A DNA stretch of 36,336 nt from the NCBI GenBank assembly GCA_003157875.1, contig PMKV01000154.1:1-36336 (forward strand), given 5' to 3'. The notes beneath the pieces are model-generated. The model was not told the DNA's origin and searched no databases. It was given only the letters and a program-made list of their open reading frames with translations. The stretch is from Chloroflexota bacterium. GTDB lineage: Bacteria; Chloroflexota; Limnocylindria; Limnocylindrales; CSP1-4. Position 1 is the first letter of the stretch. The number at the start of each line of letters is the position of its first letter. A program made the translations under genes and the position numbers. Shown one piece after another: positions 1-36,336 of this stretch.

Positions 1-612
1 ATCGCCGACTTCCTGGTCCCGATCCGAGTCGGCGAACGAATGAGCGCTCGACTGCGCCACATCGCACTGATCTGCGTGGGCGCCGTCTTCATCGCCCTGA
101 CGGCGAACCTTGCCTTCAAGGTACCCACCACGCCTGTGCCGATCACCGGTCAGACGCTATCCGTCCTGGTCGTCGGCGGCGCCCTGGGTCTTCGCCGAGG
201 CGTCCTGTCGGTGGCGCTCTACCTCGTCCTGGGACTCTTCCTGCCCGTATACGCGCAGCAACAGCACGGCATGGGCACCATCGTCGGTCTCGACTCCAGC
301 GGCCTGGCGTTCGGCCCGGTCGGTGGCTACCTGATCAGCTTCCTCGTCGCCGCGGCTCTGGTCGGCTGGCTGGCCGAGAATGGCTGGGATCGGCACATCC
401 CGGGTGCAATCGGCGCGATGATCCTGGGCGAGGTCGTTATCTACGCCATCGGCGTTCCCTGGCTGGCCCTGTCATTGGGCCTGTCGCCGGCGACGGCGAT
501 CGAGAAGGGCCTCCAGCCGTTCCTGATCGGTGATGCCATCAAGCTGGCTGTCGCGGCGGGTCTTTTCCCGTCGGCGTGGTGGCTCGTGGGTCGAAGGGCT
601 GGGGACCGCTAA
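1..612 (+). CDS. bioY: BioY family biotin transporter substrate-binding protein (5' end outside window)
   Basis: BioY is the membrane substrate-binding (S) component of biotin ECF transporters. The visible 203 residues contain the family signature after the first helix (TTPVPITGQTLSVLVVGGALG region, from about nt 124) and further hydrophobic helices, ending in a basic tail. An ATG at 40 would give 190 aa. However, the frame stays open to the window edge, and the upstream residues ADFLVPIR resemble the N-terminal extension of many BioY proteins, so I think the true start lies before base 1. No ATPase or EcfT gene is adjacent in view, so it may work alone or with a shared energizing module. It converges on a GNAT gene, and the two stop codons lie in the arms of one inverted repeat. 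Confidence 0.88.
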   Translation: MADFLVPIRVGERMSARLRHIALICVGAVFIALTANLAFKVPTTPVPITGQTLSVLVVGGALGLRRGVLSVALYLVLGLFLPVYAQQQHGMGTIVGLDSSGLAFGPVGGYLISFLVAAALVGWLAENGWDRHIPGAIGAMILGEVVIYAIGVPWLALSLGLSPATAIEKGLQPFLIGDAIKLAVAAGLFPSAWWLVGRRAGDR

Positions 613-662
613 GACGCTCGCGGGTCAGCCGACCGATCCGCCCGCAACCCCAGCGAGCGTCT
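612..662. terminator. Inverted repeat spanning both convergent stop codons
   Basis: AGACGCTCGC (612-621) and GCGAGCGTCT (653-662) form a perfect 10-bp inverted repeat. Further pairing inside is possible (GGGT with ACCC). The left arm begins at the last base of the bioY stop codon and the right arm covers most of the stop codon of the opposing GNAT gene. A shared bidirectional terminator or transcript-end stabiliser fits the position. There is no U-tract on either strand, so classical intrinsic termination is not shown. Confidence 0.5.
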
Positions 663-1332
663 AGAAGGTCGTCCATTCCTCCGGGCTGAGTTTGCCGATG
701 CCGAATAACTTGAGGCAGGGCTCGAGGCCTTCGATCCTCACCGGAACGAGCTCGCGCTGCCAGGACTCGCGGGTGCAGCGAACTTTGATCTCGAGCTCGC
801 GCTTGCCCTCGATCGCAAAGACCTCGTCGCCGGTCACACGGTACCCGAGCTTCTCCGAGACGCGGGCGGATGCGGCGTTGCCCTCGATGTAGCCTGATTC
901 GGCGGCGTCCGCGCCGAGGCCGTCGAAAGCAAGGGCGAGCATCGCCCCCCGTGCTTCTGTTCCGAGACCCTGACCCTGGAATTCGCGGCCCAACCAGCTG
1001 CCCGAACTCACAACCCGGCGGATGGCGAACTCTCGGCCGATTATCTCCTGCAGTCCGATGGGCCGGCCGTCCTTTGTGACCGCCAGAACGAGCGACCAGG
1101 CCGTCGGACTCCAGCGACCACGCTCCGCCCACCAGTGAAGCAAGAACTGCCGCTCGAAGGCGGGCGACGGCAGCTTGTGCCACGGCATCAGGAAGACCGT
1201 CCGCTCCGCGTCGACGATGCCGGCCCTGGCAACGCGTGCGAGTTCGAGCAGTTCGTCATCGTTCGGCAGACGCAGCTCGAGGTGTGGGGTCCTGAGGCGC
1301 AGGTCGAAGAGTGGCCAGGGATGCCCGTTCAT
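661..1332 (-). CDS. GNAT family N-acetyltransferase (RimJ/RimL-like)
   Basis: A 223-aa protein predicted to transfer an acetyl group from acetyl-CoA to an amine. Residues 17-25 resemble the N-terminal strand of RimJ/RimL-type enzymes (TPHLELRLP). The acetyl-CoA pyrophosphate-binding motif Q/R-x-x-G-x-G/A is QGQGLG at 119-124, followed by the typical alpha-3 region and N-x-x-S-x-x-V-x-E-K-L-G-Y at about 152-164. Substrate is unknown. The ATG at 1332 is supported by a TAACCT -10-like hexamer ending 6 nt upstream, which suggests a leaderless transcript. Confidence 0.85.
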   Translation of the reverse strand: MNGHPWPLFDLRLRTPHLELRLPNDDELLELARVARAGIVDAERTVFLMPWHKLPSPAFERQFLLHWWAERGRWSPTAWSLVLAVTKDGRPIGLQEIIGREFAIRRVVSSGSWLGREFQGQGLGTEARGAMLALAFDGLGADAAESGYIEGNAASARVSEKLGYRVTGDEVFAIEGKRELEIKVRCTRESWQRELVPVRIEGLEPCLKLFGIGKLSPEEWTTF

Positions 1333-1338
1333 ACGGGT

Positions 1339-1344
1339 AGGTTA
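1339..1344 (-). promoter_or_regulatory. -10 hexamer TAACCT of the GNAT gene, leaderless spacing
   Basis: TAACCT on the minus strand, then ACCCGT (6 nt), then the ATG. With a usual 6-7 nt from -10 to transcription start, the mRNA would begin at or beside the start codon. No Shine-Dalgarno sequence is present. No convincing -35 was found. Confidence 0.4.
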
Positions 1345-1388
1345 GGGGAGCCGCTCCGTTTCGTCAGCAGCCGCTCCCGGCATCCGGT

Positions 1389-2309
1389 TCAGGCGGTCTT
1401 GCGGCGACGGACCGGCGCGGCCTCGGCATCTTCCTCGGGGGCAGCCGCCGCGGTCGATGCGGCCGGCGCGGGCTTGCGGGCCGGCCTGGTCCTCGCCTCG
1501 GCGAGAGTCTCGGGTGGGGCGGAGGCGCGGGCGGCTTTGGCGGCGGCGACGCTCGCTTCGAGGGCGGCCATCAGATCGGTGACCTTCGCGGCGGGCGCCG
1601 GCGTGGACTCGGCGATCTCGGCGCCGGCGGCCTTGGCCTCGATGATCGTCAGCAGAGCCTCCCGGTACTCATCGCGATAGGCAGTAGCTTTGAACTCCGC
1701 CGTCATCGCGTCGATGAGCTGCTCGGCCATGGCGCGCTCGGCCGGCTTGACCTCGACCTCCGACTCGGGCAGCGCCAGTTCGGCCGTGGAGCGGATTTCG
1801 TCGGGCCAGTGCAGCGTCGACAGGAGCATCGTCGATTCATACGGGTCGATCGAGGCGAGCTGCTCGCGATCCTTGAGGACGATCTTGGCGATGGCTCGCA
1901 GACCCCGCTCGGCCAGAATGCCCTTGAGCAGGTAGAAGGCCTTGCGCGCGACCGGCTCGGGTTCCAGGTAGTAGGCCTGCTTGACGAAGCGGGTTGCCTC
2001 GCCGGCCGAGTCTACCGGCACGAACTGCTCGATCTCGATTGCCCGAATCGTCTTGAGCGGCACGGCGCTCAGGTCCTCGTCGGTGACGACGACGTACTGG
2101 CCCGGCGCCACCTCGTAGCCGCGCACGGTGTCGCCGCGCTCGATGTAGACCTCATCGGTGGGGCAGTAGGTCTTCATCTGGATCCGGCCGTGGCATTCGG
2201 CGTGGAGCATGTTGAAGCTCACGCCCTTCGATTCGGTGGCCAGGTACAGCTTCACCGGAATCGTCACCAGGCCGAACTGGATGGCACCCTTCCACATCGA
2301 ACGCGCCAT
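1389..2309 (-). CDS. ku: Ku protein, non-homologous end joining
   Basis: Bacterial Ku forms a homodimeric ring on DNA double-strand ends and recruits LigD. The 306-aa protein starts with the family hallmark MWKGAIQFGLVTIPVKLY (residues 4-22), followed by HAECHGRIQMKTYCP, PVDSAGEATRFVKQAYYLEP and the KIVLKDREQLASI region, all typical of the Ku core (about 1-245). The C-terminal 60 residues are Ala/Pro/Lys/Arg-rich and end in RRRKTA, like the basic tails of many bacterial Ku proteins. No ligD lies within the window. An SD-like GAGGTG lies upstream of the ATG, and a sigma-70-like promoter is visible further up. It is divergent from the Kelch-like gene. Confidence 0.95.
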   Translation of the reverse strand: MARSMWKGAIQFGLVTIPVKLYLATESKGVSFNMLHAECHGRIQMKTYCPTDEVYIERGDTVRGYEVAPGQYVVVTDEDLSAVPLKTIRAIEIEQFVPVDSAGEATRFVKQAYYLEPEPVARKAFYLLKGILAERGLRAIAKIVLKDREQLASIDPYESTMLLSTLHWPDEIRSTAELALPESEVEVKPAERAMAEQLIDAMTAEFKATAYRDEYREALLTIIEAKAAGAEIAESTPAPAAKVTDLMAALEASVAAAKAARASAPPETLAEARTRPARKPAPAASTAAAAPEEDAEAAPVRRRKTA

Positions 2310-2360
2310 TTGACAGCACCTCGCGTGCGCGAACCCTTCTCGGTGGGTACGCGAAGCGCG

Positions 2361-2388
2361 AGCATAGCGCGGCGAAGCGCTGTGTCCA
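2361..2388 (-). promoter_or_regulatory. Sigma-70-type promoter of ku
   Basis: On the minus strand, TGGACA (2388-2383, 5/6 to the -35 consensus), a 16-nt spacer, and TATGCT (2366-2361, 4/6 to the -10). The implied transcription start lies about 45 nt before the ku ATG, leaving room for its SD. Confidence 0.5.
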
Positions 2389-2543
2389 GAGCCCCGGACC
2401 TACTGTCCCGCGCTCCGTGCCGGCTGACCGGATTGCCACCGAACCGCGCGAGCGGTCCAACGGCCGAGACCGAGGGGCGACTGGGCAGTCGGCGCGGCGT
2501 AGGGATGTCAGCTGGGAGACACGGGCTGGTCGTTTCCGCGACC

Positions 2544-2549
2544 TAATGT
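2544..2549 (+). promoter_or_regulatory. -10-like TAATGT before the Kelch-protein start
   Basis: The hexamer ends 8 nt before ATG 2558. No SD is seen before any of the three candidate ATGs (2546, 2558, 2576), so a leaderless start at 2558 is the best-supported choice. Confidence 0.3.
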
Positions 2550-2557
2550 TCCTGCGT

Positions 2558-3721
2558 ATGAGAGGCGCGTCAGGAATGAGCTACCGAACGAGGGCAGCCT
2601 ATGCCCTCTTTGCTTGTCTGCTCGCCACCGTGGCCTCCGGGTGCTACGGCGTGGTTCTGACTTCTCCGTCGCCGACCTATACGCATGTCGCCGGCCGATT
2701 CGCCGTGACTGGCTCAATGTCCGCGGGGCGGGAAGTCGCCACAGCCACGCTGCTCTCTGATGGGAGCGTCCTTGTGGCGGGCGGCGACGGCGACTCAGGC
2801 TTCCTGTCATCCGCGGAGGTCTACGACCCGCGCACGGGCACGTTCGCACCGACAGGTCCGATGACCGCGCCACGCGGAGTCCATACGGCGACGCTTCTGC
2901 ACGATGGCCGAGTCCTGGTCATCGGCGGTCGTGACGGGTCCGCAGACATCTACGACCCAGTGACCGGAGTATTTAGTCGGACCGGGGCCTTGACGACGCC
3001 TCGTCAGGGTCATACCGCCACTCTTCTACATGACGGCCAGGTCCTCGTGGCTGGCGGCGACACGGATGCCGGCGTTCTCGCGTCGGCGGAACTCTACGAT
3101 CCAGTCACGGGAACGTTCAGCCCAACCGGCACGATGACCACACCACGCTCCCCGTCCAGCGCGACATTGCTCCAGGATGGGAGGGTCATCATTGTTGGAG
3201 GCGAGAATCGATCAGGCATCCTGGCTTCGGCGGAACTCTACGATCCAGCCACGGGACAGTTCAGCCCAACAGGGTCGATGATGACCGATCGCAACCAGCC
3301 CAGCGCGACACTCCTCCCAGATGGGCGGGTCCTTGTCGCTGGGGGCAATCAAACTTCGGCTGAGTTGTATGACCCAGCGACCGGCATGTTCGCTCGGACG
3401 GGATCACTGGCGGTTTACCCCGACACCGGGAGTGTCACAGTGATGGCAGACGGTCGAGTTCTCTTCGTTGGGTGGACGACTCCCCCTACGTCCCCCCTCC
3501 TCGGTAACCCAACCGTTTTCGCGGCTGCGGAAATCTACGATCCCAGATCCGGCGCGTTTGGAGTTACCGATCCGCTGATCATGCCCAGGGACCTTGCCAC
3601 CGCCACACTGCTCCGGGATGGACGCGTCCTGATCGTCGGAGGCAGCGCACCCGCCAGCGCGGTCGCCTCAGGCGGCACCGGCTCATCGGTGCTTGCCTCG
3701 GCCGAACTGTTCCAGCCTTGA
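2558..3721 (+). CDS. Kelch/galactose-oxidase-like seven-bladed beta-propeller lipoprotein
   Basis: A 387-aa predicted secreted lipoprotein. An N-terminal basic stretch and hydrophobic segment (AAYALFACLLATVASG) precede Cys at a lipobox-like ASGC. About seven repeats of 43-50 residues follow, each with the pattern TATLL-x-DGRVL-x-x-GG ... SAELYDP-x-TG-x-F-x-x-TG, the Kelch motif. This should build a seven-bladed propeller for extracellular binding. I see no catalytic site. The frame is open further upstream to 2417, but that part is Arg-rich without signal character. ATG 2558 follows a TAATGT hexamer by 8 nt; ATG 2576 also leaves an intact signal peptide. Two neighbouring blades share almost identical DNA. 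Codon use looks less GC-rich than in the neighbours. Confidence 0.82.
   Translation: MRGASGMSYRTRAAYALFACLLATVASGCYGVVLTSPSPTYTHVAGRFAVTGSMSAGREVATATLLSDGSVLVAGGDGDSGFLSSAEVYDPRTGTFAPTGPMTAPRGVHTATLLHDGRVLVIGGRDGSADIYDPVTGVFSRTGALTTPRQGHTATLLHDGQVLVAGGDTDAGVLASAELYDPVTGTFSPTGTMTTPRSPSSATLLQDGRVIIVGGENRSGILASAELYDPATGQFSPTGSMMTDRNQPSATLLPDGRVLVAGGNQTSAELYDPATGMFARTGSLAVYPDTGSVTVMADGRVLFVGWTTPPTSPLLGNPTVFAAAEIYDPRSGAFGVTDPLIMPRDLATATLLRDGRVLIVGGSAPASAVASGGTGSSVLASAELFQP
3083..3273 (+). repeat. Near-identical 47-bp segments in adjacent propeller blades
   Basis: Bases 3083-3129 and 3227-3273 match at 43 of 47 positions by eye and are 144 bp apart, exactly one 48-residue blade. They encode SAELYDPxTGxFSPTG. 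Other blades are similar in protein but less so in DNA, which suggests recent blade duplication or gene conversion. Confidence 0.8.
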
Positions 3722-3779
3722 CTCCCAAGCCTACGACCAAGGGTGGCAGCAGCGACCGGAATGCGGAACCGCGCGAGCG

Positions 3780-5045
3780 CTATCGGGGGCGCAATTCGGA
3801 TTCCGCTTCCTTCAGCCGCGCCAGAATGCCGTCCCGCAGCTTGTCCAGGCCGACGTAGACGTCCTTGGCGCTCGTCCCGATGCTGGTGAGGGTCACCTTG
3901 AGGGCGCGAAGCGTCTCCAGCTGCTCGCGGACGCCCTTGATGGCCTCGGCGATCGCTGCCGCATCCACCTCGACGTCGTGGTTGCGGAGTGTCTGGAGGG
4001 CGAGGAGCCGGGCCAGCCGGACCGCGGCTTCGAGAGTGGCGGGTTCCGGCGCTCCGGGATCCAGAACGCAGTAGACGTCGCCGGCCCTGACGTCGAACGG
4101 GGCGATGCCCGCCGGGGCGTGGGCGGCGGTGAAGACGACCAGCGCCACGGCGGCATCGCGGTTGGATTTGGCGTCGCGTAGCTCGTCGCGCATGGCCCGG
4201 CCCGAAACGTAGCGATCTTTGCACTCGACCACGACCCGCAGCTCCGCGCCGGCCGTCGAGTCGGCGTTCAGCGTCAGCACGAAGTCGCCCTTCTTGGAAG
4301 CCATCATCGAGCCGGTCTCGGTTCCGGTCCGCTCCAGGATGTCGCCCGAGCCGCGCGCCAGCTCGCCGAGGAGGGCCTCGATGGTCGCCTCGAAATCGGC
4401 GCCCTTGGCCGCGGACTTGGATCGCTCGGCGCCCCGCGCGGCGCCCGCCGCTTCGAGGGCCGCGAGCCGCTCCCCGATGCGGTTGAAGCCGTCCGTCATC
4501 TCGGTCCGGAACTGGTGGAGCGGCGAGCCGAGTCGCGTCGGGTCGAGCAGCTGAGCCAGCCGGGAGGCGTCGCCGTCGAAGTAGCCTCCGAGCAGAACCC
4601 TCATGCGGCCGATGGCGCTGTCGCGCTTGTCTTCGTCGAAGAGCTCGTCGACGAAGCCGCGCAGCTGGCCCTTGTCGCCAAGGAACTTCTCCAGCGTTCG
4701 CGGCAGGCGCCCCTCGCCGTCGGCGAAGTTCTGGCGGAGCATCGTGTCCAGGGCCGTTGCTGCTCGTTCGTTCGCGGCTTCCGTCTGGCGCAGCAGCCCC
4801 TGGAACTCGGCCCGAACCGCATCGACGTTTACGGTCACGCCGACGCTCTGGATCGCGGTTAGCCCGACGCGCAGGGCGCGCTCGAGGAGGGCGGCGCGTT
4901 CGTCGGCGGGACGCTCGGCGACGAACGATGCCAGGCCGGCGTCGTCCAGTACGAGATGCTCGACGACGAGCCTATCGGCGTCGATGCGAATGCTTGCGCC
5001 GCGGTTCGCCGGAGAAGGGAGCGGGACCAGTCTGGCGCTTTCCAT
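3780..5045 (-). CDS. Coiled-coil protein with a PD-(D/E)XK nuclease-like domain
   Basis: A 421-aa protein of no family I can name with certainty. The N-terminal 210 residues are charged and helical (likely coiled coil near 75-110 and 180-215). From about 212, KGADFE (Glu219), GDFVLTL (Asp254) and VVVECKDR (Glu274, Lys276) match the acidic residue, D and E-x-K pattern of restriction-endonuclease-fold nucleases, followed by a helix with SNRDAAVALVVF. A final helical tail (about 355-421) resembles a second coiled coil. The layout recalls RmuC or DUF2130 proteins, but I cannot assign it to either. No signal peptide or TM segment is present. A CAGAAT hexamer ends 6 nt before the ATG. Confidence 0.7.
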   Translation of the reverse strand: MESARLVPLPSPANRGASIRIDADRLVVEHLVLDDAGLASFVAERPADERAALLERALRVGLTAIQSVGVTVNVDAVRAEFQGLLRQTEAANERAATALDTMLRQNFADGEGRLPRTLEKFLGDKGQLRGFVDELFDEDKRDSAIGRMRVLLGGYFDGDASRLAQLLDPTRLGSPLHQFRTEMTDGFNRIGERLAALEAAGAARGAERSKSAAKGADFEATIEALLGELARGSGDILERTGTETGSMMASKKGDFVLTLNADSTAGAELRVVVECKDRYVSGRAMRDELRDAKSNRDAAVALVVFTAAHAPAGIAPFDVRAGDVYCVLDPGAPEPATLEAAVRLARLLALQTLRNHDVEVDAAAIAEAIKGVREQLETLRALKVTLTSIGTSAKDVYVGLDKLRDGILARLKEAESELRPR

Positions 5046-5190
5046 GCCCTAATTCTGGTCGGGGTCTGTGACAGCTAGCGTGTCACAGCGAATAGCGGGG
5101 CCGGCGTCCGGGCCGGTGGACCTGGGCCGCGGCGCGGCCCGGCGCCGGCAGCCGGTAATCTGTGGCGATCCCAGAAGCGGAGGTCGGGCG

Positions 5191-6024
5191 TTGCCCAGCA
5201 ACAGCAGATACCGCGAGGCGTGGCTCTTTGCCGTCCTGGCATTGGCCCTTGCCCTGATGACGTCGATCATCGGCGGCCGACTGCTCGACCCATACGGCTG
5301 GATTCCGCTGGCGGCGGCGGTCGTGGTGATCGTGCTCGGGGGCGGGCTGCGCCACAGAGAGGCATGGGACGGATTCGGCATCGGCCGTATCGGCCTCGAG
5401 GCCTGGCTTCCGGCGCTCGCGATTCCGGGCGTTGTCCTGACCTCGGGCTACGCCGTCGCGGCCGCCACCGGCAACGCGCAGCTGAGCCTGGGCGCGACGC
5501 CGCCGGCGGTCTTCGCGGCCACGACAGTGGCGATCGTTGTCGCGGCCTCTGTCGAGGCGATCGGCGAGGAGCTGGGCTGGCGGGGATTCCTTCTCCCGCG
5601 GCTGGTGGGGCTGGGTCGAGTGCGCGCCGGGCTCGTCGGAGGACTCCTGTGGGCGGCGTGGCACACGCCGTTGATCTACATCGCCGGCGCCTATCACCAC
5701 GGTGCCGGACCTCTCTACATCGTCTCCTTCACGGTGACCATCGTGGCCATGGGCTTCGTGGCCAACGAGCTGCGAGTGGCGTCGGGGAGCTCCTGGCCCG
5801 CGGTCGTCTTCCACGGCGCACACAACGGCATTCTCTTCCAGCTGGGGGCGCTGACCGTCGGCTCGACCGGTCTGCTGGCCGGGATCGGCGACGAATCGGG
5901 TCTGGTGCCGATGACCCTGTACTCGCTGGTGGCCGTCTGGATCGTGCTCCGACGGCCGGCCTGGTCGGGGGTCGACTACGCGGCCGGCGACCCGGGCGCG
6001 CTTCTGCCGCGGCGACTCAGGTAG
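5191..6024 (+). CDS. CPBP family intramembrane glutamic endopeptidase
   Basis: A 277-aa polytopic membrane protein of the CAAX protease/bacteriocin-processing (Abi) family. The motifs are EELGWRG (Glu126, Glu127, Arg131), WAAWHTP (His158) and FHGAHNG (His near 208-211), the conserved active-site residues of the family. About eight hydrophobic segments are present. The TTG start at 5191 is chosen because CGGAGG lies 7 nt upstream. The longer frame from GTG 5068 would add 41 Arg/Pro-rich residues unlike a membrane N-terminus. Substrate unknown. Its 3' end overlaps the opposing glycosylase gene by 49 bp. Confidence 0.87.
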   Translation: MPSNSRYREAWLFAVLALALALMTSIIGGRLLDPYGWIPLAAAVVVIVLGGGLRHREAWDGFGIGRIGLEAWLPALAIPGVVLTSGYAVAAATGNAQLSLGATPPAVFAATTVAIVVAASVEAIGEELGWRGFLLPRLVGLGRVRAGLVGGLLWAAWHTPLIYIAGAYHHGAGPLYIVSFTVTIVAMGFVANELRVASGSSWPAVVFHGAHNGILFQLGALTVGSTGLLAGIGDESGLVPMTLYSLVAVWIVLRRPAWSGVDYAAGDPGALLPRRLR

Positions 6025-6632
6025 GAGTGCCAGAAGATGCGGGCCGCGACCGATCTCCAGGGCTGCCACGGTTCGCCCAGCCCCCGCATCTGATCGGCGT
6101 CGGGTCGCCGGTCCAGGCCGCGGACCTCGGCGATGGCGGCCGCGAGAGCGATGTCGGCGGCCGGCCAGACGTCGGGTCGCAGCAGGGCTTCCATCAGGTA
6201 GATCGAGGCCGACCATGGCCCGATCCCGGTCAGCGCCACCAGCCGTCGCTGGACCTCGTCGTCGGGCAGGTTCGCCAGGCTGTCGAGGTCGAGCCCGGCC
6301 GACGCGATCTCCCGGGCCAGATTGCGAACGTAGCGCGATTTCTGGCGGCTGAAGCCGATCGCGAGCAGCCGAGCGTCGTCCAGTGCGAGAAACCGCGCCG
6401 GTGTGATCGGATCGATCGCGTCTCGAAGCCGATCGAAGGCGGCCCCGGCCGAGGCGAGCGAGACCTGCTGCTCGAGCACGATGTGGACCAGCGTCGCGAA
6501 GCCGGCGGGTCGATGCCACAGCGGCGGCGGTCCGAACCGTTCGACGATTCCTCTCAGGTCCGGGTCGCGGGCGGCGAGCTCGCGGACGGCATCCGCGAGC
6601 GTGTCTTCGGTGAGTGGTGGGCCGGATGACAC
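5976..6632 (-). CDS. DNA-3-methyladenine glycosylase, HhH-GPD (AlkA-like)
   Basis: A 218-aa base-excision repair enzyme predicted to remove alkylated bases. Signature elements are LEQQVSLASAGAAFDRL (about 53-69), the helix-hairpin-helix LTGIGPWSA (134-142) and the catalytic Asp160 in PAADIAL. It lacks the N-terminal domain of E. coli AlkA. The frame extends upstream to 6839 but would overlap the divergent MerR gene. GTG 6632 is preferred: the protein then begins just before the conserved region and follows a TATGGT hexamer by 8 nt. The 3' end overlaps the CPBP gene tail to tail. Confidence 0.87.
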   Translation of the reverse strand: MSSGPPLTEDTLADAVRELAARDPDLRGIVERFGPPPLWHRPAGFATLVHIVLEQQVSLASAGAAFDRLRDAIDPITPARFLALDDARLLAIGFSRQKSRYVRNLAREIASAGLDLDSLANLPDDEVQRRLVALTGIGPWSASIYLMEALLRPDVWPAADIALAAAIAEVRGLDRRPDADQMRGLGEPWQPWRSVAARIFWHSYLSRRGRSAPGSPAA

Positions 6633-6705
6633 AGTCCCGGGACCATATCGCAAGCGCCGTCGGCACGTCGCCGCGCCTCGTCTGACGCGCCCGGCAACCT
6701 CTACT

Positions 6706-6735
6706 TTCACGTAAACGGCAAGGTTGGCGTAGGAT
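6706..6735 (+). promoter_or_regulatory. MerR-type operator/promoter candidate
   Basis: TTCACGTAAACGGCAA (6706-6721) is an imperfect palindrome (10 of 16 positions symmetric) similar in style to operators of MerR regulators. A wider pair, CAACCT (6695-6700) and AGGTTG (6721-6726), overlaps it. TAGGAT (6730-6735) is a -10 candidate 6 nt from the ATG. TTTCAC at 6705-6710 would give the 19-bp spacer typical of MerR-controlled promoters, although it matches -35 poorly. Autoregulation is the natural inference. Confidence 0.4.
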
Positions 6736-6741
6736 TCACCC

Positions 6742-7254
6742 ATGACGACGTCGACCGAGGGACACGACCCTGCCGGGCATGGGCAACCCTCGACCAGGCT
6801 GATGCGCATCCAGGAAGCCGCGGCCGAGGTGGGCCTCACGCCGCGTTCCGTGCGGTACTACGAGGAGCTGGGGCTCATGCGGCCCGCGGCCCGCTCCGAA
6901 GGCGACTACCGCCTCTATGACGCTACCGACGTCGAGCGGCTCCGATTCATCAAGGGTCTGCGCGACGACGCCGGGTTCTCACTCGCCGAGATTGCCCAGC
7001 TGCTCGAGGACGAGGAGGCCCGCGAGCGTGGCCACGTGGCCTACCACGCCACGGCCGATCCGGTCGAACGGCGGCGGATCCTTTCCGACCGAATCGTCCG
7101 CTTCGACCACCAGATCGAGATGCTCCGGACCAAGATCGGCCGGTTGCAGGCGATGGTGGACGAGACCGACGCTCGACGAGCCGGGACGGCCACGAAGATC
7201 GAGGAACTCCAGGCGACCGACCGGCCCGCGCCCGGAGAGGAGGCCGGCCGATGA
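6742..7254 (+). CDS. MerR family transcriptional regulator
   Basis: A 170-aa DNA-binding regulator. The winged helix-turn-helix begins at about residue 22 (RIQEAAAEVGLTPRSVRYYEELGL) and continues with RLYDATDVERLRFIKGLR and a FSLAEIAQLL segment. A long dimerisation helix follows (about 105-150, IEMLRTKIGRLQAMVDE). There are no cysteines, so metal or redox sensing of the MerR/CueR/SoxR kind is unlikely; an organic ligand is more probable. It carries a 20-aa N-terminal extension. The stop overlaps the start of the MFS gene by 4 nt (ATGA), so it probably controls that transporter and itself. Confidence 0.92.
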   Translation: MTTSTEGHDPAGHGQPSTRLMRIQEAAAEVGLTPRSVRYYEELGLMRPAARSEGDYRLYDATDVERLRFIKGLRDDAGFSLAEIAQLLEDEEARERGHVAYHATADPVERRRILSDRIVRFDHQIEMLRTKIGRLQAMVDETDARRAGTATKIEELQATDRPAPGEEAGR

Positions 7255-8585
7255 TCCTCGGTGGTCGAGTTCGCTTCACGGCAACCGGCCGCGCCCTGAA
7301 ACACCGCAACTTCCGCCTGTTCTTCTTTGGCCAGCTGGTGTCGGTGACGGGGACCTGGATGCAGTCCCTGGCCCAAGCCTGGTTGCTGCTGACTCTCGTA
7401 GGCAACGATCAGGCTCCGTTGTATCTGGGCCTGCTCGGGGCAGTCCAGTTCCTGCCCGTCCTCGCTCTGGGCCTGTTCGGCGGGATCATCGCCGACCTCT
7501 TTCCGAAGCGGCCGATGCTGATCGGAACCCAGACCGCGGCCGGGCTGCTGGCCCTGGTGCTGGGCGGTCTCGTCTACTTCCAGGTCGTGGCCGTGTGGCA
7601 CGTGTTCCTGCTGGCCTTCCTGCTCGGCCTGGTCAACGCAGTCGACATGCCGTCCCGCCAGTCCTTCGTGGTGGAAATGGTCGGCGGCGACGATATCGCA
7701 AACGCCATCGCCCTCAACTCGGCCTTGTTCAATGGGGCCCGGATCATAGGGCCGGCCATCGGCGGGATGATGATCTACGCCGTAGGCACCGCGGCCTGTT
7801 TCATCTTCAATGGTCTCAGCTACGGCGCCGTCGTGATCGGGCTGCTGGCGATGCGCGACAGCGAGCTCAGGTCGGCCGCCCGCCTGCCAATGCCTCGCAG
7901 CCTGGGTGCGGTCCGGACGAACCTGGGAGAGGGCCTGGGCTATGTCCGGCGAACGCCGGTGGTGTTGCTGGCCATCACGGTGATCGGTCTTGTCTCGACC
8001 TTCGGCATGAACTTCAACGTGGTTCTGCCGATCCTGGCCGCTTCGGTCCTGAACGTCGGCCCGGCGGGGGCTGGGGCCCTGTACGCGGCTATGGGTGCCG
8101 GGGCGCTGACGGCCGCGCTCTTCGTGGCCATGCTGGCCCGCCCGAGGCTGCGGATACTCCTCGGCGGTGGCATGGTCCTGGGGGCCTCGGAACTGGTCCT
8201 GGCCTCGACGACTTCGTACTCCGTCGCCCTGGTCGCCGTCTTCGTGGCCGGCGTGGGTGCCATCTCCACGGCGATCAGCGCCAACTCGCTGGTCCAGATC
8301 ACCGTTCCGGGGCCGCTCCGGGGTCGCGTCATGAGCGTCTACACGACCGTCTTCGCGGGTTCGACGCCGATCGGGAATGGCTTGACCGGCGGCTTCGGCG
8401 GACTGTGGGGCACGCCCGTGGCGTTGGTCATGAACGGCGCGGTTGTGATCGTGGCCGAGGCTGCGGCGGCGGTGGCCGTGCTGCGCGGCTTCGTGCCGCG
8501 CATGGGTGGCGGAGGGGCGGATACGGTCGGGCGCAGGCCGGTACCGTCTGTCGCGGGCAAGCGGAGCCTGCCCTCGGTCGACTAG
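7251..8585 (+). CDS. MFS transporter, probable exporter (MFS_3/EntS-like)
   Basis: A 444-aa transporter with about 12 hydrophobic helices. The start KHRNFRLFFFGQLVSVTGTWMQSLAQAWL (from residue 14) is characteristic of the MFS_3 group, which includes enterobactin exporter EntS and many multidrug efflux proteins. The loop 2-3 motif is ADLFPKRPML and the mid-protein MPSRQSFVVEMVG is also typical. It is translationally coupled to the upstream MerR gene, so inducible efflux is the likely role. Substrate unknown. It converges on the beta-propeller gene with a 25-nt gap. Confidence 0.9.
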   Translation: MILGGRVRFTATGRALKHRNFRLFFFGQLVSVTGTWMQSLAQAWLLLTLVGNDQAPLYLGLLGAVQFLPVLALGLFGGIIADLFPKRPMLIGTQTAAGLLALVLGGLVYFQVVAVWHVFLLAFLLGLVNAVDMPSRQSFVVEMVGGDDIANAIALNSALFNGARIIGPAIGGMMIYAVGTAACFIFNGLSYGAVVIGLLAMRDSELRSAARLPMPRSLGAVRTNLGEGLGYVRRTPVVLLAITVIGLVSTFGMNFNVVLPILAASVLNVGPAGAGALYAAMGAGALTAALFVAMLARPRLRILLGGGMVLGASELVLASTTSYSVALVAVFVAGVGAISTAISANSLVQITVPGPLRGRVMSVYTTVFAGSTPIGNGLTGGFGGLWGTPVALVMNGAVVIVAEAAAAVAVLRGFVPRMGGGGADTVGRRPVPSVAGKRSLPSVD

Positions 8586-8610
8586 GAGGCCGGTGCCCGG
8601 GACGCCGTTC

Positions 8611-9975
8611 CTACCTGGCGGCGCCGTACATCGCGGCCGGAGCGTTGACGTCCACCGGGAGCGCTGGGTAGACCAGGACACCTCGCGGCAGCACGACCAT
8701 CATGCTCACCGAGCCCCCACCCCAGGCGATCGCCTTCCAGTTCGTTCCGTCGGTCGAGGTCCACGCGTGCCCGTCGCTCTTGACCGCCAGGAAGATCAAG
8801 CCGTTCGAGCCGATCGACCCGTCGGGACCAACGCCACACTCGCTCTGACAGGTGAGCTGGCCCAGCGGGCCGAACGTCTGGTCGTCCTGCCAGGTCTTGC
8901 CGCCGTCGCGCGACCAGGCGAAGCCAGTCCCACCGGGTATGCCTTTGTCTTCGGTGTGGAGCAGGAGGGCGCCGGCGGTGGCATCGATGTAGCTCCCATA
9001 GCCCGCGAGCCCGGTCGATCGAATCCAGGTCCGGCCATCGTCGGACCACCAGACCTGGCCGTTGGAGACTGACGAGGCGAGGATGACTCGATCGGGGCCA
9101 AGTCCGGAGCCCGGTGCCAGCCCGCCCATCAGGAAGAGGCGCCCGTTGGCGGCCTGGACGGTCGGGCCGGCGCTGTCCCACAGAAGGCCCGCGTGGACGG
9201 TCACCGGCGACCAGTGCACGCCGTCGGTCGAGAACACGATCGATGTTTCTGTGCTCGCCTGGTCCGAGACCACGGCAACGTAGCCGCTGTGGTTGCCGGC
9301 GATCGACCTCACCAGTCGCAGGCCTTGCGGACTGGCGGTCTCCGTCCAGGTAGTGCCGTCCTGGCTGGTCGAGACGATCTGCTGGGCAACCGTTCCGCTG
9401 ACGCTGAAACCAACTGCCAGCAGACCGGCGGGCCCGTCCGCGACAAGTAGGGGTGATCCACGCAGCGGGCCGAGCGTCCACGTCACGCCGTCGGGCGAGG
9501 TCCAGAGCCGGCTCGGCGGCGTGTCGCCGATGGTCTGCGTCATTGCGTAGCCATGCGCCCAGGAGATCACCTTGTGGTCCTCCGCGGCGCCCAGCAGCGG
9601 GCTCGTGTCCGGGACGGGCGTCCAGTCGAAGCCCTGCCACGCCCCGGTGGCTCCGGCGGTGGTGAGGGTCGTGTCCGTCGCAGTGAGCGCGGGAGTCGCC
9701 GTGACCGCGGGAGTCGGTGCGACGGAAGCGGTCTCGGCGCTCGAGGTCGTCGGCGCGGTCCCGAACGGTGAGCTGCTGACGGCGGGAACGTTCGGGGCGA
9801 TGGCACGCGGAACCAGTATCGCCGCCACGAGCACGAGGATGGCCATCGTCACCGCCAACGCGGGCAGGCGCGATTCGTGCGATGAGCCGCGCGGCGCGCG
9901 AGCCGGCGGAGTGGCTCGGTCGGCGACGGCCCGCCACTCGCCGAGGATGTCGTCGCTCTTGCGGAAGGATCTCAT
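8611..9975 (-). CDS. One-TM protein with extracytoplasmic BNR/sialidase-like beta-propeller, possible anti-sigma factor
   Basis: A 454-aa protein with a charged cytoplasmic N-terminus (1-37), a single TM helix (about 38-60), a Thr/Ala/Pro-rich linker and then repeats with Asp-box-like patterns (TSPDGVTWT, TSQDGTTWT, FSTDGVHWS, WSDDGRTWI, WSRDGGKTW, TSTDGTNWK). These indicate a BNR/sialidase-type propeller outside the cell. No sialidase catalytic Arg triad is evident, so a binding role is more likely. The start codon overlaps the stop of the ECF sigma gene (ATGA at 9975-9972). That coupling, plus the topology, suggests a membrane anti-sigma or co-sensor although no zinc-binding anti-sigma domain is visible in the short cytoplasmic part. 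Confidence 0.75.
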   Translation of the reverse strand: MRSFRKSDDILGEWRAVADRATPPARAPRGSSHESRLPALAVTMAILVLVAAILVPRAIAPNVPAVSSSPFGTAPTTSSAETASVAPTPAVTATPALTATDTTLTTAGATGAWQGFDWTPVPDTSPLLGAAEDHKVISWAHGYAMTQTIGDTPPSRLWTSPDGVTWTLGPLRGSPLLVADGPAGLLAVGFSVSGTVAQQIVSTSQDGTTWTETASPQGLRLVRSIAGNHSGYVAVVSDQASTETSIVFSTDGVHWSPVTVHAGLLWDSAGPTVQAANGRLFLMGGLAPGSGLGPDRVILASSVSNGQVWWSDDGRTWIRSTGLAGYGSYIDATAGALLLHTEDKGIPGGTGFAWSRDGGKTWQDDQTFGPLGQLTCQSECGVGPDGSIGSNGLIFLAVKSDGHAWTSTDGTNWKAIAWGGGSVSMMVVLPRGVLVYPALPVDVNAPAAMYGAAR

Positions 9976-10466
9976 CGGGCGGCCTCCAGCTTGTCGCGGC
10001 CACGGGCAATCGCGGCCCGGATCGCGCCGGGAGTGCTATCGAGCAACTCGGCAACCTCGGCCGTGGAGTTGCCCACGATCAGGTTCAGGACGATGGCCGT
10101 GCGCTCCAGGCCTGAGAGTCCGGCCATCGCAACCTGGACGTCGAGCCAGCGGTCGTGCAGGTGCTCGTCGAGGGTTGTGGTTCGGGGAGTGCCGAGGACG
10201 CGGCGCCGGAGCGCACGAAATCGGTCAGTAGCCAGGCGACGTCCGGCCACGAGCAGCCAGGGAAGGACGGGCCGGCTCCAGTCGACCCGATCGCGGTTGC
10301 GCCACAGACGCACGAACGCTTCCTGGGTCAGATCCTCCGCCGCCGCCCAGTCGTTGGTCCAGGCGAGGAGGAACTTGAAGACCGCCGGCCAGTGTTCCTG
10401 GAAGGTTGTCTCGTAGAGGATTTCGGTGTTGTTGATGGCTGCTTCGACCCTCATGCCCATGTACAC
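9972..10466 (-). CDS. ECF-type RNA polymerase sigma factor
   Basis: A 164-aa alternative sigma factor. Region 2 covers about 20-85 (FQEHWPAVFKFLL, AAEDLTQEAFVRLWRNRDRV, PWLLVAGRRLATDRFR). Region 4 covers about 112-162 (LSGLERTAIVLNLIVGNS, TAEVAELLDSTPGAIRAAI, RGRDKLEA). No C-terminal extension. GTG 10466 and ATGs at 10460 and 10454 are all possible starts. TACGAT (10487-10482) lies just upstream, giving at most a very short leader. It overlaps the downstream one-TM propeller gene by 4 nt and so probably forms a sigma/regulator pair responding to an envelope signal. Confidence 0.92.
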   Translation of the reverse strand: MYMGMRVEAAINNTEILYETTFQEHWPAVFKFLLAWTNDWAAAEDLTQEAFVRLWRNRDRVDWSRPVLPWLLVAGRRLATDRFRALRRRVLGTPRTTTLDEHLHDRWLDVQVAMAGLSGLERTAIVLNLIVGNSTAEVAELLDSTPGAIRAAIARGRDKLEAAR

Positions 10467-10481
10467 GTCGAACGACGGCGG

Positions 10482-10487
10482 ATCGTA
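10482..10487 (-). promoter_or_regulatory. -10-like TACGAT of the ECF sigma operon
   Basis: TACGAT on the minus strand ends 15 nt before GTG 10466. The same hexamer occurs before two other genes in the window (28694 and 36204), which supports its use as a -10 here. Confidence 0.35.
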
Positions 10488-10522
10488 CGGCGGTGGCCCA
10501 ATGTCCTCGCCTCGGGTGGGAC

Positions 10523-11038
10523 TCAGGCCAGGTCCAGGACGTAGCCCAGGAGATCGATGCCCGGTGCGGGGCTGAAGTCGATTTCTGTGGCGGGGACGAA
10601 GCCGAGCGATTCATAGAGGCGAACTGCCGCGGGCATCCAGCGGCCTGTGTGCAGGACCATGCGCCGCCGACCGGCCGCGCGGGCACGCTCCAGGCAGTCG
10701 ACGGTCAACGCGCGGCCGACTCCTCGTCCCTGCGCCTCCGGCGCCACCGCGAGCATCCGGATCCCGGCCTCGCCTTCGTCGAGTTGCTCGGAGTACGGGT
10801 CTTGGGGCCCCGACACGTAGGTGACGCCACCGAGGAGATCTCCGGCGGGGGTCGTGGCCACGAGCACGCACGAAGTCCGCGCGCGGCGGGCGACATCGCG
10901 CAGCTGGATGTCGTACTCGGCCTGGTGGTCCATCGGGTCGGGCAGCCCGTGATAGGCCGCGACGGTCAGCTCTCCCAGTGCCCGGAACTCGTCGGGGCGC
11001 ACGGGGCGGATCAGGTACGTGGTTTCGCTCGCGTTCAC
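10523..11038 (-). CDS. GNAT family N-acetyltransferase
   Basis: A 171-aa single-domain GNAT enzyme. Strand beta-4 MLAVAPEAQGRGVGRAL (about 95-111) holds the acetyl-CoA motif QGRGVG at 103-108. The C-terminal MVLHTGRWMPAAVRLYESLGF is the usual beta-5/alpha-4 segment with the Tyr of the N-x-x-A-x-x-L-Y-x-x-x-G-F motif. Substrate unknown. The GTG start at 11038 is preceded by TACGCT with a 6-nt gap. It is divergent from the deacetylase-acetyltransferase fusion gene across a repeat-rich 429-bp gap. Confidence 0.88.
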   Translation of the reverse strand: MNASETTYLIRPVRPDEFRALGELTVAAYHGLPDPMDHQAEYDIQLRDVARRARTSCVLVATTPAGDLLGGVTYVSGPQDPYSEQLDEGEAGIRMLAVAPEAQGRGVGRALTVDCLERARAAGRRRMVLHTGRWMPAAVRLYESLGFVPATEIDFSPAPGIDLLGYVLDLA

Positions 11039-11044
11039 GACGGC

Positions 11045-11063
11045 AGCGTAACCCCGCGCGGGG
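11045..11063 (-). promoter_or_regulatory. -10 hexamer TACGCT and adjacent CCCCGCGCGGGG palindrome
   Basis: TACGCT (11050-11045) then GCCGTC then the GTG start of the GNAT gene. Immediately upstream, 11052-11063 is a perfect 12-bp palindrome lying in the expected -35/-10 spacer, a plausible repressor site. Confidence 0.35.
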
Positions 11064-11125
11064 GCCGGCTGCCGGTCGATAGGGTGCTTTCCCCCGCGCG
11101 CGGCCGGCAGCGGCCGTGTCTTGCC

Positions 11126-11287
11126 CTCATCTTCGCCCCCGGCGATGCAAAGTGGGCACCTGGGTCCCGAATCGGCTGAACTTGTCGGCCGCGCGCGAAC
11201 TCCACGCTCACGCCACGGCCCGACGGCGCCCTCAACAGGCTCGACGACGCGCGCGACTCGCTTAGTACCGCCCGGGGCGAAGATGAG
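11126..11287. repeat. 19-bp inverted repeat pair around a 124-bp interval
   Basis: Arms at 11126-11144 and 11269-11287 are inverted copies with one mismatch in 19. Weaker similarity continues a few bases inward. The enclosed 124 bp has no convincing gene. It could be a remnant of a small mobile element or a long-stem RNA or DNA element. Confidence 0.65.
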
Positions 11288-11349
11288 CAGGCCAGGCCGG
11301 ACTCCGCCGCAATATCAACGCCAGCGGCGAAGTTGAGGAGGATGGGCCG

Positions 11350-11406
11350 CGCGACCGCCGACCCGCGACCGCCGACCCGCGACCACCGAGCGCGCGACCG
11401 CCGAGC
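11350..11406 (+). repeat. 14-bp tandem repeat, four copies
   Basis: Units of CGCGACCGCCGACC at 11350-11363 and 11364-11377 are identical. A third (11378-11391, two changes, one extra base after it) and a fourth (11393-11406, one change) follow. They lie 60 bp upstream of the deacetylase-fusion start. Nothing else is seen in the remainder of the 429-bp gap (11039-11467). Confidence 0.8.
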
Positions 11407-11455
11407 ATCTGACGAACCCGCTACGGATCGGCGAACCAGAAGGACCGGGACACGC

Positions 11456-11461
11456 CATCAT
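11456..11461 (+). promoter_or_regulatory. -10-like CATCAT of the deacetylase-GNAT gene
   Basis: The hexamer matches the -10 consensus at 4 of 6 positions and ends 6 nt before ATG 11468. No SD sequence is present at that ATG. Confidence 0.3.
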
Positions 11462-11467
11462 TCGGCC

Positions 11468-13324
11468 ATGGCCGGACATCTGGGACGCGGCCGCGACCTG
11501 GGACCGCTCCTCGTCTACGGGCCGCGGTCGATCACGTACGACTTCGGGCCGCGGCATCCGCTCAGTCCCCGGCGCTTCGGGCCGGGGATCGACCTGCTGC
11601 GGGCGGTTGGGGCCGAGCCGGGTCTGGCGCCCGAGCCGGCGACCGACGACCGGCTCGGATGGCTCCACGCGGCCGACTACGTCGCCACGGTCCGACGCTT
11701 CTCGGCCGATCCCGACGGACCACCCCAAGCCGGCATCGGGCCGGGGGACGATCCGGCCTTCGCCGGCATGCACGAGGCGGCCGCCGCGGTGGTCGGAGGC
11801 TCGATCGGTGCCATCGAGGCGATCCTGCGCGGCGAAGTCGATCACGCCTACCACCCGGGCGGCGGCCTGCACCACGCGATGCGGTCGCGGGCGAGTGGCT
11901 TCTGCGTCTACAACGACGTCGCCCTGGCCATCGCGAGAGCCCGGCGGGACGGCCTGCGCGTCCTCTATGTCGATCTCGACGTCCACCACGGCGACGGCGT
12001 CCAGGCCCTCCACTACTCAGACCCGGGCGTCATGACGATCTCATTCCACGAGTCGGGCGGCTCGCTCTTCCCCGGGACGGGATTCCCGGCAGAGCTGGGG
12101 GAGGGGACTGCGGCCGGGACCTCGATCAACGTGCCGTTTGAGCCACTGACCGGTCCGGAGGCCTGGCTGGCCGCTGTGCGGGAGGTGGTCCCGCCGCTCG
12201 CCGCCGCGTTCGGCCCCGATATCGTCGTGAGCCAGCACGGCGCCGACGGCCACTTCTGGGATCCGCTGGCGCACCTCTCGCTGACCACGACGGCGATGGG
12301 CGAGGCGGCCCGACTGGTCGATCGCGTCGCCCATCGGTACGCCGGCGGACGCTGGCTCGCGACAGGTGGCGGGGGTTACGCCGTGTACCGAGTGGTGCCG
12401 AGAGTCTGGGCCCTGACCTGGCTGGCGGGAGCTCACCTCGAGACGCCCGGCCGGCTGCCGGCCGAATGGCGGGCCCGCTGGGAGGGCGATGCCGCTCGCT
12501 GGAACGACTCCCCGCTCCCGGACGAGTTCGAAGACGGTCCGGAGGCGGACGGGATGGTCGGCGCCGGTGGCTCGGCCGGTCTCGCGGGCTATGTCGGCGC
12601 CGCGGCGGGCTACCGAGCCGAGGCGGCGGCGGAGAAGGCGAAGAGGACGGTTCGGCTTGTTCGAACCGTTCTGGTGCCGGCTCTGCTGGGCGTTGCCCGG
12701 GATCGGGGTTGGTGGCGGTTCGACGGACCCTTGCCGGAGAGCCCGACCCGCGCCGCGCTGGCGGCAGAAGCGCGGCCGGCCCGCGGGGAGCCGACCGTCC
12801 TCGCCCCTCTCACGACCGAGACGCTCGAGCGGCTCTCACTCGCTCCGCGCGTCATCGCCCCCGTCGATACGGCTGCCGCGGCCGCCATCCTGCGCGCCGC
12901 GCTTCTGGATGGCGCCGTGGCCGCCGGCGCCGTCATCGGTGAGTGGCTCGTCGGCGTGGCGCTCGCGGTGCCGGGCGAGGTGGAGGGCGTGGATCGGCTG
13001 GTGGCCCTGGGCGTGGCACCGGAGTGGCGGCGGGGCGGCATCGCCGCGGCCTTGTTGCGGGCCCTCGTGGAAGAGCAGGACCGGCGGGGCCGCGCTCTAG
13101 CCGCGCTGCACACCGCCGCCGAGCGCGATCCGATCGACCCGCTGCCCCGGGCGGTGCGCCGGGGAGTGGCCCAAGCGCTGGCAGTGGGCTCCGGTATGAC
13201 GTGTATTCCCGCGCCGCCCCGAGTGCTGGAAGTGGATCCAGAGGCCCTCCTCGCCCTCCGCCTCCCGCCGGGGTCCGGGCCCCAGATCGAAGCTCGCCTC
13301 GCGGAGTGGGCCGCTTCGCTGTAG
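11468..13324 (+). CDS. AcuC-like class I/II deacetylase fused to a GNAT acetyltransferase domain
   Basis: A 618-aa two-domain protein. Residues about 15-340 are a zinc-dependent histone-deacetylase-family domain with all key positions: GGGLHH (His135-His136), DLDVHHGDG (Asp171, His173 zinc ligands), QHGAD (Asp260 third ligand) and GGGGY (catalytic Tyr304). The best-known bacterial relatives are AcuC, which deacetylates acetyl-CoA synthetase, and acetylpolyamine amidohydrolases. Residues about 460-580 are GNAT-like, with VDRLVALGVAPEWRRGGIA containing the R-x-x-G-x-A motif at 521-526. In Bacillus the acetyltransferase AcuA and deacetylase AcuC are separate proteins. The frame is open upstream to 11333, but that part is Arg-rich repeat sequence. 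ATG 11468 is the better start. Confidence 0.88.
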   Translation: MAGHLGRGRDLGPLLVYGPRSITYDFGPRHPLSPRRFGPGIDLLRAVGAEPGLAPEPATDDRLGWLHAADYVATVRRFSADPDGPPQAGIGPGDDPAFAGMHEAAAAVVGGSIGAIEAILRGEVDHAYHPGGGLHHAMRSRASGFCVYNDVALAIARARRDGLRVLYVDLDVHHGDGVQALHYSDPGVMTISFHESGGSLFPGTGFPAELGEGTAAGTSINVPFEPLTGPEAWLAAVREVVPPLAAAFGPDIVVSQHGADGHFWDPLAHLSLTTTAMGEAARLVDRVAHRYAGGRWLATGGGGYAVYRVVPRVWALTWLAGAHLETPGRLPAEWRARWEGDAARWNDSPLPDEFEDGPEADGMVGAGGSAGLAGYVGAAAGYRAEAAAEKAKRTVRLVRTVLVPALLGVARDRGWWRFDGPLPESPTRAALAAEARPARGEPTVLAPLTTETLERLSLAPRVIAPVDTAAAAAILRAALLDGAVAAGAVIGEWLVGVALAVPGEVEGVDRLVALGVAPEWRRGGIAAALLRALVEEQDRRGRALAALHTAAERDPIDPLPRAVRRGVAQALAVGSGMTCIPAPPRVLEVDPEALLALRLPPGSGPQIEARLAEWAASL

Positions 13325-13596
13325 GAGGCGGGTCGCATCGCCCTGTCGGCCCCCGCCGGCCGCGGGCTCAAACCATAATTAGTCTCGTTATGTATTCCGC
13401 CCCTCGTTTCCCCTTGCCCGAAACAACAAATACGCACTAACGCGGTATTAAGAGTCCAACTGGCCCGGTCCGGACGGGACCAACGGCACACTTACCGAAT
13501 AGTGATCACCTCTACATTCGATCTATCGACTTCAAGGGTCTGGCGCTTTCGGGGGACCGAGATCGCGGACCATCAGCGAAAGGTGCAGGGACAACA
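13325..13596. other. Intergenic leader with an AT-rich patch
   Basis: Bases 13370-13455 are strikingly AT-rich for this window (TAATTAGTCTCGTTATG, AACAACAAATACGCACTAA, GGTATTAAG). They probably hold the promoter of the DoxX-like gene, but several -10 candidates compete and I cannot pick one. TCGAT-CT-ATCGA near 13520 is a small inverted repeat. No gene is seen. Confidence 0.4.
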
Positions 13597-14109
13597 GTGG
13601 ACAAGAAGGATCGTGGAATCTTCGTACTGAGGGCAGTCGTCGGCTTCGGCTTCCTGTTTGCCGGCCTGGACAAGTTCTTCATGTGGGCCAGCGGGACGCC
13701 CTTCACGGCGGCAGGCTTCCTCAAGTTCGCGACGACCGGCGCGTGGCTCGGCAGCGACCCCAAGGCGGTCGTCAACCCGACCCACCCGTTCTGGGTTTCC
13801 CTCGCCGGCAACGCCGGGCTCATGTCGGTCATCGATACGATGGTCGTCTTCGGTGAGTGCGCCATCGGTATCGCCCTGATCCTGGGCCTGGCCAGCCGCT
13901 TCGCCGGCCTCGCCGGCGCCGTGATGATGGGCCTCTTCTTCGTGGCCAACTGGAGCTTCGCGACCGGCCCGATCAACGAGCAGCTCATGTACGGCGTCAT
14001 CGCCGGCACGATCGCCTACGTCGGCGCCGGGGCCTACGCCCTCGACACGGCCGTCGCCAAGCTGGCCATCACCCAGAAGATCCCGGTCGTCAAGTACGCC
14101 CTAGGGTAG
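13597..14109 (+). CDS. DoxX-like / thiosulfate:quinone oxidoreductase small-subunit-like membrane protein
   Basis: A 170-aa integral membrane protein with about four helices. The start RGIFVLRAVVGFGFLFAGLDKFF is typical of DoxX/DoxD proteins, and GECAIGIALILGLASRFAGLAGAVMMGLFFVANW matches the second and third helices of the family. Members include the DoxD subunit of archaeal thiosulfate:quinone oxidoreductase and many of unknown role. No DoxA or sulfur gene is adjacent, so no substrate can be given. The GTG start at 13597 has AGGTGCAGGG upstream. A strong terminator follows 58 nt after the stop. Confidence 0.82.
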   Translation: MDKKDRGIFVLRAVVGFGFLFAGLDKFFMWASGTPFTAAGFLKFATTGAWLGSDPKAVVNPTHPFWVSLAGNAGLMSVIDTMVVFGECAIGIALILGLASRFAGLAGAVMMGLFFVANWSFATGPINEQLMYGVIAGTIAYVGAGAYALDTAVAKLAITQKIPVVKYALG

Positions 14110-14167
14110 GGCCAATCCAAAGTCCAGCGAGCGGGGAGAGTCTCGTCCCATTACCTCCCTGCACACC

Positions 14168-14206
14168 GAGACGGCGGGCCGCAAGGCTCGCCGTCTCTTT
14201 CTGTCT
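14168..14206 (+). terminator. Intrinsic terminator with GCAA tetraloop
   Basis: A 13-bp stem (14168-14180 with 14185-14197, one G-U wobble), GNRA-type loop GCAA, followed by TTTCTGTCT. It ends the DoxX-like transcript and separates it from the chemoreceptor gene. Confidence 0.88.
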
Positions 14207-14358
14207 GATAAGCCCCGACTCGAAAACTGGGGAAGTCGAGCCCGCCGCCGACAACTACTGGGTAAAGGTTGCTCCACTTGAGGGAGTTGCCGAGAGAGGT
14301 CTGCCGCGCGGGACCTGGCGCCCGGCGGCTGACGTCGTGGTATGTGTGGGGTGAAAGC

Positions 14359-16974
14359 ATGAGCAGGGACCCGATCATCGAGCGGTCGCCCCGATATGAC
14401 TGGCGTCCACTGCTCGTTCGGACAGCCGCTCACGCCGGGTTTGGGCTCGCCCTGCTTTGCATGGTCATCTGGGCGTTAGCGGCGGCTGCCGGGCTTCCCA
14501 TGCTCGGTGGACGCGACGCGGCGGTCATGGGCATCGGGATCGCGGCCGGTTGGGGTGTTACGTTTGCCGTCTTCCGGGTGACCGTATCGCGCCCGCTGAC
14601 TCGAATCACCGCTGCCGCCGAGGCGCTCGAGTCGCGGGACACGGTGGCCTTTTCTGACACGCTGGCTGCCGTGGCGCAGGGCGACCTCACCAATCGCCTC
14701 GAGTTCCAGGTTCGACCCATCAGCCTTGGCTCGGCCTGCGCGCCGGAAGTCGGTCACCTGGGCCTGGTCGTCAACGGGATCGCGGCGCGGCTCGCCGACG
14801 GCGCCGCCCAGCTGAACACCGTGACCGACGAAGCTTGCCGGCGGTTGTTCTACGTAGGTCCCGACGGCTATCTGCAGGGCCAGATCTGCGCCGAGCAGAT
14901 GGGCCGTTCCCTGGGCGGCCGAGGTCAGGTGGTCATCATGTCGAACAACCTGCACCACGCCGGCCTCGAGGTTCGCCGGAGGGGGTTCGAGGCCATCCTG
15001 CGTGAGAAGTACCCCGACGTCGAAATCGCGGATGTGGTCGAGTGCGCGGACGAGGGCGAAGCTCTGCGCGCCGACGCCGCGGCCGTACTGAAGAGGCATT
15101 CCCGCCTGGCGGGCATCTACGAAACAGGCCCCGCGAGCGGCCTGGCCATGGCCGTCGAAGACGCCGGAATGGCGGGCCGGATCACGGTCATCTGCCACGA
15201 CCTCACCGATCTCGTGATGCCGTACGTTTCAAAGGGCGTCATCTCCGCGACCATCGGGCAGGACCCCTACGCCCAGGGCCACGATGCGGCAATCCACCTG
15301 TTCAACCACCTGGCCGCAGGCTGGCAGCCGGTCGACTCGCGCCTCCTGACCTCGATGGATCTCGTCACGGCAGCCAACTTCGAGTCGTTCTGGCAAACGG
15401 GCAAAGGGGTCATCCAGTCTCAGGCGACGATCGAGAGGCGACCGAGGCCGATCCAGGCTTCGACGCGAAGATTGCGCATCGCCATCCTCGGCATAGAGGA
15501 CAGCGTGTTCTGGCACCCCATCCGGGACGGAGTCCTGGATGCCGCCGCCGAGCTCAAACCGTACGGCGCCGACGTGGAGTGGATCCTTCCCGAACCGGAC
15601 AAGGCGTTCCATCTGTCGATCCGGGCCGCGGCCATCGAGTCACTGGCACGTGCGGGCTACGACGCCATCGCAACCCCGATCAACGACACGGGCCTGGTGG
15701 CGTCGATCAACAGGGCGGTGGCCGCGGGTGTCCCCGTCGCGACCTTCAACTCGGAGTCGTCGAGCCTGCGCGGCCTGATGGACTCGCTCAGTCATCGCGC
15801 CGGGCGTCTCATGGTCGTGAGCGACGATCTGGTAGCCTCGGCGCAGTCGTCCGGGATTGCGACACGCGAGATCGCAGAGACGGTTTCGCGGATGGCGAAG
15901 GCCGCCGGCGACGAAGCCGCCGCCGTGACTCAGGCCAATGCCAGCATTCAGCTCATCGCGGATTCGGTCGACGCAATCGCCGATGGGGCCCGTGATCAAG
16001 CACGGGCCGCGGACAGCTTGTCGCAGACCGCAACCCACATCGCCCGAGCGGTCCAAGACGCCGAGTCGAGCTCGCAGACCGTCACGGCCGCGACCGCCCA
16101 GGCCGTGGCGACCGCGGAGCGCGGTTCGGATGCGCTTCGTGAAACGCTCAAGCAGATGGAGTCGATCGAGCGGGCCGTCGATTCATCGGCTGCGATCATC
16201 GGCGACACGAACGCGCATGCCCAGCAGATCGGCGAGATCGTGGCCGCGATCGAAGACATTGCCGCGCAAACCAACCTGCTGGCACTGAACGCCGCCATCG
16301 AAGCCGCCAGGGCGGGTGAGCAGGGCAAGGGCTTTGCGGTCGTCGCGAGCGAGGTCCGAAAGCTTGCGGAGAAGTCGGCCGTTGCCACCAAAGAGATCGG
16401 GGCGATCATCACAACCGTCCAGGCGAGTGCCATGAATGCCGCCGCGGCGATGGACGCCGCGATGATGAAGGTCCACGAGGGTTCGGCCCTGGCCCGGAAC
16501 TCGGGTCAGGCGCTGGGCGAGCTGCTCGAGGCTGCCGTGACGACGCAGCGCCAGACCACCGCGATGGTCGATGCCAATCAGGCAGTCGCGGGCGTTATGG
16601 AGAATCTCACCACGGCCATCGAACAGGTCTCCGCCGTCATCTCGGGCAACATGGATAGATCCGAGACTGCCGCCGCCGGCGTCCGGGAGGCGCTGCGGGT
16701 AGTCGAAAATGTAGCCGCGATCAGTCAGGAGAACGCCGCGGCGGCGGAGCGGGTGGCGGCCACCACGGTGGAGGTGTCGAAGCAGGCCCAGGAGGTCAAC
16801 GACATCGCGTCCGCCGTAACCGGCATAGCCCGAGAGATAGAGGGCTCCACAGCCAGGTTCAAGATCGAGCGCGATGATGAAGAGCGCCAGGCGGAGCCGG
16901 GACGGGCGGTCCAACCCGCCGCCATGGAAGGGGCCAATCGGGCCAAACCCGGCGATAAGCGTCGCGCCGCCTGA
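14359..16974 (+). CDS. Methyl-accepting chemoreceptor with permuted periplasmic-binding-protein-like sensor region
   Basis: An 871-aa signalling protein. Two TM helices (about 24-48 and 53-76) with almost no loop between them are followed by a HAMP-like stretch (77-150; VSRPL, GDL, PEVGHL). Residues 162-346 match the C-terminal two thirds of a sugar-binding type I PBP ([50 protein letters not shown]). Residues 370-475 match the N-terminal third ([44 protein letters not shown]), in reversed order. The MCP signalling hairpin occupies about 500-830 with the conserved tip near 632-660 ([23 protein letters not shown]). Topology places the sensor in the cytoplasm. ATG 14359 has GGGGTGA 4 nt upstream. 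No other che genes are in view. Confidence 0.9.
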
Positions 16975-17037
16975 GGAAGTGGTCCGTCCCGGCCGGTCAT
17001 GTCCGTAGAACGCATGATCTAATCCGGCCGGGCCGCC

Positions 17038-17043
17038 TATACT
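17038..17043 (+). promoter_or_regulatory. -10 hexamer TATACT of lhr
   Basis: TATACT (5/6 to consensus) ends 9 nt before GTG 17053 with no SD between, so the mRNA is probably leaderless or nearly so. Confidence 0.5.
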
Positions 17044-17052
17044 GGGCGCCTC

Positions 17053-20000
17053 GTGGCTGCCCCGACCGACGCGCGCCCTGGGCGCGACCCACTCGACATC
17101 TTCGGCCCGCCGGTGGCGGAGTGGTTTCGGTCCGCCTTCGCGGCGCCCACGCCGGCCCAGGTCGGGGGCTGGGCGAGCATCGCGGCCGGGCGGCACACCC
17201 TGATCCACGCCCCGACGGGCAGCGGCAAGACGCTGGCCGCGTTCCTGTGGACCCTCGACAGGCTGTCCCGTGAGCCGCGACCGAAGACGCCGACCGTCCG
17301 GGTCCTGTACGTCTCGCCGCTCAAGGCGCTGATCTACGACGTCGAGCGGAACCTGCGGGCGCCGCTGGCGGGGATCAGGCTGGCGGCCGAACGAACGGAC
17401 GCGCCGATGCTCCCGATCGAGGTCGGCGTGCGGACCGGTGACACTCCGGCCGACGAGCGCCGCCACCTGGTCCGCAACCCGCCCGACATCCTCATCACCA
17501 CGCCCGAATCTCTGTACCTGATCCTGACCAGCCAGGCCGCCGAGATCCTGCGCGGCGTCGAGACCGTGATCGTCGACGAAATCCACGCCCTTGCCGGCAC
17601 CAAGCGCGGCGCGCACCTGGCTCTGAGCCTTGAGCGGCTGGAGAAGCTGACCGCGCGACCGCCCCAGCGGATCGGCCTTTCCGCGACGCAGCGACCGGTC
17701 GAGACGATCGCCCGCTTCCTCGGCGGGGTCGGGCCCGGCAGGGCGGGGGAGTCACGCGACGTCCGAATCGTGGATACCGGTACCCGCAAGGTCCTCGAGC
17801 TGTCCGTTCGCGTTCCTGTCGAGGACATGAGCAAGCCCGGCGAGTTCGGGCTCGCCGGTGACGGGCTCGGCGTCGCGGCCGGCGGTGCCGCTCCAGCAGG
17901 CGCGGGCGCCGACCCCGGCCCGGAGGCCCGCCAGAGCATCTGGCCGGCGATCCATCCGCAGATTCTCAAGCTGATCCGCGAGCACCACTCCACCATCGTC
18001 TTCTGCAACTCCCGGCGCCTGGCCGAACGGCTCGCCAACAAGCTCAACGAGCTGGCCGGCGAGGAGCTGGTGCGAGCCCACCACGGCTCGCTGGCCCGGG
18101 AGCAGCGCGTCGGCATCGAGGAGGCGCTCAAGGCCGGGCGGCTGCCGGCGATCGTCGCCACCAGCTCGCTCGAGCTCGGCATCGACATGGGGGCAGTCGA
18201 CCTGGTGATCCAGGTTGAAAGCCCCGCCAGCGTCGCCAGCGGACTGCAGCGAGTCGGCCGCGCCGGTCACCAGGTCGGCGAGCCGAGCCGCGGCGTCTTC
18301 TTCCCCAAGTACCGCGGCGACCTGCTCGAGACGGCGGTCGTGACGGCCCGGATGCACGAAGGAGCAATCGAGGAAACCAGGCTGCCGCGCAACCCGCTCG
18401 ACGTCCTGGCCCAGCAGATCGTGGCCATGACGGTCCGCGAGGCCTGGGACGCTGACGAGCTGTTCGACGCCGTGCGGCGGGCGGCGCCGTACGAGAGTCT
18501 GACCCGGGATGCGTTCGAGGCGGTTCTGGGGATGCTGGCCGGGGCGTATCCCTCCGACGAGTTCGCCGACTTGAAGGCGCGGGTCGTTTGGGACCGTGAA
18601 ACGGGTCGGGTGGAGGGTCGCCGCGACGCGCGGACGGTGGCGATCACCAGCGGCGGCACGATCCCGGACCGAGGCCTCTATCCAGTCTTCCTGGTCGGCG
18701 AGGCCGGCACCTCGGGCCGGCGCGTCGGCGAGCTGGACGAGGAGATGGTCTACGAGAGCCGCGTCGGCGAGGTGATCGCCCTGGGGGCCACGAGCTGGCG
18801 AGTGGAGGAGATTCGGCCGGAGCGGGTGGTCGTCTCGCCGGCGCCGGGCGTGCCGGGCAAGATCCCGTTCTGGCACGGCGATGGGCTCGGCCGGCCTATC
18901 GAACTGGGCCGCGCCCTGGGCCAGTTCGTACGCGAGCTCGAAGGCGACCTGGCGGGCGGAGCGAAGGGACGAGAGCGGGCCCGGCGACGGCTCCTGGAGC
19001 ATCACGACCTCGACGATCTTGCGGCCGAGAACGTTCTGGCCTACTTGACCGAGGAACGCGAGATGGCCGGCTCGCTGCCGACCGACCGCCGCATCGTGAT
19101 CGAGCGTTTCCGGGACGAGCTGGGCGATTGGCGGATCGTAGTCTTGACGCCGTTCGGCGGGCGGGTCCATGCACCCTGGGCCCTGGCGATCGAGTCGCGC
19201 CTCGAGGAGCGGCTGGGCGTCGGAGCGCAGACGATCTGGTCGGACGACGGGATTGCGATCCGATTGCCCGAGAGTGACATGGCGAGCGGCGGGTTCGGCG
19301 GCGCAGATGGGCTCGGCGGCGCAGATGGGCTCGGCGGCGCAGATGGGCTCGGCGACGGCGCTCTCGGGGAAGGCGGGCTGCGCGAGCTGCTCTTCCCTTC
19401 GGCCGAGGAGGTCGAGGATCTCGTGGTCGGCCGGCTCGGGACCTCCGCGATGTTCGCGGCGCGGTTCCGAGAGAACGCGGCCAGGGCGTTGCTGCTGCCG
19501 CGCCGCCGCCCCGGATCGCGTACGCCGCTCTGGATGCAGCGGCAGCGGTCGGCGGGGCTGCTGGCCGTGGCCGCTCGCTTCGGTTCGTTCCCGATAATCG
19601 TCGAGACCTACCGCGAGTGCCTGGCGGACCTGTTCGACCTGCCGGCCCTGCGCGACATCCTCGGGGGAGTGGCGCGACGAGAGATCGAGGTTCGGGAAGT
19701 GGAGACGGTCGCGGCAACGCCGTTCGCCGGCTCGCTGCTCTTCGACTACCTGGCCGCCTACATGTACGAGGGCGACGCCCCGCTGGCCGAGCGTCGCGCC
19801 GGAGCCCTGGCTCTGGACCGCGAGCTGTTGCGCGAGCTGCTGGGCCAGGAGGAGTTACGCGACCTGATAGACCCGGCGGCGCTCGCGGATCTGGAGCTGG
19901 CCCTCCAGGCTTTGGTTCCCGAGCGAGCGGCCCATTCGGCCGACGCGATCCACGATATGTTGCGCCGGTTGGGTGATCTCTCGGCCGAGGAGGTGGCGGC

Positions 20001-21792
20001 CCGCGCCGCGCAGCCGAGCTCCGCCGGAGAGTGGCTACGCGGCCTCGATGGATCGCGCCGCGCCATCACCCTCCGGATCGCCGGCGAGGAGCGCTGGATC
20101 GCCATGGAGGATGCGGCCCGCTACCGCGACGCTCTGGGAGTGGCCTTGCCGGTGGGAGTGCCGACGGCCTTTCTTGCGCCCGTCGACGACGCGCTGGGCG
20201 GCCTGGTGGCAAGGTGGGCACGCAGCCACGGTCCATTCCACTCCGCCGAGCCGGCGCTGCGCTGGGCGGCACCGGTCGAGCGCGTGGAAGAGGCACTGGA
20301 GCGGCTTCTCGAGGACGGCACGATCCTTCGCGGCGAGTTCCGTCCCGACGGCACACAGCGGGAGTGGTGCGATCCGGATGTCCTGCGCCAGCTCCGCCGC
20401 CGTTCGTTGGCCCGACTGCGCAAGGAAGTGGAGCCGGTCGACCAGATCGTGCTGGCTCGCTTCCTGCCGGCCTGGCAGGGCCTCCGGCCGGTCGGCGAGG
20501 CCGTGGCCATGCCGCGCGGCGAGGCGGCTCTCGAGCGGCTGGCCGAGGTCATCGATCAGCTGGCAGGCGTTCCGATCCCGGCATCGGCGCTCGAGCGCGA
20601 CGTGCTTCCGGCTCGGGTCGCGGGCTATCAACCCCGGCTCCTGGACGAGCTCGGGGCGCTCGGCGAGGTTGCCTGGGCCGGTCGGGGGAGTCTGGGTCGG
20701 GATGACGGGCGAATCGTGCTGTACCGGCCGGGTCGGGAGATCCTCCGCGACCTCGCCTTGGGCGTTGCGGTCGCTCCTTCCGGCGAGCTTCACGAGCGCT
20801 TGCGCGAGCGGCTGCGCGAGCGCGGAGCCTCCTTCTATCGTGAGTTGGGACCCGCTCAGGGTGCCGCATCGGAGCGGGAAGTCCTCGACGCGCTGTGGGA
20901 TCTGGTGTGGGCCGGGGAATTGACCAACGACACGTTTGCGCCACTGCGAGCGCTGCGCTGGCGGAGACCGTCGGGCGAGCGGCGACCCCGACCGAGTCGA
21001 GTTCAGATGGGCCCGCCGGAGGCGGCCGGGCGGTGGTCGCTCATCGAACGCGACTCCGCTCCGGCAGGGGACGGCGCCACGGCAGCACGCCGGGCCGGGT
21101 CGGCCACGACACGGCTGCACTCGATTGCCACCGCGCTTCTCGACCGCCACGGCGTCCTTACCAGGGAGGGCGTCGCCGCCGAAGAAATCGGCGGGGGCTT
21201 CAGCGCTCTCTACCCGATCCTTCGGGCGATGGAGGAGTCCGGCCGAATCCGGCGGGGCTACTTCGTCGACGGTCTCGGCGCGGCTCAGTTCGCGCTTCCG
21301 GGGGCCGTGGATCGGCTGCGGTCCATGCGGGACGGCCCGGGCGATCGAGCCGCGGCCCCGGTCGTGCTTCTCCTCGCCGCGACCGATCCGGCCAACCCTT
21401 ACGGCGCCGCCCTTGCCTGGCCACGCCGCGGAGAGGCCGACCGCCGACCGCTCCAACGGGCGGCCGGCGCCTACGTCGTCCTTGTCGACGGAGCCGCTGC
21501 GCTGTATCTCGAACGCGGCGGTCGCTCGCTCCAGACCCTGCCGGCGGCGGACGATGCCGCGACAGCGGCCCCGGCCCTGGCCGCGCTCCGGTCCCTCGTC
21601 GATGACGGGCGGTTCCGCGAGCTCGTCGTCACTCGCGTCGACGGCGAGCCCATCGCGGCTTCGCCGTGGCGGGCTCTCCTCGAGGACGCCGGTTTCAGCG
21701 CCGGGTACCGCGGCCACGTTCTCCGCCCGGGGAGCACCGGCGGCGACGAGTACCCCCGTCGTAGTCACCGCGCCCGAAACGGCCCCGGCTAG
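17053..21792 (+). CDS. lhr: Large ATP-dependent helicase Lhr
   Basis: A 1579-aa superfamily 2 helicase, similar in length to E. coli Lhr (about 1538 aa), a 3'-5' DNA translocase linked to DNA repair. Domain 1 has Walker A APTGSGKT (53-60), TTPESLYLIL, DEIH box VIVDEIHALAGTKRG (about 173-187) and LSATQRPVETIA. Domain 2 has FCNSRRLAERLA, HHGSLAREQR, ATSSLELGIDMG and RVGRAGHQ. Then come the winged-helix and beta-barrel Lhr-core segments and a long C-terminal region. At 749-766 three copies of GGADGL form a flexible insert. The GTG start sits just after a TATACT hexamer. No partner gene is coupled to it. Confidence 0.95.
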   Translation: MAAPTDARPGRDPLDIFGPPVAEWFRSAFAAPTPAQVGGWASIAAGRHTLIHAPTGSGKTLAAFLWTLDRLSREPRPKTPTVRVLYVSPLKALIYDVERNLRAPLAGIRLAAERTDAPMLPIEVGVRTGDTPADERRHLVRNPPDILITTPESLYLILTSQAAEILRGVETVIVDEIHALAGTKRGAHLALSLERLEKLTARPPQRIGLSATQRPVETIARFLGGVGPGRAGESRDVRIVDTGTRKVLELSVRVPVEDMSKPGEFGLAGDGLGVAAGGAAPAGAGADPGPEARQSIWPAIHPQILKLIREHHSTIVFCNSRRLAERLANKLNELAGEELVRAHHGSLAREQRVGIEEALKAGRLPAIVATSSLELGIDMGAVDLVIQVESPASVASGLQRVGRAGHQVGEPSRGVFFPKYRGDLLETAVVTARMHEGAIEETRLPRNPLDVLAQQIVAMTVREAWDADELFDAVRRAAPYESLTRDAFEAVLGMLAGAYPSDEFADLKARVVWDRETGRVEGRRDARTVAITSGGTIPDRGLYPVFLVGEAGTSGRRVGELDEEMVYESRVGEVIALGATSWRVEEIRPERVVVSPAPGVPGKIPFWHGDGLGRPIELGRALGQFVRELEGDLAGGAKGRERARRRLLEHHDLDDLAAENVLAYLTEEREMAGSLPTDRRIVIERFRDELGDWRIVVLTPFGGRVHAPWALAIESRLEERLGVGAQTIWSDDGIAIRLPESDMASGGFGGADGLGGADGLGGADGLGDGALGEGGLRELLFPSAEEVEDLVVGRLGTSAMFAARFRENAARALLLPRRRPGSRTPLWMQRQRSAGLLAVAARFGSFPIIVETYRECLADLFDLPALRDILGGVARREIEVREVETVAATPFAGSLLFDYLAAYMYEGDAPLAERRAGALALDRELLRELLGQEELRDLIDPAALADLELALQALVPERAAHSADAIHDMLRRLGDLSAEEVAARAAQPSSAGEWLRGLDGSRRAITLRIAGEERWIAMEDAARYRDALGVALPVGVPTAFLAPVDDALGGLVARWARSHGPFHSAEPALRWAAPVERVEEALERLLEDGTILRGEFRPDGTQREWCDPDVLRQLRRRSLARLRKEVEPVDQIVLARFLPAWQGLRPVGEAVAMPRGEAALERLAEVIDQLAGVPIPASALERDVLPARVAGYQPRLLDELGALGEVAWAGRGSLGRDDGRIVLYRPGREILRDLALGVAVAPSGELHERLRERLRERGASFYRELGPAQGAASEREVLDALWDLVWAGELTNDTFAPLRALRWRRPSGERRPRPSRVQMGPPEAAGRWSLIERDSAPAGDGATAARRAGSATTRLHSIATALLDRHGVLTREGVAAEEIGGGFSALYPILRAMEESGRIRRGYFVDGLGAAQFALPGAVDRLRSMRDGPGDRAAAPVVLLLAATDPANPYGAALAWPRRGEADRRPLQRAAGAYVVLVDGAAALYLERGGRSLQTLPAADDAATAAPALAALRSLVDDGRFRELVVTRVDGEPIAASPWRALLEDAGFSAGYRGHVLRPGSTGGDEYPRRSHRARNGPG
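19297..19350 (+). repeat. Three perfect 18-bp in-frame tandem repeats inside lhr
   Basis: Units at 19297-19314, 19315-19332 and 19333-19350 are identical and encode GGADGL three times. The length is a multiple of three, so copy-number changes would keep the frame. Slippage-prone insertion in a loop is likely. Confidence 0.95.
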
Positions 21793-21797
21793 CCCGT

Positions 21798-21832
21798 CGA
21801 CCAGCCGCGAGGCGCCGGTCCGTCGCTGGTCG
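21798..21832 (+). other. Inverted repeat after lhr
   Basis: CGACCAGC (21798-21805) and GCTGGTCG (21825-21832) pair over 8 bp around a 19-nt loop. There is no U-tract, so terminator function is uncertain. Confidence 0.25.
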
Positions 21833-21883
21833 GAGCGCCACGGCTTTCGGCCGGTATGGAACTGCTAGGATGCCAACCGTCTG

Positions 21884-22702
21884 GTGGGCTTCGAGATGGA
21901 GTGGTGCGTGAACGACCTTGAGCGGTTCTTCCTGGAGAACACCGGCGGCGAGATCCATAAGTGGATGCATTACTTCGAGATCTACGATCGCCATTTCGCC
22001 CGCTTCAGGGGAACCGACGTCCATCTTCTCGAGATCGGCGTGGCCCACGGCGGCTCGCTCCGGATGTGGAAGTCCTACTTCGGCCCAAAGGCTCACATCT
22101 ACGGCATGGACGTCGAACCCAATGCGAAGGCGCTCGAAGAACCGCAGATCGAGATCTTCGTCGGGGATCAGGGAGATGCCGAGTACCTGGAGTCCGTCGT
22201 CGCCGCGCTTCCTCGTATCGACATCCTGATCGACGATGGCGGCCACACGATGCGCCAGCAGGAAGTCACATTCGAGACCCTCTTCTCACATGTCGGTCCG
22301 GACGGTGTGTACCTCTGTGAGGACATGCACACCTCTTACTGGGGCGAGTTTGGAGGCGGGTACAGGCGCGAGGGGACCTTCATCGAGCTCAGCAAGGGAC
22401 TGATCGACCGGATCAACGCCTGGCATTCCCGGTCGCCGAACCTCGTCGTGTCTGATTTCACCAGGACGGCCCACAGCCTCCATTTCTACGACAGCGTGCT
22501 GGTCATCGAGAAGCGGCAACTCGAGGCTCCCGTCGACCAGACCCGGGGCGTCCTGAAGGTCGTCTTCGCGGACCGACCGGAACCGTGGCCGCTGAACTCC
22601 ACGCAGCTGCGACCGAGCAGGGCCAAGCGGATCGCCAGGCGAGTCCCGGGATACGGTCGCGCCGTCAGGGTCGTGCGGCGCGGCCGGTCGGCCTGGCCGT
22701 GA
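21884..22702 (+). CDS. Class I SAM-dependent methyltransferase, MycE-like O-methyltransferase group
   Basis: A 272-aa predicted methyltransferase. SAM-binding motif I is LEIGVAHGG (49-57), the motif II acid is Asp76 (YGMDVEP), and DILIDDGGH (113-121) plus EDMHTSYW (146-153) resemble the metal- and substrate-binding segments of macrolide sugar O-methyltransferases such as MycE. The C-terminal 40 residues are very basic. Nearby GT87 suggests possible glycan modification, but the genes are not in one operon. GTG 21884 gives the full N-terminus; TAGGAT (21866-21871) lies 12 nt before it. ATG 21896 is an alternative. Confidence 0.82.
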   Translation: MGFEMEWCVNDLERFFLENTGGEIHKWMHYFEIYDRHFARFRGTDVHLLEIGVAHGGSLRMWKSYFGPKAHIYGMDVEPNAKALEEPQIEIFVGDQGDAEYLESVVAALPRIDILIDDGGHTMRQQEVTFETLFSHVGPDGVYLCEDMHTSYWGEFGGGYRREGTFIELSKGLIDRINAWHSRSPNLVVSDFTRTAHSLHFYDSVLVIEKRQLEAPVDQTRGVLKVVFADRPEPWPLNSTQLRPSRAKRIARRVPGYGRAVRVVRRGRSAWP

Positions 22703-22764
22703 GCCCGCGCTAGTCGCGCTTTGGCGACGGGCCGGCTCGGGCCGCGTACGCCGGGAGGAGCCAC

Positions 22765-23043
22765 TTGAGCGAGATCGCGGTCGAGTGCTTGCCGGTCGAC
22801 GGCGGCTGGCTGGCGCGCGTAAGCGTGACCGATCATGCGTCGCGCCGGGACTTCGAGGTCGCCGTCTCCGTGGCCGAACTGGCCCGTTTCGACCCGCTCT
22901 CGAGCGATCCGTGCCTCCTGGTGCGGCGATCGTTCGAGTTCCTGCTGGCTCGCGAGCCCATGGAATCGATCCTGAGCTCGTTCGGCCTGTCGGTGATCAG
23001 CCGGTACTTCCCCGAGTACGAGCGCGAGATCCGCCGCCGCTGA
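22765..23043 (+). CDS. Uncharacterised 92-aa protein
   Basis: I do not recognise this family. The protein is a compact alpha/beta sequence: an N-terminal strand pair with GGWLARVSV, then SRRDFEVAVSVAELARF, and a helical end with FEFLLAREPMESILSSFGLSVISRYFPEYEREI. No signal peptide, TM or metal motif. The TTG start has an excellent GGGAGGAG 4 nt upstream, which supports a real gene. It follows the methyltransferase by 62 nt and may be co-transcribed. Confidence 0.75.
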   Translation: MSEIAVECLPVDGGWLARVSVTDHASRRDFEVAVSVAELARFDPLSSDPCLLVRRSFEFLLAREPMESILSSFGLSVISRYFPEYEREIRRR

Positions 23044-23052
23044 CCCTGCGCG

Positions 23053-24069
23053 TCACGACGGCGTGCCGGCATCCCCTCTGGTTTCGAAGCCGAAGAACGA
23101 CCGGATCCGCGCCAGCACGACTCGACGCAGCCTCTCCGCGGTTCGGTCCGGACTGCGGCGCCAGTGGAGGCGCCACAACCTCCCTCGCGTCAGCGCCGTC
23201 CGCGTGGCCGTCCGCCAGGCCGAGGGCATGAGCCAGCGGAAGGCCTCGGGCCGGCGCCACGCCCACGGCACGATGGCCCAGATGAAGACCAGATAGTCGA
23301 TGCGCAGGGGTCGTTGGAACGAGAAGAGAACCTGAAGCTGGATGAGAGTCTGAGGAAGTGTCAGGGCGGTCAGCAGCACGGCCAGGACCAGCCACGCCAG
23401 GCCCCACAGACGTCCGCGTGGCGAAATGAAGGGCCAGAAGAGAGCGGGCACCCATTTGGCCGTGGCGGCGACCATCCACAGCAGGCCGGAGGTTGCCGGT
23501 CCGGTGAACTGGGCCCCAAACAGGAGCAGGGTGAGGGGCAGGTTTATGTTGCCCGTGTCCAGATTGGCTGCCATCGGGAAGGCCAGCAGGACCAGCAGCA
23601 GAGCGGTCGTCATCGGCCGGCGCGTGTAGGCCCAGTGGACACTCCACAGGAGCGCGATCACGGTCGCGCCGCGCCACACGAACCAGGCCACGTCCCACGG
23701 CAAGATGGACCACGGCACGAAGAGCGGCAGCATCCACGGTGAGTAGACGTAGGGCATGAACGGGCCCGACGGGTGGTACGGGTCGCCACCGCTGAGCCAC
23801 AACCGGCCCGCGGCCCAGTACGCGCGCGTATCGGCCCCAGCGGCTTCGCCACGGGCGAGCAGGCAGGCCAGAACGAACCCGCCGACGCTGCCGAGGATGA
23901 CCATCATCAGCAACCGGCGGGGGTCGCGGATTCGATTGACCTCGTGGCGGAGAGCCCGGCGGAAGACGCCTGCGCGCCGTCGAGTAGGCCCGTCTACTCT
24001 GGCCGCGGCCGGGAGACTGGCCATTCGATCGGCTACGTACACCCTGCGAGCGGCAGGGGTGGCTGACAT
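23053..24069 (-). CDS. GT87-like (DUF2029) membrane glycosyltransferase
   Basis: A 338-aa polytopic membrane protein. After a basic 50-residue N-terminus and a first TM helix (about 54-72), the loop ADTRAYWAAGRLWLSGGDPY (about 79-98) carries the Asp and the YW-x-A ... GGDPY pattern of polyprenyl-phosphate-sugar-dependent GT87 mannosyltransferases, followed by YVYSPWMLPLFVPWSILPW. About eight more helices follow. The C-terminus is Arg-rich. The acceptor is unknown. The ATG at 24069 has AGGAG 9 nt upstream. It converges on the 92-aa gene with a 9-nt gap. Confidence 0.83.
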   Translation of the reverse strand: MSATPAARRVYVADRMASLPAAARVDGPTRRRAGVFRRALRHEVNRIRDPRRLLMMVILGSVGGFVLACLLARGEAAGADTRAYWAAGRLWLSGGDPYHPSGPFMPYVYSPWMLPLFVPWSILPWDVAWFVWRGATVIALLWSVHWAYTRRPMTTALLLVLLAFPMAANLDTGNINLPLTLLLFGAQFTGPATSGLLWMVAATAKWVPALFWPFISPRGRLWGLAWLVLAVLLTALTLPQTLIQLQVLFSFQRPLRIDYLVFIWAIVPWAWRRPEAFRWLMPSAWRTATRTALTRGRLWRLHWRRSPDRTAERLRRVVLARIRSFFGFETRGDAGTPS

Positions 24070-24148
24070 GACTGCTGGCTCCTGCTAATGCGTTGAATTG
24101 ATGATGCGAGTCGCAGCCCGTGCGTGCAAGGGGCGGCCCACGGACCGG

Positions 24149-24418
24149 CTAGCGCAGGTACGTTTTGGCGCAGGTGTCGCAGAGCGTGTACACCGCATGA
24201 GCGTTTCGGCCCTGGCCCGCCGTGTGCAGCAGTCCCGGGCAGCCTCGGCTGGGGCATTTCCATACCCACCAGCGACCCTCCGCCGGCAGCGCGACGGACT
24301 CTGCTCTCACCTTGTCGGCGAGGCCTTCAGTCCCGGCCAGCGTGCGGGCGATGCTGGCGGCTCGATCTGTCTCGCTCTCGCTGGAGTAGGGGTAGTTCTG
24401 GGCGATGTTCGAGGACAC
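24149..24418 (-). CDS. Small zinc-ribbon-like protein
   Basis: An 89-aa protein. The C-terminal half contains WKCPSRGCPGLLH (Cys55, Cys60) and TLCDTCAKTYLR (Cys80, Cys83), a CX4C-X19-CX2C arrangement suited to one zinc ion. The N-terminal half is acidic and polar. Role unknown; nucleic-acid or protein binding are both possible. The GTG start has GGAG 7 nt upstream. It precedes the GT87 gene on the same strand by 79 nt. Confidence 0.68.
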   Translation of the reverse strand: MSSNIAQNYPYSSESETDRAASIARTLAGTEGLADKVRAESVALPAEGRWWVWKCPSRGCPGLLHTAGQGRNAHAVYTLCDTCAKTYLR

Positions 24419-24693
24419 GGCTGTACTCCACGCTTGGCCGAGTTTCCATCGGCCTCCAAACCGAACCGGTGGCAGGGGCGATGTGAGCGCGGCGTGCCAC
24501 CGGGTTGGCCGAGTATAGACCCGGCAGGGCCCGCTTCCAGAAGCTCGTCCCGCCGACCGGCGCAGCTGCCGCGGCCGACGAATGGGCGATCGCGCGGGCT
24601 CCGCGGGGCTTGGGGCCTCGCGTGGCCACCACGGCTCCCGGTGGTCCCGGGAGGATCGGGTCGTTCGGCTCGCGCCATGGCGTGAGCAACCGC

Positions 24694-24699
24694 TAGGCT
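24694..24699 (+). promoter_or_regulatory. -10-like TAGGCT of the MFS-degV operon
   Basis: The hexamer abuts ATG 24700 and ends 9 nt before ATG 24709. Its position favours 24709 as the start codon of a near-leaderless mRNA. Confidence 0.35.
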
Positions 24700-24708
24700 A
24701 TGCGGCCA

Positions 24709-26088
24709 ATGAATCGCTCCATCATCTCCATGCTCCTGGCGACGTTCGTGCTGCGCGTCAGCACGGCGATCACCGGCATCATGCTCGTCTTCCTCATCGA
24801 CGAGATGACCCGTAATCGAGGCACGGGTCCGGGGACGATCTCGTTGCTCACCGGCGGGTTCTACGCCACCGAGCTGGTCGGCGCCATCCTCTTCGGCGTG
24901 CTGGCCGACAAGTACGGCCGTAAGGTGATCATGCTGCTCGGGCCGTTGTTCGGTGGCGTTGCCGTCTTCATGACGGGTCTAACCACGCACCTGCCCGTGC
25001 TGTTCGTGACTCGCCTCCTGGAAGGCAGCTCCACGGCCGCCTCCATTCCCTCGACACTCGGTTTCATCGCCGCCGAAACGGCCGAAGACGAGGGGCTGCG
25101 CGGCAAGGTCGTCTCCCTGTTCGAGCTCGTGTCTCTCGGCGGCATGCTTGCCGTCGGCCCGGCCTTCGGCAGCATCCTGTGGGAGAACCTCGGCCGGTCG
25201 GCGTTCTTTCTCAACTGCGTCTTCTACGCCCTGGCGCTCTGCTTGTACGCCTACGGAGTCAGCGAGGTGCCGCGCGATCGCCGGGCCGACATATCCGCCC
25301 CGGCCGTTCCTGTCGATCGCGGCGTCGCGCTTGCTCGCCTGTGGCGCATCGTGACGAGCCGCAGAGTCCTGCTCTTCGCGCCTACATGGCTGGCCATCAA
25401 TGCCATCCTGGGGCTGTGGGCCCTCCAGGCGCCGCTTCTGCTGAAGGGCAACATCCAGGATACGAGCCAGTTCCTGATGAAAGGCGTCTCGCCCTCGACC
25501 ATCGGCTTCGGCGAGGCGATCCTGGCCGTGGTCTTTGGGGCCGGCCTGCTGTTCTGGGGGCTCGTGTACGCGCGATTCCGGCGCACCACCATGATCCTGC
25601 TCGGAGTCGGCGCCTTCGTCGCGATGACATGCGACGTCCTTGCGATCAACCACCTCGGTGGCACCTCGACGACCCTGCTCATCGCGCTCGGCGGCGTGGG
25701 GATGGTGGCGTTGTTCGTGATGTCCGGCGCCACGCCGGCCGCGCTGGGTCTGCTCGCCGACGTCAGCGAGGGCTTCGAAGAGGACCGCAGCGCGATCATG
25801 GGTATGTATTCGGTCTTCCTCGGGGTCGGCCAGGTGATCGGGGCCGCCGTTGGCGGGCTCGCGGCATCGTGGAAGGGGATCGACGGGCTCATCGTTGCCA
25901 CGGCAGGCCTGCTCGCGGTCGGAATCCTGGCCCTTATGAACCTGCGGGCCCACGAAGGCGCAATCCTTGACGGCATGGTCCATCACGGCGCACCCGTCAC
26001 TTTGGGCGACTCGCTGCGAGGTACGCTCTCCATGGCCGGTTCGCGGCAGCCGGCGCCGGCCGAGGCCGCAGCCAAGGAGGAGCGATGA
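24709..26088 (+). CDS. MFS transporter
   Basis: A 459-aa transporter with about 12 TM helices. Helix 1 is MLLATFVLRVSTAITGIMLVF, the loop 2-3 signature is GVLADKYGRKVIM (the classic G-x-x-x-D-x-x-G-R-K/R motif), and FVTRLLEGSSTAASIPSTLGFIA lies in helix 4. Direction and substrate cannot be read from sequence. ATG 24700 is three codons upstream. The stop overlaps the degV start by 4 nt (ATGA), so the two are translationally coupled. That pairing with a fatty-acid-binding protein may hint at lipid-like cargo. Confidence 0.9.
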   Translation: MNRSIISMLLATFVLRVSTAITGIMLVFLIDEMTRNRGTGPGTISLLTGGFYATELVGAILFGVLADKYGRKVIMLLGPLFGGVAVFMTGLTTHLPVLFVTRLLEGSSTAASIPSTLGFIAAETAEDEGLRGKVVSLFELVSLGGMLAVGPAFGSILWENLGRSAFFLNCVFYALALCLYAYGVSEVPRDRRADISAPAVPVDRGVALARLWRIVTSRRVLLFAPTWLAINAILGLWALQAPLLLKGNIQDTSQFLMKGVSPSTIGFGEAILAVVFGAGLLFWGLVYARFRRTTMILLGVGAFVAMTCDVLAINHLGGTSTTLLIALGGVGMVALFVMSGATPAALGLLADVSEGFEEDRSAIMGMYSVFLGVGQVIGAAVGGLAASWKGIDGLIVATAGLLAVGILALMNLRAHEGAILDGMVHHGAPVTLGDSLRGTLSMAGSRQPAPAEAAAKEER

Positions 26089-26930
26089 CCGTCGCAGTGG
26101 TCGTTGATTCAGGCTCCGACCTGACGCCGTCCCAGCTGCGCGAGACCGGCATCCGCCAGGTCCCGCTGTCGGTCTCCTTCGGCGAGGAGACATTCCTGTC
26201 GCCCGACGAGATGACCCCTGAAGCGTTCTGGGAGAGGCTGAGTGCCCCGGACAGCCCATTTGCCCACACCGCCGCCCCCAGCGTAGGCCTCTTCAAGCGG
26301 GAATTCGAGAAGGCCTTCACGGACGGTCACGAGGCCGTGGTCTGCGTGTGCCTCTCCGAGGGTCTATCCGCCACGGTCAAGCACGCACGGATGGCGGGCG
26401 AGTTGCTGCCGGGCAAGCGGATCGCGATCTTGGACTCCAAGTCGGCATCGATGGGCATGAGTGCCCTCGCCATGCGGGCGACAAGCCTGGCGGAGTCGGG
26501 TGCCTCTGCCGACGAAATCGAATCGCAGCTGACCCGGATGCGCGATCGCCTGGATCTCTACGTTGGCCTGGACACGCTCGAGTACCTGCGCAAGGGCGGG
26601 CGCATCGGTCACGCCAAGGCCGCCATCGGCGGCCTCCTGTCGATCAAGCCGATCATCACGATGGTCGACGGCGTGGTGGTCGTGGCCGACCAGCCGCGGA
26701 CCCGCTCCAAGGCCACCGAACGGGTCATCGAGCTTCTGACCGAGCGGCCCGTCGCCGAACTTCACGTGCTGTACTCGCCGCCCGCCGATCCCGACGTCTT
26801 CCGCGAAGCCGTCCTGGCAAGGCTGCCTGCCCCGGCCCCGAGGGTGGTCACGACCCAGATCATCGGGCCCGTCATCGGCACCCATATCGGGCCGGGTGCA
26901 TACGGCGCCATCCGGGTCTTCGGGGACTGA
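26085..26930 (+). CDS. DegV family fatty-acid-binding protein (FakB-like)
   Basis: A 281-aa soluble protein. DegV/FakB proteins hold a fatty acid and, in Gram-positives, present it to the kinase FakA. Motifs: VVDSGSDLT (6-14), TAAPS (62-66, the TSQPS-type loop), SEGLSAT (91-97) and DTLEYLRKGGRIG (163-175, family signature), with GPVIGTHIGPGAYG near the end. No FakA kinase gene is adjacent. It is coupled to the MFS transporter by a 4-nt overlap. Confidence 0.93.
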   Translation: MTVAVVVDSGSDLTPSQLRETGIRQVPLSVSFGEETFLSPDEMTPEAFWERLSAPDSPFAHTAAPSVGLFKREFEKAFTDGHEAVVCVCLSEGLSATVKHARMAGELLPGKRIAILDSKSASMGMSALAMRATSLAESGASADEIESQLTRMRDRLDLYVGLDTLEYLRKGGRIGHAKAAIGGLLSIKPIITMVDGVVVVADQPRTRSKATERVIELLTERPVAELHVLYSPPADPDVFREAVLARLPAPAPRVVTTQIIGPVIGTHIGPGAYGAIRVFGD

Positions 26931-27039
26931 GCGCCGCCGAAGGCAGAAGGCCACCAGCGCTACCGATTCGTTCGGCGTATCACCTGATCTGGTATGTATA
27001 CGTTAGGCCAATCGGCCCTGGCAACGATGACGTCGGGAA

Positions 27040-27068
27040 TTGGCGCAACTTGGCAGCAGGTCTATACT
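27040..27068 (+). promoter_or_regulatory. Sigma-70-type promoter of glutamate dehydrogenase
   Basis: TTGGCG (27040-27045), 17-nt spacer, TATACT (27063-27068). Transcription would start near 27075, leaving a leader of about 155 nt before ATG 27230. Within the rest of the 299-nt gap, ACCTGATCTGGT near 26980 is a 10/12 palindrome that could be an operator; no gene is seen. Confidence 0.65.
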
Positions 27069-27229
27069 CGGACCCAAGTGGAACCTGCGGCGCCGCTCTC
27101 CGGTAACAAGCGGAAGGCCGCCGCGACATCGTCGGGACCGTTGAGGGGCGGCTTGCCGGGCGGGTGAATTGAACCGGCCTGGCGGCTGCATCCGACATGA
27201 CGGTCACGGCCATGGAGGGTATCCGGCCG

Positions 27230-28495
27230 ATGGCGACCGAGCAGCTCGCCCCGCCCATCAACGCATGGGACGTTGCCCAGCAGCAGTTCGATCTAGCTGC
27301 CGAGCATCTCCATCTCGCTCCGGGTCTGCGCAAGGTCCTGCGCGAACCCAAACGAGAGCTCACCGTCCATTTCCCGGTGAAGATGGACAGCGGCTCCGTC
27401 GAGGTCTTCACGGGCTATCGAGTCCAGCACAATCTCAGCCGTGGCCCGGCCAAGGGCGGCATCCGCTACCACCAGAACGTGACCCTCGACGAAGTCAAGG
27501 CTCTGGCCATGTGGATGACCTGGAAGTGCGCCGTCGTCGGGATCCCGTTCGGCGGTGGCAAGGGCGGCGTGATCGTCGACCCCAAGAAGCTGAGCATTCG
27601 CGAGGTGGAGGGTCTGACCCGCCGCTACGCGACCGAGATCAGCATCATCATCGGTCCGGAGAAGGACATTCCCGCTCCGGACGTGAACACGAACTCCCAG
27701 ACGATGGCCTGGATAATGGACACGTACTCGATGCATGTCGGGTACACGTCCCCGGCCGTCGTGACCGGCAAGCCGATCCCTCTGGGTGGCTCCGAAGGTC
27801 GAAACGAGGCCACAGCCCAGGGCGCGGTGTACACGCTCATGGATGCCGCCCGACACCTGGGCATGGAACTGCCGAAGTGCCGCGTCGCCGTCCAGGGCTT
27901 CGGCAATGCCGGCGCGATCGCCGCGCAGCTGATGGCGGCCAGCGGCTCGAAGATCATCGCCGTCAGCGACTCCACCGGTGCGATCTATCGCCCCGAGGGC
28001 TTCGACCCGAACGCCGTCCTGTCATGGAAGCAGGAACACAATTCGGTCTGCGGCTTCCCGGGCACCAAGGACATCAGTAACGAGGAGTTGCTCGAACTCG
28101 ACTGCGACATCCTCATCCCGGCCGCCCTCGAGAACCAGATCACTGCCCGTAACGCGGGTCGAATCCAGGCCCGACTTATCGGTGAGGCCGCCAACGGGCC
28201 CACCACCCCCGAAGCGGATGAGATCCTCTACAAGAACGGCAAGTTCTTGATCCCCGACATCCTCTGCAATGCCGGCGGTGTCACGGTCAGCTACTTCGAG
28301 TGGGTCCAGGACCTCGATCGCGACTTCTGGAGCATCGATCACGTCAACGAGAAGCTGCGCGCGATCATGACCAAGGCCTTTGCCAGCACGCTCGACATGA
28401 GCCTCAAGGAGAAGGTCAACATGCGCACGGCGGCCTACATGCTGGCCGTTCAGCGCGTGGCCGACGCCACCTCCGTTCGTGGGCTGTATCCGTAG
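27230..28495 (+). CDS. gdhA: Glutamate dehydrogenase (Glu/Leu/Phe/Val dehydrogenase family)
   Basis: A 421-aa enzyme interconverting glutamate and 2-oxoglutarate plus ammonia with NAD(P). Motifs: NLSRGPAKGGIRYH (68-81), catalytic Lys99 in MTWKCAVVGIPFGGGKGG, APDVNTNSQTMAWIMD, and the Rossmann loop VAVQGFGNAG. The C-terminal VSYFEWVQ is typical. Length matches hexameric bacterial and archaeal GDHs of about 415-420 aa. ATG 27230 has GGAGGG 10 nt upstream. ATG 27197 and 27212 would add 11 or 6 residues and lack an SD. A strong promoter precedes it and an intrinsic terminator follows, so it is probably monocistronic. Confidence 0.95.
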   Translation: MATEQLAPPINAWDVAQQQFDLAAEHLHLAPGLRKVLREPKRELTVHFPVKMDSGSVEVFTGYRVQHNLSRGPAKGGIRYHQNVTLDEVKALAMWMTWKCAVVGIPFGGGKGGVIVDPKKLSIREVEGLTRRYATEISIIIGPEKDIPAPDVNTNSQTMAWIMDTYSMHVGYTSPAVVTGKPIPLGGSEGRNEATAQGAVYTLMDAARHLGMELPKCRVAVQGFGNAGAIAAQLMAASGSKIIAVSDSTGAIYRPEGFDPNAVLSWKQEHNSVCGFPGTKDISNEELLELDCDILIPAALENQITARNAGRIQARLIGEAANGPTTPEADEILYKNGKFLIPDILCNAGGVTVSYFEWVQDLDRDFWSIDHVNEKLRAIMTKAFASTLDMSLKEKVNMRTAAYMLAVQRVADATSVRGLYP

Positions 28496-28518
28496 AGCCG
28501 GCGTTTCGAACATTCCTT

Positions 28519-28562
28519 GCGGCCCCGACGTTCCCCCTCGCGTCGGGGCCGCTTCTCGTTCG
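28519..28562 (+). terminator. Intrinsic terminator after gdhA
   Basis: A perfect 12-bp GC-rich stem (28519-28530 with 28541-28552), 10-nt loop, followed by TTCTCGTT. It lies 24 nt after the gdhA stop. Confidence 0.8.
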
Positions 28563-28693
28563 CTCAGCCGGCGCCGATGCCGTCGGAGCGAACGAGACGG
28601 TCCGTGGTCAGTCGGGCGATGCCGTGGGTCAGCGTAGCTGGCACGCTGGCGAGGGATCGGCCATCGCGGCCCGTTCCGCTGTCGGGCTGGTGC

Positions 28694-28699
28694 TACGAT
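28694..28699 (+). promoter_or_regulatory. -10-like TACGAT upstream of the 201-aa gene
   Basis: TACGAT lies 75 nt before ATG 28775, downstream of the gdhA terminator, so the next gene likely has its own promoter and a conventional leader with an SD. Confidence 0.35.
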
Positions 28700-28774
28700 C
28701 CGTCGGCTGAAAGCCGCTTGCCACCCGAGCGAACTGGCATCGCGGACCCGGAGCCGCTCGGGATAGGAGCATCC

Positions 28775-29380
28775 ATGCTCGACCACGAAGAGAAGTTCCT
28801 GTTCAAGGAGGAGACCCTCCATCTGGCCAATGCCCTGGCCGAACCGGGCGTGCTCGACAACGTCGAGGACCTGCTGACCGACGTCATCACGAGCCCCAGG
28901 TTCGACTCGGAGGTGTTCACCCTGGAGCGGTCGCTGCAGGTGATGCTGGGGGCGCGGGCCGGAGCCACGCTGGTGGGTCTTCTGACGGTCACGCCCGAGG
29001 TCTTCGACGAAACGGCCGAGGTTCGAATTCCGCCCGAGGTCCAGGAGCGTCTGATCGCCTGGCGGGCGCGCTTCGGCCTGGCCATCGACAACGCCCTCAA
29101 CTACCTGAACAACCCCGACGGGATCCAGGGCCACAACTTCTCGACCCAGATCGCCCATGCCGACGAGCGTCAGGTCCTGCAGGGCCGGCTGACCCTGGTT
29201 CGATACAACAACGAACCGCAGTTCTTCCTTGCCGACGCGGGCGTCTTCTTCGGTCTCGTGGTCGACATCCTGGAGCGGCTTGGTCCATACCTTGGTCCGG
29301 ACGCGGTCGATGCCGAGACCCTGAGCCGTCTGCGCGAGGCCGTCCAGCTCGTGGAACGCAAGACGGCGACGCGGAACTGA
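28775..29380 (+). CDS. Uncharacterised 201-aa protein
   Basis: I do not recognise a family. The protein appears soluble and mostly helical in the first half (LANALAEPGVLDNVEDLLTD, SLQVMLGARAGATLVGLLTV), with a strand-rich part around GRLTLVRYNNEPQFFLADAG and a C-terminal helix ending LVERKTATRN. No cysteines, TM helices or clear catalytic motif. ATG 28775 is preceded by AGGAG at 5 nt. The longer upstream frame is Arg-rich and crosses the gdhA terminator, so it is not used. Confidence 0.78.
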   Translation: MLDHEEKFLFKEETLHLANALAEPGVLDNVEDLLTDVITSPRFDSEVFTLERSLQVMLGARAGATLVGLLTVTPEVFDETAEVRIPPEVQERLIAWRARFGLAIDNALNYLNNPDGIQGHNFSTQIAHADERQVLQGRLTLVRYNNEPQFFLADAGVFFGLVVDILERLGPYLGPDAVDAETLSRLREAVQLVERKTATRN

Positions 29381-29438
29381 TTCCGGTCGCCGTCCTGCGA
29401 CAAACGTCGGGCCGCAGGAGAGCGCGGCCGGACGGGGA

Positions 29439-29465
29439 GGGCGGCCCTCACTTGGAGAGCCGCCC
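29439..29465. terminator. Hairpin between convergent genes
   Basis: GGGCGGC (29439-29445) pairs with GCCGCCC (29459-29465). A second weak stem, GGCCGC/GCGGCC, lies just upstream near 29410-29428. No U-tract. A role in ending the two convergent transcripts is only suggested by position. Confidence 0.3.
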
Positions 29466-29476
29466 CGCGCGAACTA

Positions 29477-30586
29477 CTACGGTTTGGGGGTCCCCGGAGG
29501 GTTGGTGCCCGGCGCGCCGGGGAGAGGGGCGCTCGCATCCAACTGGCCCGGACCGGGCCAGGCCGGCTTTGCGAATGCGACGTCCTGGGCCACCGTGAAG
29601 GGGAGCAGGCGCCTGCGGTATGGATCGAGCAGACGGACGATGAAACCCAGCAGCGCCAGCAGCAAGACAAGTAGGAGTGCGACGGGGAGGATCAGGATGG
29701 CGACCCAGATCACGACGGTCGCGGCCGCCTTGCCGACCTCGCTCAACGAGCCGGCTGCCTGACCGGCCTGATCGTTTGCGCTCCAGGGAATGGGCGTTGC
29801 GGAGGGCGATGGCGAAGGAGACGGAGAGGGACTGGGGCTTGGTGTCTGCTTGACCGGTACCTCGAACACGACGGTCAGGGTGCTGTAGGCCGCCTGGTCG
29901 GTCAGTGCCGAAAGCTGGCCGGACAGCTGTTCGATCTGGCCCTGGACGTCGGCCAGCCGCTGCTGGACGGTCAGGACGTCGCCGATCGTGTTGGCCTTGA
30001 GCATGATCGCCTGGATGGCCTTCTCGCTCGCCTTGAGGTTCGCGATCCGCGCCTGGAGGTCGACTATCTGGCCGCCGACGGGCGTCGAGTCGGTGTGCTC
30101 ACTGAGAACCTTGACGCCGAGCCGGCGCATCGCGGCCAGGGCGTCCTCGAACTTGTCCACGGGGATGCGATATGTGGCTGAGGCCATCTCCTCGGCCGTG
30201 CTCACGGTTCGATCAGAGGCGGCCAGCCAGCCGCCCAGGACATGCATCTGGGCCGTGGCCTGGGCGACGGCGTCGTCGATGGCCCCGACCTGGATGCTGA
30301 TCGTGCCCGTCTTGACGATCTGATCCTCCGGCGCTGGGGCGTTGAAAGTGCCGGCAGACGTGGCGCCGCTGGCCTGCGCCTCGCCGGCAAGCGCCGTCGC
30401 CGCCGCGGCCGGGGTTCCGACCTGGGCGCCGCCAAGGTCGGCCGCGCTCGCGGCCGGGTAGGCAGGGCCAGCCGTGGCGAGGTCCTGGTTGTAGTAGTAC
30501 GGCGCGCTCGTGGAAGCGGAACTCGAGCAGGCGGCGGCGAGGAGACCCGCGGCGAGCAGCACGAAACACAGATTCCTGGTGCGCAT
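29477..30586 (-). CDS. DUF4349 lipoprotein with C-terminal TM helix
   Basis: A 369-aa predicted envelope protein. A lipoprotein signal peptide ends at LAAAC (Cys20). A low-complexity Ala/Ser/Tyr region follows, then the DUF4349 domain (about 88-250: QIVKTGTISIQVGAIDDAVAQ, YRIPVDKFEDALAAMRRLG, LQARIANLKASEKAIQAIM, coiled coil to LTDQAAYSTLTVVFEVP). A (SP)n repeat linker leads to a TM helix (about 300-330) and a Pro-rich tail. DUF4349 function is not known to me. ATG 30586 has GAGAGGG about 6 nt upstream. The frame runs further upstream without signal features. It is a paralog of the gene next to it. Confidence 0.88.
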   Translation of the reverse strand: MRTRNLCFVLLAAGLLAAACSSSASTSAPYYYNQDLATAGPAYPAASAADLGGAQVGTPAAAATALAGEAQASGATSAGTFNAPAPEDQIVKTGTISIQVGAIDDAVAQATAQMHVLGGWLAASDRTVSTAEEMASATYRIPVDKFEDALAAMRRLGVKVLSEHTDSTPVGGQIVDLQARIANLKASEKAIQAIMLKANTIGDVLTVQQRLADVQGQIEQLSGQLSALTDQAAYSTLTVVFEVPVKQTPSPSPSPSPSPSPSATPIPWSANDQAGQAAGSLSEVGKAAATVVIWVAILILPVALLLVLLLALLGFIVRLLDPYRRRLLPFTVAQDVAFAKPAWPGPGQLDASAPLPGAPGTNPPGTPKP

Positions 30587-30708
30587 GGATAACCCTCTCT
30601 TGCCCAGTGGAGACTTGAGCGCCGGGGGCGCCTGGTGTGGTCTCAACATGAATTCGTCTCGAACGAGGCTACGGATCACGACCGCAGCCGGAGCCCGGCG
30701 AAGGGGTG

Positions 30709-31836
30709 TCATGCCGCCACCGCCGTGCTGCCGCGGCGGCCCCGACGCAGGATCCGCCGTATCAGCGCCGCGATCGCGTACAGCAGTAGTGCGGCCAGTG
30801 CCAGGGGCAGAGCCACCACGCAGATCCAGACGACGATCGTTACCAGACCCTGACCGACCCGAACGAGGGCTGCGCCGGCCTGGTCGACCTGTGCGCCGAG
30901 CGTCCAGTCCTGGGTGGCCTGGCTGGTGATGGTGCTGGTCGGCAGCTGGAACGACACCGTCAGCGTGCTCATCGCGGCCTGGTCCTTGAGGTGGTCTCTC
31001 TCGGCCGTCAGCTCTTCGATCTGGCCCTCGGTCTGGCTCAGCTGGTTCTCGACGGCCAGGACGTCCGCGACCGCGGTGGCCCGAGTCATGATCGACTGCA
31101 GGGCGGCCTCGGTCTTCTGCAGGTTGTCGATGCGGGCGTCGAGATCGATGACCTGTGTGGTGACGTCGGTCGCGGTGGTCTGGAGGGACAGGACCTTGGA
31201 TCCGATCTTGCGCAGGTCCGCTATCGCCTCGTCCCACTTCGCGGCCGGGACGCGATAGGTGATCGATGCCGTCGCGTCATTGCCGGAGCCGGAGGCGTTC
31301 GACGCGTCGACCGACCCGCCCAGACCGACGATTGCCTTCTGGGCATCGCCTACGGCGGCGTCGATGTCGCTGACCACGAGATCGAGCTGTCCGGTCTTGA
31401 CGATCTGGTTTGACTCGGCGGCGGCCAGGACGGCGCTCTGGGGGTCGGTTGTGGATACGCCGTTCGCGGCTTCCGGGGAGATACCGGAATTGGTCCCGGC
31501 AGCGGCGCCGGTGGTGTCGCCGGCCGGCCCGACCCCAAGGGTCTGGGTTCCGAGGGACTTGGACTGGGCCCCGAATTGGATGTCGGCGGGCCCGGCAGCG
31601 GTCCTGGCGTCGAGGGACGCCGTCTGTCCGAAGGCGATCGGCGGGCCGCCGACGACGTAGGCCGTGCCGACTATCGCCGCGACGGCGATCACGACCAGAC
31701 CCCTTGCGATGCGGCCGTGGCGGCGGAACCAGGCTGCCCCGGCTCGACCGCGCGAGGGGCGATGCTCCGGGGTTGAATCGGCGCTTGCCTCGGGTTCGGT
31801 GGCGGCGTCGATGTCGCCGAAATCGTTGCTTGTCAC
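30709..31836 (-). CDS. DUF4349 membrane protein (paralog of the neighbour)
   Basis: A 375-aa protein with a cytoplasmic N-terminus, a signal-anchor helix (about 44-64, GLVVIAVAAIVGTAYVV), a linker, and a DUF4349 domain (NQIVKTGQLDLVVSDIDAAV, YRVPAAKWDEAIADLRKIG, LDARIDNLQKTEAALQSIM, LKDQAAMSTLTVSFQLP). A C-terminal TM helix (VVWICVVALPLALAALLLYAI) and basic tail end it. It differs from its neighbour in lacking a lipobox and the SP linker. GTG 31836 has GGAGGG at 7 nt. The open frame continuing upstream to 32049 is translated tandem repeat and was not used. The two genes are 122 nt apart and probably one unit. Confidence 0.87.
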   Translation of the reverse strand: MTSNDFGDIDAATEPEASADSTPEHRPSRGRAGAAWFRRHGRIARGLVVIAVAAIVGTAYVVGGPPIAFGQTASLDARTAAGPADIQFGAQSKSLGTQTLGVGPAGDTTGAAAGTNSGISPEAANGVSTTDPQSAVLAAAESNQIVKTGQLDLVVSDIDAAVGDAQKAIVGLGGSVDASNASGSGNDATASITYRVPAAKWDEAIADLRKIGSKVLSLQTTATDVTTQVIDLDARIDNLQKTEAALQSIMTRATAVADVLAVENQLSQTEGQIEELTAERDHLKDQAAMSTLTVSFQLPTSTITSQATQDWTLGAQVDQAGAALVRVGQGLVTIVVWICVVALPLALAALLLYAIAALIRRILRRGRRGSTAVAA

Positions 31837-31925
31837 GGTTCCACCCTCCGGGTAGGCGTCGAGGCCGGGACATCGGCCGTTCGAGACTGAGACGCCGGCC
31901 GGGCCGCAACGGTTCCCGGGGAGCG

Positions 31926-32006
31926 GCGCCGGGGAGTGGCCCAGCGAGTGGCGCCGGGGAGTGGCCCAGCGAGTGGCGCCGGGGGAGTGGCCCAGCGAGT
32001 GGCGCC
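31926..32006. repeat. 25-bp tandem repeat, three copies plus partial
   Basis: Units start with GCGCCGGGGAGTGGCCCAGC: 31926-31950, 31951-31975 and 31976-32001 (one extra G), with a fourth GCGCC at 32002. The array sits between the panC end and the upstream DUF4349 gene. Confidence 0.9.
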
Positions 32007-32015
32007 GTACCACGA

Positions 32016-32069
32016 GCAGTTTGCCCGAAGGGCAAACTGCCCAAGCCATTGGCCGTCAGGCCAATGGCT
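32016..32069. other. Two adjacent perfect 11-bp hairpins at the panC 3' end
   Basis: Hairpin one: 32016-32026 with 32030-32040, 3-nt loop. Hairpin two: 32044-32054 with 32059-32069, 4-nt loop; it contains the panC stop and last codons. Three bases separate them. No U-tract follows on either strand, so they may protect the operon mRNA 3' end or act in factor-dependent termination. Confidence 0.8.
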
Positions 32070-32907
32070 CGTTGTCGATGAGACGGACCGGGCCGAAGCG
32101 AACGGCCATAGAGAGCAGCGCCGGGCCATCCACGTGGGCCAGCTCCCGCAGCGTGGCAGTGTCGGCGCAACTCACGTATTCGGGCTCGGCCAGCGGTTCC
32201 GAGGCGAGGACGTTGCGCATCGCCGTGCGGAGAGCTTCGCCGTCGCGTTCCCCCGCGTCGTAGCCGGCCCGGGCGGCCAGCAACGCTCGTCGCAGAACCG
32301 GGGCGGCCGCCCGCTGCTCGGGCGTGAGCCGCACGTTGCGCGAACTCATGGCCAGGCCGTCCGGCTCGCGCAGGATCGGGCAGGCCACGATCTCCGTAGC
32401 GATTCCAAGGTCGCCGGCCATGCGCCGCACCACTAGCAGCTGCTGGGCATCCTTCTGCCCAAAGTAGGCTCGTTCCGCTCCCGCCAGCCCGAGCAGGATG
32501 GCCACGATCGTCGTCACGCCCTCGAAATGGCCGGGCCGGACCGCGCCCTCGAGTGGCTCGGTCAGAGCCCCGACGCGGACGGTGGTCTGGAACCCAGCCG
32601 GATAAGCCTCGTCGACGGTTGGGATGAAGACGATGTCCGCGCCGGCGGTGCCGGCCAGCCGCACGTCGGTGGCTTCGTCACGCGGGTACTTCTCGAAATC
32701 GGAAGGGTCATTGAACTGGCGCGGGTTGACGAAGATCGTGACCAGGACCGTCGCGTTCTCGGCCCGGGCCCGCCGGATCAGCGAGGCGTGGCCTTCATGA
32801 AGGGCGCCCATCGTCGGCACGAGCCCGATCGGGCGGGCGGCGGAAGCCAGCGCGGTACGCAGCTCGGCCCGGGTTCGGACGACTCGTGGCAGGGCGTCGC
32901 TGGCCAC
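32056..32907 (-). CDS. panC: Pantothenate synthetase
   Basis: PanC joins pantoate and beta-alanine using ATP. The 283-aa length equals that of E. coli PanC. Motifs: PTMGALHEGH (31-40, HIGH-like ATP loop), VNPRQFNDPSDFEKYPR (60-76), FGQKDAQQL and GLAMSSRN (the KMSKS-like region). GTG 32907 gives the standard N-terminus and lies 5 nt after the panB stop. The frame extends upstream through panB but is not coding there. It is the last gene of the coaX-coaBC-panB-panC operon. Its final codons fold into a hairpin. Confidence 0.95.
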   Translation of the reverse strand: MASDALPRVVRTRAELRTALASAARPIGLVPTMGALHEGHASLIRRARAENATVLVTIFVNPRQFNDPSDFEKYPRDEATDVRLAGTAGADIVFIPTVDEAYPAGFQTTVRVGALTEPLEGAVRPGHFEGVTTIVAILLGLAGAERAYFGQKDAQQLLVVRRMAGDLGIATEIVACPILREPDGLAMSSRNVRLTPEQRAAAPVLRRALLAARAGYDAGERDGEALRTAMRNVLASEPLAEPEYVSCADTATLRELAHVDGPALLSMAVRFGPVRLIDNEPLA

Positions 32908-32912
32908 CGGAG

Positions 32913-33839
32913 CTAGAGGTCGCGGTCGAGCGGGATGCCGCGGCTGGCTTCGACCATCTCCGGCCGGTCGAGCGTAGTTCGACCCAGAATCTCGTCGAGT
33001 CTGGCGGCATCGATCCGCGTGCTCTCGGCCGGACCGGGGAAGGTTCCCGCGATCACATCGGCCCTGTAGGCTTCGGCGGCGGTCTTGATGATCGAATGCA
33101 GCTCGGTGTAGTGGCGAGCGTGTTTGGGTGTGAACTCCGCGCTCATCCCCAGCAGGTCCGTCACCACCTGCACCTGGCCCGAGCAACCTGCCCCGGCGCC
33201 GATGCCTATCGTCGGCACGCGGAGGCGCTCGGTTATGGCCGCGGCCAGCTGCTCCGGCACGAGTTCGAGGACCATGGCGAAGGCACCCGCCTGCTGGACC
33301 GCCAGCGCGTCGGCGAGCAGCTGGCGTCCGGTCTCGCGGGTCTTGCCCTGGACCCGGTGGCCGCCGAGCTGGTGGATCGACTGGGGTGTCAGGCCGATGT
33401 GGCCCATGACCGGGATGCCGGCTCGAACGATTGTCTCGATCGTCCGCGCGCTGCGTTCGCCGCCCTCGAGCTTGACCGCTCCGGCACCGCCCTCGCGCAT
33501 CATGATGCCCGCGTTCTCGAGGCTGGCTTCCGGAGTCACACCGTAGGAGAGGAACGGCATGTCGGCCACGACCAGGGCTCGCGTCGTGCCCCGAACCACG
33601 GCCTTGGTGTGGTGGAGCATCTCGGCCAGCGTGACCCGAACCGTGCTGTCGTAGCCGAGCATGACCTGGCCGACGGAGTCGCCCACGAGCAGGATTGGGA
33701 TCCCGGCCTCGTCGAGGATTCGAGCCGTCGGGTAGTCGTAGGCGGTCAGCATGGCGATCCGCTCGCCATCGGCGTAGAGGCGGGCGATGGAGGCTATGGT
33801 GAGCCGCGCGACCTGCTGCGGCGAAGGGGCCTGGCTCAT
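32913..33839 (-). CDS. panB: 3-methyl-2-oxobutanoate hydroxymethyltransferase
   Basis: PanB transfers a hydroxymethyl group from methylene-tetrahydrofolate to ketoisovalerate, giving ketopantoate. The 308-aa protein has MLTAYDYPTARILDEAG (30-46), VGDSVGQVMLGYDSTV with the metal-binding Asp, ADMPFLSYG, KLEGG and GHIGLTPQS, all typical. It is somewhat longer than E. coli PanB (264 aa), with an N-terminal extension and a C-terminal tail. The start overlaps the coaBC stop by 4 nt. The next step, ketopantoate reductase, is not encoded here. Confidence 0.95.
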   Translation of the reverse strand: MSQAPSPQQVARLTIASIARLYADGERIAMLTAYDYPTARILDEAGIPILLVGDSVGQVMLGYDSTVRVTLAEMLHHTKAVVRGTTRALVVADMPFLSYGVTPEASLENAGIMMREGGAGAVKLEGGERSARTIETIVRAGIPVMGHIGLTPQSIHQLGGHRVQGKTRETGRQLLADALAVQQAGAFAMVLELVPEQLAAAITERLRVPTIGIGAGAGCSGQVQVVTDLLGMSAEFTPKHARHYTELHSIIKTAAEAYRADVIAGTFPGPAESTRIDAARLDEILGRTTLDRPEMVEASRGIPLDRDL

Positions 33840-35251
33840 CGGCCGGAGACCGCGGATTCGGGCGTGGCCGTGGCGCCGGCCGCGTCGCTCGCGGCGCGGC
33901 CGGTCAACCCCAGCCTGACGACGACGCGGTCGAGCAGCAGTTCGGCGACCTCGCTCTTGTCCAGGACCGGCAGCTCCTCGGGTGGCATATCGATCGAGTA
34001 GATCGTGACCTTGTTCGTGTCGGTGCCGAAGCCGGAGCTCGCCTCCGCGACGTCGTTTGCCACCAGCAGGTCGACTCCCTTGGCCCGCAGCTTCTCGGCG
34101 ACTTTGTCGAACGAGCCCGTCTCCGCCGCGAACCCAACCAGCACCGGTCGGCGGGCAGCGGAGGATTTCGTCGCGGCGGCGACCCGCTTGGCCGTCTCGG
34201 CCAGCAGGTCCGGCGTCGGGTCGAGCTCGAGGGTCATCCCGCCCGACCGACCGACCTTCTTGTCGGAGGGTGTTCGGGGCCGGAAGTCGGCCACAGCCGC
34301 GGCCATGACCAGGACGTCGAAGAACGGCCCTTCGGGTGGCGTGAGGGCCTGGAGCGCGGTCTGCATCTGCGCGGCCGTCTCGACTCGAACGACCTGGGCG
34401 GCGGCGGGCGGCTCGACCGTGACGCTGCCCAGGATGAGGGTCACCGCCGCGCCACGATCGAGGGCGTCGTTGGCCACCGCTATCCCCATCTTGCCCGTGG
34501 AGCGATTGCCGATGAAGCGGACGGGGTCGATCGGCTCGCTCGTGCCGCCGGCGGTGACGACAACGTGGCGGCCGCGGAGGTCGCTCCGGGACGGCACGCT
34601 TGCCGGGGCGGGGGCGGGGGCGGGGGAGGGCGAGGGCGAGGGCGCCGCGGCCCGGTTGCTCGAACGCCGCGACGTCGCCGTCCCCGACGCTTCACTCAGT
34701 GCCTCGACGGTGGCATCGACGATGGTTCCAAGGTCGGCGAGCCGGCCCCGGCCAACCATGCCGGATGCAAGCACGCCCGACTCCGGCTCGACGATGCGAT
34801 AACCGAACTCGCGAAGGCGCGCCACGTTGGCCTGGGTTGCCGGGTGGGCATACATCCCACCGTCCATCGCCGGGGCGACGACGACCGGCACGGACGTGGC
34901 CAGGCAGGCGGCCGTGATCGTGTCGCCGGCCAGGCCGCTCGCCATCGCCGCCAGCCAGTGGGCCGTCGCCGGGGCAACCACGATCGCCTCGACATCGTGA
35001 GCCGAGGCGATGTGGCCGATCTGCCCGTCGCCCTGCAGGGCCAGCACGTCCGAGTCGACGGGGTGCTGGCTTAGCGTCTCGATCGTGAGCGTGCCGACGA
35101 ATTCCACCGCGGAGTTCGTCATGAGCACCCGAACGTCGGCGCCTTCGCGCTGCAGCATGCGCATCAACTCGATGGCCTTGTAGGCGGCGATCGATCCGGT
35201 GATTCCCAGGGCGATACGGCGATTCAGCAGGCGCTCGTTCGACTCGGTCAT
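33836..35251 (-). CDS. coaBC: Bifunctional phosphopantothenoylcysteine decarboxylase / phosphopantothenate-cysteine ligase
   Basis: A 471-aa protein making 4'-phosphopantetheine. The CoaC flavoprotein domain (about 11-185) has GITGSIAAYKAIELMR and His80. The CoaB ligase domain (about 225-450) has VVVTAGGTSEPIDPVRFIGN, STGKMG, MAAAVADFRP and DKKVGRSGG. A Ser/Pro/Ala linker (about 190-223) joins them and is longer than usual. In CoaC the canonical P-x-M-N motif reads PAMD (Asp130) and the clamp motif ACG reads ASG (Ser163). I believe such variants occur in related lineages, so activity is still probable. Stops and starts overlap by 4 nt with both neighbours. Confidence 0.94.
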   Translation of the reverse strand: MTESNERLLNRRIALGITGSIAAYKAIELMRMLQREGADVRVLMTNSAVEFVGTLTIETLSQHPVDSDVLALQGDGQIGHIASAHDVEAIVVAPATAHWLAAMASGLAGDTITAACLATSVPVVVAPAMDGGMYAHPATQANVARLREFGYRIVEPESGVLASGMVGRGRLADLGTIVDATVEALSEASGTATSRRSSNRAAAPSPSPSPAPAPAPASVPSRSDLRGRHVVVTAGGTSEPIDPVRFIGNRSTGKMGIAVANDALDRGAAVTLILGSVTVEPPAAAQVVRVETAAQMQTALQALTPPEGPFFDVLVMAAAVADFRPRTPSDKKVGRSGGMTLELDPTPDLLAETAKRVAAATKSSAARRPVLVGFAAETGSFDKVAEKLRAKGVDLLVANDVAEASSGFGTDTNKVTIYSIDMPPEELPVLDKSEVAELLLDRVVVRLGLTGRAASDAAGATATPESAVSGR

Positions 35252-36117
35252 TCCGCGTGCTCCGAGATGATGTGGATCGACCCGGCTGCACTGCCGGTCC
35301 AGCCCACGGTAGTGTCGCCGTCAACGGTCGGCTCCCCGCTGGCCAGAGCCCACAGGATGGCCAGGCCCTTGAGGGTCAGTTCCGGATCTATCGCGTCCAC
35401 GCCCGGCAGGGCGCGGGCCCACGGTGCGGCGGAGAGGCCGCCGGTGAGGACGACCTGGATGTTGGTCGGATCGACCTTCTCCGCCCTGGCCAGCTCGTTC
35501 CGAATCTTCTCGAGCAGTCCGACCGTGAGGGCTCGGTATCCGAGGATGACGCCCGATTGCATGGCCGAGACCGTGTCGGTGCCGATCGCCTTCGCAGGCT
35601 CCTGCAGCTCGATCCGCGGCAGTCTGGCCGTTCGCGAGGCCAGCGCCTCGAGGCCCAATTCGAGGCCGGGAGCGATCGCGCCGCCGACGTATGCGCCGTC
35701 ACGGGAGACGCAGTCGAAGTTGGTGGCAGTGCCGAAGTCGACGACGATGGCCGGCGTGCCGTAGAGGCGAGCGACGGCAACCACGTTGACGAGTCGGTCC
35801 GCGCCTACTTCGGTCGGCCGCTGGACCCGGATCGGCATCGGCATGTTTCCCGAACCGGCGATCAGCAGCGGCACGCCCCGGCGCTCACCCATCAGCGTGG
35901 CGACGCCGGTCAGGGCCGGGACCACCGAAGCCAGCGATACCGCCGTTACGTCGGCCATCGAAGCGCTATCGAGGCGAAGGAGATTGTCGACGAGCACCTC
36001 GAATTCGTCGGGCGTGCTGGCCGCTCGCGTGGCCGCCCGCCGGGCAGCCACGACCGTTTCCCCGTTGACCAGGCCGAGGGTGACGTTGGTGTTGCCGATG
36101 TCGATGGCCAGCAGCAT
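35248..36117 (-). CDS. coaX: Type III pantothenate kinase
   Basis: CoaX phosphorylates pantothenate, the first step to CoA, and is typically not feedback-inhibited by CoA. The 289-aa ASKHA-fold protein has DIGNTN (6-11, phosphate loop), GADRLVN, VVDFGTATNFD and GGAIAPGLELGLEAL, all diagnostic. ATG 36117 is set by the conserved N-terminus and by TATCAT 6 nt upstream, a leaderless arrangement. The frame runs on upstream to 36240 with Arg/Pro-rich non-homologous sequence. It is the first gene of the CoA operon. Confidence 0.95.
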   Translation of the reverse strand: MLLAIDIGNTNVTLGLVNGETVVAARRAATRAASTPDEFEVLVDNLLRLDSASMADVTAVSLASVVPALTGVATLMGERRGVPLLIAGSGNMPMPIRVQRPTEVGADRLVNVVAVARLYGTPAIVVDFGTATNFDCVSRDGAYVGGAIAPGLELGLEALASRTARLPRIELQEPAKAIGTDTVSAMQSGVILGYRALTVGLLEKIRNELARAEKVDPTNIQVVLTGGLSAAPWARALPGVDAIDPELTLKGLAILWALASGEPTVDGDTTVGWTGSAAGSIHIISEHAE

Positions 36118-36123
36118 GGCCCG

Positions 36124-36129
36124 ATGATA
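36124..36129 (-). promoter_or_regulatory. -10 hexamer TATCAT of the coaX operon
   Basis: TATCAT (5/6 to consensus) then CGGGCC then the coaX ATG. The 6-nt gap implies transcription starting at the A of ATG. No clear -35. Confidence 0.45.
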
Positions 36130-36179
36130 GCGCGCCGGAGGCCGGGCTCCGGGCCGACGACGAGGATTCGGCCTTTCTC

Positions 36180-36209
36180 TTGTCCCGGTGGCCCCGCCTG
36201 AGGTACGAT
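36180..36209 (+). promoter_or_regulatory. Promoter for the gene at the right edge
   Basis: TTGTCC (36180-36185), 18-nt spacer, TACGAT (36204-36209), about 55 nt before the GTG start. It diverges from the coaX promoter. Confidence 0.45.
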
Positions 36210-36264
36210 CCGTCGGTCCGTCCCGCGCCTCAATCGTCACCCCCGTTGCCCCCGTGGAGGAGTG

Positions 36265-36336
36265 GTGTCGTCCGTGCCGCCTGCGAAGTTCTTCGTGAAT
36301 CGCGGCATCGTCTCCAGCCGGACCGACCTGCTCAAC
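36265..36336 (+). CDS. Start of an unidentified gene (cut by window end)
   Basis: Only 24 codons are visible, beginning V-S-S-V-P-P-A-K-F-F-V-N-R-G-I-V-S-S-R. GGAGGAG (36256-36262) lies just upstream; it is close to GTG 36265 and better spaced from GTG 36274. A promoter is present. The frame is open to the edge and the sequence looks protein-like, but I cannot name a family. Confidence 0.55.
   Translation, partial: MSSVPPAKFFVNRGIVSSRTDLLN

Follow-up and report, generated by a model that had tools for sequence, protein, structure and literature searches.

We examined a 36,336-nucleotide stretch of DNA from a Chloroflexota bacterium (the window) and consider it likely that it encodes a membrane-anchored chemoreceptor (TM1-TM2-HAMP-like) in which a circularly permuted, cytoplasmic sugar-binding sensor is inserted before the MCP hairpin. 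The 871-residue receptor is encoded by an open ORF (14359-16974, +); its ATG at 14359 is preceded by a ribosome-binding stretch that appears plausible on inspection by eye, and an alternative TTG start lies up to 30 codons upstream. The receptor is divided as follows:

14359..16974, + strand: whole receptor gene, 871 aa (ORF, Pfam, full-length model)
14434..14502, + strand: transmembrane helix 1, residues ~26-48 (hydropathy; model helix 15-43)
14518..14580, + strand: transmembrane helix 2, residues ~54-74 (hydropathy; model helix 51-106)
14581..14826, + strand: HAMP-like stretch, residues 75-156 (models: helix 51-106, which extends TM2, and helix 129-155)
14830..15399, + strand: rear part of a type I binding protein, residues 158-347, from N-lobe strand 5 to the C-terminus (Pfam, phmmer, HMM)
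15400..15462, + strand: linker, residues 348-368, from the canonical C-terminus to the canonical N-terminus (HMM borders, linker comparison)
15463..15762, + strand: front part of a type I binding protein, residues 369-468, N-lobe strands 1-4 (phmmer, HMM)
15766..16863, + strand: exit helix and MCP coiled-coil hairpin, residues 470-835 (model; first helix 470-560)
within 15766..16863, + strand: MCP hairpin tip, about residues 644-652 (tip motif position)
16093..16638, + strand: MCPsignal domain, residues 579-760 (Pfam)

In the model, the two transmembrane helices are separated by residues 44-50 only, about seven residues, and the receptor thus seems to have no room for a periplasmic domain. Pfam recognises MCPsignal at residues 579-760 with 126.9 bits against a curated cut-off of 34.6, and Peripla_BP_4 with 112.1 bits across two stretches, the better of which aligns residues 158-314 with profile positions 91-250. 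Pfam reported no GGDEF domain and, at E 1, no DNA-binding HTH of the LacI family in the window receptor. The original prediction, made from the sequence alone, had also described a HAMP-like stretch: two HAMP-like helices do appear in the models, and Pfam reports no HAMP in the window protein. Three lines bear out its placement of the binding domain between this stretch and the MCP helices: the sequence itself, the 38 homologous loci, and an AlphaFold2 model of high confidence.

The binding-protein domain is present in two pieces of reversed order. In phmmer searches, the segment 163-348 aligned with residues 99-254 of a Thermotoga sugar-binding protein (3c6q, E 4.9e-20; 2qvc, E 1.1e-19). The segment 368-477 aligned with residues 3-94 of 2qvc (E 1e-4); the best match of this front part was CbpD (7x0p, E 7.4e-5). 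Overall, the rear part of a type I (Peripla_BP_4) binding protein occupies residues ~152-346 and the front part ~367-468. We also built an HMM from 10 canonical-order sequences of the fetched loci, nine binding proteins and the LacI-type regulator L111, none of them permuted. Against this HMM the native sequence gave two partial domains (187.7 and 82.2 bits), with profile positions 172-367 ahead of 79-177, so that the canonical N-to-C order is not kept. When the halves were put back in order, the same HMM found one domain spanning positions 79-367 with 270.7 bits; none of 20 shuffled controls of identical composition scored above -1.5 bits, the top value among the 10 that were reported at all; the other 10 missed the E 1000 limit for reporting. 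The restored sequence also matched residues 3-254 of 2qvc in one stretch (E 2.1e-29). Judged by these alignments, the domain is almost certainly a circular permutation, as originally proposed from the look of the two segments. By phmmer and HMM, each segment matched the same fold and only its complementary part of it, and we reject on this evidence the idea that either is a full domain or a different fold. The limits first given for the segments (162-346 and 370-475) hold in their order, and the linker is now placed at ~348-368.

Where was the fold opened? We assign strand 5 to the N-lobe and take the lobe borders and contact residues to be those of RbsB, with the first hinge crossing presumably coming next after the entering strand. 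In the ordinary relative L072, the stretch across the N-lobe loop between strands 4 and 5 is ...VATFNSETAEPNKRLFFVGAD..., and it is this loop that is cut in the window protein. In the full-length model, the four front strands come last (372-377, 404-409, 436-439 and 460-463). The models also define how the chain enters and leaves: the HAMP-like helix 129-155 leads into strand 164-167, and strand 460-463 leads into a helix that starts at 470 and runs on into the MCP. The two parts are complementary, as had been claimed, and the cut falls one strand earlier than the first hinge crossing where it had been placed, in the strand 4/5 loop (with lobe borders as in RbsB). We also compared the linkers with the mature N-terminus of the sister binding proteins described below. 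Only 8 of 39 comparisons fell below p 0.05 (shuffling, uncorrected), the window linker giving p 0.68, and the linker as a relic of a mature N-terminus is thus a weak proposition.

AlphaFold2, run on residues 81-531 with 39 sequences, returned a pLDDT of 87.9 and a pTM of 0.78, with the binding domain mostly above 90; for the full-length protein the values were 79.4 and 0.62, with the order of elements unchanged. Foldseek returned 1755 matches. Among the best 50, many were ordinary binding proteins that aligned with an rmsd of 1.5-2.0 over 175-183 columns (for example 6gq0 among the matches listed, 1.7 over 181 columns), and some covered about 180 columns at an rmsd of 3-4. Where the alignments to ordinary binding proteins lengthened, the rmsd rose up to 17, as expected of a permutant. 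The longest alignments in the same 50 were to four chains of TpMglB-2, a naturally permuted protein (355-382 columns, TM 0.37-0.47 by query, rmsd 5.3-8.3, identity 13-14%). On the basis of confidence scores and Foldseek tables, the two parts may pack as one bilobed domain.

The permuted order is shared by a family. Scanning genome_contigs gave 107 relatives; of the best 80, 38 carried the permuted order in one ORF, 40 the normal order, and 2 were undecidable (L078, L101). As recorded, the bins of the permuted loci are labelled Chloroflexi, Brevefilum, KSB1, Acidobacteria, Bacteroidetes, Spirochaetales or unclassified. Within the same class, 15 of 177 genomes matched the module at E 1e-30, all 15 among the 21 listed genomes of the window's genus; they hold 25 matches, each covering at least 348 of 360 query residues. 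The window's own genome has two copies of the module, the second lying in a receptor 61% identical to the first (L021, G000:C115:18500-23000) that shares its contig with two flagellins and a CheW-domain gene. The permuted order is also found on a finished plasmid, that of Leptolinea sp. HRD-7, in hrd7_33420 (BCY19493.1, annotated 'hypothetical protein'); of 268 plasmid records matched by the window module, this one alone covers at least 80% of the query. The phage collection gave one match, partial and weak.

We built a tree and residue tables of 83 rows, including 39 permuted ones (the window protein and the 38 further loci) and omitting minus-strand ORFs, L098, whose front part did not pass the length filter, and two loci with no front part on their contig (L078, L101). 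With midpoint rooting, all 39 permuted rows fell on one side of a branch (support 100/99), next to four ordinary binding proteins (L072, L075, L077 and L074; support 99/95), the first three from bins labelled Chloroflexota and L074 from one labelled Bacillota. Pfam finds Peripla_BP_4 in all 39 permuted members, MCPsignal in 33, GGDEF in 6 and, at E 0.01, HAMP in 9. The six GGDEF proteins (L051, L060, L061, L063, L064 and L065) nest within the permuted group and have the TM-HAMP-permuted module followed by GGDEF in place of MCP. Judged from this domain content, the permuted domain is a portable input module that serves MCP or GGDEF outputs.

The distance between module and output is regular. 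Of 29 proteins measured, 17 have the MCP tip motif 178 residues from the conserved E466 and 11 have it at 150 (a count without L037, L049, L050 and L070, which gave no motif match, and without the six GGDEF proteins). The difference, 28, is exactly four heptads, and one spacing or the other is found in 28/29, the exception being the long-branched L076 with 153. From the E466 position to the start of GGDEF there are 32 residues in 6/6. MCPs in general change length by heptads. The same heptad steps here suggest an exit helix joined in register to the coiled coil and not by a loose link. The receptor frames of L037:5500-7779 and L044:5536-7866 are interrupted where the conserved MCP tip contains an ambiguous base, in what looks like an assembly gap.

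On which side of the membrane does the module lie? MCP and GGDEF domains work in the cytoplasm, and hydropathy detected no transmembrane segment between module and output in the window protein and the 38 loci; the one transmembrane call in L055 (750-768) is past the MCP tip. L071 and L079 have no membrane helix at all by hydropathy, and L069 also lacks one, but is truncated by the contig end. At the hydropathy threshold used, 8 of the 38 loci have one membrane helix only and 3 have none, and by this crude test the two-helix topology is thus not uniform. From these predictions, we have little doubt that the module is cytoplasmic, in agreement with the side first assigned to it.

A module that faces the periplasm, like ordinary binding domains, is accordingly very improbable. 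In its favour are the single-helix calls and a review of c-di-GMP sensing that, in the passages at hand, describes domains of this clan as periplasmic (PMC8846402); against it, no predicted helix separates the module from its cytoplasmic output, and L071 and L079 show no membrane helix at all. The probability that the whole architecture arose by misassembly or gene fusion is close to nil. The source is indeed a draft genome of 185 contigs, and the frames of L037 and L044 are interrupted as described, but the module recurs in 15 of the 21 same-genus genomes listed, in bins of other phylum labels and on the finished Leptolinea plasmid, which refutes an artefact of one draft genome.

The chemoreceptor with a cytoplasmic permuted domain retains a candidate ligand cleft made from both halves. 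At positions that we take to correspond to the ligand contacts of ribose-binding protein, R206, D281 and E466 are invariant in 39/39 permuted members, F384 is kept in 38/39, N464, Q301 and W385 in 37/39 each, and D169 in all 38 rows that have a letter there. E466 is common to the sister proteins (4/4), the Clostridial group having Asp (27/27). Two positions depart from the sister proteins: (i) H280, the residue before D281, is His in 39/39 where the sister binding proteins have Phe or Tyr; and (ii) the Asn of their N-P-F-W motif is mostly replaced (S in 19/39, N in 6/39). These two changes imply that the ligand is probably unlike the ancestor's. The candidate cleft is probably functional, and members of the permuted family probably have a common ligand chemistry, distinct from that of the ancestor. 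On this conservation, sensing of a small molecule is a probable role for the module, and a sugar-like ligand, suggested by the conserved cleft positions, is somewhat favoured.

What might the ligand be? Glucose or a glucose phosphate is a weak first guess, made because, among solved structures, the nearest is that of a glucose-binding protein and because a gene for a YihX-like protein (alpha-glucose-1-phosphate phosphatase) follows the receptor on the same strand at L052:6386, L053:4841, L058:8270 and L069:1828. As L052 and L053 are nearly identical, these are about three independent cases. For the three genes scanned (L053, L058 and L069), the best model was glucose-1-phosphatase at 78-104 bits, well under its cut-off of 295; for the L058 protein, structures of YihX were matched at E 2e-20. 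The sister proteins L075, L077 and L074 adjoin CUT2-like ABC genes. At L075:1396-6968 we observed genes for a CUT2-like ATPase, a weak mutarotase match, and creatininase/IolN-like, MtaA/CmuA-like and corrinoid-protein-like proteins, and at L077:4641-12045 a CUT2-like permease and an MtaA/CmuA-like gene; such neighbours perhaps allow a methylated sugar or cyclitol to be taken up and demethylated. As clues to the ligand, the YihX-like and the CUT2/methyltransferase-like neighbours are leads only: none of the gene clusters examined at the permuted loci indicates one ligand across the family, and the ten window ORFs scanned showed no link to sugar sensing except a possible sugar/MFS transporter at 24700-26085. 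Upstream of the receptor, 11333-13324 (+) encodes a 663-aa protein with a histone-deacetylase-family domain. Adjoining another permuted receptor, L041:8169-11384 encodes a hybrid histidine kinase; the match of its N-terminal part is to sugar-binding regulators of the LacI/RbsR type.

The permuted domain could be real and no longer sense a metabolite, binding a partner protein or just stiffening the receptor. No ligand is known for it, the two near-cleft positions differ from those of the sister binding proteins, and its cytoplasmic location takes it out of ABC transport; we nevertheless regard this as unlikely, because 37-39 of 39 divergent members conserve the candidate contacts of the two halves and because one module with two outputs fits an input sensor. 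Less likely still is a domain-swapped cleft, in which the front part of one chain would complete the rear part of the other in the receptor dimer. MCPs are dimers, the 21-residue linker could reach, and a swap is compatible with the monomer prediction; against this, AlphaFold2 folds the domain confidently from a single chain, and a swap is unnecessary since entry and exit are on neighbouring strands by the MglB strand order 2-1-3-4-5-6 given in the matching passages of PMC4990184.

How would a single-chain cytoplasmic sensor signal? In the reading that we favour, a type I binding protein has been opened in the short strand 4/5 loop of the N-lobe, beside the first hinge crossing and the ligand-contact positions, and its old termini have been joined through the linker of about 21 residues. 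As a consequence of this cut, the incoming HAMP helix enters strand 5, and strand 4 passes directly into the helix of the MCP. We propose that the cleft is closed by a sugar or sugar-like metabolite of the cytoplasm. The hinge motion would then shift or rotate the exit helix against the entry helix and so alter the control of CheA or, in the GGDEF members, cyclase activity. Because entry adjoins the hinge and exit lies four residues past a contact residue, closure could alter the relation of the HAMP and MCP (or GGDEF) helices. The connectivity comes from sequence and model, and to the coupling of cleft closure to output we give an even chance. The ancestor of the module may have been an ordinary ABC sugar-binding protein of the kind seen in the four sister-group proteins, rearranged probably through tandem duplication and trimming. 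The window's genome contains flagellins and two CheW-domain matches, which makes taxis possible.

The closest known permuted protein is TpMglB-2 (Tp0684) of Treponema pallidum, a naturally circularly permuted type I sugar-binding protein of 'Type Ic / Cluster Bc' according to the passages of PMC4990184 that we matched. As described there, it shares with the window module the type I sugar-binding fold and the displacement of the first N-lobe strands to the C-terminal end; its cut, however, lies between N-lobe strands 3 and 4, with three strands last, whereas that of the window protein lies between strands 4 and 5, with four last. TpMglB-2 is a tethered periplasmic lipoprotein, probably part of an ABC transporter, for which the same passages describe no signalling domain (PMC4990184), in contrast to the cytoplasmic window module with its MCP output. 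The Thermotoga maritima glucose-binding protein (2h3h, 2qvc, 3c6q), the best solved match for the rear part and the restored order and a close second for the front part, differs in its canonical order and, by its PDB names, is a periplasmic ABC-transport protein. The window receptor resembles methyl-accepting chemotaxis proteins in its two transmembrane helices, HAMP-like helices and MCP hairpin, and differs from other MCPs in that a binding domain interrupts the HAMP-to-MCP path inside the cell; MCPs are ordinarily served by such folds from the outer side of the membrane. LacI-family regulators use a cytoplasmic sugar-binding domain of the same fold as an intracellular sensor and, unlike the window receptor, have the canonical order and a DNA-binding output. 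An engineered counterpart uses GltI, a type II binding protein. In R-ncp-iGluSnFR1, permuted GltI is inserted in an output protein and binding alters the output; as far as the matching text of PMC6335823 goes, that construct differs in being man-made and in having a fluorescent output.

Among the matches listed in the open-access PMC literature, we found no receptor with the permuted order, and the matching passages of PMC4990184, PMC12268683, PMC8547431, PMC6335823, PMC11237719 and PMC8846402 describe none; this agrees with the initial statement that no such receptor was known, the periplasmic and differently cut Tp0684 being the nearest case. We lean towards an apparently undescribed modular sensor family, in which a type I protein cut beside its hinge and contacts would act as an allosteric joint from HAMP to MCP or cyclase, steer cells by intracellular sugar and form a natural counterpart of engineered switches. 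If so, the type I fold has a second natural cut point for permutation besides that of TpMglB-2, the one case that we found in print. The permutation would bring both ends of the clamshell to one spot beside the hinge, allowing the sensor to interrupt a signalling helix, and would thus have an obvious use. Binding-protein domains would also extend to cytoplasmic chemoreception and c-di-GMP signalling, and the MCP and GGDEF forms, side by side, make the coupling directly testable.

Clostridial MCPs resemble the window receptor in carrying Peripla_BP_4 on a two-TM MCP, behind a cytoplasmic signalling domain, but have the canonical order, place the domain after the MCP hairpin and form a separate branch of the tree. 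Clostridia-type bins contributed 28 ORFs of more than 600 aa with a normal-order C-terminal binding domain (L082-L093, L095, L097-L100, L103-L107, L109, L110 and L112-L115). No plasmid match to one of these receptors (L084) covered more than 80% of the query. In the three proteins scanned with Pfam (L084, L091 and L098), MCPsignal is ahead of the binding domain, which amounts to a second way of putting such a domain inside a chemoreceptor. The set includes proteins of the cultured Caloramator quimbayensis and Thermoclostridium caenicola.
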